NCBI GenBank assembly: GCA_018064525.1
Contig: JAGHVB010000004.1
Coordinates: forward strand, 1 to 56,710
From: Candidatus Treponema merdequi
Lineage (GTDB): Bacteria; Spirochaetota; Spirochaetia; Treponematales; Treponemataceae
Reading direction: 5' to 3'
DNA length: 56,710 nt
The notes under the pieces were generated by a model, which had not been told where the DNA came from, ran no database searches, and saw only the letters and a list, made by a program, of their open reading frames with translations. Positions 1 through 56,710 of this stretch are shown here, piece by piece. The first letter of the stretch is position 1, and every line of letters starts with the position of its first letter. The position numbers and the translations under genes were made by a program.

Positions 1-378
1 CTTTTATATAAACCTGAATATGATAAAAGAATGAAACTTTCTTATTCTTACATTTATAAATATGATGAACAGGAACGGATTGTTCTTGATTCTGTTTTTC
101 ATTATGAATATAGAAATTTATATTCAAGAAAAATATCCAAAAAAAGCTATCGTAAAAATGTCTATGATTATGTCAGGGCAGATTGTCCACCTGTAACATC
201 TTTTTATGAAAATGATGTCTTAAGAATGAAAACAGTTTACACTTCAAAAAATGATTATGTGACTTTTGTCTATTTTGACAATAATTCTTATGTTAAGGTT
301 GAATATAAAAATACAAAAAAGTATTCTGAAACATTTTATGTAAATCAGGAAGAAAAAAACAGAAAAATTTATGAATAA
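1..378 (+). CDS. Hypothetical protein, 5' end outside window
   Basis: This is the C-terminal part of an unrecognised protein. The frame is already open at base 1 (Leu-Leu-Tyr-Lys-Pro-Glu before the first Met at base 31), so the true start probably lies upstream. The visible 125 residues are rich in Tyr, Lys, Asn and Asp with no membrane segment or known motif. The alternating Tyr/Val/Phe pattern suggests a beta-rich fold. The gene ends 8 bases inside the next gene, so the two are very likely co-transcribed. In other organisms the gene before a Lol-type exporter is often a lipoprotein or outer-membrane gene, but nothing visible here supports that assignment. Confidence 0.6.
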   Translation, partial: LLYKPEYDKRMKLSYSYIYKYDEQERIVLDSVFHYEYRNLYSRKISKKSYRKNVYDYVRADCPPVTSFYENDVLRMKTVYTSKNDYVTFVYFDNNSYVKVEYKNTKKYSETFYVNQEEKNRKIYE

Positions 379-1657
379 TAATTTTCAGTGGATTCGTTTT
401 GTAAATAAAAGATTTTCTCTTGTAGACAGAAAAGGAAGTGCGTCTGTTACAACAAGACTTTCTGCACTTGGAATCTGTTTTGGTGTAATGACTTTGATTT
501 CAGTATTGAGTGTAATGAATGGATTTCAGTCACAGTTTATAGATTCTATTATTGAACTAAGTTCATATCATGTTCAGATAAGCGAAGTGAAAAATAATGA
601 TATTCCTGCACTTCAGAAATATTTAGAAAACAACAAATCTGTTGTTTCTTATGTAAATTTTATGGAAGCGCAGGGACTTATGACAAATAATGCAACAAAA
701 GAAGCAGGAGCTTTTATAAGAGCATTGCCCTCAGATGTCCTCTCTTTAGACAGCGGTTTTAATCGTGAAATGAAATTAATTTCCGGTAAATTTGATATAG
801 ATGATGAAAATTCAATCGTACTCGGTAATCGCCTTGCAAACAGTCTTGATGTAAAAGTCGGAAGCACAGTAAATCTTTTTGCCTTAAGTGGTGGAGGAGA
901 TACAGAATTAATTTCAAATGAAAGAAACTTTACTGTAAAAGGAATTTTCTTGAGCGGATATTCTGATATAAATCAGACATATGCATTTATTAATCTTGAT
1001 GCTGCAAAAAAGTATTTTGGTTCTGTTCCTTCTGTTTACGGAATAAAATTAAATAATCAGAATTCAGACAGAAAATTTCAAAAAGATATGGAAAAAGAAT
1101 TTTCAGATTGTAAAATATCTGTCTGGCGTGATTATAACCGAAGTTTTTTTGGAGCACTTAGAATTGAAAAAAATATGATTTTGATTCTTGTAATTATGAT
1201 TTTTATTGTAGTTGCAATTAATATTTTTAATTCGATGAGAAAACTTGTCTTTGAACGTCGTTCTGAAATTTCAACTTTATCAAGTTTGGGCGGTTCAAAA
1301 AAATCAATTCAGAATATTTTTATATTCAGAGGACTTTCGATTGGATTAAAAGGAGCTGTTCCTGGTTTGATTTCCGGTCTTCTGATCTGTTTTAATATAA
1401 AATCAATTTTTCATTTAATTGCAAAAATTCAATTTTATATTGAATATTTTTCTGCATGTATTTTTAACAGCAGTGCAAAAGATTTTATAAAAGAAAATTC
1501 TATGTGGAATGTTTATGCCAGTATACCTGCAAAAATTATGTGGGGAGAAGTCGTTTTTATTACTTTATTTGGAATTTTATCTTGCGTTGTGGCTTCTTTT
1601 CTGGCAAGTTCAAGTATATTAAAAATTAAAATTGCAGAGGTTTTACATGAAGAATAA
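371..1657 (+). CDS. FtsX/LolC-family ABC transporter permease
   Basis: Inner-membrane permease of a MacB/LolCDE-type ABC exporter, which in Gram-negative cells extracts lipoproteins from the inner membrane. The 428 residues show the family layout: a first membrane helix at about 31-53 preceded by the typical N-terminal arm (RFVNKRF), a periplasmic domain of about 210 residues (55-265), then three helices near 269-287, 321-341 and 393-415. The motif FERRSEISTLSSLGGSK after helix 2 matches the FtsX-family coupling loop (usual form 'RR.EI..L...G'). It overlaps the preceding gene by 8 bases and the ATPase gene by 11. Together with the second permease the order is permease–ATPase–permease, as in lolC-lolD-lolE. 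Family assignment is firm; lipoprotein substrate is inferred. Confidence 0.85.
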   Translation: MNNNFQWIRFVNKRFSLVDRKGSASVTTRLSALGICFGVMTLISVLSVMNGFQSQFIDSIIELSSYHVQISEVKNNDIPALQKYLENNKSVVSYVNFMEAQGLMTNNATKEAGAFIRALPSDVLSLDSGFNREMKLISGKFDIDDENSIVLGNRLANSLDVKVGSTVNLFALSGGGDTELISNERNFTVKGIFLSGYSDINQTYAFINLDAAKKYFGSVPSVYGIKLNNQNSDRKFQKDMEKEFSDCKISVWRDYNRSFFGALRIEKNMILILVIMIFIVVAINIFNSMRKLVFERRSEISTLSSLGGSKKSIQNIFIFRGLSIGLKGAVPGLISGLLICFNIKSIFHLIAKIQFYIEYFSACIFNSSAKDFIKENSMWNVYASIPAKIMWGEVVFITLFGILSCVVASFLASSSILKIKIAEVLHEE

Positions 1658-2348
1658 TATTATCGAAATTTCTGATCTTGAAAAAACTTATGTATCAAAA
1701 GGTGAAGAACTGACTGTTTTGAAAAACCTTGACCTGCAGATAGAAAAAGGAAAAAAAGTTACTGTCGTCGGACAGAGCGGAAATGGTAAAAGCACTCTGC
1801 TAAATATTATAAGTGGAATCGATACAATGACTTCTGGCAGTGTAAAAGTAGGAAACTATGATTTATCAAAAATGTCCGAAAATGAACTTTGTAAATACCG
1901 TTCAGGCTTTATAGGACTTGTATTTCAGTTTCATTATCTTTTAAAAGATTTTTCTGCACTTGAAAATATTTTTCTTCCTGCTTTTATGGCAGGAATGAGT
2001 AAAAAAGAAGCAAATGAAAAAGCACTTGCTTTATTGAATGATGTAGGTCTTTATGAAAGAAGGGAGCATCTTCCGTCTGAGTTGTCGGGAGGAGAAAGAC
2101 AGAGAATAGCGGTTGCGAGAGCGCTTGTTAATAATCCTGAATTAATTTTAGCCGATGAACCGACTGGAAATCTTGATCCAAAAAATGCAGAACTTATCGG
2201 AAATCTTCTTTTTTCTGTTTCAGAAAAATATAAAAAAACACTTCTTCTTGTAACTCATGATATGCAGATTGCAAAAAGAGGAGATCTGATTTATCAGCTT
2301 TCAGATAAAAAACTGATTCCTGTTTCTGAAAAGGGAGATGTTTTATGA
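1647..2348 (+). CDS. lolD: LolD-like ABC transporter ATPase
   Basis: ATP-binding subunit that powers the two flanking FtsX-type permeases, about 233 residues, the normal size for LolD/MacB-type ATPases. Visible motifs: Walker A GQSGNGKST (42-50), signature LSGGERQR (146-153), Walker B LILADE (166-171) with the family-typical EPTGNLD, and the H-loop histidine in LVTHD (about 204). An upstream in-frame TTG at 1632 is less likely: it would read through AGAGG (1636-1640), which sits 6 bases before the ATG at 1647 and acts as the ribosome binding site. The end overlaps the next gene as ATGA. LolD rather than another MacB-type ATPase is inferred from the three-gene arrangement. Confidence 0.88.
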   Translation: MKNNIIEISDLEKTYVSKGEELTVLKNLDLQIEKGKKVTVVGQSGNGKSTLLNIISGIDTMTSGSVKVGNYDLSKMSENELCKYRSGFIGLVFQFHYLLKDFSALENIFLPAFMAGMSKKEANEKALALLNDVGLYERREHLPSELSGGERQRIAVARALVNNPELILADEPTGNLDPKNAELIGNLLFSVSEKYKKTLLLVTHDMQIAKRGDLIYQLSDKKLIPVSEKGDVL

Positions 2349-3673
2349 GCTTAAAAGCTTCGGCTCTTTTTGCATCAAGAATGTTATTTCCAAAAGGAAG
2401 TAAAAAAACTGTCGGTACAAAAAGTATTACAGGCGCCATTCTCTGCATAGCACTCAGTCTGATTCCTCTTGTTGTTGTCCTTTCAGTTTCTGACGGAATG
2501 ATTGAAGGAATAACTGAAAGAATAATAAATTTATCGTCATCACATATACAGACAGAAATATATTTTTTCAGTGATGATGTTATTGACAGAGAACAGATAG
2601 ACTGGGCTTATGATAAAATTAAAAATGTTGATGGTGTGACTTCCTGTTATGAACTTATTAATGCAACGGGACTTGCGTCAACTTCAAAAGGAAGATGTGG
2701 AGCTACTATCAGGGCTGTAGAAACTGATATTTTTGATAAAGTTTCTTCTTACAATAAGCTTTTTAAATGTGTTGAAGGAGATATAAAAGATTTTTCAATG
2801 CCAAAATCAGCTTTGATTGGAAAAGGAATCGCAGATAAACTGAAATTAAAACCCGGTGACACAATCAGATTAATTACAACTCAAAAATATGATAATAAAA
2901 TACTTCCTAAAATGACTCCATTTAAAGTCAGAGCTGTCATAAGTTCCGGTTATCAGGAACTGGATTCCCTCTGGGTTTTTATTTCGATTGATGATGCTAT
3001 AAAAATTCTTACGCCGGAAAATTCAACATCTTATGTAATGGCAGAAACAGAAAATCCTTTTGAAAATTTAGTTTATATGCAGGAAAAAATAGAAGAAGCT
3101 CTTGATTATTATCTTCTTACTTACCGGTGGGATGAATTGAATAAAAATCAATATGAAAATTTTTCTAGTACAAAAGTTCTTCTGATTTTTATCATGTTTT
3201 TAATTGTATTGATTGCAAGTGTAAATATTTCTTCATGTCTTGTAATGCTTTCAATGGAACGCAGAAAAGAAATTGCAATTTTAAAAAGTTTTGGAACTGA
3301 TAAGGCGTCTGTAAGTCTGTCGTTTATTTTAACGGGAATCGGTATCGGCGGATGTGGGATAGCGGCAGGGATTCCTCTTGGGATTTTGATTTCTTTGAAT
3401 ATAAATGGGCTTATCAAAGTTGTTGAAAAAATTGTAAATCTTTTTGCACAGCTTTTTTATCTTATTGCAAACGGTAATTTAAAGTCGTTTTACACGATTC
3501 ATCTTCTTGATGAAGCTTATTATCTTGAAACAATTCCTGTAACAATTCCATTTAAACAGATTTTGCTGTATATTATTATTACACTTGTATTATCAATTTT
3601 GGCAAGTTTGATTCCGGCATTAAAAGCAGGAAAAGAAAAACCTATTGAAACATTCAGAAAGGCAGGAAGATAA
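2345..3673 (+). CDS. FtsX/LolE-family ABC transporter permease
   Basis: Second permease of the exporter, 442 residues and paralogous to the first one. It has an N-terminal helix at about 28-50 (ILCIALSLIPLVVVLSV), a periplasmic domain of about 220 residues, and three C-terminal helices. The coupling motif MERRKEIAILKSFGTDK follows helix 2 exactly as in the sister protein. GGGAG at 2333-2337 lies 7 bases before the ATG, and the ATG overlaps the stop of the ATPase gene, which implies translational coupling. Two different permeases imply a heterodimeric LolC/LolE-like complex rather than a MacB homodimer. Spirochaetes export many lipoproteins, so this is plausibly an essential envelope operon, although substrate is not visible in sequence. 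Confidence 0.85.
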   Translation: MSLKASALFASRMLFPKGSKKTVGTKSITGAILCIALSLIPLVVVLSVSDGMIEGITERIINLSSSHIQTEIYFFSDDVIDREQIDWAYDKIKNVDGVTSCYELINATGLASTSKGRCGATIRAVETDIFDKVSSYNKLFKCVEGDIKDFSMPKSALIGKGIADKLKLKPGDTIRLITTQKYDNKILPKMTPFKVRAVISSGYQELDSLWVFISIDDAIKILTPENSTSYVMAETENPFENLVYMQEKIEEALDYYLLTYRWDELNKNQYENFSSTKVLLIFIMFLIVLIASVNISSCLVMLSMERRKEIAILKSFGTDKASVSLSFILTGIGIGGCGIAAGIPLGILISLNINGLIKVVEKIVNLFAQLFYLIANGNLKSFYTIHLLDEAYYLETIPVTIPFKQILLYIIITLVLSILASLIPALKAGKEKPIETFRKAGR

Positions 3674-4173
3674 TGATTTGTGATTTGTGTCATAAACGGG
3701 AAGCAACATTTTTTGTAGAACAGACTTCAAAAAATGGAAAAAGAAAGCTTCATTTCTGTGCTGAATGTGTTAGAGAAAGAGGATTTTCTACAGACCCAAA
3801 AGAAATTTCAAATGCATTAAATTCTCTTTTCCGTGAATATTTTGATACACCTTCTTCAAGTGATAAACTTTGTCCGGTTTGTGGTCAGCATCTTTCAAAA
3901 ATCATTCTTACTGGTTTAACGGGTTGTCCTGAGTGCTATGAAATATTTAAAGATAAAATAATTGAATATATGAAAAAGCAGGATATATACGGTGAATACA
4001 CAGGCCTTATGCCAAAGCGAATTGCATCTTTCCGTTCTGCTCTGACAGATAGAATTGAAGTTCAAAAAAAACTTGAAAAAGCAATTGAAAATGAAGATTA
4101 TGAAAAAGCAGCTTTTTACAGGGATTATCTTCATGCAATTGAAAATAAACCTGTTTCCGACGGGGAAGAGTGA
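3673..4173 (+). CDS. mcsA: McsA-like zinc-finger/UVR-domain protein
   Basis: McsA activates the arginine kinase McsB and works with the ClpC unfoldase in Gram-positive heat-shock control. This 166-residue protein has four Cys pairs of the CxxC type (Cys3/6, Cys29/32, Cys67/70, Cys85/88), the two zinc-finger units of McsA, and a C-terminal UVR motif at about 127-156 (KKLEKAIENEDYEKAAFYRD) that closely resembles the UVR segment inside the ClpC encoded two genes downstream. The ATG overlaps the stop of the upstream permease gene by one base (TAATG), with CAGGAAG just before it. No ctsR repressor gene is present, unlike the classic ctsR-mcsA-mcsB-clpC operon. Zinc-binding residues are all intact. 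Confidence 0.88.
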   Translation: MICDLCHKREATFFVEQTSKNGKRKLHFCAECVRERGFSTDPKEISNALNSLFREYFDTPSSSDKLCPVCGQHLSKIILTGLTGCPECYEIFKDKIIEYMKKQDIYGEYTGLMPKRIASFRSALTDRIEVQKKLEKAIENEDYEKAAFYRDYLHAIENKPVSDGEE

Positions 4174-4227
4174 AGATAATTAAGAAGTAAGAATTGAAAA
4201 GTAAGAATTGAGAAATGGGAAAGATTA

Positions 4228-5307
4228 ATGGACGAAAAATTTAATCAGGAAATCTGGTATAACGTTAAAGCTGCTGAACAGGATGTTGTTGTTTCGACAC
4301 GTGTCAGACTTGCAAGAAATCTTGCGAGTTTTACCTTTCCATCCAATTTTAAAGGTGATGATTCTGACAGAGTTCAGAATATTATTTTTGATGCATTTTC
4401 AAAATTTGAAAATCCTGACAGATATCAGATCATGTCTCTTAAAAATATAGATTCCAACGGCGAAAAGATTCTGGGAGAACGTGGACTTTTTGATTCTGTA
4501 AGCGGAACAGGTCTTGTTACGACATTGGATGGAATTTCTTCATGTATTGTCAATGATGTTGATCATGTCCGTATTTCAAGCTTTGGATCCGGACTTGATC
4601 TTGAAAATACTTATGACAGATGCCGCAAAATTGACGAAGAAATGCAGAAGTATGTTCAGTTTGCAGCAAGCCGTGATTTTGGATATCTTACAACAAGTCT
4701 TTTTTCCTGTGGCAGTGGAATGAAAACAAGTCTGCGCCTTCATCTTCCGTCACTTGCATATTCAGGTGAAGTCAAACAGATGATAAAAGATGCTGCTGTA
4801 AAAGGCTATACATTCTGCGACTGTTTTGGAGTAGGAAATTTCTTTGATACATCACTTGGAGCTTATTATCAGATATCTTCTGTATCAAGCATGATTGGTT
4901 CAGAAATTGACCAGCTTGCTGGTATAAGTTCAATTGCTAAAAATATTTGTGAATTAGAACGCAAGAAAAGGGCAGAATATGCCGATAATAAACCGACTGT
5001 TGTTCACAATATTGTCGTAAGGGCTTATTCGCTTGCTAAATTCAGCATTCTGCTTTCCCTGCGTGATTCGATTGATTTGATTTCCTGCATAAAATGGGGA
5101 CTTGATCTTGGATTCATAGCCGGAATCGAAGACAGCGAATTAAACTCACTTCTTTATCGTGTTCAGCCTGGTCATTTAGGATATATTTTGAGGACCAATG
5201 ATTTTTCTTTTGAAGAAGATGTTGCAGATAATCCTGCATTAAAAGAAGAACGCCTCAGAGCAATTATCTTAAAGTCGGCAGTTGAAAAAATTGTCTTTGT
5301 ATCTTAA
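4228..5307 (+). CDS. mcsB: McsB-like ATP:guanido phosphotransferase homologue with altered active site
   Basis: Homologue of McsB, the protein-arginine kinase that marks proteins for ClpC-ClpP. Length (359) and overall alignment fit: STRVRLARN (23-31) is the conserved phosphate-binding start, and FGYLTT/HLPSL frame the core. Comparing with B. subtilis McsB from memory, key residues are lost. The NEEDH motif is NDVDH (109-113), removing both glutamates. The cysteine of the TSCPTNVGTG segment aligns with Ser157, with a Cys only at 161. The nucleotide-binding arginine of GLRAS is Lys166, and the RGIYGEGSEAVGN loop is not recognisable. It sits between intact mcsA and clpC. I infer a pseudo-kinase or an enzyme of changed chemistry, perhaps an adaptor; an alignment is needed to confirm the residue matching. 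Confidence 0.82.
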   Translation: MDEKFNQEIWYNVKAAEQDVVVSTRVRLARNLASFTFPSNFKGDDSDRVQNIIFDAFSKFENPDRYQIMSLKNIDSNGEKILGERGLFDSVSGTGLVTTLDGISSCIVNDVDHVRISSFGSGLDLENTYDRCRKIDEEMQKYVQFAASRDFGYLTTSLFSCGSGMKTSLRLHLPSLAYSGEVKQMIKDAAVKGYTFCDCFGVGNFFDTSLGAYYQISSVSSMIGSEIDQLAGISSIAKNICELERKKRAEYADNKPTVVHNIVVRAYSLAKFSILLSLRDSIDLISCIKWGLDLGFIAGIEDSELNSLLYRVQPGHLGYILRTNDFSFEEDVADNPALKEERLRAIILKSAVEKIVFVS

Positions 5308-5331
5308 CTTTTTTATAAAGGTAATTATTTT

Positions 5332-7995
5332 ATGAAAGGTTTATCTCCAAGAGCACAGCGTCTTATTGTAGCCCTTGCACAGGACGAAGGCCGCAAAAGT
5401 GCAAGCGCATATCTTTTACCGGAACACGTACTTCTCGCAATGTTAAAAAGTGCAGACAGTGTAGGTTATTCTCTTTTGCTTGAAATGGGAACAAATGTTT
5501 TAAATTTTCAGCTTGCACTTGAACAAAGTCTGATTCCTGCAAAGAATACAAATGATGCAATTTACGAACTTCCTCCGAGCAGAAGACTTTCGGTATTAAT
5601 TGATGCCGCAAGAATTGAAGCTCAGAATCTCGGTGATGATTATATTGGAACTGAACATCTTTTGATTGCTGCAATACGCGAAGAACGAAGCATTACAAAC
5701 AGATATTTTTTAAGAAGTGGAATTTCGATTGAGGTAATCCGTTCACTTTTACCAGATGTCAGAATTAAAACTCCTTCAAGTTCGTGTGAAAAAGGTGAAC
5801 GCAATTTACAGAATTCCATTATAAAAGATCTTTTTGGACCGCTTGATATGTCTGAAGAAGAATTAAGAAAAAAAATCGGTCTTACAAATACAGTTCCGGA
5901 AGTTGTTCCTGGAATGTCTGTAAATGCTCAGACTGAAAATAAAAATAAAAATACAAATCAGACTGCAAATCAGAAACAGAAACGTACAAATTCAATTCTT
6001 GCAGAATACAGCCGTGATTTAACACTTGATGCAAGAAACGGAGAACTTGATCCTGTTGTCGGAAGAACAGATGAGATACAGCGTGTAATTCAGATTCTGT
6101 CACGCCGCACAAAAAATAATCCGCTTTTAATTGGCGAACCTGGTGTCGGTAAAACTGCAATTGTTGAAGGCTTAAGTCAGGCAATCGTAAAGGGTGAAGT
6201 TCCATATAATCTTTTAAAAAAGAAAGTTATGATTCTTGACCTTGGTGCTTTGATTGCCGGAACAAAATACCGTGGTGATTTTGAAGAGCGATTAAAAAGA
6301 ATTATGTTCGAAGTTAAAGAAGATAAAAACATTCTTCTTTTTATTGACGAAATTCATACAATCATCGGAGCCGGTGGACAGGCTGGTCAGATGGATGCAA
6401 GTAACATGTTAAAACCTGCATTGAGCCGCGGAGAAATTCAGATCATCGGTGCGACAACAAGAAAAGAATACAGAAAATATCTTGAAAAAGATTCTGCATT
6501 TGAGCGCCGTTTTCAGGTTGTTAAAGTTGAAGAACCGGATGATAAAGATACATTGAATATTTTACAGGGTGTTCAGAAAAAATATGAAGAATTTCATAAT
6601 GTAAAATATAATGAAGATGTAATTCCGCTTATCGTAAAACTTGCTCACAGATATATTCCAGAAAGATTTTTACCTGATAAAGCAATTGATATTCTCGATG
6701 AAGCAGGAGCCCAGAAAAAGATTCAGGAAGAAAACAGACCTTCTGAACTTGCAGAACTCGAAAAAAATATTGAAGAACTCATCGAAGAAAAAAAGAATCT
6801 TGTAAAAAATCAGGATTACGAAAAAGCAGCACTCGTTCGTGATAAAGTAATCGCACTTAAACAAAAGCTTGATATGTTCTCTGAATACTGGAAGGCAAAC
6901 AACGGTTCAATTTTGAAAGAAGTTACAACCCATGATGTCTGCAAAGTAATCAGCCTTATGACAGGAATTCCTCTTGAAGAACTTGATGTTTCTCAGACAG
7001 AACGTCTTGTTCATATGGAAGATGAACTTCACAAAACTGTAATCGGCCAGAATGATGCAATCAAACTTATTTCAAGTGCGGTAAGAAGAAACCGCGCAGG
7101 TATTTCAAGTACAAAACGTCCTATCGGTTCATTTATTTTTCTTGGACCTACAGGTGTCGGAAAAACGAAACTTGCAAAAACACTTGCAAAATTTTTGTTC
7201 GGAGCTGAAGATTCTTTGATCCGCATTGATATGTCAGATTTTATGGAACGCCATACTACAAGTCGCCTCGTTGGAGCTCCTCCTGGATATGTCGGCTATG
7301 AAGAAGGCGGAGTCCTCACAGAAAAAATCAGACAGCATCCATATTCTGTCGTTCTTTTTGATGAAATTGAAAAAGCTCATCCTGATGTATTCAATCTCAT
7401 GCTTCAGATTCTCGAAGAAGGTGAACTTGCAGACGGTCTTGGTCACAATGTAAGTTTCAAAAATACTGTAATCATCATGACAAGTAATGCCGGTGCCCGT
7501 GAAATTATTTCCGACGGAAAAATCGGATTTTCTACTCTGCATGCCGGTCTTGATACTGAACTTGATTATGAAAGCATCAAGGCAAATGCAGTTCTCGAAC
7601 TTAAAAAAATCATGAGTCCTGAATTTATAAACCGTATTGATGACATTGTAGTTTTCTCAGGTCTTTCTCAGAAAGAAGTTTCTGAAATTCTTGAAATTCA
7701 GCTTAAAGAACTTACTGACAGACTTTCAGAAAGAAATATCAGACTTACATTCAAACCTGCAGCAAAAAAATATATGGTTGAACACGGATATGATCCTGAA
7801 ATGGGTGCCCGTCCGATGCGCCGTATGATTCAGCGTGAAGTAGAAGATCCTCTTTCAATGCTTGTTCTGACAAAAGACGAAAATGCCTCAGATGAAATCA
7901 TTGTTGACTGTAAGAATGAAAAACTTGAAATCAAATTCAAAAAGCCTGCTAAAGTCACAAAGAAAGATAAGGTGATGGTGGAAGAAGAAAAATAG
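5332..7995 (+). CDS. clpC: ClpC-type AAA+ unfoldase, Clp protease ATP-binding subunit
   Basis: Double-ring AAA+ unfoldase that feeds substrates to ClpP. Domains in order over 887 residues: Clp N-domain repeats (1-145), a linker with an Asn/Lys/Thr-rich tract (200-220), AAA module 1 with Walker A GEPGVGKT (268-275) and Walker B LLFIDE (335-340), a middle domain carrying a UVR segment (about 475-512), AAA module 2 with Walker A GPTGVGKT (605-612) and Walker B VLFDEIEKAHPD, and a C-terminal D2 domain. IGF at 731-733 is the ClpP-docking tripeptide, so this is a protease partner and not ClpB. It follows the McsB-like gene by 24 bases, with AAAGG upstream of the ATG. The UVR segment is the expected contact for the similar UVR tail of McsA. 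Confidence 0.95.
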   Translation: MKGLSPRAQRLIVALAQDEGRKSASAYLLPEHVLLAMLKSADSVGYSLLLEMGTNVLNFQLALEQSLIPAKNTNDAIYELPPSRRLSVLIDAARIEAQNLGDDYIGTEHLLIAAIREERSITNRYFLRSGISIEVIRSLLPDVRIKTPSSSCEKGERNLQNSIIKDLFGPLDMSEEELRKKIGLTNTVPEVVPGMSVNAQTENKNKNTNQTANQKQKRTNSILAEYSRDLTLDARNGELDPVVGRTDEIQRVIQILSRRTKNNPLLIGEPGVGKTAIVEGLSQAIVKGEVPYNLLKKKVMILDLGALIAGTKYRGDFEERLKRIMFEVKEDKNILLFIDEIHTIIGAGGQAGQMDASNMLKPALSRGEIQIIGATTRKEYRKYLEKDSAFERRFQVVKVEEPDDKDTLNILQGVQKKYEEFHNVKYNEDVIPLIVKLAHRYIPERFLPDKAIDILDEAGAQKKIQEENRPSELAELEKNIEELIEEKKNLVKNQDYEKAALVRDKVIALKQKLDMFSEYWKANNGSILKEVTTHDVCKVISLMTGIPLEELDVSQTERLVHMEDELHKTVIGQNDAIKLISSAVRRNRAGISSTKRPIGSFIFLGPTGVGKTKLAKTLAKFLFGAEDSLIRIDMSDFMERHTTSRLVGAPPGYVGYEEGGVLTEKIRQHPYSVVLFDEIEKAHPDVFNLMLQILEEGELADGLGHNVSFKNTVIIMTSNAGAREIISDGKIGFSTLHAGLDTELDYESIKANAVLELKKIMSPEFINRIDDIVVFSGLSQKEVSEILEIQLKELTDRLSERNIRLTFKPAAKKYMVEHGYDPEMGARPMRRMIQREVEDPLSMLVLTKDENASDEIIVDCKNEKLEIKFKKPAKVTKKDKVMVEEEK

Positions 7996-8071
7996 TTCTG
8001 GAATTTTTCATGAAGTTAAAAATGTTTGAAAAAATAAATTTTAATGACCTGTTAGATTTCATATATCGTAT

Positions 8072-8100
8072 TTGAAAAAAAAAACATATTTCACTATAAT
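8072..8100 (+). promoter_or_regulatory. Strong promoter of avtA, apparently leaderless
   Basis: TTGAAA (8072-8077), a 17-base spacer and TATAAT (8095-8100) make a near-consensus vegetative promoter. Counting from the -10 box, transcription should start near 8107, three bases before the avtA ATG at 8110. There is no purine-rich ribosome binding site between box and start codon, and an in-frame TAA at 8101-8103 excludes an upstream start. Confidence 0.7.
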
Positions 8101-8109
8101 TAAATTCTT

Positions 8110-9420
8110 ATGAAAAACATCGATTTTAGTGACTTTGGAAAAAAACTCTGCGGAGAGTCGGGAATCCTTCAGCTTATGGATGATCTTGGAAAACCGCTTC
8201 CGAAAAATATTCCTTCTTATCAGCTTGGCGGCGGAAATCCGGCTTCGATTCCGGGCATCGAAAAAATGTACCGCGACCGCATGGAATATATTCTCAATCA
8301 CGGAAACTCTTTTGAAGACCTTATAGGCCGCTACGATGCGCCTCAGGGAAGAATGTCATTTATCGAAGATGTTGCTTCCTATCTTTCAAATAAATTCGGC
8401 TGGAAGATTGGTCCTGAAAATGTCTGTGTAACAAACGGAAGCCAGAGTGCTTTTTTCTATCTTTTTAATTTGTTCAGTGGAACTTTCACAAACGGATCTT
8501 CTTCTCAGAAAAAGACAATCGTTTTACCTCTCGTTCCGGAATACATCGGATATGCAGATCAGGGACTTGAAAAAGATACTTTCATCGGAATTCCTTCGAC
8601 ATTTACGATGTTTGACGATCACACTTTCAAATATAACATCGATTTTGATGCGCTCGAAAAATATCTTGAATCACACGACAATGTCGGAGCACTCTGCGTA
8701 AGCCGTCCGACAAATCCGACTGGAAACGTTTTGACAAATCACGAGATTCACCGTCTTTCAGAACTTGCACATCAGTATGATATTCCGCTTATGGTAGATA
8801 ATGCTTACGGTCTTCCATGGCCTGACATCATTTTTGATGACGACGCAATTCCATATTGGGATGAAAACGTAATTCTTTCGATGAGTCTTTCAAAAATCGG
8901 ACTTCCTTCGTTAAGAACTGGAATAATAATTGCTGATGCAAAGATTGTAACTGCAATGTCAAACCTGAATGCGATTGCAGCACTTGCTTCAGGCTCTGTA
9001 GGTCAGGAGCTTGCCGGAAGTCTGATTAAAGACGGAACTTTGATAGAAGCTGCAAAAAAATATGTTAAACCGTTTTATCTTGAGAAAAGCTTAAAAACTC
9101 AGAAAGCTATTCACAAATATTTTTCCGGTCTTAATTATTCCATTCACAAAAGTGAAGGGGCAATCTTTCTGTGGCTTTTGCTTCCTGATCTTACAATTAC
9201 TACAAAAGAGTTTTATACAAAACTAAAAGAAAAAGGTGTAATCGTTGTTCCTGGTGAATACTTTTTCTTTGGTGAAGCAAAAGACGGTTCATTACCGCCT
9301 GTTCAAAACCATCCGCATTATTCAAAATGTATCAGGCTTAATTATTCACGGCCAGATAAAGAAGTTGATGAAGGTGTCAGACTTATTGTTGAAGTTTATA
9401 AAAAATATTCAAAGCAGTAA
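8110..9420 (+). CDS. avtA: Valine–pyruvate aminotransferase (AvtA-type, PLP-dependent)
   Basis: Fold-type I aminotransferase that interconverts valine/2-ketoisovalerate and alanine/pyruvate in the cytoplasm. The N-terminus (SGILQLMDDLG, then LGGGNPASIP at 39-48) matches the distinctive AvtA start and fixes the ATG at 8110. Other marks are SRPTNPTGNVLT (198-209), the cofactor-binding MVDNAYG (228-234), and the Schiff-base lysine Lys262 in SLSKIGLPSLRTG. The 436-residue length is normal. The gene has its own strong promoter, and the mRNA appears to lack a leader, so translation probably begins on a 5'-terminal AUG. It is followed by a separately promoted phosphoribosyltransferase gene. The exact amino-acid specificity is inferred from family resemblance. 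Confidence 0.88.
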   Translation: MKNIDFSDFGKKLCGESGILQLMDDLGKPLPKNIPSYQLGGGNPASIPGIEKMYRDRMEYILNHGNSFEDLIGRYDAPQGRMSFIEDVASYLSNKFGWKIGPENVCVTNGSQSAFFYLFNLFSGTFTNGSSSQKKTIVLPLVPEYIGYADQGLEKDTFIGIPSTFTMFDDHTFKYNIDFDALEKYLESHDNVGALCVSRPTNPTGNVLTNHEIHRLSELAHQYDIPLMVDNAYGLPWPDIIFDDDAIPYWDENVILSMSLSKIGLPSLRTGIIIADAKIVTAMSNLNAIAALASGSVGQELAGSLIKDGTLIEAAKKYVKPFYLEKSLKTQKAIHKYFSGLNYSIHKSEGAIFLWLLLPDLTITTKEFYTKLKEKGVIVVPGEYFFFGEAKDGSLPPVQNHPHYSKCIRLNYSRPDKEVDEGVRLIVEVYKKYSKQ

Positions 9421-9449
9421 AATTCCACTATACAAAATTAACAAAAAGT

Positions 9450-9478
9450 TTGTAAAAAGGAATGTACTGTAATATAAT
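9450..9478 (+). promoter_or_regulatory. Promoter of the phosphoribosyltransferase gene
   Basis: TTGTAA (9450-9455), a 17-base spacer and TATAAT (9473-9478). The expected start is near 9485, giving a leader of about 15 bases that contains AGAGGA (9490-9495) just ahead of the ATG at 9500. Two short following genes (to 12885) probably share this transcript. Confidence 0.55.
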
Positions 9479-9499
9479 AATAACATTAAAGAGGATCAG

Positions 9500-10111
9500 A
9501 TGATTAAAGAATTTTTACCTTACGACAAAGTCAGAAACGGAGCATTGAAGCTTGCTCATAAAATTTATACAGAAGACAATTTTGTTCCTGATGTTTTGTA
9601 CTGTTCACTTCGTGGCGGTGCATATATGGCAAATGTTATCAGTGAATATTTTAAAATCGTAAGAAAGGACAAGCATCCTGTTCTGTATGCAGCTCTTGTT
9701 GCACGTTCTTACAGCGGAGTAAAATCTCATTCAAAAGTTATGATTGACGGATGGACTTATCCCCCTGAAAGACTCAGACCAGGTGACAAAGTAATGCTTG
9801 TTGATGATATTTTCGATTCAGGAGATACAATCAATGCGCTTGCAGAAATCCTTCTTGAGCGTGGAATTCCGCGTGAAGACTTAAAGATTGTTGTTCACGA
9901 CTACAAATATTTTACTTACAAAGAAAAACAGCATCCGATTCAGCCTGATTATTACTGCCGTAAATTTGAAATCACAAAACCAGAAGAAGACCGCTGGATT
10001 CATTATATGAGTCATGAACTTGTCGGCCTGTCTCATGAAGACCTTCAGAAATATTATTATGATGATGACCCTGAACTTGAAAAAGTTTTAGGTCCTATCT
10101 TAGGAAAATAA
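9500..10111 (+). CDS. Purine-type phosphoribosyltransferase (HPRT-like)
   Basis: Type I phosphoribosyltransferase, 203 residues. The PRPP-binding motif VMLVDDIFDSGDT (98-110) is intact with both acidic residues, and the upstream SLRGGAYMA (36-44) matches the PPi-binding loop of hypoxanthine/xanthine phosphoribosyltransferases. The insert after residue 80 (DGWTYPPERLRPGD) is longer than in classic Hpt and resembles the group of archaeal and bacterial HPRT-like or Gpt-related proteins, so the base (hypoxanthine, guanine or xanthine) cannot be fixed. The role would be purine salvage in the cytoplasm. AGAGGA precedes the ATG, and the next gene begins 6 bases after its stop. Confidence 0.8.
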   Translation: MIKEFLPYDKVRNGALKLAHKIYTEDNFVPDVLYCSLRGGAYMANVISEYFKIVRKDKHPVLYAALVARSYSGVKSHSKVMIDGWTYPPERLRPGDKVMLVDDIFDSGDTINALAEILLERGIPREDLKIVVHDYKYFTYKEKQHPIQPDYYCRKFEITKPEEDRWIHYMSHELVGLSHEDLQKYYYDDDPELEKVLGPILGK

Positions 10112-10117
10112 ATATTT

Positions 10118-12283
10118 ATGAAAAGAATAGAAAAAATTTTTAAATCAGTAATTCTTATTCTGCTTTTTTCTTTTGCGATTCCTGCTTTTGCAGAAGTAAA
10201 AATTTTGAGTCCTGCAACAAGTCAGGGAAGAGTCTGGTCTAACAGACAGGTTCTTTTAATTAATGCAACTGAAGATGAAGAAATTTTCTATTCTTTTTCA
10301 GATCAGGATCCGCTTACAAGCGGCTTTGCTTACGATGGACCTGTTTCACTTGATCTTAATGGCAGTGTAAAATTAAATATTGCAACTGTTAAAGATAAAA
10401 AAAGAATTGATTATATTTTAAATTATGATGTTGATGAATCAAAAATAAATAACTTAACGACTCTCGAAGAGAAAAAATTTATCGAAATGCTTTCTGAGTC
10501 TTCTGTTTATAATTTGAAGTGCGGGGAAGAACTTGCAATACCGGAAACTTTTGATTATGTGATTTCATCAAATAATATTGAAGAAGATTTTGAAACAGGA
10601 AGAACAGTCAGTATTTCTAAAGATTCCAATCTTGAACGTTATCTTACGCTGACTTTAAGATCAAGAAGTAATGATCTTTATAATTTTGTAATACATGTTG
10701 TTCCTGATAATCAGGTGGAATTTACACAGAATACAGTACCATTTGAAATTGAACAATGGTCTGTTTTAAAATTAAAAGATAAAAAATATATTTATACAAT
10801 TGATGACGGCTGGTGGCAGGGTGCTGGAAAAGAAATTCCTCTTGACCGCACAAAGTCTCATATAATCAAATGGCAGGATGTTGATTATGATATTACAAAT
10901 CCTGTTTTATCTTATGAAATTCCCCCAGTGCCTTCTGTAAGGGCAGAAACACTTTCTGATTCAACAGTCGTTATTTCACTTAACGGTGATCAGTCATACA
11001 GATTTGCAAAAGGAGATAAATATCTGAATAATTATCTTCCTCAGGGACTTTTTAAAACAATTACAGTTGACGCATTTCAGGGAGAAAATTTTTCTGCACT
11101 TTTGCCGCTTTCTGTTTATAGTGAAAATGTTTTACAGGGAACTTTATATGTGAGTGTTCAGGTAAACAGAAAAATGCCTAAGTCACCTGATATAATAATT
11201 TCAAATTCTGCAAATGAAAAAAATCTAAAGATGTACCGTGATGATGTTTCTGTATCTTTTGCTGCTTCAAAAGAAGATTATGAAATAAAATATCTCATAG
11301 AAGGTCCATTCTATAAAAAAAATGATGATATAAAATGTACAGAATATGATCTTTCCGAGCATGATGACGATATTTTAAATTTTGAATCTTATAAAGGACA
11401 GAATATTATTTTAAAAGCAGAAGATGAAAAACCCTGTGCTTATAAAATTTACAGTTATGTAATTGATAAATCTGATAATGTAAGTAAAACGATTTCAGAA
11501 TTTGTTCAGATTGATAAATGTAATTTCTTTGTAAATGCAAATGCTTCTTCAAATTCCATAAAGATTGGAACTTTAGAGTATCCGTTTGATTCTCTTGATG
11601 ACATTGAAAAACTTGTAAACAACAGAAAATTTACAAATTTGTTTGTCGAAGGAGAAATATCTTTCTGCAATAAGCCTGTTTCTTTAAAACAGAATGTAAA
11701 AATTTCAGGTGATGAAAATACAAAAGTAAAATTTTCAGAAAATGCAGAAATTATTATGAACAATGCATCACTTCAGCTTGAAAATATAATTTTTGAAAGT
11801 ATTGAAAATGAAACTTCTGACAAAAATAATCTTATAGTTTTAAATAACAGTACCCTGGAAATATTAAATTCAGAAATCAATTTTGATTCTTTAAAAAATG
11901 CAACTTTGATTGATGCAAGAAAAGCTTCTGTTTTAATAATTAATTCCGGTCTGACTGCAAGTGCTTCTGAATATGCAAGTTTAATATCTGGACTTTCGTC
12001 AAAGATTTCGATTTCTGAATGCCGGTTTGTAACAAATGCTGCAACTAATGTAAATATTTCTGTCAAAAAAAGTACTTTATCTGTAAAAAATTCAGAATGT
12101 AAAGTAAATGGTAATGCTTCAAGGATTGCAGAACTGTATTCTTCAGATGGTATTTTTGATTCATGTCTTTTTGTTCTGGAAAACTGTTCTCAGAAATCAG
12201 ATAAAAATACTGCTGTGTGGAAAGATAAAAACAGCCGCTTTTCAAAATACAGTTCAATTTCGTTAAAAGGATTTTCAAACTGA
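10118..12283 (+). CDS. Exported protein with chitobiase-like and beta-helix-like regions
   Basis: Unrecognised 721-residue exported protein. It starts with a signal peptide (MKRIEKIFKSVILILLFSFA, probable cleavage after AFA near 25). Residues 45-100 (EEIFYSFSDQDPLTSGF and on) resemble the small beta-sandwich found at the C-terminus of chitobiases, and similar segments recur at about 365-440. From about 480 (GTLEYPFDSLDDIEKLV, then many N/S/I-rich turns such as LQLENIIFE and LEILNSEI) the sequence looks like a right-handed parallel beta-helix of the DUF1565 kind. No cysteine follows the signal, so it is not a lipoprotein. AGGAAA lies 10 bases upstream. It overlaps rnhB by one base. A surface or periplasmic structural or carbohydrate-related role is only a guess. 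Confidence 0.7.
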   Translation: MKRIEKIFKSVILILLFSFAIPAFAEVKILSPATSQGRVWSNRQVLLINATEDEEIFYSFSDQDPLTSGFAYDGPVSLDLNGSVKLNIATVKDKKRIDYILNYDVDESKINNLTTLEEKKFIEMLSESSVYNLKCGEELAIPETFDYVISSNNIEEDFETGRTVSISKDSNLERYLTLTLRSRSNDLYNFVIHVVPDNQVEFTQNTVPFEIEQWSVLKLKDKKYIYTIDDGWWQGAGKEIPLDRTKSHIIKWQDVDYDITNPVLSYEIPPVPSVRAETLSDSTVVISLNGDQSYRFAKGDKYLNNYLPQGLFKTITVDAFQGENFSALLPLSVYSENVLQGTLYVSVQVNRKMPKSPDIIISNSANEKNLKMYRDDVSVSFAASKEDYEIKYLIEGPFYKKNDDIKCTEYDLSEHDDDILNFESYKGQNIILKAEDEKPCAYKIYSYVIDKSDNVSKTISEFVQIDKCNFFVNANASSNSIKIGTLEYPFDSLDDIEKLVNNRKFTNLFVEGEISFCNKPVSLKQNVKISGDENTKVKFSENAEIIMNNASLQLENIIFESIENETSDKNNLIVLNNSTLEILNSEINFDSLKNATLIDARKASVLIINSGLTASASEYASLISGLSSKISISECRFVTNAATNVNISVKKSTLSVKNSECKVNGNASRIAELYSSDGIFDSCLFVLENCSQKSDKNTAVWKDKNSRFSKYSSISLKGFSN

Positions 12284-12885
12284 TGCCAGACCTTATAAAT
12301 TGTGGTCTTGATGAAGCAGGGCGGGGACCTCTTGCAGGTCCTGTCACAGCCGGTGCTGTAATTCTTCCTCCTGACTTTCCGTTAGAAATACTTAATGACT
12401 CAAAAAAGCTTTCAGAAAAAAAACGTGAAGCTGCCGAACTTATAATAAAAGAAAAAGCAGTCTGGGGGCTTGGTGTCATTGATCACGAAACAATCGATAA
12501 GATAAATATTTTACAGGCAAGTCTTTTAGCAATGAAAAATGCTTTTGACATGCTTTTGATAAAATTTGATGACTGGGTAGAAAAGAATAATCTTGATAAA
12601 TCTGTTTATAATAAAGCAAATATCATCTGTATCGCAGATGGAAACAAACTTCCTGATGTCAATGCGCAATGCCGTTGTGAACCAAAGGCTGATGCTAAAT
12701 ATCCGAGCGTCATGGCTGCAAGCATAATTGCAAAAGTTGCCCGTGACAGGATGATGTATGAATTTGACAAATTGTATCCGGAATACGGCTACAAAAAACA
12801 CAAAGGATATCCGACTGCGGCGCATCGTGAAATATGCCGTAAAATCGGTCCTTCTCCAATTCAAAGAATGTCTTTTACTTATTAA
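12283..12885 (+). CDS. rnhB: Ribonuclease HII
   Basis: Endonuclease that removes ribonucleotides and RNA from RNA:DNA hybrids. The 200-residue length is typical. The signature GLDEAGRGPLAGPV (8-21) supplies Asp10 and Glu11, Asp119 lies in IADGNKLP, and Asp155 in KVARDRMM, so all four catalytic acids of RNase HII are present. The tail HKGYPTAAHREICRKIGPSPIQR is also characteristic. The ATG overlaps the stop of the exported-protein gene (TGATG), indicating coupling, although there is no functional link between the two. A strong terminator begins immediately after the stop codon. Confidence 0.95.
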   Translation: MPDLINCGLDEAGRGPLAGPVTAGAVILPPDFPLEILNDSKKLSEKKREAAELIIKEKAVWGLGVIDHETIDKINILQASLLAMKNAFDMLLIKFDDWVEKNNLDKSVYNKANIICIADGNKLPDVNAQCRCEPKADAKYPSVMAASIIAKVARDRMMYEFDKLYPEYGYKKHKGYPTAAHREICRKIGPSPIQRMSFTY

Positions 12886-12914
12886 AAAAGCTGCTCTCTC
12901 TCGAGGCAGCTTTT
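12886..12914. terminator. Bidirectional intrinsic terminator between rnhB and the PUR gene
   Basis: AAAAGCTGC (12886-12894) pairs perfectly with GCAGCTTTT (12906-12914); a CTC/GAG inner stem can extend it. A and T tracts on both sides let it serve rnhB on plus and the PUR-domain gene on minus. Confidence 0.8.
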
Positions 12915-12931
12915 GAAAATTATTTAGTAAT

Positions 12932-13351
12932 TTATTTATTTTCTGTTTTTCTTTTTGAAACTACGTGAACTTTTCCTGTTTTCTTTACCTGTGGTGTATA
13001 CAGATGTTCAGTTTCTTCATCTCCGGATTTTCTTCTTATAATTTTTTTCCCAGAAGAAGCTCCTTTTCCGTATTTAGCTTCTTTTGCGGCTTTCTTTTCT
13101 TTTGCAGCTTTTGCTTTTTCTTTTCTTGCCTTGTCAATAAAGTTTAATGACTGATCAAGACCTTTTGCAAATTTCTGCATATCTTCTGCAAAAATTGCAA
13201 TCTGGTGTCTGTCAAAATCTGCACCTTCACCTTTTTTGCTTTCAACAATCTGAAGAAATACATCTCCGGCACGATTTTCTTTAACATTAAAGAAATAAGA
13301 TCTGTTGTCCAAAACTACTTCTGTAGTAAACAATTCACCGCGAATACCCAT
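12932..13351 (-). CDS. PUR-alpha-family nucleic-acid-binding protein (DUF3276), lysine/alanine-rich tail
   Basis: The first 80 residues (MGIRGELFTTEVVLDNRSYFF, then KENRAGDVFLQIVESK) match the bacterial PUR repeat, known in Borrelia burgdorferi as BpuR, a homodimeric single-stranded DNA/RNA-binding protein that regulates transcription and translation. A low-complexity basic tail follows (KARKEKAKAAKEKKAAKEAK, then RRKSG and KKTGK), probably adding non-specific nucleic-acid affinity. The total of 139 residues is longer than the single-domain proteins. GGAGG lies 8 bases before the ATG. The gene is monocistronic on minus, ending at the shared terminator. The PUR fold is well supported; regulatory targets are unknown. 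Confidence 0.82.
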   Translation of the reverse strand: MGIRGELFTTEVVLDNRSYFFNVKENRAGDVFLQIVESKKGEGADFDRHQIAIFAEDMQKFAKGLDQSLNFIDKARKEKAKAAKEKKAAKEAKYGKGASSGKKIIRRKSGDEETEHLYTPQVKKTGKVHVVSKRKTENK

Positions 13352-13539
13352 AAAAGAGCCTCCAAAATGATAAAATGGAACTGCGTTTTTACAAATTCCA
13401 CAAGCTAAAGTCCTTCCCTGAAAATGTAGTGGGATTTAATGATGACAATATAACATTATGGATTTATTTATTCAATCGGTTGTATTTTGTTATCGTTGTT
13501 TTTTTGTAATTTTTTGTGGCAGATTCGTAATTAGTATTG

Positions 13540-13554
13540 TATAATTATTATAAT
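13540..13554 (+). promoter_or_regulatory. Possible -10 elements before the DUF4272 gene
   Basis: Two TATAAT hexamers lie at 13540-13545 and 13549-13554, the second only 14 bases before the start codon. No good -35 box is visible at 16-18 bases; TTGTGG at 13514 is the nearest. The rest of 13352-13539 is AT-rich with no gene that I can support. Confidence 0.35.
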
Positions 13555-13568
13555 AGGAAAGAGTATTT

Positions 13569-14249
13569 ATGAAAAATAATTCAGACAAAGATCTAACAAA
13601 AGAAGCTCAGGAAAGAAGAGAAGTTTCAAAACAATTTTTAGAAAAAAATGGAATTTCTTTTAATAGTAATCTTAAGCTTTTGACTGAAGAAAAATTAAAA
13701 AAAGATATAACTTCACAATGCAAAAGAGCAATTGCCTGCCTTATGACAATTCAGCTTGCATGTTCACTTTATGAAGGCGACCGTGATCCTGACAATCTTG
13801 AAATCATTTCAAAATATCTTGATATGCTTGATTCAACAAAGGCACTTCTTGATGAAGAAAAAAATATTTTCAAGGGAAAATATACGTCAGATTTATTAAA
13901 TCAGATTACACTTACATACGATGCTTACTGGTCAATTTTGTGGGCACTTGGAATTGTAACAGACGCAGAAATGAAAGTTCTTGATAAAACCTGCGATGTA
14001 ACAAAGGCAATTCAGACTGTCCGTGAATGCATTTCTTTTGATGAATTTTCCGGTAAATGTAAGCCAAGAAGTGAAAAAGAAATTTATGATATGCTTGACC
14101 TTCTTGTCTGCTGTCAGAGTGCTTGTAAAGAAGCAGGTGACGGCAAAATTGCATTTTTGAACAGCGATGTTGTTACAGAACGACGACGCGGTCTTGAATG
14201 GATTGTAAGCAAAGAAAAGAACTGGTTTAAGCTTTCACTTTCTATTTAA
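13569..14249 (+). CDS. DUF4272 domain protein
   Basis: Cytoplasmic protein of 226 residues with the DUF4272 pattern: RREVSKQFLEKNGI near the start (16-29), CKRAIACLMTIQLACSLYEG in the middle (52-71), YDAYWSILWALGI (118-130), and a conserved C-terminal RRRGLEWIVSKEKNW. The function of this family is not known; members are helical and often lie near toxin-immunity or signalling genes, but here the neighbours are housekeeping genes. AGGAAAG precedes the ATG. The 3' end overlaps the convergent cysteine desulfurase gene by 8 bases, so the transcripts must be at least partly antisense to each other. Confidence 0.75.
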   Translation: MKNNSDKDLTKEAQERREVSKQFLEKNGISFNSNLKLLTEEKLKKDITSQCKRAIACLMTIQLACSLYEGDRDPDNLEIISKYLDMLDSTKALLDEEKNIFKGKYTSDLLNQITLTYDAYWSILWALGIVTDAEMKVLDKTCDVTKAIQTVRECISFDEFSGKCKPRSEKEIYDMLDLLVCCQSACKEAGDGKIAFLNSDVVTERRRGLEWIVSKEKNWFKLSLSI

Positions 14250-15432
14250 AAACTTCGCAAACGCTTTTTATCGCTTCAAAAAGATTATCAATTTCCTCTT
14301 TTGTCGTCAGTGCACCAAAACTGAAGCGGACAGCGTTTTCGCGGTAATTTGCCTTAACATTCATCGCTTCAAGAATCGGACGGCTGTTTTTCTTTGCCGA
14401 ACAAGCACTTCCTGTTGAAATATAAAATCCTTTTGAGTCCAATGCTCTTACCATTACCTGACCCGGAACTTTGTCAAAAGCAGCCTGCATTACCCATGGT
14501 GAAAAGATTCTGTCAGAAAAATTTTCATCACTTCTTGTTTCCGGAATTAAATGGCATTTTGAAATAGTTGAAAGCTTTTTGATAAACTCGTTTATGTATT
14601 TTTTCTGGTTTTCAAATCTTTCAAGCATTTCTGTATTCTGAGAATAAAGTGCATATTTTTTGATGCACTTTGAAAATGCAATTGCTCCGAAAACATTTTC
14701 AGTTCCGCTTCTGATGGAATTTTCCTGACCGCCGCCGATTAAAAATGGTTCCATGCTTTCTGGTTTTGCAATATACAGAAGTCCGATTCCTCTCGGGCCA
14801 CCGATTTTGTGTGCAGAAAAGGCTGCGCTGTCAATGTCAGAGTTTTTTAATTCAAATGGAATTTTTCCGAGTGCCTGAACAAAGTCAACGTGAAATTTTG
14901 GTTTTCTTTTTCCGTTTGATTTTTCTTTTATCGCTTTTGCAATTTCTGTTACATTTGAGATTGCGCCTGTTTCATTATTGACAGCCATCACTGTGATGAA
15001 AAGTGTATCATCAGTCATAGCGTCTGTTACAGATTTTGCAGTGATTATTCCGTTTGAATCAGGATTAATTTTTACAACATTGAAGCCCTGGTGAGAAAGA
15101 ATACGGCACTGTTCGCGGAGAGCAGGGTGTTCAATGGCGCTTACTAAAATTGTTCCTTTTTCAGGACGGTTCATTATTGACAAGAGTGGAATGTGGTCAG
15201 ATTCAGTTCCACCTGATGTAAAAAACAAAGTCCTGGAATCGACATTCAGATTTTTTGCAATTGAATCACGGGCTGCGTTTAAAGCAGCTTTTGCATTTGT
15301 TCCAGGCTTGTAAATTGAAGATGGATTTGCCCAGTTTTCAAATGATTCGCGTAAAGATTCATTTAAGATTTCTGTATCAAATGGAGCTGTTGCTGCCCAG
15401 TCAAAATAGTTTTTAGAATTTATTTCTGACAT
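14242..15432 (-). CDS. Cysteine desulfurase (NifS/IscS-like)
   Basis: PLP enzyme that takes sulfur from cysteine as an enzyme-bound persulfide for Fe-S clusters, thio-modified tRNA or cofactors. The 396 residues show FFTSGGTESDH (70-80), HVDFVQALGKI (181-191), the Schiff-base Lys209 in FSAHKIGGPRGIG, the substrate-binding RSGTEN (241-246), and the sulfur-accepting Cys344 in STGSACSAKKN. The short active-site loop is of the NifS/IscS group rather than SufS. No iscU or nifU scaffold lies beside it. AAGGAAA lies before the ATG. It is the last gene of a minus-strand run (tmk, hypothetical, aroB, this gene), 43 bases after aroB. Confidence 0.92.
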   Translation of the reverse strand: MSEINSKNYFDWAATAPFDTEILNESLRESFENWANPSSIYKPGTNAKAALNAARDSIAKNLNVDSRTLFFTSGGTESDHIPLLSIMNRPEKGTILVSAIEHPALREQCRILSHQGFNVVKINPDSNGIITAKSVTDAMTDDTLFITVMAVNNETGAISNVTEIAKAIKEKSNGKRKPKFHVDFVQALGKIPFELKNSDIDSAAFSAHKIGGPRGIGLLYIAKPESMEPFLIGGGQENSIRSGTENVFGAIAFSKCIKKYALYSQNTEMLERFENQKKYINEFIKKLSTISKCHLIPETRSDENFSDRIFSPWVMQAAFDKVPGQVMVRALDSKGFYISTGSACSAKKNSRPILEAMNVKANYRENAVRFSFGALTTKEEIDNLFEAIKSVCEVFK

Positions 15433-15475
15433 AATGTTTCCTTACAAATGTTTTCAAAATATGAAAATGTAAAAT

Positions 15476-16561
15476 TTAAATTAATGCTTCAAGAATTTTT
15501 TCGTCTTCAATTTCTGTGATTATATTTTTACAAAGTCCTCTCTGTAAAATAACTCTGATTTTTGAAGATGAATTTTTCTTGTCATTTTTCATTGTTTCAA
15601 GAATTGCTTTTGAATCAGTAAAAGCTTTATGAACGACATCCGTTTCATATCCGTAAGAAGCTGAAACTTTTTTTACTCTTTCAAAATAATCATAAGAACA
15701 AAGTCCGAGTTTCTGGCTTAAATCAAGTGCACGGCAGGTTCCCCAGGCTACACATTCTCCATGAGTCAAAACTCCAAGCCCGGCACGGCTTTCAAGTGCA
15801 TGACCGAAAGTGTGACCGAGATTTAAAAGCATTCTTTCTTTTTTTTCTGTTAAATCTTTTTTTACGATTTTTGTCTTTGCTTTTACGCAGAGAGAAATCA
15901 TTTTATAAATTACTTCAGAATCTCTTGATAAAACTTTTTCTTTCTGAGTTTCAAGAAGATTAAAAAGTTTTTTATCAAAAAGTAGTGCTGTCTTTATTAC
16001 TTCGGCAAGACCTGAAATATATTCCTTATCAGAAAGACTTTTTACAAATTCTGGAAAGACATAAAGTCTGTCAGCCGGAAAAAAGGTTCCTGCGATGTTT
16101 TTATAATCTTCAAAATCGCATCCTGTTTTTCCGCCGATTGCCGCATCACACATTCCAAGGAGAGTAGTAGAAACAAATTCCACTTTTGCTCCACGTTTAT
16201 AAATTGATGATGCAAAGGCGGTCAGATCTGTGATTACACCGCCACCGATTGCGGTAAAAATATCTTTTCGTGTAAGAGAAAAGGCGAGTGCGGCCTTGAT
16301 GATTGCAAGGACTGTGTCGATGGTTTTATATTTTTCTCCGGCAGGAATTACGATAAGAGCATTGTTTTTATTAGAGTAAAGGGAAGCCTGTGTATTTCCG
16401 GAATTGATTTTATTTAATACTGAAAAGTTTTTGAAAAATTTTTCGAGTGATTTTAATGCAAAAATATTTTCATCTGTGACAAAGAGTTTTTTATTTTCGG
16501 AAAGTAAAAAAGATAAATCCGGATTTCCGTCAATGACTTTAATTTCTGTCTTAAACTTCAT
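15476..16561 (-). CDS. aroB: 3-dehydroquinate synthase
   Basis: Second step of the shikimate pathway: NAD- and metal-dependent cyclisation of DAHP to 3-dehydroquinate. The 361-residue length is normal. Visible motifs: FTAIGGGVITDLTAFAS (nucleotide-binding GGG), VEFVSTTLLGMCDAAIGGKTGCDF (substrate-binding K and the characteristic GGKTG), GLAEVIKTALL with the metal-binding Glu, NLGHTFGHALE with the metal-binding His, and LTHGECVAWG with the third metal ligand. All catalytic landmarks are intact. The gene lies between a hypothetical membrane-anchored protein gene and the desulfurase on the same strand, with no other shikimate gene nearby. Confidence 0.95.
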   Translation of the reverse strand: MKFKTEIKVIDGNPDLSFLLSENKKLFVTDENIFALKSLEKFFKNFSVLNKINSGNTQASLYSNKNNALIVIPAGEKYKTIDTVLAIIKAALAFSLTRKDIFTAIGGGVITDLTAFASSIYKRGAKVEFVSTTLLGMCDAAIGGKTGCDFEDYKNIAGTFFPADRLYVFPEFVKSLSDKEYISGLAEVIKTALLFDKKLFNLLETQKEKVLSRDSEVIYKMISLCVKAKTKIVKKDLTEKKERMLLNLGHTFGHALESRAGLGVLTHGECVAWGTCRALDLSQKLGLCSYDYFERVKKVSASYGYETDVVHKAFTDSKAILETMKNDKKNSSSKIRVILQRGLCKNIITEIEDEKILEALI

Positions 16562-16604
16562 AACGGTATTTTAATATTTTTGCAGTTCCATTGCAACGGA
16601 GTTG

Positions 16605-17294
16605 TTATTGTGCGTCTGCTGTCTGAGGGTTCTGTTGAGGTGTAAGAGCATCAATTTTTGCGATATTTTCATTTACTCTTTTCAATTCACGGTCGAGCAT
16701 AAACTTGTAATCAAGTTTTCCGTTTGAAATGCGCTCGCGTTCATCTTCCCAGTTCTGAAATTCCTGAATAAAAAGAAATTTAAATTTTCCGATATTTGCT
16801 TTTTCTGCCCAGAGACATGCTTCTTTCCAGTAATAGTATCCGGCTTCGTAAGCGGCTTTTGTCTTTTCAAGATTTCTGCGGTATTCGTCTTTCCATGGAG
16901 CTTCGTAAAAGCAGAATGCAACTTTGTCGTAATTTCTTCCAAGTCTTATGTGCTGTTCGATGAGTTTTAAGTTTAAATGCATCATAAAAAGATAGCGGTA
17001 TTTTTCGTACTGTTCTTCGTTTGTGATTTTTGCTTTTGCATAAAGCGGATTGCAGAAATCGGCCCTGACAGCTTTTTCAAGCCAGTAAATATTTTCGATA
17101 CAGTCATCAGGACGTTGTTTGTAATTGACATGATAAAGCTTGTAGTAGTCTTCTTTGTATTTGACCATATAGGCATCTGATGTGCTTACAGAAATCAATG
17201 AAATAACTATAATTAATACGAGTAATTTTATACAATTGCTTTTATGAGAAGAAAAAATATCAGATGTCTTTTTACAAAAATTAAAAAACTTCAC
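16605..17294 (-). CDS. Hypothetical membrane-anchored protein
   Basis: I do not recognise this 229-residue protein. One hydrophobic segment near the N-terminus (CIKLLVLIIVISLISVS, about 21-38) is an uncleaved anchor or signal sequence, so the remainder probably faces the periplasm. The rest is helical, rich in Tyr, Lys and Glu, with repeated patterns of aromatic residues (EEQYEKYRYLF, YEAGYYYWKEAC, NWEDERERI) that recall helical-repeat proteins. The tail is short and Gln/Pro/Ala-rich. The start overlaps the tmk stop by 4 bases (ATGA), so it is translationally coupled to tmk. Probably a treponeme-specific protein; no function proposed. Confidence 0.65.
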   Translation of the reverse strand: MKFFNFCKKTSDIFSSHKSNCIKLLVLIIVISLISVSTSDAYMVKYKEDYYKLYHVNYKQRPDDCIENIYWLEKAVRADFCNPLYAKAKITNEEQYEKYRYLFMMHLNLKLIEQHIRLGRNYDKVAFCFYEAPWKDEYRRNLEKTKAAYEAGYYYWKEACLWAEKANIGKFKFLFIQEFQNWEDERERISNGKLDYKFMLDRELKRVNENIAKIDALTPQQNPQTADAQ

Positions 17295-17920
17295 GAATTA
17301 AATATCGGCAGTTTTGAGATGTGACTCCATATAATTTTTGAAATTTCTTCAACACTTTGAGTTGCGTCGATAATGATAATTTTCATGTCTTTTGCACTTT
17401 CAAGATTCTGATATTCTTTGATTACATCAAGATACTGATTTCTTGTTTTTGTAAGATATTCGCTGTTTTCATAAATTTCTGTAAATCCACGGCCTTTTAT
17501 GCGGTTAAGTGATTTTTCCGGCGCGATGTCAAAGAAAAATAGAAGCTGAGGAAGAGGAAAATCTTCGTTAAGTTTTCTTGGAAGTTCTTTTCCGCATGAG
17601 ACTCCCTGATATGCGAGGCTTGAAAACAGATATCGGTCGATGATGACGGCTTTGTTTTTGTTTTTGATGGAATCAATAATTCCATTTTTTCCGTAAATAT
17701 GTTCTGCTCTGTCTGCAGCAAAAAGAAATGCAGTTGTCTTTGGATCAAGTTCAACTTTACCGCCAAGAATTTGTCTTAAAAAGCGGCCTGTTTCACAGTC
17801 TGTAGGCTCTGCACTAAAGTCAAACCTGCTGCTTTCCGGTCGTGATTTTAAAATTTTAAGCTGTGTGGAAGTTCCGGCTCCGTCAATTCCCTCAAATACT
17901 ACAAAGTTGTCCAATACCAT
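17291..17920 (-). CDS. tmk: Thymidylate kinase
   Basis: Phosphorylates dTMP to dTDP for DNA synthesis. The 209 residues contain the P-loop FEGIDGAGTSTQ (9-20), the substrate motif of the DR type at IIDRYLFSSLAYQG (92-105), and a lid region with IKGRGFTEIYE. The P-loop reads GIDGAGTST, where a Thr replaces the usual Lys (G-K-[ST]). This substitution occurs in part of the TMP-kinase family and is not itself evidence of inactivity. First gene of the minus-strand run, diverging from tamB with 66 bases between the two start codons. Confidence 0.88.
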   Translation of the reverse strand: MVLDNFVVFEGIDGAGTSTQLKILKSRPESSRFDFSAEPTDCETGRFLRQILGGKVELDPKTTAFLFAADRAEHIYGKNGIIDSIKNKNKAVIIDRYLFSSLAYQGVSCGKELPRKLNEDFPLPQLLFFFDIAPEKSLNRIKGRGFTEIYENSEYLTKTRNQYLDVIKEYQNLESAKDMKIIIIDATQSVEEISKIIWSHISKLPIFNS

Positions 17921-17986
17921 AATTTTTCCTATAATATGTACCGATAATTTGATATAATTGTTTTTAAATAAGAATACAATAGCATC

Positions 17987-20900
17987 ATGAAGTCAAGAGC
18001 GTTAAAGTTAGGTCTTTGTATTACAATTTTCTTTTTTCTCTTAGCAGTTTCTTTTGCACTTGTAAGACCGATATATTTTGGTCTTGGCAATGCGATGTGT
18101 GCTAAACTAGAAATTCTTAACTCAACACTTGACAAGTCATTTGGAATCAATGTTTCTTATTCATCTCTTTCGCCGTCTATTTTAACCGGAATTAATATAA
18201 AAGGTATAGTGGTAAAAGATACTGCAACCGATGAAACTGTTCTGACAATTAAAAAAGCTCATGCAAGCTATTCAATTGCAAATATTATCAAAGGTGATTT
18301 TGTAAATGGAATTTCTAAAATCGTAATCCGTGATTTATATGCAGAAATCATCCGGGATAAAAATTCATTCTGGATAGATTATGCTATCGAAAAAAATTTA
18401 AAACAGAAAAAGGAAATTCCTTCTGATGCTGAAAAGAAAAATCTTATAGAACTTCTTGCAGATTCTGAAATTGAAATCAATATTCCGTTTGATGTTTTTA
18501 TTAATAATTTAAATGTTGTTTACCGCGATTCTTCAAAAAAAATTCAGGCAACTGCATCTTTGAGAAAAGTTTTTTTAGAACGGACTCTTACAAGCGGAAA
18601 ATATTCAGTTAACTTAAGTGGAAAAGTAAATGGTGAAATCAATAAAAACAGTTTTTCAACAAATTTGTTTTTACAGAGTTCACTTTTGAGTAAGCTTAAC
18701 AATTCATCTGCAGTCATTAATTTTTTTAATACAAATTTCAATTCTTATTCTTTAAATCAAATCGGTTTTTTAAGTGAATATGAAAATTCAATTTTCACTT
18801 TTAAAATGCTTCCGACACTTCAGAATGTTTATCTTGAATTTTCTGCTGATCTAAATTCAAATGATATAAAATGCCGTTTTGATTCAAATAATTTTAAAAT
18901 CAATAATGTAATTTCCGGTATCAAAAAAGGAACTGTAATTGATACTGTTGCAAATCTTATAATTTCTGCAAGTTTAAAATTTGCATATAACACAGGTACT
19001 GAAAAAATCAATTATTCTGCAAGCGGTGATGTACAGATTCCTGATTCTCTGATAAATGGCGGATTAAATCTTTCGTTTGGCTTAAACGGAGACAGAAGAT
19101 ATATCAATATTCCGTACATAAATGGAAACGGTGAATTATATGATGTAAGTTTTTCCGGTGGTTACAATATAAGATCAATTCAGCCGCAGGGTGTTCTTTC
19201 TGTTCATAAAATTACACTTGCCAATGAAAGTCAGATTTCTGCAGAGTTCTTTCTTGAACCTCTGCAGAAAGGTTTTATGGCTTTCTCTCCTGAAATTATG
19301 CTTGATGACAAAGTTTTTACAGCAGCTCAATTAAATTTTATTCCTCAGAATGATGGTTTTGATTTTAATTTTGATGTTTATGATTATTCACATATTGAAA
19401 GCGGAACTCCAGGTGTTCTTACTCTGAATGGAAACTATCTGACTTCATCAAAATTTTTACAGTCAAATATTAATATCGATGGATTTTATGCAGACAGTCT
19501 GATGGATACTGTTTCTGTTTTTCTTGATAAAAATAAATCAGGCTTCGTAAAAGATGCGGCAAAAATTTTTAAAAATACAATTTTCTCTACATCAATTTAT
19601 CTTTCTTCGTACGATGGAAATTTTTCTTACAGCATTCCATCTGTAATTATTGCTGATACAAAAAGCGACAGTAAAATGCTTATGCTTGCACTTGATGGAA
19701 ACAAAGATGACGTTCAGCTTACACAGTTTGAATTTATTTTTGATGATCAGAAAATTATGGCTACTGCACATTCTGAAAATATTTATGAACCGGGTCTTAA
19801 GCAGTATCAGACAATATTAAGCGGTCAGGTTGAATACAATACGATTCCATATTCATTTACCGGTCTTATTACAAAAGACTGGATAAGTGTAACAGGTGAT
19901 TATGGCCTGAATTTTTCATTCATGAATGACAGTGAGACAGATAATCTTTTAGGAAATTTTTCAATGAATGAGTTTCCTGTAAAGCTTGATAAATCAACTA
20001 TCTCTTTTAGTGCAGATACAAACTTTTTCTATAACCTTAATGATAAATTAAATGTCAATATTTCAAAATTCTGTATTCAGAGTTTTAATCCGATTTCACA
20101 TAATAATCCTTCTTTTGAATTTGTAGGAAATGTTGATAAGTCTGGAACTTTTTTACAGTCAATTACTTATAAAGATGCGGTTTCTGATCTTTCCGGAAAT
20201 GGTTCTGTTGTATGGAATTTTGATGATGCTGATTTTATTTCTGCAAGTTACGCAATTTCTCTTGTAGATATTTTTTACAATGAAAGTATAAAAATTGAAG
20301 GTGATATTTCAAATCCTGATAATAAACCTTTTAATGCAAATTCATTTTTAAACGGTTTTTATTATTCAAGTTTGATAAGTTTAAAAGATTTCAGAACAGG
20401 AAGATTCTTTGATGATGCTTTATCCAATGATACAATGAATGCAGAAATTTCTTTTTCTGGACTTCTTTCAAATCCTCTTGTTTCAATTTCTGTTCCAAAC
20501 GGAAATTTTTCCATAAACAAAGTACCAGTAAAGTTTTCAATGCAGGCATCTGTTGTTGACCGTGAAATCGAACTTGAAAATGCGGATTTAGAGTGGGGTG
20601 AATTGAAACTTAAAAATGCCTCATCGAAATTTTCGTTAAATGACTGGACTGGAAAATTCAATTGTGATTTTGAAAATGTCTTTTTTGACAGAACAATCAT
20701 TGCTCCTCTGGAATTAGATTTTAAAGGATTTAAAAATGAACTTTCAAAAAATTTTGTTCCAGATTCTTTTGAACTTACATTAAAATGTGCAAATGCCGGC
20801 GGTACTTTCATTAAGTCACAGCAGGCTTTCTCAATAACTGCATTAAAGGCTGCAGAAGAAATTCTGATTTCTTCAAGTCCTAATATTGGTCTCTCAGGTT

Positions 20901-22435
20901 CCATCAATGAGTATGGAGAAGTTAATCTTACGGTTAACAATAATGTTCCGTGTAAATTTAAAGTCGGTGCAAATTTAAAACAAAAATCTGCAGATTTCAG
21001 AATCTATGATGTTGATATAAACTTGGAAAAAGCAATGAAACTTGTAGATTTTAAAATGGCAAAAATTTATAACGGCAGACTTACCGGAGAATTTGCAATT
21101 GTCGGATCAAAAAACAACAGACATTTTGACGGTCATCTTCAGATTAATCCTGCAGAATTCAGTATGCCGGAATATTTTTCAGCACATGCAAAAACAAATG
21201 TCATTAATATCAATATGGAAAAAGACCGTATTTATATTCCGACAACAAGATGTCTTGTAAAAAGAGCTCCTGTCGATGTAACTGTAAATATAGCCTTTAA
21301 GAAAATGGCTCTTGAAATCGTAACTGTAAATGTTAAGACAGTCGGAAATGCTTATGCTCCTGTCAATATTAATATGAATCAGATTCATGTCAAAGGAAAC
21401 GGGCAGCTTGATCTTGAAATCCTTGTTGATACCGAAAGCGCTGTTGTTACGGGTGATATTACTGCAAAAGATACAACTGCAGAATTTGGAACTTCCACTT
21501 TTAATGATGTAATCAATAACATAAACAATGCAAATGACAATCCTGATAAAACATTCGACGTACAGGTAATGCTTGATGTTAAAATGCAGAAACGAGTTCA
21601 GGTATTTTATAGTTCATTCCTTCGTGGCCTTGTAGTACCTGATTCCGAAGTTCTTTTTTCCTATAACTCCGCTTATGATAAAATTGCAATTCAGGGCGAT
21701 GTACCTATCAGAAGTGGAGAAATTATTTATTTGAATTCAAGCTTTTATGTAAAAGAAGGACTTATCCAGTTTTCTGATGACAGTGAATCTCTGGATCCTT
21801 TTGTATCTTTAAAAGCAGAAACAAGGGAAAAAGATTCTGTAAATAATGACGTTACGATTACACTGTCAGTTGATCATCAGAGACTTTCCCAGCTTTCTCC
21901 AAAATTGCTTTCTTCTCCTGCAAAAAGTGAAAAGGAAATTATGGAAATTCTTGGAAATATAGTAACTGCAAATTCAGAAAATGCAGGAAATTTCGGTCTT
22001 GCCATAGGTGATTATGCCTTACAGACAATGGTTATGCGCAGAGTTGAAAACGCATTGCGTGATTTCCTTAATTTTGATATACTTTCAATCCGTACAATGG
22101 TAGTTCAAAATGCCCTTAAATACAGTATTTCAAGGGATTCTGACCGTCAGGGAATCAATATAAGTAACTTTTTGGATAATACAACTGTTTATATTGGTAA
22201 GTACTTTGGCAATGTATTGTATGCAGATGCTCTTTTACGGCTTTCTTACAATAAAAACCGTATAAATGACTCATCAACATGGCAGGGTCTTATTTTAAAA
22301 CCGGAAATAGGTTTTGAAATGGCAGCACCTTTTGCAAATATACGATGGAGTCTTGCACCTGATCTGTCTGAAATTGCAAGAAATAATATCGTAATTATTC
22401 CTGCATTGACATTGTCATGGAAGTTTAGTTTTTAA
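17987..22435 (+). CDS. tamB: TamB-like translocation and assembly module protein (DUF490)
   Basis: Very large (1482-residue) inner-membrane-anchored periplasmic protein of the TamB/AsmA superfamily. A single membrane helix lies at about 9-30 (LGLCITIFFFLLAVSFALV), followed by an AsmA-like start and roughly a thousand residues of beta-strand-rich, Asn/Ser/Phe-rich repeats expected to form the long hydrophobic groove. The last 350 residues contain the TamB C-terminal domain (VPIRSGEIIYLNSSFYVKEG, then PEIGFEM near the end). These proteins help insert outer-membrane proteins or carry phospholipid between membranes. The gene lies directly upstream of bamA, which replaces tamA as partner. There is no Shine-Dalgarno before the ATG; TATAAT (17953) and TACAAT (17975-17980) lie close upstream. 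Confidence 0.88.
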   Translation: MKSRALKLGLCITIFFFLLAVSFALVRPIYFGLGNAMCAKLEILNSTLDKSFGINVSYSSLSPSILTGINIKGIVVKDTATDETVLTIKKAHASYSIANIIKGDFVNGISKIVIRDLYAEIIRDKNSFWIDYAIEKNLKQKKEIPSDAEKKNLIELLADSEIEINIPFDVFINNLNVVYRDSSKKIQATASLRKVFLERTLTSGKYSVNLSGKVNGEINKNSFSTNLFLQSSLLSKLNNSSAVINFFNTNFNSYSLNQIGFLSEYENSIFTFKMLPTLQNVYLEFSADLNSNDIKCRFDSNNFKINNVISGIKKGTVIDTVANLIISASLKFAYNTGTEKINYSASGDVQIPDSLINGGLNLSFGLNGDRRYINIPYINGNGELYDVSFSGGYNIRSIQPQGVLSVHKITLANESQISAEFFLEPLQKGFMAFSPEIMLDDKVFTAAQLNFIPQNDGFDFNFDVYDYSHIESGTPGVLTLNGNYLTSSKFLQSNINIDGFYADSLMDTVSVFLDKNKSGFVKDAAKIFKNTIFSTSIYLSSYDGNFSYSIPSVIIADTKSDSKMLMLALDGNKDDVQLTQFEFIFDDQKIMATAHSENIYEPGLKQYQTILSGQVEYNTIPYSFTGLITKDWISVTGDYGLNFSFMNDSETDNLLGNFSMNEFPVKLDKSTISFSADTNFFYNLNDKLNVNISKFCIQSFNPISHNNPSFEFVGNVDKSGTFLQSITYKDAVSDLSGNGSVVWNFDDADFISASYAISLVDIFYNESIKIEGDISNPDNKPFNANSFLNGFYYSSLISLKDFRTGRFFDDALSNDTMNAEISFSGLLSNPLVSISVPNGNFSINKVPVKFSMQASVVDREIELENADLEWGELKLKNASSKFSLNDWTGKFNCDFENVFFDRTIIAPLELDFKGFKNELSKNFVPDSFELTLKCANAGGTFIKSQQAFSITALKAAEEILISSSPNIGLSGSINEYGEVNLTVNNNVPCKFKVGANLKQKSADFRIYDVDINLEKAMKLVDFKMAKIYNGRLTGEFAIVGSKNNRHFDGHLQINPAEFSMPEYFSAHAKTNVININMEKDRIYIPTTRCLVKRAPVDVTVNIAFKKMALEIVTVNVKTVGNAYAPVNINMNQIHVKGNGQLDLEILVDTESAVVTGDITAKDTTAEFGTSTFNDVINNINNANDNPDKTFDVQVMLDVKMQKRVQVFYSSFLRGLVVPDSEVLFSYNSAYDKIAIQGDVPIRSGEIIYLNSSFYVKEGLIQFSDDSESLDPFVSLKAETREKDSVNNDVTITLSVDHQRLSQLSPKLLSSPAKSEKEIMEILGNIVTANSENAGNFGLAIGDYALQTMVMRRVENALRDFLNFDILSIRTMVVQNALKYSISRDSDRQGINISNFLDNTTVYIGKYFGNVLYADALLRLSYNKNRINDSSTWQGLILKPEIGFEMAAPFANIRWSLAPDLSEIARNNIVIIPALTLSWKFSF

Positions 22436-22476
22436 AATAGCGAATTAAAAAAAAGTATTCGTTTTGGAGTATTAAT

Positions 22477-24879
22477 ATGAAGTTTTTACGCAAATTACCG
22501 CTTTTTGCTTTACTTGTTATGCTTGTGTTTTCAGCATCTGTTTATTCGCAGACTGAAGAAGATGAAGACTGGTATTTGCAAAAAGTAATTACGAAAGTAA
22601 ATTTTGTAGGATTGAATTCTGTAAAAAAGTCAGAACTTTCCGGAATAACTTCATCATATATTGGAAAAACTGTTGAATCATCTATCTATGATTTGATCGA
22701 CAGACTTTATGCACTTGAATTATTTGATGATATCGAACCTGCTGCAACTCATGATAATGATGACGGTGTTGTAATTACCTTTACCGTAAAAGAAAAGCCT
22801 CTTGTTACAGACATTGTTTTCAGAGGAAACAGACAGATCCGTAATGCTCCATTAAGAGATGTAATCCGCTCCAAAAAAGATGAAATTTTTACGGAAGCCC
22901 AGGCATTTCAGGATGAAAGAGCTATCAGAAACCTTTATCTTGAGAAAGGTTATACAAATGTAAAAGTTTCTTATTCTACAGAAAATACAGAAAACGGAAT
23001 CAAGCTTGTATTTAATATAAGGGAAGGAAATCATACAGTAATTACTTCAATTGATTTTTCCGGTAACAATGTATTTAAAACAAAAACACTCAAAAAGAAA
23101 CTTAAATTAAAAGAAGCAGATCTTGCACATAAAGGTGATTTCCAGGAATCTGTTCTTGAAAATGACAGACAGGAAATCAGAAAATATTATGCAGACCGTG
23201 GTTACATTGATGCAATGATTGTAGATGTATCAAGAGATGTCGTTTCTAATCCTGCGAAAAACCGTGATGAACTTCATATCGTATTTTACATTCAGGAAGG
23301 TGATCCTTATACATTCGGCGGAATTACATTCAACGGAAACACAATTTTTTCTACGGAAACTCTTAAAGAAAGATTTACACTTGCAGAAAATAAAATTTTC
23401 AATCAGACAAAGTTTACAGAATGTCTTGTAGCAGTACAGGATTTATATTACGAAAACGGTTATACATCAAATGATTTTTCTCCTTCTATAAACAAAGACA
23501 CTGTAAATAAAAAAGTATCTTTCGTTTTGAATATTGTTGAACGCGACAGAAGTCATGTCGAAAGTATTATCGTTCGTGGAAATTCTAAAACAAAAGAATA
23601 TGTAATTACAAGAGAGCTTCCTATTGAATCTGGTGATGTTTTTTCAAAAGCAAAACTTACAACAGGACTTCGTAATCTTTACAACCTTCAGTATTTCTCA
23701 AGCGTAGTTCCGGACATTCAGTCTGGTTCAGAACCGAATCTTCTCAACATCGTGATTAATGTTGAAGAACAGATGACAAACTCAGTAGAATTTGGACTTG
23801 CATTCAGCGGAGTAACTGATCCGACTCAGATTCCTTTTGCACTTAATGCAAAATGGTCTAATTCGAATGTCGGAGGAACAGGTCGTACTCTTTCTGCAAG
23901 TACAACAATTTCATCTTCTGAACAGTCAGTATCTTTAGGTTATGGACAGGGCTGGCTTTTTGGTCTTCCGATTGAATTAAGTGAATCACTTTCTGTATCT
24001 CATTCAAAATTGAATACATTAAGATTAAAAGTTAAGCAGAATGGAACTGTAAATACAGAAGATTATTATCAGGAAGTGGAAGCATGGACTACAAGCTTAA
24101 ATTCTTCTGTAGGTAAACGTTATACTTTTGACTGGGCGACATTTACAGTTTCTGCTGGTATTACAAATTCATTAAAATTTTATGGATATGACGAAGAAAT
24201 CTATACACCTCTTGATACTCAGATTTGTGAATATGCAAATACTTTAGGACTTACAAACTCAATCTGGGCAAGAGCATCTCTTGATGGACGAGATATAAAT
24301 TATGATCCGACTCGCGGATGGTTTGTAAGTGAACAGCTTGGCTGGTTTGGTTTGACTCCATGGGAAACAGACTTCTATGCCAGATTTGATACTAAACTTG
24401 AAGGTTATTTGAATCTTTTTGAAATTCCAGTTACAGAAAAATATACTTTCAGAATGGTATTTGCAGCGCTTACTCAGCTGTGTATTCAGCTTCCTGCAGC
24501 AGGTTCAAACGTAAGTGATTCCAATAAACTTTATATTGACGGAATGTTTACGGGACGCGGATGGAATGATATTTATAATAAAGTCAAAGGAAAAGCTTTG
24601 TGGGCAAATTCCCTTGAACTTCGTGTACCTGTAGTTCCGGGAATTATTGCAATTGACGGATTTATGGATATTGCAGTCGTTAAACCAGATGCAGATAAGA
24701 TGTTCGGCGGAATTCAGATGGAAGATTTCTATTTCAGTTTTGGTCCTGATATCCGTGTTCTTCTTCCACAGTTTCCTATGAGATTTATGTTCTGTAATAC
24801 ATTCAAAATTGAAAATAATCAGGTTAAATGGAAAGATACAATGAAATTTGTTCTTTCATTTAACATTGTTAATAAATAA
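22477..24879 (+). CDS. bamA: Outer-membrane protein assembly factor BamA
   Basis: Central subunit of the outer-membrane barrel-insertion machinery. The 800 residues comprise a signal peptide (LPLFALLVMLVFSASVYS), then five POTRA domains (about 34-430) with recognisable starts such as VNFVGLNSVKKSEL, IVFRGNRQIRNAPLRD and ITFNGNTIFSTETL, and a 16-strand Omp85 barrel (about 440-800). The barrel carries the conserved loop-6 type motif as MFTGRGWND near 690, where the family has (V/I)RG(Y/F). The protein ends in NIVNK and not in an aromatic residue. GGAG lies 7 bases before the ATG. It sits between tamB and ompH/skp, the order known in T. pallidum, where the orthologue is the antigen Tp92. Confidence 0.95.
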   Translation: MKFLRKLPLFALLVMLVFSASVYSQTEEDEDWYLQKVITKVNFVGLNSVKKSELSGITSSYIGKTVESSIYDLIDRLYALELFDDIEPAATHDNDDGVVITFTVKEKPLVTDIVFRGNRQIRNAPLRDVIRSKKDEIFTEAQAFQDERAIRNLYLEKGYTNVKVSYSTENTENGIKLVFNIREGNHTVITSIDFSGNNVFKTKTLKKKLKLKEADLAHKGDFQESVLENDRQEIRKYYADRGYIDAMIVDVSRDVVSNPAKNRDELHIVFYIQEGDPYTFGGITFNGNTIFSTETLKERFTLAENKIFNQTKFTECLVAVQDLYYENGYTSNDFSPSINKDTVNKKVSFVLNIVERDRSHVESIIVRGNSKTKEYVITRELPIESGDVFSKAKLTTGLRNLYNLQYFSSVVPDIQSGSEPNLLNIVINVEEQMTNSVEFGLAFSGVTDPTQIPFALNAKWSNSNVGGTGRTLSASTTISSSEQSVSLGYGQGWLFGLPIELSESLSVSHSKLNTLRLKVKQNGTVNTEDYYQEVEAWTTSLNSSVGKRYTFDWATFTVSAGITNSLKFYGYDEEIYTPLDTQICEYANTLGLTNSIWARASLDGRDINYDPTRGWFVSEQLGWFGLTPWETDFYARFDTKLEGYLNLFEIPVTEKYTFRMVFAALTQLCIQLPAAGSNVSDSNKLYIDGMFTGRGWNDIYNKVKGKALWANSLELRVPVVPGIIAIDGFMDIAVVKPDADKMFGGIQMEDFYFSFGPDIRVLLPQFPMRFMFCNTFKIENNQVKWKDTMKFVLSFNIVNK

Positions 24880-24897
24880 TATTATAAGAGGTTTTGT

Positions 24898-25422
24898 ATG
24901 ATTAACTTAAAAAAAATCTGTTTAGCATTTGTTCTTGTCGTAACTGCATCTGTGTCGTTTGCTCAGCAGCATATTACTAACTTTGGAATTGTTGATACAA
25001 ACAAAGTTTATGAACATTATTTTAAAAATTCAACTGCATTAAAAACTTATGAAACAAAAAAGAAAGACATGCAGAAAGAAATCAACAAGCGCACTGATGA
25101 ACTTCGTGACTTAAAAGCAAAAAAAGATCAGTGTACAGAACTTGGTGATGAATCAGGTGCTGCAAAATATGCTGCAACAATTAAAGAAAAAACAGATTAC
25201 TTAAGAGATTATACAACTACAAAAAATCTTGAACTTCAGAATCTTAAAAAGAATCTCTCTGAATCAAACGAATTCTATATCAAACTTTCTAAAGTAATTA
25301 AAAAGGTTGCAGAAAATGAAGGTTTGAGCATGATTTTGAGCCTTCAGGGAGAAAGTGCAATTTTGTGGTACAGTCCTTCTGTTGATGTAACAGAAAAAGT
25401 AATTACAGAACTGGAAAAATAA
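24898..25422 (+). CDS. skp: OmpH/Skp-family periplasmic chaperone
   Basis: Holdase chaperone that carries unfolded outer-membrane proteins to BamA. The 174 residues start with a signal peptide (ICLAFVLVVTASVSFA, cleavage before QQ). They continue with the family opening IVDTNKVYEHYFKNSTALKTYE and a long charged coiled coil (about 55-130, DELRDLKAKKDQ, LELQNLKKNL) forming the tentacle. The C-terminal strand segment is VIKKVAENEGLSMIL, another hallmark. AAGAGG precedes the ATG by 6 bases. It follows bamA by 18 bases, an arrangement shared by many Gram-negative bacteria, so co-expression with bamA is nearly certain. Confidence 0.92.
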   Translation: MINLKKICLAFVLVVTASVSFAQQHITNFGIVDTNKVYEHYFKNSTALKTYETKKKDMQKEINKRTDELRDLKAKKDQCTELGDESGAAKYAATIKEKTDYLRDYTTTKNLELQNLKKNLSESNEFYIKLSKVIKKVAENEGLSMILSLQGESAILWYSPSVDVTEKVITELEK

Positions 25423-25427
25423 AAATT

Positions 25428-28085
25428 ATGGCAGAGGTGGGACGTATGACTCCCTTGATGGAGCAGTACGTAAAGATTAAGGCACAGCATCAGGATGAGG
25501 TTCTCTTTTTCCGTTTGGGCGATTTTTATGAAATGTTCAATGAAGATGCTGTTATGGTTTCACGTCTTTTAAATTTAACTTTGACACATAGGGCAGACAG
25601 TCCTATGTGCGGAGTTCCTTACCATGCTTCAAAAATCTATATAGCACGTCTTCTACGGTTTGGAAAAAAAGTTGCAATCTGTGAACAGATTGGAGAAATC
25701 GGTGCTGGCGGTGGTCTTACAGAAAGAAAAGTAATAGAAATAATTACCCCTGGAACAGCTGTTGATTCTGAATATCTTGAAGAAGCTTCAAACAGTTTTT
25801 TGTGTGCGCTTTCAGTTTCACATCAGAAAGCAGGCTTTGCATATATTGATGTTACGACTTCTGAGTTTAAAGCAACAAGCTGGAATGCTTCTCAGATGGG
25901 AGATTTTTTTGCAAAAGAACTTGGACGCTGTAATCCAAAGGAAATCCTTTTACCGCTTTCACTAAAAGAAAACGATGCTGTAAAAAATGCCCTTGAACAG
26001 AATCCTGGTATTTCAGTTTCATTTTATCCTGATTGGCATTTTAATGCTGAAAATTCATTTAAAAAATTAACAGAACAATTTAAAACTGTAAATTTAAAAT
26101 CTTTTGGACTTGATGAAAATTCTCCGGAAATTATTCCTGCCGGTTTTTTACTTGAATATCTTGAAAAAAATACAAATACACAAGTCCCGCATGTAAAAAA
26201 TATAAAAGTCTATCACGATACGGAATATGTAATCATTGATGAAGCATCAAGACGAAATCTTGAAATTATTTATAACCTTCGTGATCAGTCTGTTAATTAT
26301 TCACTTTTGGATTGTGTTAATTTTACTTTGACAGCAATGGGAAACCGTTTAATCAGAAGCTGGCTTCTTTCTCCATTGTGTGATGTAAAAAAAATCAATA
26401 CAAGACAGAATCATGTAGAACTTCTTTATCAAAATTCAGATCTTTTAAAATCTGTCAGAGAATATCTTGCTCCGATTCTCGATATTGAACGCCTTGCAGG
26501 ACGCATTGCAATGGAAAGGGCTCATGCAAAAGATTTGCAGGCATTAAGGGTAAGTATTGATTCGTGGTGTAAAGTCCGTGATTTGATTAATGGATATGAT
26601 TTTGCACTTTTAAATCTTGATGATGCGCATTTTATTTCTGATTTAATTTTCAAGTCTATAAATGAAGATCCGGCAACCTCTTTAACAGAAGGTCGTCTTA
26701 TTAAAAGAGGCTGGTCTAATGAACTTGATCACTATTATGATATTCAGGCAAATTTTAATAAAATTCTTGACGAATATCTTGAAGAAGAAAAACAGAAGAC
26801 CGGAATCCAGAATTTAAAAATCAAAAATACATCTTCTTCCGGTTATGTAATTGAAGTCACAAAAGGAAAACTTGGTTCTGTTCCGGAGCATTTTATAATG
26901 CGTCGTTCTCTCATGAATGCAGAACGTTATACAACAGAACGTCTTCAGTCTCTTGAACAGGAATTAAATTCTTCTTCTTCAAAAATTCTGGAAACAGAAA
27001 AAAAGCTTTTCCTTGAAATAAGAGAAAAACTTTCGGAATATGTTCCATATCTTATGAATCTTGCACATGAAGTTTCATATATTGATACAGTTTCTTCACT
27101 TGCAGAAGCAGCCGTTATTAACCGCTGGGTAAAGCCTGAAGTCAATGATTCTTTTGTTTTTGATGTTGAGGAAGGACGTCATCCGGTTGTTGAAAAACAT
27201 TTACCGACAGGAAGTTTTGTTGCAAATGATATTCATATCAGTGCAGAAGAAGATGGAATTTCTTTTGGACTTATTACTGGTCCAAACATGGCAGGTAAAT
27301 CAACTTATTTAAGACAAAGTGCATTGATTGCACTTCTTGCTCAGATCGGATCTTATGTTCCTGCAAAGAAAGCTGTTATCGGTTATGTTGATAAGATTTT
27401 CTGCAGGGTCGGTGCGAGTGACAATCTTGCAAGAGGGGAATCAACTTTCTTAGTTGAGATGTCTGAAACGGCATTGATTTTGAAATCAAGTACAGAAAGG
27501 TCTCTTGTTATTATGGACGAAGTTGGTCGCGGAACTTCAACAGAAGATGGTCTTTCAATTGCGTGGGCAGTCAGTGAATATTTATTAAATCATATAAAAT
27601 CAAGAACTCTTTTTGCCACTCATTATCATGAACTTACCAGACTTGAACATTCAAAACTAAAACTTCTGTGCATGGATGTAAAAGAAACTGCGGGTAATGT
27701 CATCTTTTTACGCAGAATTAAAGATGGAAGTGCAGAAAATTCTTATGGTATTCATGTTGCAGATCTTGCAGGAATTCCACAAAGTGTAATTGAACGTGCA
27801 AAAGAAATTCTTGAACATATTCAGAACAAAGCTAAAGATCATCCGATTCTCATAGAAAAATCTGATAACAATCAAAGTGATTCGGATTCACTGGATAAAA
27901 TTCAGACTGAAAAAAATGCTGTTTCTTCTTCCGAAATAAATGAAAAGACTTTTGTATCACCAGGGCTTTTTTCTGATGAAGAAATTATCCTTGACGAAAT
28001 TCTTTCTACAGATCTTGATAATATTACTCCTATCAATGCTCTCGGTCTTATTTCACGCTGGAAAAAATCACTTTCCGGAAAATAA
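25428..28085 (+). CDS. mutS: DNA mismatch repair protein MutS
   Basis: Recognises base mismatches and small loops and recruits MutL. The 885 residues include the mismatch-binding domain with the Phe-x-Glu wedge in GDFYEMF (Phe and Glu present), the connector and clamp domains, and the ATPase with Walker A GPNMAGKST (about 618-626), VGASDNLARGESTFLVEM, Walker B LVIMDEVGRGTST and the ATHYHEL switch. The C-terminal 90 residues include a polar linker and a short tail. Two starts are possible: 25428, or 25446 with GAGGTGG (25434-25440) five bases upstream; the second would give the common MTPLMEQY opening. It begins 5 bases after skp and ends the envelope-assembly operon. Confidence 0.95.
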   Translation: MAEVGRMTPLMEQYVKIKAQHQDEVLFFRLGDFYEMFNEDAVMVSRLLNLTLTHRADSPMCGVPYHASKIYIARLLRFGKKVAICEQIGEIGAGGGLTERKVIEIITPGTAVDSEYLEEASNSFLCALSVSHQKAGFAYIDVTTSEFKATSWNASQMGDFFAKELGRCNPKEILLPLSLKENDAVKNALEQNPGISVSFYPDWHFNAENSFKKLTEQFKTVNLKSFGLDENSPEIIPAGFLLEYLEKNTNTQVPHVKNIKVYHDTEYVIIDEASRRNLEIIYNLRDQSVNYSLLDCVNFTLTAMGNRLIRSWLLSPLCDVKKINTRQNHVELLYQNSDLLKSVREYLAPILDIERLAGRIAMERAHAKDLQALRVSIDSWCKVRDLINGYDFALLNLDDAHFISDLIFKSINEDPATSLTEGRLIKRGWSNELDHYYDIQANFNKILDEYLEEEKQKTGIQNLKIKNTSSSGYVIEVTKGKLGSVPEHFIMRRSLMNAERYTTERLQSLEQELNSSSSKILETEKKLFLEIREKLSEYVPYLMNLAHEVSYIDTVSSLAEAAVINRWVKPEVNDSFVFDVEEGRHPVVEKHLPTGSFVANDIHISAEEDGISFGLITGPNMAGKSTYLRQSALIALLAQIGSYVPAKKAVIGYVDKIFCRVGASDNLARGESTFLVEMSETALILKSSTERSLVIMDEVGRGTSTEDGLSIAWAVSEYLLNHIKSRTLFATHYHELTRLEHSKLKLLCMDVKETAGNVIFLRRIKDGSAENSYGIHVADLAGIPQSVIERAKEILEHIQNKAKDHPILIEKSDNNQSDSDSLDKIQTEKNAVSSSEINEKTFVSPGLFSDEEIILDEILSTDLDNITPINALGLISRWKKSLSGK

Positions 28086-28132
28086 TTTATAAAATTGATT
28101 AGAAAAATCCAGAAAAATCGTACTTATATTGT

Positions 28133-28876
28133 ATGAAATCAATATTAAAAGTATATGGTTTTATACAGGATTTTTTTTCCTTTTTGACTGGCGGAACAGA
28201 ATGTATTTCATGTGGAATTCGTACGCTTTCTGTTCCATTATGCAGAAACTGTCAGACAGAATTGTTAAATTTTGTTCCTTTTGATAACGACAGACGATGT
28301 TCAAGATGCGGTAAAGTATTAATTTCAGAAATCGGTGTCTGCAGGGAATGCAGTGAAAGTAAAGCTGAAAGATTTCTTGACGGAATGTTCCCTGTTCATA
28401 TGTACAGACTTTGGAAAAAAGACCTTATGTTTGCATGGAAATCTCAGGGAACAAGAACGTTATCACCGTTTTTTGCATCAATAATCAATAAAGTAATTCT
28501 TAATCTGACAGAAAACAAAAAAATAGAGTTTGACTATATTGTTCCAGTTCCACCACGGCCTGGAAAAATGAGAAAAGTAGGCTGGGATCAGGTTGATGAA
28601 TTATGCCATTATTTACAAAAGTTTTATGGCTATGAAATTTTTTATCCGCTTGAAAGAATTTCTTCCAGAGAACAGAAAACATTAAATAAAGAACAGAGAA
28701 AAGGAAATTTAGGTGCTGTTTACAGATTAAAAGAAAAATTTAATTTACAGGGAAGAAAATTTCTTATTCTTGATGATGTGTGTACAACTGGTGCAACGCT
28801 TGATAAATGTTCCAGACTGTTAAAATCAGCGGGAGCAGAGGAGGTTTACGGTATTTCGTTATTTTTAGTGGACTAA
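28133..28876 (+). CDS. ComF-family phosphoribosyltransferase-like protein
   Basis: ComF proteins combine an N-terminal zinc-ribbon with a phosphoribosyltransferase-like fold and are linked to DNA uptake or repair in several bacteria. This 247-residue copy has cysteine pairs in ECISCG (Cys near 24, 27), LCRNC (37, 40), RRCSRCG (53, 56) and GVCRECS (65, 68), giving two ribbon units. The transferase half contains VPVPPRPGKMRKVGWDQV (140-157) and the PRPP-loop ILDDVCTTGATLDKC (about 217-231) with both Asp residues. No Shine-Dalgarno is evident before the ATG. No other competence gene is in the window, so the actual role is open. Confidence 0.88.
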   Translation: MKSILKVYGFIQDFFSFLTGGTECISCGIRTLSVPLCRNCQTELLNFVPFDNDRRCSRCGKVLISEIGVCRECSESKAERFLDGMFPVHMYRLWKKDLMFAWKSQGTRTLSPFFASIINKVILNLTENKKIEFDYIVPVPPRPGKMRKVGWDQVDELCHYLQKFYGYEIFYPLERISSREQKTLNKEQRKGNLGAVYRLKEKFNLQGRKFLILDDVCTTGATLDKCSRLLKSAGAEEVYGISLFLVD

Positions 28877-28895
28877 ATATCTGTATATGTAATTG

Positions 28896-28924
28896 TTGCA
28901 ATATAATGAAAATCGAATTATAAT
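28896..28924 (+). promoter_or_regulatory. Promoter of cheW
   Basis: TTGCAA (28896-28901), a 17-base spacer and TATAAT (28919-28924), followed by a leader of about 50 bases with GGAGG at 28972-28976. It marks the start of the cheW–DegT-like–nadK–recN run. Confidence 0.6.
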
Positions 28925-28980
28925 AGAAAGGTAAAGAATTTAATTGATTTTTCTATTATTTGCTTTTCATTGGAGGATTT

Positions 28981-29460
28981 ATGGCAGCTAATGATTCACA
29001 GTTTCAGTTGGTAACTTTTCAGCTTGGGGAAGAACTTTACGGCGTAGACATTATGGATGTAAAAGAAATCGTAAAAATCCAACCTGTGCGTCCTATTCCA
29101 AATGCTCCTTATTATGTGGAGGGAATTTTTAATCTTCGTCGGGAAATTATTCCAATTATCAATCTTCATAAAAGATTTAGACTTCAGAAAGCTGTTTCAG
29201 AAGAAGACAGTGATTTTGAAGGTGGATTTATAATTCTGAATATCGACAATAATAAAATCGGTGTAATCATTGACCGTATTGCACGCGTTGTGACAATAAA
29301 CAATGCTGATGTAAAAGCTCCGCCACAGATGCTCAGTGGAATCGGAACTGAATATATTCAGGGTGTAATCCGACAGGAAGATAATGGTTATTTGATCATG
29401 CTTGATATCCGTAAACTTTTCAATGCAAAAGAATTACAGAATATCATTGAAATGAAATAA
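28981..29460 (+). CDS. cheW: Chemotaxis coupling protein CheW
   Basis: Adaptor that links chemoreceptors to the histidine kinase CheA at the cell pole. The 159 residues have the CheW signature throughout: QLVTFQLGEELYGVDIMDVK (8-27), RPIPNAPYYVEGIFNLRREI (36-55) with the conserved NLR, and GVIIDRIARVVTI. An in-frame TTG at 28960 would run through the ribosome binding site GGAGG (28972-28976), so the ATG at 28981 is chosen. No cheA, cheY or receptor gene lies nearby; the next gene is a DegT-like protein. Spirochaetes commonly have more than one CheW, and this is probably a second, dispersed copy. Confidence 0.93.
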   Translation: MAANDSQFQLVTFQLGEELYGVDIMDVKEIVKIQPVRPIPNAPYYVEGIFNLRREIIPIINLHKRFRLQKAVSEEDSDFEGGFIILNIDNNKIGVIIDRIARVVTINNADVKAPPQMLSGIGTEYIQGVIRQEDNGYLIMLDIRKLFNAKELQNIIEMK

Positions 29461-29507
29461 CATTTTCCTTTTTTTATTCAAAATAAAATTTTTATTACAG
29501 GTAAAAA

Positions 29508-30650
29508 ATGATTCAGACATTTAGTTCAACTATTCGCAGACGTGAAATGGATGCAGTTTTGACATGTATGGTAGATGAAAAAATTGGTCCAGGTGAAATT
29601 AATGCGCGTTTAATAGCAGGTGTAAAAGAATTTTTCGGTGTTGCAGGTGCTCTTGCTTTAAGAAGTCCTGATATCGGAATTAAATATGCTCTTATGGCTT
29701 GCGGAATTGAAAAGGGCAGCAGAATTATGATTTCGGCTCTTGCTCCGTCATGGCAGCTTTTTGCTGTAAGGGAAGCAGGCTACGAACCTCTTATTCTTGA
29801 TGTAAATGAGACAACTGCTTGTGTAACTCCTCAGATTGTTGAAGAAGGAATTAAAAACGGCGGACGTCTTTTAATTCTGCATGAACCACTTGGAGTTCTT
29901 CCAGATTTTGAACCGATTCTCGCACTTGGAATTCCAGTTATTGAAGATATTTCACAGAGTGCCGGTAGCATGATTGTAGAAACAAAAGAAGAAGGTAATG
30001 CAAATTCAACTTCTTCTCAGACTTCTCCAAAAACAGAAAGTCCAGAACAGGAAGTTAAAGGAAAGAAAGCCGGAAGTTTTGGAATCTTTTCTATATGCGC
30101 ACTTGAAGAACATGATGTAATTACTGCAGGTGGCGGAGCAGTTTTGATGGCTCCTGGAAGACGTGAATGGCCTGGTTTAAAACAGCTTACAGAAAATCTT
30201 CCTGGAATTCAGATGCTTCCTGATATCAATGCAGCTCTTGCTCTCGTTCAGCTTAAAGAATTTAAACGTAACGAACAGGTTAGAAAAGAAATTTATAATT
30301 TATATAACCGTGCAATTATGGTTGGTAAGAACAAAACTTTTGTTCGCGATCTTGAATATGGATCAACTGCTTATTCTTTTCCTGTAATTTTAAATAGCGG
30401 ATTTAAAGATGTTAAACAGTATGCCGCAAAAAAAGATATTGAAATTGTAAGTGCGTTTTCGGATTCTGTAATCGGATTTCTTGAAAAGCTAAAAGAAAAT
30501 CTTCTTGAAGAAGAAAAGCTTGATTACGATTATTCAAATTGTAAAACAGCTAAATCTTTATATTTAAGAACAGCTCTTTTTCCTTTGTACCCAAGACTTT
30601 CAAGATCACAGATTGAAAAAATTACAAAAGTACTGGGAACATTACCATAA
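29508..30650 (+). CDS. DegT/DnrJ-family protein lacking the PLP lysine
   Basis: Fold-type I protein of the DegT/DnrJ/EryC1/StrS family, whose members transaminate nucleotide-linked keto sugars. The family frame is clear: LTCMVDEKIGPGEIN (18-32), EAGYEPLILDVN (89-100) and VIEDISQSAGS (144-154), where the Asp pairs with the cofactor ring. The segment that should carry the Schiff-base lysine (family form SF..(T/S)K....G.GG) reads FSICALEEHDVITAGGGA (194-211), with Glu near position 200. A Ser/Thr/Glu/Lys-rich loop of about 30 residues is inserted at 158-187. It is therefore unlikely to be an aminotransferase; a binding, regulatory or dehydratase-like role is possible. It sits between cheW and nadK. 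Confidence 0.8.
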   Translation: MIQTFSSTIRRREMDAVLTCMVDEKIGPGEINARLIAGVKEFFGVAGALALRSPDIGIKYALMACGIEKGSRIMISALAPSWQLFAVREAGYEPLILDVNETTACVTPQIVEEGIKNGGRLLILHEPLGVLPDFEPILALGIPVIEDISQSAGSMIVETKEEGNANSTSSQTSPKTESPEQEVKGKKAGSFGIFSICALEEHDVITAGGGAVLMAPGRREWPGLKQLTENLPGIQMLPDINAALALVQLKEFKRNEQVRKEIYNLYNRAIMVGKNKTFVRDLEYGSTAYSFPVILNSGFKDVKQYAAKKDIEIVSAFSDSVIGFLEKLKENLLEEEKLDYDYSNCKTAKSLYLRTALFPLYPRLSRSQIEKITKVLGTLP

Positions 30651-30671
30651 GCTTTATCAAAAAAGTTTACA

Positions 30672-31514
30672 ATGAAAAACTGTCTGATTATCGTAAATAC
30701 TTATAAAGAAGAATCTCGTAATATTGCAAAAAAGATTGAAAGTTTTTTGCAGGAAAGAAAAATAAATTCTTCAATTCTGGAATTTAACGGTTTTTCTGAT
30801 ATCTATCCTTTTTCCGGATACGATTTTGTAATTACACTCGGCGGTGACGGAACTGTTCTTTATGCCTGCCGTGGTTGTGCAGAACTTGAAATTCCTGTTT
30901 TTCCAGTTAATCTTGGACAGTTTGGTTTCATTGCCGGTATTCAGCCGGATGAATGGAAAAAACTTCTTGAAAATTATCTTGATGGAAAAATGCCTGTTGC
31001 AAGACGAAGCATGCTCAGTTATAAAGTCATCCGTGACTCAAAAGAAATTGCAACTGGATGTTCATTAAATGATATTGTTGTAAGAAGTAATGCTGCTGTT
31101 TCAATGGTTTATCTGGAACTTGCATGTAACGGTATTTCACTTGGAAACTGTAAGGCAGATGGAATTATTCTTGCAACTTCAACAGGTTCTACTGCATATT
31201 CAGCATCTGCAGGAGGTCCTATTGTTGACCCTGAAGTTGAAGCAATGATTCTGACACCAATAAATCCGTTTTCACTTTCAATGAGGCCTCTCGTAATTAA
31301 TGCACGATCTCTTCTGACTGTAAAGATTTTACCGTCAAGGGAAAAAAATGTTATTTTGTCTTTTGATGGACAGACACCTTTTGAACTTTTAGAAAATGAT
31401 ATCATTGAAATTACAAAACTTGAAAAAGATGCTGTTATCATCGGTCCATCAAAAGAAAAATTTTATAATTCATTAAGATTTAAGTTAAACTGGTCTGGAG
31501 GACCTCATGCTTGA
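30672..31514 (+). CDS. nadK: NAD kinase
   Basis: ATP (or polyphosphate)-dependent phosphorylation of NAD to NADP. The 280-residue protein has the diagnostic ITLGGDGTVL (54-63), where the Asp is catalytic, the NLGQFGFIA segment, the NDIVVRS motif (about 135-141), and the substrate-binding TSTGSTAYSASAGGPIVDP. Length is typical for bacterial NadK. It begins 21 bases after the DegT-like gene without an obvious Shine-Dalgarno. It overlaps recN by 8 bases, a pairing of nadK with recN seen in many bacteria. Confidence 0.95.
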   Translation: MKNCLIIVNTYKEESRNIAKKIESFLQERKINSSILEFNGFSDIYPFSGYDFVITLGGDGTVLYACRGCAELEIPVFPVNLGQFGFIAGIQPDEWKKLLENYLDGKMPVARRSMLSYKVIRDSKEIATGCSLNDIVVRSNAAVSMVYLELACNGISLGNCKADGIILATSTGSTAYSASAGGPIVDPEVEAMILTPINPFSLSMRPLVINARSLLTVKILPSREKNVILSFDGQTPFELLENDIIEITKLEKDAVIIGPSKEKFYNSLRFKLNWSGGPHA

Positions 31515-33258
31515 AGATCTTTCAATTAAAAATTTTGCACTTATCGAAAGTGTCAATATAGAATTTAACAAAGGCTTTACAGTTCTCTCTGGAGAAACTG
31601 GTGCCGGAAAATCAATTTTGATTGGAGCGCTTTCTTTTGTACTTGGTGGAAAAGCAAGCGTTGAGCAGATTAGAAGCGGATGTTCAGAGGCGAGTGTAAA
31701 TGCTTCTTTTCTTCTTCCTCCTGTCTGCGCACTTGATAAAATTGAATGTAAAGAAAATATTGATGGTGTCCTGGAACCTAAAACTGCAAGACAATGGCTT
31801 TCTGTTCACGGAATTGAAGCAGAAGATGACAGAGTTCTTATCAGACGTTATGTAAGGGATAATGGAAAAACAGCTGCGTGGATAAACTCGACTCCAGTAA
31901 CAAGAGCTGATTTACAGAACTTCTGTTTTTTCCTTGTTGATATTCATGGGCAGCACGAACATCAGTCTTTGATGAAAGTTTCAGAACACAGAAAATTTCT
32001 TGATGCCAAAGCAGGTCTGACAGAAACTGTTTCAAAATTTACAGAAAAATATGCTGTTCTGGTTGAAAAGAGAAAAACGCTCAATGCATTAAATACATCT
32101 GATAAAGAAAAAAATCAGAAAATTGATCTTTTAACTTTTGCAGTTAAAGAATTTGAAGATGCAAAATTAAAATCAGATGAAGATACAGAGCTTGAAGCAG
32201 AACAGGCAAAACTCAGTTCTTTTGAAAAACTTTTTTCAGAAGTAGAAACTCTTTCTTCACTTCTTTCAGGAGAAGAAGGAATGGGAATTGTTGAACTTTC
32301 AAAAAAATTAAAAACTTCTTCAGAAAGGGCTGTTAATCTTGACGGCTCATTAAAGGAAATTGATTCAAGAATTGAAAATCTTTTTTATGAAGTCAATGAT
32401 ATTTCAGAAGAAGTGAAAAATTATTCAAGAACTCTTGTTTTTGATCCTGAGAGACTGGCTTTTGTTTCAGACAGATTGAGTCTTATTTATAATTTAAAGA
32501 AAAAATATGCGTCTAGCGTCAATGCACCAATGAAAGAACTTTTTGATTATTATGAAAATGCTCAGAAAGAACTCGACGCTTTATCAAATTCAACTCAAAA
32601 TATTGAAAAATTACAGAAAGAAGTTTCTGAACTTGAAAAAGAAATTTATAAAGATGCAAAATTTATTTCTCAAAAACGAAATGAAGCTGCTTCTCAATTA
32701 TCCGGAGCTGTAGAAGAAATTCTTTCAAAACTTGGAATGAAGGATACTCAGTTCAGGGTAAACATTCTCGAAAAACAGGGAACTGAGATAATTCAAAAAT
32801 GCGGACCTTACGGAATGGATAACATTGAATTTTTAATCAGTGCAAATCCTGGAAGTCCTCTTTTGCCTCTTGCAAAAATTGCATCTGGCGGTGAATTAAG
32901 TCGTGTTATGCTTGCATTAAAAACTGTATTTGCAGAAGATGAAAGTGTTCCGACTATGATTTTTGATGAAATTGATACGGGAATTGGTGGAGAAGTTGCT
33001 GTAAATGTAGGAAATCATATAAAGATTCTTTCTAAAAACAGACAGATTTTCTGTATTACTCATCTTGCAAGTATTGCTGTTTATGCGGATAATCAGATAA
33101 AAATTTCGAAAGGCGTAAATAATCAGACAACAAGTACTTCTGTAAAACCGATTACAGGAGATGAAAGAGTTTCTGAAATTGCGCGCATGCTTTCTGGAGA
33201 TACTGTAAGTGAAGAATCTTTAAAACATGCTGCATCAATGCTTGCAAAATTTGCTTAA
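31507..33258 (+). CDS. recN: DNA repair protein RecN
   Basis: SMC-like ATPase that acts in double-strand break repair. The 583 residues begin with LEDLSIKNFALIESVNIEF and the Walker A SGETGAGKSILIGAL (28-42), contain VDIHGQHEHQSLM (about 139-151), a long central coiled coil (about 180-380) with a paired hinge, and end with the signature ASGGELSRVMLALK and Walker B MIFDEIDTGIGGE, all diagnostic for RecN. GGAGG at 31498-31502 precedes the ATG. The overlap with nadK suggests translational coupling. No LexA-type operator is visible directly upstream because the promoter seems to be that of cheW. Confidence 0.95.
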   Translation: MLEDLSIKNFALIESVNIEFNKGFTVLSGETGAGKSILIGALSFVLGGKASVEQIRSGCSEASVNASFLLPPVCALDKIECKENIDGVLEPKTARQWLSVHGIEAEDDRVLIRRYVRDNGKTAAWINSTPVTRADLQNFCFFLVDIHGQHEHQSLMKVSEHRKFLDAKAGLTETVSKFTEKYAVLVEKRKTLNALNTSDKEKNQKIDLLTFAVKEFEDAKLKSDEDTELEAEQAKLSSFEKLFSEVETLSSLLSGEEGMGIVELSKKLKTSSERAVNLDGSLKEIDSRIENLFYEVNDISEEVKNYSRTLVFDPERLAFVSDRLSLIYNLKKKYASSVNAPMKELFDYYENAQKELDALSNSTQNIEKLQKEVSELEKEIYKDAKFISQKRNEAASQLSGAVEEILSKLGMKDTQFRVNILEKQGTEIIQKCGPYGMDNIEFLISANPGSPLLPLAKIASGGELSRVMLALKTVFAEDESVPTMIFDEIDTGIGGEVAVNVGNHIKILSKNRQIFCITHLASIAVYADNQIKISKGVNNQTTSTSVKPITGDERVSEIARMLSGDTVSEESLKHAASMLAKFA

Positions 33259-33300
33259 TTTGTAGAAAATATAGATATATAAGTTTTTCTGGGGGTAAAA

Positions 33301-34104
33301 ATGGCAAAAGTTACTAGTGAAAGCCGTGAAGATTTTAAGGCAGAAGCAGATCATTATAAGAAACGTATTGATGAATCCCTTGAAAAAGAAAAAAATATGC
33401 TTGGGGTCATGAAAAATAGTGGTGCAGGTGTTGAATATCAGAAACTTATTCTTGCAGAAGAAATGATTTATATTGCAACACTTTATATTGCAATTAATGG
33501 AAGTTCATTAAAAACACTTCAGATTAAAAATAATGATGCTTTAAATGATGCCAGAAAATCTTTGTATAAAGCAATTATCTATCTTGAAGAAGTTGTTACA
33601 AATTCAATTAATATTGCATATTCAGAACTTGCAGATCAGCTTGACGCAATTTCAAATACTCCGATTCAAAAAAGATATCAGCTGATGCAGAAGCTTGGCC
33701 TTGCAATTCAGATGGTAATTGATGGTTTTGGTGATAATTCAAAGTGGAAATGGTCTTTCGTAGAACTTACAGGAAGATATGCTGTTGTTGCTAAAAATCT
33801 TCTTGATATGAAATCTGCTGTTAAAGATTATTTTGATCCTAATTCTCCAAATTATGATTCAACAGTTCTGTATGTAAGACTTGTAAGAAAACTTATCGAT
33901 GAATCTGCAACTGCATATCGTGACCGTTATGAACTTTCTACACGCCGTATTGATGATATTAATGCAGGTATCAACTTTTTGCTTGCTTCAAGAAGAATTG
34001 CTGTAGCACTTGGTTCAAGTGATGAAGCTGAAGAAATTAAGAAAAAAGCTATTACCTGGAAAAAATTAATGGAATCAGATCAGAAATCAGGAAAGAGTAA
34101 TTAA
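33301..34104 (+). CDS. Hypothetical cytoplasmic helical protein
   Basis: I do not recognise this 267-residue protein. It has no signal peptide or membrane helix and is predicted almost entirely helical: KAEADHYKKRIDESLEKEK (coiled-coil-like), YQKLILAEEMIYIATLYIAI (48-67), NDARKSLYKAIIYLEEVV, and a second half with YAVVAKNLLDMKSAVKDYF and RRIAVALGSSDEAEEIKKK. A GGGGG tract (33291-33295) acts as ribosome binding site. It follows recN by 42 bases and precedes the Bmp-type binding protein gene by 15, so it may be co-transcribed with that gene. Probably restricted to treponemes. Confidence 0.65.
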   Translation: MAKVTSESREDFKAEADHYKKRIDESLEKEKNMLGVMKNSGAGVEYQKLILAEEMIYIATLYIAINGSSLKTLQIKNNDALNDARKSLYKAIIYLEEVVTNSINIAYSELADQLDAISNTPIQKRYQLMQKLGLAIQMVIDGFGDNSKWKWSFVELTGRYAVVAKNLLDMKSAVKDYFDPNSPNYDSTVLYVRLVRKLIDESATAYRDRYELSTRRIDDINAGINFLLASRRIAVALGSSDEAEEIKKKAITWKKLMESDQKSGKSN

Positions 34105-34119
34105 CGGAGACTTGTACTT

Positions 34120-35208
34120 GTGAAAAAAAAATTAATTTTATTTTCTCTTTTAATTTTAAATATTTTTGTTTTTGCAAATGAAAATTCTTCAAAGAAAATT
34201 CCTACAGTAAGAATTTTTACAGATGAATCAGGAATTGATGATAAGTCTTTTAACGCAGCGGCATGGAAAGGCATTCTGGATTATTATAATGATACCTGGA
34301 ATAATCAGAAATACCGCGGAATATATTATGATGTGGTAACATGTCCTTCTGCAGATATGTGCGCACCTTTGATTGAAGAAATTGTTGCTGAAGGAATAGA
34401 TCTGATTATTGTAACCGGTTTTACTTTTGCCGAAAAAATTTCAGAACTTGCAGAACTTTATCCTGAACAGAAATTTGTAATCATCGATGTAAATACAATC
34501 AATAAATTAAATGTAATGGAATTTGTTTTTCACGAGGAAGAAGGAGCGTATCTTGTTGGTGTAGCAGCTGCATTACAGTCAAAAGAAGAAGGTGTTGTAA
34601 ATCCAAAATTCGGTTTTATAGGTGGAATTGCCGGGCCTGTTATTACAAAGTTTGAAATTGGTTATATTCAGGGAATAAAGTCTGTTTTACCTAATGCGAC
34701 AGTTCTTGATTATTATGTTAATGGCTGGAATAAAAAATCAGCTGCAAAAGAACAGGCAAGAAAATGGTATGATTCCGGTGTTTATGCAATTTTTTCTGCT
34801 GCAGGAAATTCTGGAAACGGAGTAATAGCACAGGCTAAAGAACTTCAGCTTAAAGGAAAAAAAGTATGGGCAATTGGAGTTGATTCAGATCAGTATGCAG
34901 AAGGAATTTATTCAGGAACAAAATCTGCTGTTTTAACTTCTATGATAAAAAGTGTTGAAACTGCGACGAAGATTGCATTGACTTGTGTTGAACAAAAATC
35001 ATTTAAGCGGGGTGCTGTTACTTTATCATTAAAAGATAGAGCAATTGATTTTTCAAAATCAAATCCTGATTTAAAACCTTCTGTAATCAAACAGACTGAA
35101 AAAGCCAAGTCAGATATCATAAACCAGAAGATAAAAATATATTCAACTTATTCCGCAGCAAAAAAAGCCGGTATTGCACCTTCAGGACTTGGAGCAAAAG
35201 ATAATTAA
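34120..35208 (+). CDS. BMP/PnrA-family nucleoside-binding periplasmic protein
   Basis: Substrate-binding protein of the BMP (basic membrane protein) family; T. pallidum TmpC/PnrA of this family binds purine nucleosides. The 362 residues carry the family segments DESGIDDKSFNAAAWKGI (35-52), DLIIVTGFTFAEKISELAELYPEQKFVIID and AIGVDSDQYAEG. The start is GTG with ACGGAGA upstream. Unlike TmpC and the Borrelia Bmp proteins, the N-terminal hydrophobic segment (LILFSLLILNIFVFA) lacks a cysteine, so the protein should be released into the periplasm rather than lipid-anchored. No ABC ATPase or permease genes are adjacent, so the partner transporter must be elsewhere or the protein acts alone. Confidence 0.85.
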   Translation: MKKKLILFSLLILNIFVFANENSSKKIPTVRIFTDESGIDDKSFNAAAWKGILDYYNDTWNNQKYRGIYYDVVTCPSADMCAPLIEEIVAEGIDLIIVTGFTFAEKISELAELYPEQKFVIIDVNTINKLNVMEFVFHEEEGAYLVGVAAALQSKEEGVVNPKFGFIGGIAGPVITKFEIGYIQGIKSVLPNATVLDYYVNGWNKKSAAKEQARKWYDSGVYAIFSAAGNSGNGVIAQAKELQLKGKKVWAIGVDSDQYAEGIYSGTKSAVLTSMIKSVETATKIALTCVEQKSFKRGAVTLSLKDRAIDFSKSNPDLKPSVIKQTEKAKSDIINQKIKIYSTYSAAKKAGIAPSGLGAKDN

Positions 35209-35210
35209 TT

Positions 35211-36428
35211 ATGTTAAATAAGAAACTTGTATTAAAAATATTTGAAGCATTTTCAATCGAAAGATGGAATGATTTAATCAGACCTTTTGATTTAATTGAG
35301 ATGGATAAAGCCGCAGAAAAGATGGTTTTAGCATATATCATTGGAAAATTTGAAGAAAGTGCAGGAAAGAAAATAAACTGGACATGGATGATAAATGCTT
35401 CGTTTTTTGATCTTTTGATTAAAATTGCATTGTGTGATATCAAAGCTCCGGTTCAGGCTTTAATTAAACAGGAATATCCTTCTGAATACATGCGTCTTAA
35501 TGAGTGGGTGTTAAATCAATATCGTACTTTAATTGACGATGATGAACTGTTCAGTCTTTTTACAATTTATATCGGACAGAAAGCCGGCTCAATTCCAGTA
35601 AAAGAAGAAGATAAACTAACATTCCATGTATATAAAGCTGCTCATAAATTTTCTACATTCCGCGAACTTCAAATGATAAAGCCGGTAAATGAAGGTGAAA
35701 GACTTACAAAAATTGAACAGGATTTAAACCGCGATATTCAGAAATTTCTTGATCTTCGAGGACTTCTGCTTTTGACTACAAAGCAGCGTCCGTATGAATT
35801 CCTTTTAAAAATTGAACAGCTCCGTTTTCAACGACGCTGGAATCAGACTCCGAGAATTCCAAATACAAGTGTTTTGGGGCACTGCTATTTTGTTGCAATA
35901 CTTTCATTCCTTTTAGGAAGACAGAATAAACCTTTGCTTTGTGAAAAAAGAATTTTTAATAATTTTTTCAGCGCACTTTTTCATGATCTTCCGGAAGCTG
36001 TAACCCGTGATATTATCAGTCCTGTAAAACAGGCAACTGATGAACTTCCTAGTATTGTAAAACATATTGAAGACGAAATAGTCAACAAGGAACTTGTTCC
36101 ACTTATGGAAAATTTTTATGTTGATGAACTTATGTATTTTACAAGTGATGAATTTGAAAATCGTATAATCGAAAATAATAAAGTTAAACATGTTTCATTT
36201 GAAGAATTAAATAAAGTGTATAATTCTTATGAATATAGTCCTGTCGATGGAAAACTTGTTCGTCTTTGCGATCATGCATCTGCATTTCTTGAAGCTGATA
36301 TTTCCATTAAACATGGAATTACATCCCGTCATCTTGAAGAAGGACGCAATAATACACTTTCAATTTACAAAAAGGGAACAGTTATAAACGGTATTGACGC
36401 TTACGATTTATTTACAAAACTTTTGTAG
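35211..36428 (+). CDS. HD-domain hydrolase (YfbR/5'-nucleotidase-like)
   Basis: Metal-dependent phosphohydrolase of 405 residues. In the second half LGHCYFVAILSFLLG (about 222-236) supplies the first His, SALFHDLPEAVTRDIISPVK (about 254-273) gives the HD pair, and RLCDHASAFLEADISIKHG (about 350-368) the final Asp. This spacing and the 'HDLPEAVTRDI' wording resemble YfbR-like dNMP phosphatases and related HD proteins. The first 200 residues are a helical domain I do not recognise. No Shine-Dalgarno is visible and the gene starts 2 bases after the previous stop. It ends 9 bases before malQ. Substrate unknown; nucleotide monophosphates are the family precedent. Confidence 0.78.
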   Translation: MLNKKLVLKIFEAFSIERWNDLIRPFDLIEMDKAAEKMVLAYIIGKFEESAGKKINWTWMINASFFDLLIKIALCDIKAPVQALIKQEYPSEYMRLNEWVLNQYRTLIDDDELFSLFTIYIGQKAGSIPVKEEDKLTFHVYKAAHKFSTFRELQMIKPVNEGERLTKIEQDLNRDIQKFLDLRGLLLLTTKQRPYEFLLKIEQLRFQRRWNQTPRIPNTSVLGHCYFVAILSFLLGRQNKPLLCEKRIFNNFFSALFHDLPEAVTRDIISPVKQATDELPSIVKHIEDEIVNKELVPLMENFYVDELMYFTSDEFENRIIENNKVKHVSFEELNKVYNSYEYSPVDGKLVRLCDHASAFLEADISIKHGITSRHLEEGRNNTLSIYKKGTVINGIDAYDLFTKLL

Positions 36429-36437
36429 GAGTATTTT

Positions 36438-38021
36438 ATGAGCAATCGTGTTAGTGGAATTTTGTTTCATCCGACATCAATTTCTGGAACAGCAGGTATC
36501 GGAACAATCGGGAAAAATGCTTTTACATTCATCGATTTCTTAAAAAAGTCAAATCAATCGTTATGGCAGATTTTGCCTCTCGGACCAACTGGCTACGGAG
36601 ATTCACCTTATGCGTCATTTTCAACATTTGCAGGAAATCCGCTTTTAATTGATCTTGATAAACTTGTAGAAAAAAACTGGGCAACTTCAGAAATGATTGC
36701 AGAACCTGATTATATAAAGAGAGATGGTCCTGTTGATTTTGGAAGTGTAGTCTGGTGGAAACTTCCAGTCTTGAATAATGCAGCATCTTATTTTTTAAAT
36801 AATTCAGATAAAAGTGACAAAACTGAGTTTGAAAAATTTAAAAAAGAAAATAAAGAATGGCTTAACAGTTATGCAAGTTTTATGTCAATAAAATCATTCT
36901 ATGATAAAAAAGCTCAGGATGAAAAAAAAGGCGGAATTGAAACTGTATGGTTTAATTACTGGCCGAAAGATCTTGCCTTATATAATGAAAAAGCTGTTTC
37001 AGAATGGAATAAAAAAAATTCTGAACAGATTGAAATAATAAAAGTAATACAGTTTTTCTTTTTCTATCAGTGGAAAGAATTAAAAAATTATGCAAATGAA
37101 AATGGAATAAAGATAATTGGTGACATTCCTATTTTTGTTGCTGCAGATTCTTCTGATGTATGGTCAAATCAGAAACTGTTCCAGCTTGATAAAAACGGTG
37201 TTCCAAAAAAGGTTGCCGGAGTTCCGCCTGATTATTTTTCTGCAACAGGTCAGCTCTGGGGAAATCCGCTTTATGACTGGGATGCAATGAAGAAAGATGA
37301 TTACAGCTGGTGGTGTTCGAGAGTAAAGCATATTCTTAAACTTGTTGATTACATAAGAATTGATCATTTCAGAGGATTTGAAGCATACTGGTCGATTCCG
37401 TTTGGTGATGAGACTGCGGTTAACGGAAAATGGGTTGAAGGTCCTAAAAATGATTTTTTCAATACGCTTAAGAAAAAACTTGGTGAAGTTCCACTTATTG
37501 CAGAAGATCTTGGTGTAATTACAGATGGTGTAAGAAAACTTCGTGATGAATGTGGACTTCCAGGAATGAAAGTTCTGCAGTTTGCATTCAGTCCTGATGA
37601 AGCGCGTCAGAATGGAATGGTAAATATGTTTTTACCGCATATGTATTCTGAAAACTGTATTGTATATACCGGAAGTCACGATAACGAAACAATGCAAGGA
37701 TTTTTAGACAATACAAGTGACGAACAGCTTCTTCTTATTGCGCAATATGTTACTGGCCGTAAACTTTCTGTCGAAGAAGCCAGAGAAATGAATTTCAGAA
37801 AAGAAATAACACGACTTCTCATAAAAACAGCTTTTGCTTCAAATGCATCGCTTTGTGTAATTCCACTTGCAGATATTTTTGCAATCGGAAATGAAGCCAG
37901 AATGAACGAACCGAGTACAGTCGGTAAAAACTGGAAATGGCGTTTTGATATGAATCTTCTGTCAGATGAAAAAGCTGAAGAACTTTCGTTCTATTCAAAA
38001 ATGTACGCACGAAATCTTTAA
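36438..38021 (+). CDS. malQ: 4-alpha-glucanotransferase (amylomaltase)
   Basis: GH77 enzyme that transfers glucan chains between maltodextrins. The 527 residues start with the family opening SGILFHPTSISGTAGIGTIG (5-24) and LPLGPTGYGDSPYASFSTFAGNP (about 47-69). They contain GDIPIFVAADSSDVW, YIRIDHFRGFEAYWSIP (the nucleophile Asp in RIDHFRG), LIAEDLGVITDGV (acid/base Glu) and SHDNETMQGFLDN (transition-state Asp), so the full catalytic set is intact. AGGAG lies just before the ATG. No glycogen phosphorylase or other maltodextrin gene is adjacent. The role would be glycogen or dextrin use in the cytoplasm. Confidence 0.95.
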   Translation: MSNRVSGILFHPTSISGTAGIGTIGKNAFTFIDFLKKSNQSLWQILPLGPTGYGDSPYASFSTFAGNPLLIDLDKLVEKNWATSEMIAEPDYIKRDGPVDFGSVVWWKLPVLNNAASYFLNNSDKSDKTEFEKFKKENKEWLNSYASFMSIKSFYDKKAQDEKKGGIETVWFNYWPKDLALYNEKAVSEWNKKNSEQIEIIKVIQFFFFYQWKELKNYANENGIKIIGDIPIFVAADSSDVWSNQKLFQLDKNGVPKKVAGVPPDYFSATGQLWGNPLYDWDAMKKDDYSWWCSRVKHILKLVDYIRIDHFRGFEAYWSIPFGDETAVNGKWVEGPKNDFFNTLKKKLGEVPLIAEDLGVITDGVRKLRDECGLPGMKVLQFAFSPDEARQNGMVNMFLPHMYSENCIVYTGSHDNETMQGFLDNTSDEQLLLIAQYVTGRKLSVEEAREMNFRKEITRLLIKTAFASNASLCVIPLADIFAIGNEARMNEPSTVGKNWKWRFDMNLLSDEKAEELSFYSKMYARNL

Positions 38022-38032
38022 GAAAATAAATT

Positions 38033-38593
38033 ATGAAAAAGTTAAAAAATATTTTTGAATTATTTTTTACATTCTGTAAAATCGGTCTTTTTACAATCGG
38101 CGGCGGACTTGCAATGCTTCCGATTCTTGAACGCGAATTAGTAGAAAAAAAGAAATGGGTTGAGACTGATGAACTTTATGATTACTTTGCAATCAGCCAG
38201 TCTACTCCAGGAATCATTGCAGTAAATGTAGCGACATTCTGCGGCTACAAAATGGCAGGCAGCCTCGGCGGAGTAATTGCGACTTTTGGTGTTGTAACTC
38301 CTTCTGTAATAATTATTTCATTGTTAGCAGGCCTTATATCAAAGTTTAATGACATTGTAATAATCAGAAAAGCCTTGATGGGAATTAATGTTGCAGTTGC
38401 CGCAAATATTTCTTTTGCAGCATATAAAATGATTAAAAAAAACTGTAAGAACATTTTAAGCGTTTTAATTTTGATTCTGTCATTTTCAGCTGTATTTTTT
38501 TTGAAAGTTCCGGTCGTTGCAGTTTTGCTTACAAGCATTGCAGCTGGAATATTGATTTATCTCATAAAAAAGGAGGATAACAAAAATGAGTAA
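38033..38593 (+). CDS. Chromate-transporter-family protein, first half
   Basis: Short-chain CHR-family inner-membrane protein of 186 residues with about five to six hydrophobic segments. The family motif near the N-terminus is FCKIGLFTIGGGLAMLPILERELVE (13-37 region), followed by YFAISQSTPGIIAVNVATFCGYKMAG. Paired half-size CHR proteins are known to act together as the equivalent of one long ChrA, which exports chromate or an unidentified anion. It overlaps the second half by 8 bases and lies 11 bases after malQ. Chromate is only the name-giving substrate; in an anaerobic gut spirochaete another ion is more likely. Confidence 0.88.
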   Translation: MKKLKNIFELFFTFCKIGLFTIGGGLAMLPILERELVEKKKWVETDELYDYFAISQSTPGIIAVNVATFCGYKMAGSLGGVIATFGVVTPSVIIISLLAGLISKFNDIVIIRKALMGINVAVAANISFAAYKMIKKNCKNILSVLILILSFSAVFFLKVPVVAVLLTSIAAGILIYLIKKEDNKNE

Positions 38594-39167
38594 TCCTTCT
38601 TTGCTTGAGCTGTTTCTGATTTTCTTTTATGTCGGACTTTTTACGATTGGCGGTGGTCTTGTTGCAATTACAATTATGAAACAACTGATTGTAGAAAGAG
38701 GACTTATTGATTCTGCGACATTCGTAAATATGATTTCGATTTCTGAAAGTACACCAGGCCCTATCGGTGTAAATATGGCAACCTATATCGGAAATAATTT
38801 TTATGGTGTATGCGGTGGAATTATTACAACTCTTGGAGAAATTCTTCCGAGTATAATCTGTATTCTGATAATTGCCCGTCTTTTTTCAAAATTTGCAGAG
38901 AAACCTGTAGTAAAAGCTGCTTTTGTAACACTTAGACCTGCCAGCACAGGAATCATTCTGATTGCGGCACTCGAAGTTTTTCAGATTGCACTTTTAAATA
39001 TTACGCTCAGTATTGATGGTCTTAAAATGATTCAGAGCATTTCTGAAGTTTTTAAGTGGAAGCAGTGTATTTTTTATATTCTGTCGATACTTGCACTTAG
39101 ATTTATCCGTCTAAGTCCGCTTTTGTTGATAGTAATAGGTGCTGTATTTGGTATATCATTTTTATAA
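38586..39167 (+). CDS. Chromate-transporter-family protein, second half
   Basis: Second half-size CHR protein, 193 residues, homologous to the one before it: FYVGLFTIGGGLVAITIMKQ (14-33) and ISISESTPGPIGVNMATYIG (about 50-69) repeat the same motifs. It is predicted to lie in the membrane in the opposite topology to its partner, as known for paired short CHR proteins. AGGAGG (38571-38576) lies within the end of the upstream gene, 9 bases before the ATG; the 8-base overlap ensures co-translation. The chain ends in the hydrophobic LLIVIGAVFGISFL. Confidence 0.88.
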   Translation: MSNPSLLELFLIFFYVGLFTIGGGLVAITIMKQLIVERGLIDSATFVNMISISESTPGPIGVNMATYIGNNFYGVCGGIITTLGEILPSIICILIIARLFSKFAEKPVVKAAFVTLRPASTGIILIAALEVFQIALLNITLSIDGLKMIQSISEVFKWKQCIFYILSILALRFIRLSPLLLIVIGAVFGISFL

Positions 39168-39209
39168 TATTTATTGTATAATAGTCGAAACATTTTTTAA
39201 GGGGAATAT

Positions 39210-40118
39210 ATGAAACCAACACTTTTAGTATTAGCAGCCGGAATGGGAAGCCGTTACGGTGGAGTAAAACAGATTGACGCAGTAGGTCAGAACGGAGAAT
39301 GTTTACTGGACTTTGCAAACTATGATGCAAAGAAAAGTGGTTTTGGAAAAGTTGTATTTATCATCAGAAAAGATATCGAAAAAGATTTCAGAGAAAAACT
39401 TTTTGACAGAATTGCAAGAAATTTTGATGCTGATTATGTTTTCCAGTCAAGAGAAAGCCTCTTGTCTGCGGACGAAATTGCAAAGACTGCAGAAAGAAAA
39501 AAGCCATGGGGAACAATTCACGCTGTTCTTTGTGCAGAAGAAAAAATCAGAGAACCATTTGCAGTAATCAATTCAGACGATTATTACGGCCGCGAAGCAT
39601 TTGCAACACTCGGAAATTATCTTTCAACTGTTTCAAACGATTCAACAGAACACGCAATGGTCGGTTATGTTCTTGAAAAAACAATGAGTAAAAACGGATC
39701 TGTTTCACGAGGTGTCTGCACTGTTAAAGACGGATATCTTGATGGAATCGTAGAAAATACAAAAATCGCTTATGCCAACGGCGGAATTGAAAGCGATCTT
39801 GACGGAAAAATCATCAAGATGACTGGAAATGAATGGGTAAGCATGAACCTCTTTGGATTTACTCCAAAAGCTTTTGAGGGTTTCCACGAATATTGGGAAG
39901 GCTTTAAGAAAGAAGGTCTTTATACAGAAAAGAAAGAAGCTCTTTTACCAGTTGCAGCAAGTGATATTGTTAAAAACGGTGAAGGAAAAATTAAATTCTT
40001 TACTTCTTCTGAAAGCTGGTTTGGAATGACATATCCTGAAGACCGCGAAGTTGTAAAACAGGAAATCATAAATAAAATTAAGACAAATTATTATCCTGAA
40101 AAATTGTGGGATAAATAA
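39210..40118 (+). CDS. Sugar nucleotidyltransferase-like protein
   Basis: NTP-transferase of 302 residues: LVLAAGMGSRYGGVKQIDAVG (5-25) is the nucleotide-binding signature of NDP-sugar pyrophosphorylases (GXGXRXXXXXK with the Lys), and AVINSDDYYGREAFATLGNYL (about 117-137) supplies the metal-binding Asp. Several such proteins in spirochaetes and Bacteroidetes are annotated only as nucleotidyltransferase. The neighbour manA (fructose-6-phosphate/mannose-6-phosphate) suggests a sugar-activation role, for example a mannose-1-phosphate derivative, but the substrate is not visible. AAGGGGAA at 39199-39206 is the ribosome binding site, and TATAAT at 39177-39182 may be its -10 box. A terminator follows the stop directly. 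Confidence 0.8.
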   Translation: MKPTLLVLAAGMGSRYGGVKQIDAVGQNGECLLDFANYDAKKSGFGKVVFIIRKDIEKDFREKLFDRIARNFDADYVFQSRESLLSADEIAKTAERKKPWGTIHAVLCAEEKIREPFAVINSDDYYGREAFATLGNYLSTVSNDSTEHAMVGYVLEKTMSKNGSVSRGVCTVKDGYLDGIVENTKIAYANGGIESDLDGKIIKMTGNEWVSMNLFGFTPKAFEGFHEYWEGFKKEGLYTEKKEALLPVAASDIVKNGEGKIKFFTSSESWFGMTYPEDREVVKQEIINKIKTNYYPEKLWDK

Positions 40119-40120
40119 TG

Positions 40121-40150
40121 AAAAAAAGCCGGCAAAAGCCGGCTTTTTTT
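40121..40150. terminator. Perfect intrinsic terminator between the nucleotidyltransferase and manA
   Basis: Seven A, GCCGGC (40128-40133), loop AAAA, GCCGGC (40138-40143), seven T (40144-40150): a symmetric 13-pair stem with a four-base loop. It begins 2 bases after the nucleotidyltransferase stop codon and ends 12 bases before the chosen manA start. Confidence 0.88.
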
Positions 40151-40162
40151 GAAGGAATTTTT

Positions 40163-40978
40163 ATGTTAAAACTTAATCCGTTAAAATCTGAAAAAGTCTG
40201 GGGCTATGAAAATTGGATTGCATCTGTTCATCCTGTGTTGAGCCATAAAGAATTGATTTCTCAGTGTGGAACAGACTATCCACTTTTGATAAAAGTAATC
40301 CAGGCTGATGATACTCTCTCTGTTCAGGTACATCCTGATGATGAAGCTGCAATACGAATTGAAGGCGAAGGTAACCGGGGAAAAACAGAATGTTGGTATG
40401 TTCTCGATGCAGCACCGGAGGCAAAACTTGTTTTTGGTCTCAAAAAAAGTAGTAAAGCTTATTCTAAAGAAGAACTTTCAGAAGCGATAAAAACTAATAC
40501 TCTCGAAAATTATCTCAATTTTGTAAACGTAAAGAAAGGTGACTTTGTATTTATTCCTTCAGGAACAGTTCATGCAATCGGAGGTGGTCTTCGTTTGATG
40601 GAAGTTCAGCAGTCATGTGATTTGACTTATCGACTTTATGACTGGGGAAGACCTCGTGAAGTTCATATTGAAAAAGGACTTGCAGTCATTAAAGAAGATG
40701 ACCTTAAACCGATTGCTCCGTTTGACAAGTTTTTTGAATGTAAATATTTTTCACTTGAGGAAATCAGTATTTCTGGAGGTTACAGTGCGCTTTGTTCTAA
40801 AGGTGAAAATCGTGCAAGTGACTGGCAGATGATTTTTATTCTTGATGGGACTGGAACTATTAAAAATGATTCTGATGAAAAATTTGAGTTTGAAAAAGAA
40901 AATATTTTTGCAATAAAGCCAGGTGAAAAATTTACAATTGAAGGTAAAGCAAAAATAATGAAAATTAAGGCGAGATAG
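40163..40978 (+). CDS. manA: Mannose-6-phosphate isomerase, class I
   Basis: Zinc enzyme interconverting mannose-6-phosphate and fructose-6-phosphate, about 271 residues (the short bacterial form). Visible are LSVQVHPDDEAA with the zinc-binding Gln and His, GKTECWYVLDA with the zinc-binding Glu, FIPSGTVHAIGGGLRLMEVQQ with the last zinc His, and DLTYRLYDWGR. An upstream ATG at 40118 in the same frame would translate the perfect terminator hairpin (Lys-Lys-Ser-Arg-Gln-Lys-Pro-Ala-Phe-Phe); AAGGA (40152-40156) six bases before 40163 indicates the real start. Because of the terminator, manA needs read-through or a promoter inside or just after the hairpin. Confidence 0.9.
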   Translation: MLKLNPLKSEKVWGYENWIASVHPVLSHKELISQCGTDYPLLIKVIQADDTLSVQVHPDDEAAIRIEGEGNRGKTECWYVLDAAPEAKLVFGLKKSSKAYSKEELSEAIKTNTLENYLNFVNVKKGDFVFIPSGTVHAIGGGLRLMEVQQSCDLTYRLYDWGRPREVHIEKGLAVIKEDDLKPIAPFDKFFECKYFSLEEISISGGYSALCSKGENRASDWQMIFILDGTGTIKNDSDEKFEFEKENIFAIKPGEKFTIEGKAKIMKIKAR

Positions 40979-41063
40979 ATTTATTTCATTACTTTTTCTT
41001 ATTTTTTATTAAGTATGGAATAATCTTAAAAAATGTGTAAAATAGATTTAAAGTATTAATTTA

Positions 41064-41092
41064 TGTACAAATGTCGGAATTTGATATATAAT
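41064..41092 (+). promoter_or_regulatory. Probable promoter of ilvE
   Basis: TGTACA (41064-41069), a 17-base spacer and TATAAT (41087-41092). The expected start near 41099 gives a leader of about 45 bases. The remainder of 40979-41063 is AT-rich with no gene that I can support. Confidence 0.45.
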
Positions 41093-41114
41093 TAAGATAT
41101 TAAATATTATTAAA

Positions 41115-41138
41115 AGCCTGGTTTTTACCGGCTGGAGG
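41115..41138 (+). promoter_or_regulatory. Leader hairpin abutting the ilvE ribosome binding site
   Basis: AGCC (41115-41118) and GGT (41120-41122) can pair with ACC (41127-41129) and GGCT (41130-41133). The GGAGG ribosome binding site (41134-41138) starts at the next base, 6 bases before the ATG. Confidence 0.4.
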
Positions 41139-41144
41139 ATTAAA

Positions 41145-42170
41145 ATGGAAAAACAAAATCTTGACTGGGGTAATTTAGGATTTGGTTACGTAAAAACAGA
41201 CAAGCGCTATGTGTCTAATTTTAAAGACGGTGCGTGGGACAATGGAACTTTGACAGATGATGCTACAGTGCAGATTTCTGAATGTGCCGGAGTTTTGCAG
41301 TATGCGCAGACTTGTTTTGAAGGACTTAAAGCCTATACTACAGAAAAGGGCAAGATTGTTACTTTCCGTCCGGATATGAATGCTGAACGTATGGCAACAA
41401 CTTGTGAACGTCTTGAAATGCCAGTCTTTCCTAAAGACAGATTTATTGATGCTGTTAAACAGGTTGTAAAGGCAAATGCTTCATGGGTTCCACCATATGG
41501 ATCTGGAGCAACTCTTTATCTCAGACCATATATGTTCGGTTCAAGCCCTGTAATCGGTGTAAAACCTGCTCAGGAATATCAGTTCAGAATTTTCGGAACT
41601 CCTGTAGGACCTTACTTCAAAGGCGGCGCACATCCTCTTACAGTTCGTATTTCTGATTTGGACCGCGCAGCTCCAAAGGGAACTGGTGACATCAAAGCTG
41701 GTCTTAACTATGCAATGAGCCTTCATAACATCGTAGATGCACACAAATGCGGTTTTGACGAAAATATGTACCTTGATCCTCAGACACATACATACATCGA
41801 AGAAACAGGTGGAGCAAACATTCTCTTTGTAACAAAAGACGGAAAAATCGTAACACCAAAATCTGACAGTATTCTTCCATCAATCACAAGACGCTCTCTT
41901 GTATCTGTTGCAAAAGATTATCTTGGAATTGAAGTTACAGAAAGAAAAATCAATAAAGAAGAACTTGCAGACTTTGCTGAATGTGGTCTCTGTGGAACTG
42001 CCGCAGTAATTTCTCCAATCGGAAAAATTGTTGATCACGGAAAGGAAATCTGTCTTCCAAGCGGAATGAATGATTTTGGTCCAGTTTTGAAAAAGGTTTA
42101 TGATACTTTGACAGGAATGCAGATGGGTCGTATTGAAGCTCCTGCCGGATGGATTTACGAAATTGACTGA
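41145..42170 (+). CDS. ilvE: Branched-chain amino-acid aminotransferase
   Basis: Fold-type IV PLP enzyme for the last step of Leu/Ile/Val synthesis or first step of their breakdown. The 341-residue length and FGYVKTDKRYVSNFKDGAWD (13-32), CFEGLKAYTTEKGKIVTFRP (57-76) and LYLRPYMFGS (124-133) belong to the long (eukaryote-like) BCAT group. Lys184 in GDIKAGLNYAMSL is the Schiff-base residue, and EETGGANILFV with GLCGTAAVISPIG carry the cofactor phosphate contacts. GGAGG precedes the ATG. It is monocistronic between its own promoter and a strong terminator. With avtA at the other end of the window, the cell has two enzymes able to make valine. Confidence 0.95.
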   Translation: MEKQNLDWGNLGFGYVKTDKRYVSNFKDGAWDNGTLTDDATVQISECAGVLQYAQTCFEGLKAYTTEKGKIVTFRPDMNAERMATTCERLEMPVFPKDRFIDAVKQVVKANASWVPPYGSGATLYLRPYMFGSSPVIGVKPAQEYQFRIFGTPVGPYFKGGAHPLTVRISDLDRAAPKGTGDIKAGLNYAMSLHNIVDAHKCGFDENMYLDPQTHTYIEETGGANILFVTKDGKIVTPKSDSILPSITRRSLVSVAKDYLGIEVTERKINKEELADFAECGLCGTAAVISPIGKIVDHGKEICLPSGMNDFGPVLKKVYDTLTGMQMGRIEAPAGWIYEID

Positions 42171-42193
42171 TTGAATCAGACTGATTGATACAT

Positions 42194-42279
42194 AAAAAAA
42201 CTCCGGATAAAAAAGTGAAAAACAATCTGAAAATTAGAAATAAGTTTTAGAAGTTCACTTTAAAGTCCGGAGTTTTTTT
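42194..42279. terminator. Compound bidirectional terminator between ilvE and the glycosyltransferase gene
   Basis: AAAAAACTCCGGA (from 42195) pairs with TCCGGAGTTTTTT (42266-42278), and an inner arm AAAGTGAA (42212-42219) pairs with TTCACTTT (42254-42261). The outer 3' arm reaches the stop codon of the minus-strand gene at 42278-42280, so one structure can terminate both converging genes. Confidence 0.75.
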
Positions 42280-43216
42280 ATTTTACATATTTATTAATTT
42301 GTTCTATCCAGTAATCAAGCCACATTGCTTTTAAATCAGCTTTTGACCATTCTTCATCGAACATCTTCTGCATCTTTTCTGAAGTCCATGAGTCGAGTGT
42401 ATTCCATTTTTCTTTATCAATTAATATCATCGGAAGTCCAAGTGATTTAAAATATTTATTCATATAATTATTTTCTACGATTGGAATGACTCCGAGATAA
42501 ATTGCTTCATAAGTTCTATGGCAGTCAAGACCGTTTCCTGCAGGACTTGCTACAAACTGAAAATGAGAAAGTTTTCTGCGGTAAAGATGACAGCTTAACG
42601 GTTTATAAATCTGCTGTGCATTTTTGTTTCTACAGAGAGCCATAAAACATGGTGCACGGCTTTCTGGATTTGTGTTGATAGAAAATCCAAAAATTATTTT
42701 TGGTTCTTTTTTATTTTTTAGATATTTCCCTTTTTTAAAATCAGAAACGGCACCTGCATTATGACGCCATCGGTCTTCAAGTCCGATAGGAAGCGGAGTA
42801 ATTTTTGCAGATTTAATTTCACAGTTCTGGGCAAACCAGTGAATGATATATTTATTCTTTGAAATTTCTTTATGGAAATCTGATTTTATATTAACATCAC
42901 CCTGATGTGTAAGTAAAACAAAAGAACGGTTTACTTTTGAAAGAACTTCTTTTACAAAACTTTCAAGTTTCCAAGAGCTTACAAATACAAGCGGATTTTT
43001 CCTTTCATTGTCAATTTTTGATTTTGAAAAATTATTGATTTCATCAGCATTGCAAAGATGTGTATTATCATATAAAACATCTGCAATTTTTCTATAAGTA
43101 TCTCCGGCAAGATACGGTGCACTTGATGGACGGAGTTTTAATTTACTGTTAACAGTTGAACACAAATCAACAGAAAATTCAAAAGGTAGATTTGACAGAT
43201 AATATAAAAAAGCCAT
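42278..43216 (-). CDS. Exostosin-like glycosyltransferase
   Basis: Cytoplasmic protein of 312 residues with the exostosin (GT47-type) pattern in its second half: PLPIGLEDRWRHN (about 138-150), KIIFGFSINTNPESRAP, and FQFVASPAGNGLDCHRTYEAIYLGVIPIVE (about 217-246). The last segment is the nucleotide-sugar-binding region in which a conserved Glu follows 'HRTY'. No signal or membrane segment. It lies 27 bases downstream of an ABC-2 polysaccharide-export permease gene on the same strand, so it probably adds a sugar to an exported glycan or glycolipid. The acceptor and sugar are unknown. Confidence 0.75.
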   Translation of the reverse strand: MAFLYYLSNLPFEFSVDLCSTVNSKLKLRPSSAPYLAGDTYRKIADVLYDNTHLCNADEINNFSKSKIDNERKNPLVFVSSWKLESFVKEVLSKVNRSFVLLTHQGDVNIKSDFHKEISKNKYIIHWFAQNCEIKSAKITPLPIGLEDRWRHNAGAVSDFKKGKYLKNKKEPKIIFGFSINTNPESRAPCFMALCRNKNAQQIYKPLSCHLYRRKLSHFQFVASPAGNGLDCHRTYEAIYLGVIPIVENNYMNKYFKSLGLPMILIDKEKWNTLDSWTSEKMQKMFDEEWSKADLKAMWLDYWIEQINKYVK

Positions 43217-43243
43217 GTTTCCTCAATAAAAAATTAAATAATA

Positions 43244-44119
43244 TCAGATTACATCAACGAAAGTTCTCTCGTTTTTATTAAATAAAATTAAACCAAAGAA
43301 AAAACATAATGCTGTAATACCAAGACTGATTAATGTCATTAATAAAGGAACTTCTCCGGCTCCGTAAAACCAGATTCTGAAAAGTTCAATTGGTGCACTC
43401 ATCGGATTTACATAGAAAAACCATTTCCATTTTTCAGGAGCCTGAGAGAGAGGGTATACAATTGGTGTTGCATACATTGCAAGCTGAAGTCCGAATCCAA
43501 GAAGCTGGTTTAAGTCACGGTACTTTGTTGTCAGAGAAGAAATAATCATTCCAAGACCGCAGCCTAAAAATCCGATCCATAAAACAAGAAGAGGAAATAG
43601 ACATACTTTCCATGACGGATGAACCGGTGAACCACTGAATATAAAATAAAAATAAAAAACAAGAAGACATGCAAACTGAAGTGCCAGTTTAATCATGTTT
43701 CCGACTGTTGTCGAAATAGGAACTGTAAGACGGGGAAAATAAACTTTTCCAAAGATTCCAGAATTACTTGAAAAAATTGAAGCGGCACTGTTCAGAACTC
43801 CTGTAAAATAAGTCCAGAGCATTGTTCCTGCAAAATAGAAAAGTAAATACGGAACTGAATCAGTACCGATATTGGCAAGTTTTCCAAAAACAAAAGTATA
43901 TGCAACTGTTGTAACAAGCGGCTGAACAATGTACCAGAGAGGTCCAAGAATAGTCTGCTTGTACTGAGTTGTAAAATCTCTTTTTATAAAAAGATAAACA
44001 AGGTCACGATATCTGATGAGTTCTCTTATATGCTTTGAATCTAAAAACTTTGATTTTGGTTCAAGTACTAAATCCCAGTTTTCATCTTCATTTTTAATTG
44101 ATTCTGCTGCTGCTTTCAT
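43244..44119 (-). CDS. ABC-2 type polysaccharide export permease
   Basis: Inner-membrane subunit of a polysaccharide or lipid-linked glycan ABC exporter (Wzm/KpsM/TagG family), 291 residues. LIRYRDLVYLFIKRDFTTQYKQTILGPLWYIVQP (about 33-66) is the cytoplasmic amphipathic gate helix leading into six membrane helices. Also family-typical are AGTMLWTYFTGVL, LVLWIGFLGCGLGMIISSLTTKYRDLNQL, ATPIVYPLS and NPMSAPIELFR. A cognate ATPase (Wzt-type) gene would normally follow but is absent here; the next gene is an exostosin-like glycosyltransferase. The preceding secreted-protein gene ends 35 bases upstream. Either the ATPase is encoded elsewhere or part of a cluster has been lost. Confidence 0.88.
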   Translation of the reverse strand: MKAAAESIKNEDENWDLVLEPKSKFLDSKHIRELIRYRDLVYLFIKRDFTTQYKQTILGPLWYIVQPLVTTVAYTFVFGKLANIGTDSVPYLLFYFAGTMLWTYFTGVLNSAASIFSSNSGIFGKVYFPRLTVPISTTVGNMIKLALQFACLLVFYFYFIFSGSPVHPSWKVCLFPLLVLWIGFLGCGLGMIISSLTTKYRDLNQLLGFGLQLAMYATPIVYPLSQAPEKWKWFFYVNPMSAPIELFRIWFYGAGEVPLLMTLISLGITALCFFFGLILFNKNERTFVDVI

Positions 44120-44154
44120 TTCGTTTCCCTGTTTTTGTTGTATTTTATATTGAA

Positions 44155-44601
44155 TTAGTCCTTAACATATTTTTTGAGTATTTTCAAATTTCTCTGAACT
44201 ACTTTATAATCATCAGCATTTGATTGTACTCTTAAAGTTTCAAAAGGATCTTTTTTACCCATTGATTTTAATAAAGCAAGTGTGTCTGCATCAAGACTTC
44301 CCATTTCTTCTTCCCCGACAGCAAGCGCATAACATACGCCGATCATTCCAACTTTTTTTACTCTGTCAGGACCGGAAATTCCATTTGCTTCAAGAACAGC
44401 TTCTGCTTTTGCAAGGTCTTTTAAATCTCCTGCAGTATTGTTTTTCCAGTTACCAAGCTTATCCATTTCTTTTTCAATTGTTTTATAGTTTTTTGCAAAA
44501 TTCTGTACATCATTGTCTGTAATGCCTGTTTTTGGTGCATTCTGAGCAAATGCTGCAAATCCAAAAAACAAAACTGCTATAGCCGTAAATAATTTTTTCA
44601 T
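44155..44601 (-). CDS. Small exported hypothetical protein
   Basis: Unrecognised 148-residue protein with a classical signal peptide (MKKLFTAIAVLFFGFAAFA, cleavage before QNAPKTG). The mature part is mainly helical and acidic/lysine-rich: VQNFAKNYKTIEKEMDKLGN, LKDLAKAEAVLEANGI, a small hydrophobic stretch VGMIGVCYALAVG, and a basic end YKVVQRNLKILKKYVKD. The start at 44601 is chosen because AAGGAG lies 6 bases upstream (44608-44613); a start further out at 44658 would not begin with the signal. Promoter TTGGAT-17-TATAAT fits upstream. Likely periplasmic; function unknown. Confidence 0.72.
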   Translation of the reverse strand: MKKLFTAIAVLFFGFAAFAQNAPKTGITDNDVQNFAKNYKTIEKEMDKLGNWKNNTAGDLKDLAKAEAVLEANGISGPDRVKKVGMIGVCYALAVGEEEMGSLDADTLALLKSMGKKDPFETLRVQSNADDYKVVQRNLKILKKYVKD

Positions 44602-44629
44602 ATCTAACTCCTTGAAAATAATCTCTAAA

Positions 44630-44658
44630 ATTATACAATATCTTTCAGATTTATCCAA
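44630..44658 (-). promoter_or_regulatory. Promoter of the small exported protein gene
   Basis: On the minus strand, TTGGAT (44658-44653), a 17-base spacer and TATAAT (44635-44630), giving a start near 44623 and a leader of about 22 bases with AAGGAG. It diverges from the argJ promoter, whose operator sites begin about 30 bases away. Confidence 0.5.
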
Positions 44659-44685
44659 TATATGTTATTAATTTACATAAATCTA

Positions 44686-44732
44686 TTGCATAAATATGCA
44701 TAAATCTGTATATTGATTGCATAAATATTTAT
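44686..44732 (+). promoter_or_regulatory. ARG-box-like double operator overlapping the argJ promoter
   Basis: Two 14-base sites, TGCATAAATATGCA (44687-44700, a perfect inverted repeat) and TGCATAAATATTTA (44718-44731), each match the ArgR consensus TGAATWWWWATTCA at 12 of 14 positions. Their centres are 31 bases apart. A promoter TTGCAT (44686-44691), 17-base spacer, TATATT (44709-44714) fits between them, so site 1 covers the -35 box and site 2 the transcription start near 44721. ArgR-type repression by arginine is inferred; argR is not in the window. Confidence 0.6.
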
Positions 44733-44759
44733 CAGTGGAATTTTAAGAAATTCCATCTG
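44733..44759 (+). other. argJ leader hairpin
   Basis: TGGAATTT (44736-44743), loop TAAG, AAATTCCA (44748-44755), extendable by CAG/CTG with one bulged base. It lies in the 5' untranslated region, followed by AAAGGAG (44768-44774) and the ATG at 44782. It lacks a T tract, so mRNA stability or translation control is more likely than termination. Confidence 0.45.
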
Positions 44760-44781
44760 AAATATCCAAAGGAGTAAAAAT

Positions 44782-46068
44782 ATGCAGGATTCAATCACAT
44801 TTATTGATGGTGGTGTTACAGCGCCGCTTGGATTTACAGCAAACGGTTATCATTGTGGAATCAAGGCAGGACGCGAAAAAAATGATACAGCGCTTGTCTA
44901 TTCAGAAAAAGTTTGCAATGCAGCAGGTGTTTTTACTTCTAACCGCGTAAAAGCAGAAAGCGTAAAATATACACAGAAAGTAATCGCAAAAGGAAAAGCA
45001 CAGGCCGCAATTGTAAATGTCGGATATGCAAATGCATGTACAGGAGAAGAAGGTGCACAGGTTGCAAAAACAATGGCAGAATGTACTGCTAAAGAACTTG
45101 GAATTACACCTGATACTGTCATTGTATGTTCCACTGGAATCATCGGTCAGCAGGTTCCTGTTGAAAAAATTGTAAGCAATATTTCTAATTTGAAAAACGG
45201 TCTTTCTAAAGAAGGTCATAAAGAAGCAAGAATCGGAATCATGACAACTGACACTCAGTACAAAGAGTGTGCAGTTACTTTTGAAATCGGCGGAAAAAAA
45301 GTCACGATGGGAACAATGTGCAAAGGTTCCGGAATGATTCACATCAACATGGGAACAATGCTCGGCTTTATAACAACTGACTGTGCAATTTCTTCTAAGA
45401 TGCTTGATAAAGCGCTTCACGAATCAATTCTTTCAACTTACAACTGTGTTTCTGTTGACGGTGATACAAGTACAAATGATACTCTTACAATTCTTGCAAA
45501 TGGAATGGCAGGTAACAAAGAAATCAAATCAGTAGGAAAAGATTTTGATGCGTTCTGCAATGCACTCAATGCGATGAATAAAATCATGGCAATGAAGATT
45601 GCAGCAGATGGAGAAGGTGCAAGCCGTTTAGTTGAATGTACTGTAACTGGAGCCAAATCTGTACAGATCGCCCGCGGACTTGCAAAAGAAATCATCAGAT
45701 CAAATCTTGTTAAAGCTGCAATGTTTGGAAAAGATGCAAACTGCGGAAGAATTCTCTGTGCTATGGGTTACTCAGGTTTTGAATTTAATCCTGAAAAAAC
45801 ATGCGTTTATTTTTCAAGCAAGCCTGATGGAAAAAGATATTTCGAAGTTCCATCTGACGGAAAAGTTGATGTGAACGGAGTTGAATCAATCGAAGTTGTT
45901 CACAATGGAGTCGGACTTTCTTTTGATGAAGAAAAAGCAGAAAAGATTTTGTCTGGTGAAGCAATTGAAATCTATGTTACACTTGAAGACGGTAAAGCAA
46001 CTGCCCAGGCATGGGGCTGTGATCTGACATATGATTATGTAAAGATCAATGGCGATTACAGAAGTTAA
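44782..46068 (+). CDS. argJ: Bifunctional ornithine acetyltransferase / N-acetylglutamate synthase
   Basis: ArgJ moves the acetyl group from N-acetylornithine to glutamate, recycling it in arginine synthesis; some forms also use acetyl-CoA. The 428 residues contain the autoprocessing region KGSGMIHINMGTMLGFITTD (181-200), in which Thr192 would become the N-terminal nucleophile of the beta chain. The residue before it is Gly191, where the common family form has Ala-Thr. Other marks are VCSTGIIGQQVP (115-126, oxyanion hole) and the GRILCAMGYSGFEFNPEK segment near the C-terminus. AAAGGAG lies 7 bases before the ATG. First gene of an argJ–argB–argD operon under the ARG-box-like operator; no argC is present. 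Confidence 0.95.
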   Translation: MQDSITFIDGGVTAPLGFTANGYHCGIKAGREKNDTALVYSEKVCNAAGVFTSNRVKAESVKYTQKVIAKGKAQAAIVNVGYANACTGEEGAQVAKTMAECTAKELGITPDTVIVCSTGIIGQQVPVEKIVSNISNLKNGLSKEGHKEARIGIMTTDTQYKECAVTFEIGGKKVTMGTMCKGSGMIHINMGTMLGFITTDCAISSKMLDKALHESILSTYNCVSVDGDTSTNDTLTILANGMAGNKEIKSVGKDFDAFCNALNAMNKIMAMKIAADGEGASRLVECTVTGAKSVQIARGLAKEIIRSNLVKAAMFGKDANCGRILCAMGYSGFEFNPEKTCVYFSSKPDGKRYFEVPSDGKVDVNGVESIEVVHNGVGLSFDEEKAEKILSGEAIEIYVTLEDGKATAQAWGCDLTYDYVKINGDYRS

Positions 46069-46106
46069 CCTTTAGTTTAAGAAAATATTTTTAAGGAATT
46101 GATTTT

Positions 46107-46982
46107 ATGAATAAAGAAGAAATAAGTACATTAACAACTGAACAGTGGTCTGAAGTTCTCGTTCAGTCACTTCCATATTTCAAGCAGTGGGTTGGAAAAG
46201 TTGTAGTTGTAAAATACGGCGGAAACGCAATGCTTAACGAACAGCTCAAGCAGGCTGTAATGGAAGATATCGTTCTTCTTAACACAATAGGAATTAAAGT
46301 AGTTCTCGTTCATGGTGGCGGACCTGAAATCAATCATATGCTTGAACGTGTAGGAAAAGAATCAAAGTTTGTTGATGGTCTCCGCTATACAGATGCCGAA
46401 ACTATGGAAATCGTACAGATGGTTTTGACTGGAAAATTGAATAAAGACATTGTCGGCATCCTTCTTCAGAAAGGTGGAAAGGCAATCGGACTTTCTGGTG
46501 TAGATTCCGGACTTTTGCGTGCAAAGAAAACAGAAAAAGATTTGGGATTTGTTGGAGACGTAACAGAAGTTAATCCAAAGATTCTTGAAACACTTTTGGC
46601 ACAGGATTTTATTCCTGTTGTTTCTACAGTTGCTCTTGGAGAAGACGGAGACGAAGCCCGCTACAACATCAATGCTGATACAGCGGCTGCAAAAATTGCA
46701 GTTGCGTTAAAGGCAGAAAAATTTGTTCAGCTTACAAATGTCCCTGGAATCTTACGAAATGTTGATGATCCGTCAACTTTGATCAAACGAATCGAGCGTA
46801 CAGCAATCGGTTCGCTCAAAGCAACAGGCGTAATCGCAGGCGGAATGATTCCAAAAATTGAATGCTGTGAAACAGCGCTCAACGGCGGAGTTCCACGAAC
46901 ACATATCATTGACGGACGCGTTCCACATTCACTTTTAATTGAAATGTTCTCAGACCGCGGTATTGGAACAATGATTTATTAA
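46107..46982 (+). CDS. argB: Acetylglutamate kinase
   Basis: Phosphorylates N-acetylglutamate, usually the arginine-inhibited step of the pathway. The 291 residues show VVVKYGGNAMLNEQ (32-45, with the catalytic Lys in KYGGNAM), VLVHGGGPEINHML (67-80), and the C-terminal NINADTAAAKIAVALKAEKFVQLTNVPGIL (about 190-219) with TGVIAGGMIPKIECC. The N-terminal extension of about 28 residues (LTTEQWSEVLVQSLPYFKQW) is the helix that in arginine-sensitive, hexameric NAGKs links dimers, so feedback inhibition by arginine is likely. AAGGAA lies upstream. It is 38 bases after argJ. Confidence 0.95.
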   Translation: MNKEEISTLTTEQWSEVLVQSLPYFKQWVGKVVVVKYGGNAMLNEQLKQAVMEDIVLLNTIGIKVVLVHGGGPEINHMLERVGKESKFVDGLRYTDAETMEIVQMVLTGKLNKDIVGILLQKGGKAIGLSGVDSGLLRAKKTEKDLGFVGDVTEVNPKILETLLAQDFIPVVSTVALGEDGDEARYNINADTAAAKIAVALKAEKFVQLTNVPGILRNVDDPSTLIKRIERTAIGSLKATGVIAGGMIPKIECCETALNGGVPRTHIIDGRVPHSLLIEMFSDRGIGTMIY

Positions 46983-46988
46983 TCACGC

Positions 46989-47042
46989 GGAACTTAAATT
47001 GAAATACGGTATTGGAAAAATAATCCAATTCTTATAAGTTCC
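46989..47042 (+). other. Intercistronic hairpin between argB and argD
   Basis: GGAACTTA (46989-46996) pairs with TAAGTTCC (47035-47042), and an inner ATTGGA (47011-47016) with TCCAAT (47024-47029). No T tract follows, so it is more likely an RNA-processing or stability element than a terminator. AAGGAG for argD follows at 47055-47060. Confidence 0.5.
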
Positions 47043-47066
47043 ACTTGAAGTTTTAAGGAGAAAATT

Positions 47067-48239
47067 ATGGAAAAATTAATAGTAAATAATTACGGAAGTT
47101 TTGATGTCACATTTGTAAAATCCAAAGGTTCTACAATGTGGGATTCAACTGGAAAAAAATATATCGACTTTATCGCAGGAATCGGTGTTAACTGTCTCGG
47201 ACACAATTATAAACCGCTTGTAAAAGCAATTTCAAAACAGGCAAAAAAACAGATTCATATTTCAAATTATTATTTTTCAGATGTTGGTGCCTGTTATGCA
47301 ATTGACCTTCTTGAATCACTTGGCTTTGACAGAGGATATTTTGGAAACTCAGGAGCTGAAGCAAACGAAGCTGCAATCAAGCTTGCAAGAAAATATGGCC
47401 AGCTTAACGGCGGTGAAAAAAGAAAAACAATCGTAACACTTGAGTCATCATTCCACGGAAGAACACTTGCAACACTTACAGCAACCGGTCAGGACAGATT
47501 CCATCCTGACTGCTTTGCTCCATATCCAATGGGATTTAAAACAATCAAGGCAAACGATTTTGATTCACTCGCAGGCGCTTTTGATGATACAACGGCAGCA
47601 CTTTTTATTGAATGCATTCAGGGTGAAGGCGGTGTAAATCTTATTGATAGAGAATGGGCAATGGCTGCTGCAAAAGCTGCAAGGGATGCTGGGGCTATCG
47701 TAATGTGTGACGAAGTTCAGACTGGAGTTGGAAGAACAGGAAGTTTTCTTGCAAGTGATGATCTTGGAATTGAACCGGAAGTCGTAACTCTGGCAAAAGG
47801 TATTGCCGGTGGAATTCCGATGGGTGCATGTCTTTTCAGAGGAAAGGCAAAAGATGTTTTTGCTGCAGGTGATCATCAGTCAACATTTGCCGGAAATCCT
47901 CTTGCTTGTGCAGCCGCTCAGGTTGTTCTTGATACAGTTAACGACAAAGATTTCCTGAATGAAGTTATCAACAAAGGTGATTATATCAGAAACATCATCA
48001 AGTCATGGGACATTCCTATCGTAAAAGAAGTAAGGGGAAAAGGTCTTATGATCGGAACTCAGATAGATACAAAAGTAAAACCTTTTGACATTGAAGTAAA
48101 ATGTCTTGAAAAAGGTCTTTGTACAACTGTTGCCGGAAGCGATGTCGTAAGATTTTTACCGCCGCTCACAATTTCTTATGACGAAATTGATGCAGGACTC
48201 AAAATCTATAAAGATGTTCTCGAAGAATTTTCAAAATAA
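47067..48239 (+). CDS. argD: Acetylornithine aminotransferase
   Basis: PLP enzyme converting N-acetylglutamate semialdehyde to N-acetylornithine, 390 residues. The landmarks of class III aminotransferases are present: YFGNSGAEANEAAIKLARKY (91-110), TLESSFHGRTLATLTATGQ (124-142), the cofactor-ring Asp and base in IVMCDEVQTGVGRTG (211-225), Schiff-base Lys244 in TLAKGIAGGIPMGA, and STFAGNPLACAAA. The shape is that of ArgD rather than ornithine aminotransferase, in keeping with its place after argJ and argB. AAGGAG lies 6 bases before the ATG. The argC-encoded reductase step is missing from the cluster. Confidence 0.93.
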   Translation: MEKLIVNNYGSFDVTFVKSKGSTMWDSTGKKYIDFIAGIGVNCLGHNYKPLVKAISKQAKKQIHISNYYFSDVGACYAIDLLESLGFDRGYFGNSGAEANEAAIKLARKYGQLNGGEKRKTIVTLESSFHGRTLATLTATGQDRFHPDCFAPYPMGFKTIKANDFDSLAGAFDDTTAALFIECIQGEGGVNLIDREWAMAAAKAARDAGAIVMCDEVQTGVGRTGSFLASDDLGIEPEVVTLAKGIAGGIPMGACLFRGKAKDVFAAGDHQSTFAGNPLACAAAQVVLDTVNDKDFLNEVINKGDYIRNIIKSWDIPIVKEVRGKGLMIGTQIDTKVKPFDIEVKCLEKGLCTTVAGSDVVRFLPPLTISYDEIDAGLKIYKDVLEEFSK

Positions 48240-48249
48240 TTAAACTAAA

Positions 48250-48281
48250 ATACCACAGTACTGATAATGCTGTGGTATAAT
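48250..48281 (+). terminator. Hairpin after argD, overlapping a possible -10 box of the next gene
   Basis: ATACCACAG (48250-48258) pairs with CTGTGGTAT (48270-48278), followed by AATTTT. It could end the arg operon weakly. The 3' arm also contains TATAAT (48276-48281), 18 bases before the start codon of the pyrophosphatase gene; no good -35 box is visible. Confidence 0.5.
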
Positions 48282-48299
48282 TTTAAAATAGTGAACAAT

Positions 48300-49955
48300 A
48301 TGGAAAAAACAGTTTATATCATCGGACATAAAAATCCTGACACTGATGCGATTGCATCAAGTGTCGGATATGCTGCTCTTAAAAATCTTCTTGGATTTAA
48401 AAATTACAAAGCAGCACGTGCTGGCCATTTAAATCCGCAGACTGCATATATTTTTAAGAAATTTAATCTTTCCCGTCCTGAATATTTTCAGGATCTTCAG
48501 CCAAAGGTTAAATATTATATGCCGAAAATTTTTGAGACGGTTGATGAAAATGTTCCGGTTTGGGAAGCACTCGGAAGAATGGAATCGACAGGCCTTCGAG
48601 TACTTCCAGTAACTGACCGTAATGGAAAATATCAGTCTCTTTTGCATTATTCAGCTTTTGCCCAGAAAATTTTAACTGTTTTAAATCCGGAAAAACCACG
48701 TCCTATTGCAACAAGCATTAATCTGATTCAGAAAACTTTAAATGCTCAGCCAGTAATTACAAATCCTGATGATGAAAAATTATTGAAATATACTATTCTT
48801 GTCGGCTCTTCATCAACAGAATCTTTTGGAGAAAAATTAAAAAGTCACGAAACTGAAAATGTAATTGTAATTGCAAGTAACCGTGAAGATTTAATTAAAC
48901 TTACAGTCGAAAATAATATTAAGCTTTTGATTCTGACATCTGGTTTTGTTTTAAATAAAGAACTCAGAACTCTTGCAGAACAGCATGGCGTTTCAGTAAT
49001 AATTTCTCCTTACAGGACATCTCCGACATCAATGCTTATAGCTTATTCAATGCCTGTAAGCGTTATCGGTGATCTTGAAATTGTTCCAGTTCATCCGGAT
49101 GATACTTTGACAAAAATACAGTCGGCTCTTAAAAACAGTCCGTGCCGTTATCTTCCTGTTGTAGATGAACATAATGTTGTTGTCGGAGTAATTTCTGAAC
49201 ATGATCTTGTTCTTGAACCGAATGTCGAGTTTATTCTTGTTGATCACAATGAAATGAGTCAGGCTATCGATGGAATTGAAAATTACAAGATTCTTGAAGT
49301 GATTGACCATCACAGAATCGGAACTTTATCAACTGCTTATCCGATTACATTCATTAATAAACCTGTCGGATCAACTTCCACTTTAATCACAAATCTTTAT
49401 AAGGAATACCGTGTTTCAATTCCTAAAGATATTGCTTCTTTGCTTTTATGTGGAATTTTAAGTGATACGCTCGGTCTTGCATCTGCTACTACAACAGATT
49501 TTGACCGCGAAATTGCAGAATATCTTTCAAGCATTACAAATCTCGATATAAAAGAATTAAGCAATGAGATACTTCTTGCCGGAAGTAAAATTACCGGTCG
49601 TAAACCATCTGAACTTGTTGCACAGGATATGAAAGTTTACAACGATTCCAGAATAACTTATACAATCAGTCAGATTGAAGTAGGAAATACAAAAGAAATT
49701 CTTGATCACAAAGAAGAATTTCTGTCAGAACTTGAACTTCAGAGAAAAACAAACAAAGCTCTTTTTTCTGCAATTCTCGTAACTGATATTACTCAGCTTT
49801 CAAGCATTCTTCTTCTTTCGTCTGATGATGAATTTAAGCCTTTTGTTACATTCCCAAAACTTGAAGAAAATGTTTATTACCTTCAGGGAGTTGTTTCAAG
49901 AAAAAAACAGCTTTTACCTCTTATTGCAGAACAGGTGAGTGCATATCAGGGATAG
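48300..49955 (+). CDS. Family II (Mn-dependent) inorganic pyrophosphatase with CBS and DRTGG domains
   Basis: Hydrolyses pyrophosphate made in biosynthesis; the CBS insert binds AMP/ATP and, with DRTGG, diadenosine polyphosphates in studied members. Over 551 residues: catalytic DHH domain with GHKNPDTDAIASS (9-21, metal ligands His10, Asp14, Asp16), a first CBS motif (about 60-118), a DRTGG-type domain (about 130-250), a second CBS motif (IVPVHPDDTLTKIQSA to VVVGVISEHDLV), then VIDHHRIGTL with the DHH triad, the SDT loop and the DHHA2 domain ending in SRKKQLLP with the catalytic SRKKQ. ATG 48300 gives the usual EKTVYIIGHKNPD opening; a start at 48267 would lie inside the hairpin. No Shine-Dalgarno is evident. 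Confidence 0.92.
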   Translation: MEKTVYIIGHKNPDTDAIASSVGYAALKNLLGFKNYKAARAGHLNPQTAYIFKKFNLSRPEYFQDLQPKVKYYMPKIFETVDENVPVWEALGRMESTGLRVLPVTDRNGKYQSLLHYSAFAQKILTVLNPEKPRPIATSINLIQKTLNAQPVITNPDDEKLLKYTILVGSSSTESFGEKLKSHETENVIVIASNREDLIKLTVENNIKLLILTSGFVLNKELRTLAEQHGVSVIISPYRTSPTSMLIAYSMPVSVIGDLEIVPVHPDDTLTKIQSALKNSPCRYLPVVDEHNVVVGVISEHDLVLEPNVEFILVDHNEMSQAIDGIENYKILEVIDHHRIGTLSTAYPITFINKPVGSTSTLITNLYKEYRVSIPKDIASLLLCGILSDTLGLASATTTDFDREIAEYLSSITNLDIKELSNEILLAGSKITGRKPSELVAQDMKVYNDSRITYTISQIEVGNTKEILDHKEEFLSELELQRKTNKALFSAILVTDITQLSSILLLSSDDEFKPFVTFPKLEENVYYLQGVVSRKKQLLPLIAEQVSAYQG

Positions 49956-49981
49956 ACTGCTTTTGCAGACAGAATAGATAA

Positions 49982-51940
49982 TTATTTTTTATTGTGTTTT
50001 ATTGCTTTGACTTTATAAAGCTCTTTGTCTGCAGCGGCGAGTAATTTTTCAAGGTCTGTATGTGCTGAATTAAAAGCGGCAGAGCCGATACTGATTGAGA
50101 CTTTGAATTTTTCTCCTGAACATTCATTTGAAATTTTAGTTTCAGCTTCAATTCTTTTTATAAAAGCCTCAAAACCGTTTTTATCCATTCCATCAACTGC
50201 AATTGCAAATTCATCTCCGCCAAATCTTGAAATGATGTCAGAAGATCTGCAGACATTTCTTAAAATCTGGGATTGAAGAAGAATTGCGCGGTCGCCGGCT
50301 TCGTGTCCGTAAGTATCATTTATTTTTTTCAGTCCATCCATATCACAGAATAAAATCATTCCGGAACATTTTTTTGAAACAGAACGTTTTATCATTTTGT
50401 TTGTAAGATTTATAAAACCTCGTCTGTTGTTTAAGCCGGTAAGTTCATCTGTGGTTGAAAGAGTTGTGATTTTTGTGTTGTATTGTGCAAGTCTTGAGTT
50501 TTTACTTTCAAGTTTAAGATTTGCTTCCTGTTCGTTATTGAGTTTAATTGCAGAAGTAATTTCTTTTGAAAAAAGTTCAAGAATAAGTTCATAAAAAAGA
50601 AAATCGTGATTATCAAGCGGAACGATAATGTATCCGTATTGAAAGACAGTTTCGTAAAGCGGATAAATGATGATTTTTGAATAATGTTTCTGAAATGTAG
50701 ATTCTGGAAAAACATTTCTTAAAGGATTGAAATAGCTTACTGAAAAGTCAGGACTGTTTATTACGTTTTTTTCGTATGTATAGATTCTTTTGACTTTATG
50801 AGGAATTTTATAACTATCTTTTTTAGGATCAAATTTTTTCGGTTTGTCAAAAATAAAAAGTGACATTGCATCAAGTGAAGATCTTTCAATCTGTTTTTGA
50901 AGTACTTTCAAAAAGTCATTCAGACTGACAGCTGCGAGTGTGTGCTGAACAAGATGGTGAAGAGAGTAAAGTTCATTGTCGATTGACTGCGGAAGAGTGT
51001 GAATGATATTATAAATATCTTCTTTTGTGTAATTGTGTCTGTTTCCCTGAGCGTCAATTGATTCACTTAAAATATTCTGGTCGTTGACACATCCGCAGCT
51101 TACACGAAATCTTTCTATCGATTGAATTTTTTTTATCTGTTTAAATGTCTTTTTCTGAAGAATACAGTCTGCCATGAAAGCAGCATTATAGGCTTGAAGT
51201 GAAATCTGCGGATCAATCGTAGTTAATGTCGGAGTTGAATAAAGACTTCTGTTTGTATTGTCAAAGCCTGTAACAATCACATTTTTAGGAACATTGATTC
51301 CGTGTTCTTTGAGAGTTTCTATAACTCCAAGTGCCATTCCGTCATTAAGACAGACGATACAGTCAAAATCAATTCCGTTTTTTTCTATGTATTCATTTAA
51401 TAAAATTACTGTATTTAATCTGTTAAAATCGCCGTTTATGATTTTTGAATCATCAATTTTAAGATTATGACTTTTTAAAGTTTCTAAAAACCATTGTTTT
51501 CGTAAAAAAGAATCTTCGTTGTTGTCATTTGCAGTAAAAAGAAGAAAATTCTTTCTGTGATGTTTTTTTATTAAATGACTTATTGTATTAACAAATGCAT
51601 TTTTTGAATCGCTTAAAACTGCAGGAAAACCTTCGATTTCGAGACCGATGTTTACAACAGGAATATTAAATTTTTTAAGATCCTGTGCAAATTCCTCTTT
51701 TGTAATAAAAGTGCATAAAGGTCCTGCACTCATTATCATGGCATCAAAATTGTAAATCGTAATGATTTCTTTTATTGCCTGAGGTCTTCCTTCAAAACCA
51801 AACTTTTCAGCATGCTTTGCACTGATTGGAACGATAATAAACTGGTAATTGTTTTCAGTACAGAATTTTTCTACACCTTTAATGAGTTCTATACTGTATT
51901 CTTCATGTATGTTATGAACTGCAAGACCAATTCTTTTCAT
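49982..51940 (-). CDS. Diguanylate cyclase with cytoplasmic LacI/PBP1-type sensor
   Basis: Makes c-di-GMP from two GTP in response to a small ligand. Residues 1-275 form a periplasmic-binding-protein-like domain of the LacI effector kind (RIGLAVHNIHEEYSIELIKGVEKFC; VIVTGFDNTNRSLYSTPTLTTIDP), with neither helix-turn-helix nor signal peptide, so it senses inside the cell. Residues 300-470 look GAF-like, followed by a coiled coil, then a GGDEF domain with TDELTGLNNRRGF, SRFGGDEFAIAV (about 574-580) and an intact RSSD inhibitory site five residues before GGDEF. GGGGA seven bases upstream picks the ATG at 51940 over a TTG two codons earlier. It starts 35 bases after guaA, so the two are probably co-transcribed. 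Confidence 0.9.
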   Translation of the reverse strand: MKRIGLAVHNIHEEYSIELIKGVEKFCTENNYQFIIVPISAKHAEKFGFEGRPQAIKEIITIYNFDAMIMSAGPLCTFITKEEFAQDLKKFNIPVVNIGLEIEGFPAVLSDSKNAFVNTISHLIKKHHRKNFLLFTANDNNEDSFLRKQWFLETLKSHNLKIDDSKIINGDFNRLNTVILLNEYIEKNGIDFDCIVCLNDGMALGVIETLKEHGINVPKNVIVTGFDNTNRSLYSTPTLTTIDPQISLQAYNAAFMADCILQKKTFKQIKKIQSIERFRVSCGCVNDQNILSESIDAQGNRHNYTKEDIYNIIHTLPQSIDNELYSLHHLVQHTLAAVSLNDFLKVLQKQIERSSLDAMSLFIFDKPKKFDPKKDSYKIPHKVKRIYTYEKNVINSPDFSVSYFNPLRNVFPESTFQKHYSKIIIYPLYETVFQYGYIIVPLDNHDFLFYELILELFSKEITSAIKLNNEQEANLKLESKNSRLAQYNTKITTLSTTDELTGLNNRRGFINLTNKMIKRSVSKKCSGMILFCDMDGLKKINDTYGHEAGDRAILLQSQILRNVCRSSDIISRFGGDEFAIAVDGMDKNGFEAFIKRIEAETKISNECSGEKFKVSISIGSAAFNSAHTDLEKLLAAADKELYKVKAIKHNKK

Positions 51941-51975
51941 AAACAATTCCCCGGTTTATATCGCAATTCAGCTGA

Positions 51976-53853
51976 TTATTCCCATCCGAATGTTGCAGGC
52001 GGTTTATTAGTTGCGTCAAAATAGACTGCGTCAACAAATTCCAGTTTTGAAATTTCTGAAACAATGTCATTAAGAAGTTTTAGATCGAGCCATGCAAAAC
52101 GTGCTGTCATAACATCTTCTGAAACAACAGGTCTTAAAACAAAAGAAGCATGTTCTTTTGAAGAAGCATAAGGAAGATCAATTGTCAGATGCTGGAATAT
52201 TTTATTATACCATCCTGTTTCGTGCATTTTTGTAAGAACAATATTGTCAACTTCACGAAGCTGGTCAAGGCGGAATTTATCACAATATCCTTTCTGAATT
52301 TGTAAATCTTCATCTTTTAATCCAGGTCGCTGCCAGAGTTTAATGACTGTACGATTTAAAAGTTTTGCACTGTTTGTAATGCTGCTTGAAGCCTTTTCGA
52401 TATTTTCCCATTTTTCTGGAATTTCGTAAAAACCGTTTTCATTTTTTTCAAAAGCAAGTACTGCCGGAAAGCGGTAAGTCCTGAAGTCACCCTGAACGCC
52501 GACAGATTTAACAGGTAAAACTGATTTTACCATTGTGGCTGTACTGTTATCGGAGAATTCTTTTACTTCAATTTTTTCAAATTCTTTTTTAGCATCTTCA
52601 TATTCTTTTCTGTCTGCATCTGAAACGTTTCCGTCTGAACAGAGTACGTTGATAGAAAGACCCGGACCCGGGAAAGGATGTCTCATTACGAGTTCATCGG
52701 AAAGACCAAGCTTTTTTCCGATCGCACGTACTTCGTCTTTGTAAAGATCACGGATCGGTTCTATGATAAGTCCTCGTGCAATCAAATCCTGAATTCCCTG
52801 AACGCGGTTGTGATGAGTCTTGATTGTATGACTGTTTTTTGTTCCGCCAGATTCAATGATATCAGGGTAGAGTGTTCCCTGTGCTAAAAGCCATTTGTCA
52901 TCATCGAGATGCTGTTTATCTACGACTTCATTTCTTACAGTAATAAAATTTTCACCGACAGCCATTCTCTTTTTCTGAGGATCTGTCAAACCGGAAATTG
53001 CTTTTAAGAAACTTTCACTTGCATCTTCAACGATGAAATTTGTAAAACCGAATTTCTTATATGCTTCTGCGACATTTTTACTTTCGTTTTTGCGCATGAA
53101 TCCGTTGTCGATATGAAGACCTAAGACTCTGTCCTGTCCGAGAGCTTTATTTAAAAGTGCAAATGTAATAGTTGAATCAACTCCGCCGGAAAGGAAGAGC
53201 AGTACATTTTTATTTTCTGCATCTTTTTTAATGTTATCAAGAATGACCTGTAAAACAGTATCCTGATCCCAGTTCTTATTCATTCCACAGAATTTTGCAA
53301 AGTTTTCAAAAATCTGATTTCCGCATGGAGTGTCTTTTACTTCACAGTGAAACTGAAGAGAAAATCTTTTTTTAGAAAGATTCTGAGTTGCAGCAAACGG
53401 ACAGTCTTTTGTAGAACCGACAGTTTCAAAACCGTCGCCAAGAGCAAGAACTCCGTCCTGGTGACTCATCCAGACCTGCTGGTCGCCGTTAATTCCATCA
53501 AAAAGCGGACATTTAACGCTGTCATTAAATTTTAAAGTTGAAAAACCAAATTCGCCTTTTTCAGCTTTTCCAACTTTTCCATTATAACCAAGCTGAACGA
53601 TATAGTGACCGTAACAGAGTCCGAGAATTGGAATATCTGAGTCCAGAATTTTTGAATTAAATTCAGGAACTTTTTCATCGTAAACAGAAGCAGGACCGCC
53701 TGAAAAAACAATTCCTTTAACATTTTCAAATGCTGAAATATCTGCACTTGGAAGAGCAATCTCAGAATAGTATCCGAGCATTCTGAAACGTTTTGCAATT
53801 AAATGTGCATATTGAGAACCAAAATCTAAAACAACAATTTTTTCACGACTCAT
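51976..53853 (-). CDS. guaA: GMP synthase (glutamine-hydrolysing), long eukaryote-type form
   Basis: Converts XMP to GMP. The glutaminase half has VLDFGSQYAHLIAKR, the nucleophile Cys80 in GLCYGHYIVQLGY, and QFHCEV (His169, Glu171), where the usual Pro between them is Cys. The ATP-pyrophosphatase half has FLSGGVDST (220-228). At 625 residues it is about 100 longer than the common bacterial GuaA (near 515), and the C-terminal dimerisation region shows LPVKSVGVQGDFRTYRF and a split insert, ending in ATNKPPATFGWE. Human GMPS has the same type of ending (SKPPGTTEWE) and the same 'VGVQGD.R.Y' segment. GGGGAAA lies before the ATG. It sits between a PilZ-protein gene and a GGDEF gene. Confidence 0.93.
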   Translation of the reverse strand: MSREKIVVLDFGSQYAHLIAKRFRMLGYYSEIALPSADISAFENVKGIVFSGGPASVYDEKVPEFNSKILDSDIPILGLCYGHYIVQLGYNGKVGKAEKGEFGFSTLKFNDSVKCPLFDGINGDQQVWMSHQDGVLALGDGFETVGSTKDCPFAATQNLSKKRFSLQFHCEVKDTPCGNQIFENFAKFCGMNKNWDQDTVLQVILDNIKKDAENKNVLLFLSGGVDSTITFALLNKALGQDRVLGLHIDNGFMRKNESKNVAEAYKKFGFTNFIVEDASESFLKAISGLTDPQKKRMAVGENFITVRNEVVDKQHLDDDKWLLAQGTLYPDIIESGGTKNSHTIKTHHNRVQGIQDLIARGLIIEPIRDLYKDEVRAIGKKLGLSDELVMRHPFPGPGLSINVLCSDGNVSDADRKEYEDAKKEFEKIEVKEFSDNSTATMVKSVLPVKSVGVQGDFRTYRFPAVLAFEKNENGFYEIPEKWENIEKASSSITNSAKLLNRTVIKLWQRPGLKDEDLQIQKGYCDKFRLDQLREVDNIVLTKMHETGWYNKIFQHLTIDLPYASSKEHASFVLRPVVSEDVMTARFAWLDLKLLNDIVSEISKLEFVDAVYFDATNKPPATFGWE

Positions 53854-53936
53854 ATTTTCCCCAGTAAAATTTTCAGAAAATTATATCAGAATTCTATATA
53901 TTATTAAAGTCGTTACTTTTTTAATTTTATATGGAT

Positions 53937-54872
53937 TCAGACAAAAGCTGTTTCCAGGTCTCCGATTTCTTCAAGATCTTCAATGTCTGAAATGTTTTCG
54001 ATATTTAAATTTTCGTCTTCTTCAAAAATAAATGTATTTGCTTTGTCATTAATTGTTTTATCTTCAATGGAATAATCTGTTGTGTCTTTTATTATTCCAT
54101 TAATACTGATGTTAATTGATTCCTGTAAAGATGAAAAAACATAATTTCTGATAAGAGTTCTTGTTGCTGAAGGTGTTGAAGGCATAAGGAGCATTACTAT
54201 TGTGGCAAAAGGAAGTCCGTCTTTTATTGCAAAAATTGCGGCTTCACAGTTAATCGATTTTTTGCCGAGAGAAATAATTATATTTTTTAATACTTCTTTT
54301 TCTGTAAAACGTTCTTTTTCTTTAACAGCAATCGCACACGCAAAACCGCATGAACTTATATCAATAAGTTTCATTGTAAAAAGTCTTCCGTTTTTTTCAA
54401 TGTGTACTGTTGCATCTGTTTTCTGCTTGCAGTCAAGACGAACATATTGGCGTCTTCCTTTTGCACCGTTAATTTCACAGATTTTGATGATTTTCTCTGT
54501 AATTTTATCAAGGCCTTCATCAAGCATGATGAATCCACCGGGTATTTCGGTTTTTAAAAGGAATTGATTTTTATCTGCAAGTCTGATTTTTTGAGAAAGT
54601 ATTCCGATGTAGATGGTTTTTAATATTTCATCTTTTTGAAATGATACGACAAAATTAAACCATTCTTTTATTGAAAATCCATAATCGATATTGATGAAAC
54701 AGATTGAATCAGGATTTTGTCTGAGAATTGGTTTGGCAAATCCAACATCATCAATATAAAAAGCTTCGTACTCATTTGTACGGAGTCTTTCTATGACACT
54801 TGTTTTGATTGCATAAGGTGAATTTAAAAAAAATACTTTTCTTCCAAAAATCGGATTTTCACTCTGTCCCAT
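53937..54872 (-). CDS. PilZ-domain c-di-GMP-binding protein
   Basis: Predicted c-di-GMP receptor of 311 residues. The PilZ motif is complete: RRQYVR (140-145, the RxxxR arm) followed by DISSCG (171-176, the D/NxSxxG strand). The first 135 residues form an alpha/beta domain with an unphosphorylated receiver look (KVFFLNSPYAIKTSVIERL, PDSICFINIDYG, KTIYIGIL), as in the YcgR-independent PilZ proteins described in spirochaetes, although I cannot identify it surely. The C-terminal 60 residues are acidic and probably unstructured (EEDENLNIENISDIEDLEEIG). The start has no ribosome binding site; the -10 box lies 7 bases before the ATG. Confidence 0.85.
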   Translation of the reverse strand: MGQSENPIFGRKVFFLNSPYAIKTSVIERLRTNEYEAFYIDDVGFAKPILRQNPDSICFINIDYGFSIKEWFNFVVSFQKDEILKTIYIGILSQKIRLADKNQFLLKTEIPGGFIMLDEGLDKITEKIIKICEINGAKGRRQYVRLDCKQKTDATVHIEKNGRLFTMKLIDISSCGFACAIAVKEKERFTEKEVLKNIIISLGKKSINCEAAIFAIKDGLPFATIVMLLMPSTPSATRTLIRNYVFSSLQESINISINGIIKDTTDYSIEDKTINDKANTFIFEEDENLNIENISDIEDLEEIGDLETAFV

Positions 54873-54879
54873 AACAAAT

Positions 54880-54908
54880 ATTATAAAATTGAATTATGAA
54901 ATTGTCAA
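54880..54908 (-). promoter_or_regulatory. Consensus promoter of the PilZ gene, apparently leaderless
   Basis: On the minus strand TTGACA (54908-54903), a 17-base spacer and TATAAT (54885-54880): both boxes are perfect matches to the vegetative sigma factor consensus. The start expected from the -10 box is base 54873, one base before the ATG at 54872, so the mRNA would carry essentially no leader. Confidence 0.7.
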
Positions 54909-54922
54909 AAATCAGTTGTGAT

Positions 54923-54962
54923 AAAAAAACTCCTCAAAAGTTTTTTTTTTCTTTTGGGGAGT
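54923..54962 (-). terminator. Intrinsic terminator downstream of asnS
   Basis: Read on the minus strand: ACTCCCCAAAAG (54962-54951), loop of ten A, CTTTTGAGGAGT (54940-54929; one G·T pair), then a run of T ending at 54923. It lies about 170 bases after the asnS stop codon, beyond the degenerate asnS-tail repeat. Confidence 0.75.
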
Positions 54963-54970
54963 CTCTATAA

Positions 54971-55072
54971 GTCGTTCATTTATTGGAACTTTTTGAGTTT
55001 TTATTCCGGAAAACTCAACTTTCTTAAGACCTTAAAAATCTGCAAGTTTTGGTGCGCGTGGATATGGAATAA
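54971..55072 (-). pseudogene. Degenerate tandem copy of the asnS 3' end
   Basis: This 102-base unit repeats 55073-55175 at roughly three-quarters identity by eye, with one indel. Read on the minus strand it encodes Ile-Pro-Tyr-Pro-Arg-Ala-Pro-Lys-Leu-Ala-Asp-Phe-stop, the same 12 residues as the AsnS C-terminus, while six of those codons differ only at synonymous positions. Each unit also contains the inverted pair GAGTTTT/AAAACTC downstream of the stop. It appears to be the last remnant of a second asnS-like gene; only the 3' tail remains before the sequence passes into the downstream flank of the intact gene. Confidence 0.7.
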
Positions 55073-55175
55073 GCCGTTCGCTTACACGAACTCTTCGAGT
55101 TTTCCTTATCGGAAAACTCGACTTCCTCAAGACCTTAGAAATCTGCTAACTTCGGAGCTCTTGGATATGGAATAA
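55073..55175. repeat. Second repeat unit, containing the real asnS 3' end and its downstream flank
   Basis: Partner of 54971-55072 in direct tandem. It contains the last 13 codons and stop of asnS plus about 60 bases of downstream sequence. The latter includes the hairpin GAGTTTTCC (55097-55105)/GGAAAACTC (55111-55119), a stronger version of the one in the first copy. Confidence 0.75.
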
Positions 55176-56595
55176 CATCGCGGATGTTTTCCATTCCAGT
55201 TACGTATCTGATAAGACGTTCAAATCCGAGACCAAAGCCTGAGTGTGGAACTGTTCCGAATCTGCGGAGGTCTAAGAACCACTGATAGTTTGACATATCC
55301 ATCTTGCGTTCTTCACATGCTGCAAGAAGTTTGTCATAGTTTTCTTCGCGTTCAGAACCACCGATCAATTCACCAATGCCAGGAACAAGAACATCAACTG
55401 CTTTAACAGTTTTTCCATCATCATTCTGTTTCATGTAGAATGATTTTATTTCTTTCGGATAGTTGAAAACCATTACAGGACACCCGAAGATTTTTTCTGT
55501 CAAATATCTTTCATGTTCAGTTGCAATGTCGCATCCCCAGTAAGGAGAGAATTCAAATTTAGCTCCGTTCTTTTCTGCTTCTTTTAATTTTTCAATTGCG
55601 TCAGTATATGAAATACGGACAAACTTTGCATTTGCAACTTTTGTAAGACTTTCAATCAAGCCCGGCTGAATTCTCTTGTCAAAAAATTCAAGGTCAGCGC
55701 GGCATTTTGTCAAAGCCCAGTTTAAAAGATATTTAACAAAGTCTTCCTGAATATCCATGTCATCATCAAGATCATAGAATGCCATTTCAGGTTCAATCAT
55801 CCAGAACTCAGCAAGGTGGCGAGGTGTGTTGGAATTTTCTGCACGGAATGTCGGTCCGAATGTATAAACACGAGAGAGAGCTGTTGCAAGTGTTTCTGCT
55901 TCGAGCTGACCAGAAACTGTGAGCGATGCTTTTTTTCCAAAGAAGTCTTTTGAGTAATCTACAATTTTGTGTGCGTCTTCGATTTTCATTCCGCCATTTC
56001 CGGCTTTAACACCGAGTTCTGCAATCTTTTCAAGAGAGAGAGTAGTTACCTGGAACATTTCTCCGGCACCTTCACAGTCAGAGCATGTGATTTCCGGAGC
56101 GTTGATGTACTGAAAGCCTCTTTCCTGAAAGAATGAATGAACAGCAAATGCCATCTGGTTTCTTACGCGGTAAACTGCACCGAATGTGTTTGTGCGTGCT
56201 CTGAGGTGAGCGTTCTCACGTAAATATTCCATTGACATTTTATTTTTCTGCAAAGGATATTCTTCTGGATTACATGTTCCAAGGCAAGTAAGATTTTCAA
56301 GAGTAACTTCGACTGCCTGACCTGAAGCAGGTGATTCAATTAAAACACCTTCTGCCCGAACTGATGCACCTGTGTTGAGCTTTTTAAGTTCAGCTTCGAT
56401 ATTATTTACATTAGCGTTATTTGAGGGAGCGTTGCGGTCAAATGTAAGCTGAATGTTTGCAAAACATGAGCCGTCATTTACCTGAATGAAAACTAAATTT
56501 TTTGAATCGCGAACTGTGCGAATCCATCCGCAGACCTTGACTTTCTGGCCTTCCGGTTTTGTTGTAAGTAAATCTTTAATAAGTGTTGGTACCAT
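55135..56595 (-). CDS. asnS: Asparaginyl-tRNA synthetase
   Basis: Class IIb synthetase charging tRNA-Asn. About 486 residues: N-terminal OB-fold anticodon-binding domain (KVKVCGWIRTVRDSKNLVFIQVNDGS, 18-43), then the catalytic core with motif 2 (FGPTFRAENSNTPRHLAEFWMIEPEM) and motif 3 (GFGLGFERLIRYVTG near the C-terminus), ending in RAPKLADF. SGQLEAETLA supplies the Asn-binding loop, which distinguishes it from AspRS. GGAGGG (56603-56608) lies 7 bases before the ATG at 56595; an ATG at 56610 would translate this site, so it is rejected. Some bacteria lack AsnRS and use the amidation route; this one has the direct route. Confidence 0.96.
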   Translation of the reverse strand: MVPTLIKDLLTTKPEGQKVKVCGWIRTVRDSKNLVFIQVNDGSCFANIQLTFDRNAPSNNANVNNIEAELKKLNTGASVRAEGVLIESPASGQAVEVTLENLTCLGTCNPEEYPLQKNKMSMEYLRENAHLRARTNTFGAVYRVRNQMAFAVHSFFQERGFQYINAPEITCSDCEGAGEMFQVTTLSLEKIAELGVKAGNGGMKIEDAHKIVDYSKDFFGKKASLTVSGQLEAETLATALSRVYTFGPTFRAENSNTPRHLAEFWMIEPEMAFYDLDDDMDIQEDFVKYLLNWALTKCRADLEFFDKRIQPGLIESLTKVANAKFVRISYTDAIEKLKEAEKNGAKFEFSPYWGCDIATEHERYLTEKIFGCPVMVFNYPKEIKSFYMKQNDDGKTVKAVDVLVPGIGELIGGSEREENYDKLLAACEERKMDMSNYQWFLDLRRFGTVPHSGFGLGFERLIRYVTGMENIRDVIPYPRAPKLADF

Positions 56596-56630
56596 TTTTG
56601 TACCCTCCATAAATGTAAATAATGAGTGAT

Positions 56631-56659
56631 ATTCTAATTATTTGTGCTGTTTTCTTCAA
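56631..56659 (-). promoter_or_regulatory. Promoter of asnS
   Basis: On the minus strand TTGAAG (56659-56654), a 17-base spacer and TAGAAT (56636-56631). The expected start is near 56624, giving a leader of about 29 bases with a strong GGAGGG site. The last 50 bases of the window are AT-rich without a feature that I can support. Confidence 0.55.
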
Positions 56660-56710
56660 TATGTATGAGAAAAATAATTGAATGATTTTTATTTTTTTAT
56701 TAAATTATAT

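Follow-up and report, generated by a model that had tools for sequence, protein, structure and literature searches.

A short double-hairpin element between a working gene tail and a silently different second tail at asnS and other core genes of Treponema

Integrative elements that use the 3' ends of genes as attachment sites restore the gene end with a copy of their own, and the old end stays on the far side. Minimal mobile elements are reportedly stretches of DNA that move by homologous recombination between conserved genes. The GTAG- and CGTC-tagged superfamilies of REP elements are described as short palindromic repeats lying mostly downstream of genes, the CGTC repeats being without a dedicated transposase and including Spirochaetes (Di Nocera et al., 2013; PMC3733652). 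Neither "duplicat" nor "Treponema" appears as a term in the available text of that paper. Rickettsia palindromic elements (RPEs), small palindromic sequences of about 150 bp, are reported to invade genes that apparently still work (PMC10969869). The minimal mobile elements of Neisseria (Saunders and Snyder, 2002) are named and cited in PMC1538595. A search by title and abstract opening, thin on subscription papers, returned no published account of hairpin elements between duplicated gene tails, or of the element described here, H.

Alignment of copies revealed that H was 44–51 nt in length with two hairpins, laid out as h1 (CGAGTTT...AAACTCG), a linker that was usually GTAA, a variable h2 and a right end that was usually CGAC, with a few copies ending in CGTC (e.g., in G169 and G161). 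The stems of h2 varied yet paired, with 5.66 of 6 pairs formed compared to 3.64 with shuffled partners (104 distinct copies), and positions 8–10 of h1 formed 2.57 of 3 pairs compared to 1.10 when shuffled (44 copies). The pattern AGTTTN{3,26}AAACTYGGTAAGN{4,28}CGAC was matched in 102 of 200 genomes of the genus, with one match for the reversed control, and in 21 of 146 genomes of an order-wide sample, every one belonging to the family of Candidatus Treponema merdequi, the source of the DNA analyzed here (genome G000). H resembles REP-like repeats, being likewise short, palindromic and sited at gene ends, but it differs from them in size, copy number and RAYT association. Tagged REP elements are single palindromes of 20–40 bp present in high copy number, whereas H has two hairpins, gives 0–19 pattern matches per genome (a lower bound) and is accompanied by duplicated gene tails. 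Their tag, GTAG or CGTC, lies at one end; the usual motifs of H are GTAA and CGAC, next to the few copies ending in CGTC. Based on a hand count, H was carried by 35 of 61 genomes with a Y1 (RAYT) transposase and by 67 of 139 others, showing no association, and this transposase was rejected as the mobilizer of H. Reading 1,915 nt around the Y1 gene of G000 itself by eye also revealed no copy. Carriage by phages was also rejected, with 0 and 4 matches in viral contigs, the four being without the second hairpin (by eye).

Nor did H have the terminal inverted repeats of a MITE, as its ends were not inverted repeats of each other (by eye, in the alignment). The repeats that might count as a target-site duplication extended 17–91 nt from H to the stop of the relic and were polar and mostly imperfect, with one perfect over its tail codons. 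Two copies, read by eye, lay in frame inside genes (L150, G019:C5; L164, G010:C202), flavodoxin-like and GTPase-like, one of them with a duplicated segment. In this they may resemble RPEs, although an RPE, as described, adds a peptide inside the protein, whereas with H the gene receives a new end and the former one stays in place. The H unit shares with integrative elements of gene 3' ends that the end is restored by the incoming copy and that the old end lies beyond it. It differs in being under 110 nt, without an integrase, and in serving many target genes with one H family; site-specific integrative elements encode their own recombinase, and the inserted unit here is 88–103 nt. Compared with minimal mobile elements, the right-hand homology arm of the H unit would be a short duplicated gene tail.

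Orthologues of asnS were present in all 59 genomes compared, some matches being partial at contig ends. In the window, i.e., the whole stretch of 56,710 nt that was analyzed, the asnS end region contained the following features.

55135–56610, minus strand: asnS (asparaginyl-tRNA synthetase), the working gene, an ORF of 491 aa; product name from the first-pass annotation
55135–55173, minus strand: working asnS tail, 12 codons IPYPRAPKLADF plus stop
55073–55121, minus strand: double-hairpin element H between both tails, aligned with the dispersed family (h1 55096–55120; linker 55092–55095; h2 55076–55091; right end GGC 55073–55075)
55032–55070, minus strand: relic tail, the same 12 residues through other codons
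54971–55019, minus strand: second, decayed H, 3' of the relic, its stem changes paired with those of the first H (h1 54993–55018; h2 54974–54989; right end GAC 54971–54973)
54922–54963, no strand assigned: terminator-like hairpin with A/T runs on both sides, closing the asnS end region (fold z −4.64 for 54925–54980)

Read along the minus strand, the asnS stop is followed by H, the relic tail, the decayed H and the terminator-like hairpin. The first H folded at −23.9 kcal/mol (z −4.33, far better than shuffled sequence) and the decayed one at −9.6 kcal/mol (z −1.22). Tandem Repeats Finder placed an array at 54986–55175 with a score of 259, one of three arrays in the window, and the direct repeat itself (55007–55072 and 55110–55175) had 83% identity over 66 nt. 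The part shared by the relic and the native tail extended to 55072, directly at the right end of H. The first-pass annotation had described two adjacent units of about 102 bases starting at 54971; the repeat is real, with a period of 103, and the position given as its start is the end of the decayed H that follows the relic. Its codon count was confirmed, as both tails encode IPYPRAPKLADF* and differ in 6 of 12 codons (8 nt) and 0 residues. Because a single change to a tail of this kind is silent in only about 23–25% of cases, the all-silent differences are not those of free drift, in agreement with the earlier reasoning that drift should have brought replacements. An assembly artefact, which had been allowed for, is unlikely, since other assemblies show this arrangement too, among them one whose title names a Treponema strain (C6A8) and not a MAG. 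The repeat in the window is a stacked case of a tail-plus-hairpin unit. No known RNA family was matched at gathering score; a sub-threshold match to the histidine operon leader (His_leader; 54923–55055, minus strand; 34.6 bits, gathering 49) probably arose by chance on AT-rich hairpins.

Scanning a degenerate asnS-tail pattern over 200 genomes of the genus gave matches in 174, and a nearby second tail was found in 10 (G000, G007, G075, G139, G172, G177, G216, G169, G032, and G219), the second tails of G032 and G219 needing 1 and 2 mismatches, respectively. In five species (G075, G139, G172, G177, and G216), the working tail plus H formed an 88-nt unit with 1–9 differences between species, whereas the upstream 60-nt blocks differed by up to 23 and the DNA 3' of the relic was unrelated (37–51 of 60). 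Between G177 and G075, for example, 5 of 88 positions differed in the unit, compared to 13, 19, 22, and 12 in four upstream 60-nt blocks and 43 of 60 in the DNA beyond the relic. G177 and G216, which are near relatives, do not form an independent pair, because their upstream blocks agree. Relative to G015 and G059, both carry a diverged stretch of about 180 nt upstream of the tail, indicating that an incoming tract can exceed the length of the unit. The relics resembled native tails of relatives: that of G177 was the tail of G059 in 12 of 12 codons, and that of G172, together with the DNA following it, matched the single-tailed G024. Active recoding beyond normal divergence was rejected, tail pairs differing in 4–12 of 12 codons with a mean of 7.0 for random species pairs. 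At the asnS end of L106 (G032:C44), only a 14-nt remnant lay between two tails, suggesting that the hairpins were lost after insertion.

At the ends of core genes, H sits between the working tail on its left and a second, usually silently different copy that starts exactly at its right end. Among 144 H places, a non-random and not independent set (listed matches from several searches plus further regions, several being the same gene in related genomes and five asnS copies being in by construction), the tail of the left gene was repeated codon for codon on the right in 23, compared to 0–2 with re-paired flanks (10 shuffles). Without the five asnS copies, 18 of 139 places had a duplicated tail. 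A frame-free nucleotide test at 18 of 24 matches likewise gave 23 of 144, with 0.81 expected, and by the codon test the other 121 places had no duplicated tail. Copies of H that did not fit the pattern, those at asnS of G000, G007, G169, and G032, are not included in the 144. The repeated tail was read backwards from a stop 17–91 nt after H and mostly filled the whole stretch from H to that stop; codons in the 23 tail pairs were identical in 97 cases, silently different in 130 and replaced in 8. About a dozen core genes were affected (asnS, aspS, purH, tkt, ilvD, gpmI, pgk, asnB, pckG, groEL, pta, and ppdK), the names groEL, pta, and ppdK being assigned by reading translations; the gene at L162 is presumably mnmG. 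The genome of the window had a second such site at groEL, with three MGGMY tails and two H copies whose stems differed by paired changes (L156, G000:C86:98044–98070). At pta, H and a second tail were found at 8 of 30 loci read, the best-scoring ones among 95 matching genomes, and the relics began at two different positions. Two cases break a restriction to gene ends, L150, inside a gene, and L176 (G069), at a gene start, where H is antisense to the gene and the first dozen codons are duplicated (MEYKTLSNGIKM vs. MDYVTLSNGIKM).

The G169 assembly contained two asnS contigs, one filled and one empty, with nearly identical flanks. Alignment of both revealed a clean 93-nt insertion in the filled allele, flanked by GATG and TAATTCC. 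The tail within it and the relic disagree in 6 of 12 codons; the relic itself departs from the tail of the empty allele in a single codon. At pta, G215 carries inserted DNA compared with its near relative G025, with about 48 nt of altered sequence before it, and the DNA farther out is nearly identical on both sides. In individual lineages, asnS and pta have thus acquired the unit together with the tail that it provides today, and the former tail persists as a still-coding relic.

We propose that fragments made of a gene end plus H recombine into resident genes, through homology on the left and an exact join at the right end of H, whereby the native tail is demoted; we put the probability of this reading at roughly 0.65. 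The working tail has the look of an import from a different strain or species, with the spare being the ending that the gene had before, still readable. A fragment from a related strain or species would carry the 3' part of the gene and end at H. Homologous pairing with the resident gene would take place on the left, at times converting some upstream DNA, and the right end of H would be joined to resident DNA roughly 17–60 nt upstream of the stop. The protein would remain unchanged, because the fragment brings its own tail. Once in place, the unit may be passed on by ordinary homologous recombination, the relic serving as the homology arm on the right; this would account for the relic having stayed readable. 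For the genome of the window, horizontal entry would follow by analogy, as an empty allele is known for other genomes and none for G000.

Alternatively, H could insert in the manner of any miniature transposon, its target-site duplication being long (17–60 nt), and the working copy could later have been overwritten by recombination with other strains, leaving only silent differences. The perfect duplication at ppdK of G070, which suggests that some units form locally, would be consistent with this, as would a 20-odd-nt perfect repeat at pta of G144 and the groEL repeat of G014, in which the non-coding part is identical and the coding part differs silently. Symmetry would be expected of a target-site duplication, however, and the duplications were polar, with the gene reading into H in sense in 23 cases and no genuine antisense case, the lone antisense match (L200) being the same pckG repeat read on the other strand. 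For comparison, 69 sense and 34 antisense gene ends faced H under a somewhat different openness rule. The newcomer tail of G169 also stands apart from its relic, whereas the nearby asnS sequence is nearly identical to the empty allele, and a transposon appears unlikely overall. Recombination with one precise end, at the right of H, and one homologous end, as proposed above, would be polar when the donors are other species, since only genes would stay alike across species.

An RNA route, in which reverse transcription of an mRNA that ends at H yields cDNA for recombination into its gene of origin, would likewise give a precise end at H, a variable homologous left end and a polarity that follows gene direction. 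The genes concerned are core genes whose expression is probably high (e.g., groEL, pgk, pckG, pta, tkt, and ppdK). Such a route is nonetheless quite improbable, given that the tails derive from other lineages, not from the cell's own message, and that H is antisense to the gene in the gene-start case L176.

The nearest relative of the window genome, G007 (99% AsnRS identity), has the same arrangement with a spacing of 99 nt, and because this is common to both genomes, the unit is probably older than their split. The two relics differ at 9 of 39 nt and 0 residues, where 24.8% of single changes would be silent, which points to a relic that was probably kept or refreshed as coding sequence since then. 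Some states (stop codon, TAT or TAC, GCAGAT or GCTGAC) are common to both units within each genome, hinting at conversion between units. Both observations would suit a relic with a function of its own, as an RNA or as a tail used after excision, and directly selected. The unit lengths of 88 and 103 nt compared to 93 and 99 nt do not keep the frame, however, which also makes stop-codon read-through into the relic unlikely, and relics at other genes carry replacements (pckG at L200; gpmI at L132 and L198), so that direct selection is very improbable. The origin put forward in the first-pass annotation, a complete second asnS mostly deleted by recombination, accords with two tails that differ only silently and is almost certainly wrong, since none of the 59 genomes compared has the full-length tandem asnS it looked for in relatives, the extra DNA is about 90 nt including a hairpin element common to other genes, and the filled and empty alleles of G169 contradict it. 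What stands of that account is that the two tails have different histories, that the relic was once a real coding tail and that recombination with a diverged homologue took part. A dispersed repeat unrelated to asnS, named there as grounds for refutation, describes the hairpin half, which is dispersed at many genes, but not the tail half, which is asnS-specific.

If fragments ending at H do recombine in this manner, what seemed an odd repeat becomes a recombination process open to test, precise at one end and homologous at the other. Very small DNA elements could then enter essential genes of many species harmlessly, and synonymous tail differences in core genes of the genus would be importable in blocks under 100 nt, which would affect codon-based dating and marker phylogenies. 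More tentatively, and with the odds somewhat against it, these units may represent a class of homology-aimed mobile unit, in which a short hairpin element carries the recoded last codons of a core gene, inserts at that gene in other species, takes over its ending with the protein unchanged, and keeps the displaced ending as an arm for the next transfer. Such a unit, if real, would be a natural counterpart of recoded rescue cassettes.

Other repeats were observed at these gene ends and beside H. At the asnS 3' end of L110 (G115), an inverted repeat formed by the KLADF codons spans the stop, and pieces resembling the tail occur again downstream. The last codons and stop of pta are an arm of an inverted repeat in L309 (G144) and L316 (G161), with a paired T/A change between the two genomes and an Ala-to-Ser change in the tail. 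At L262, L267, and L268 (G123), H adjoins a different short repeat, TCATTGCGAGCG.AGCGAAGCAATC, or lies between two copies of it, as though it had entered that repeat.
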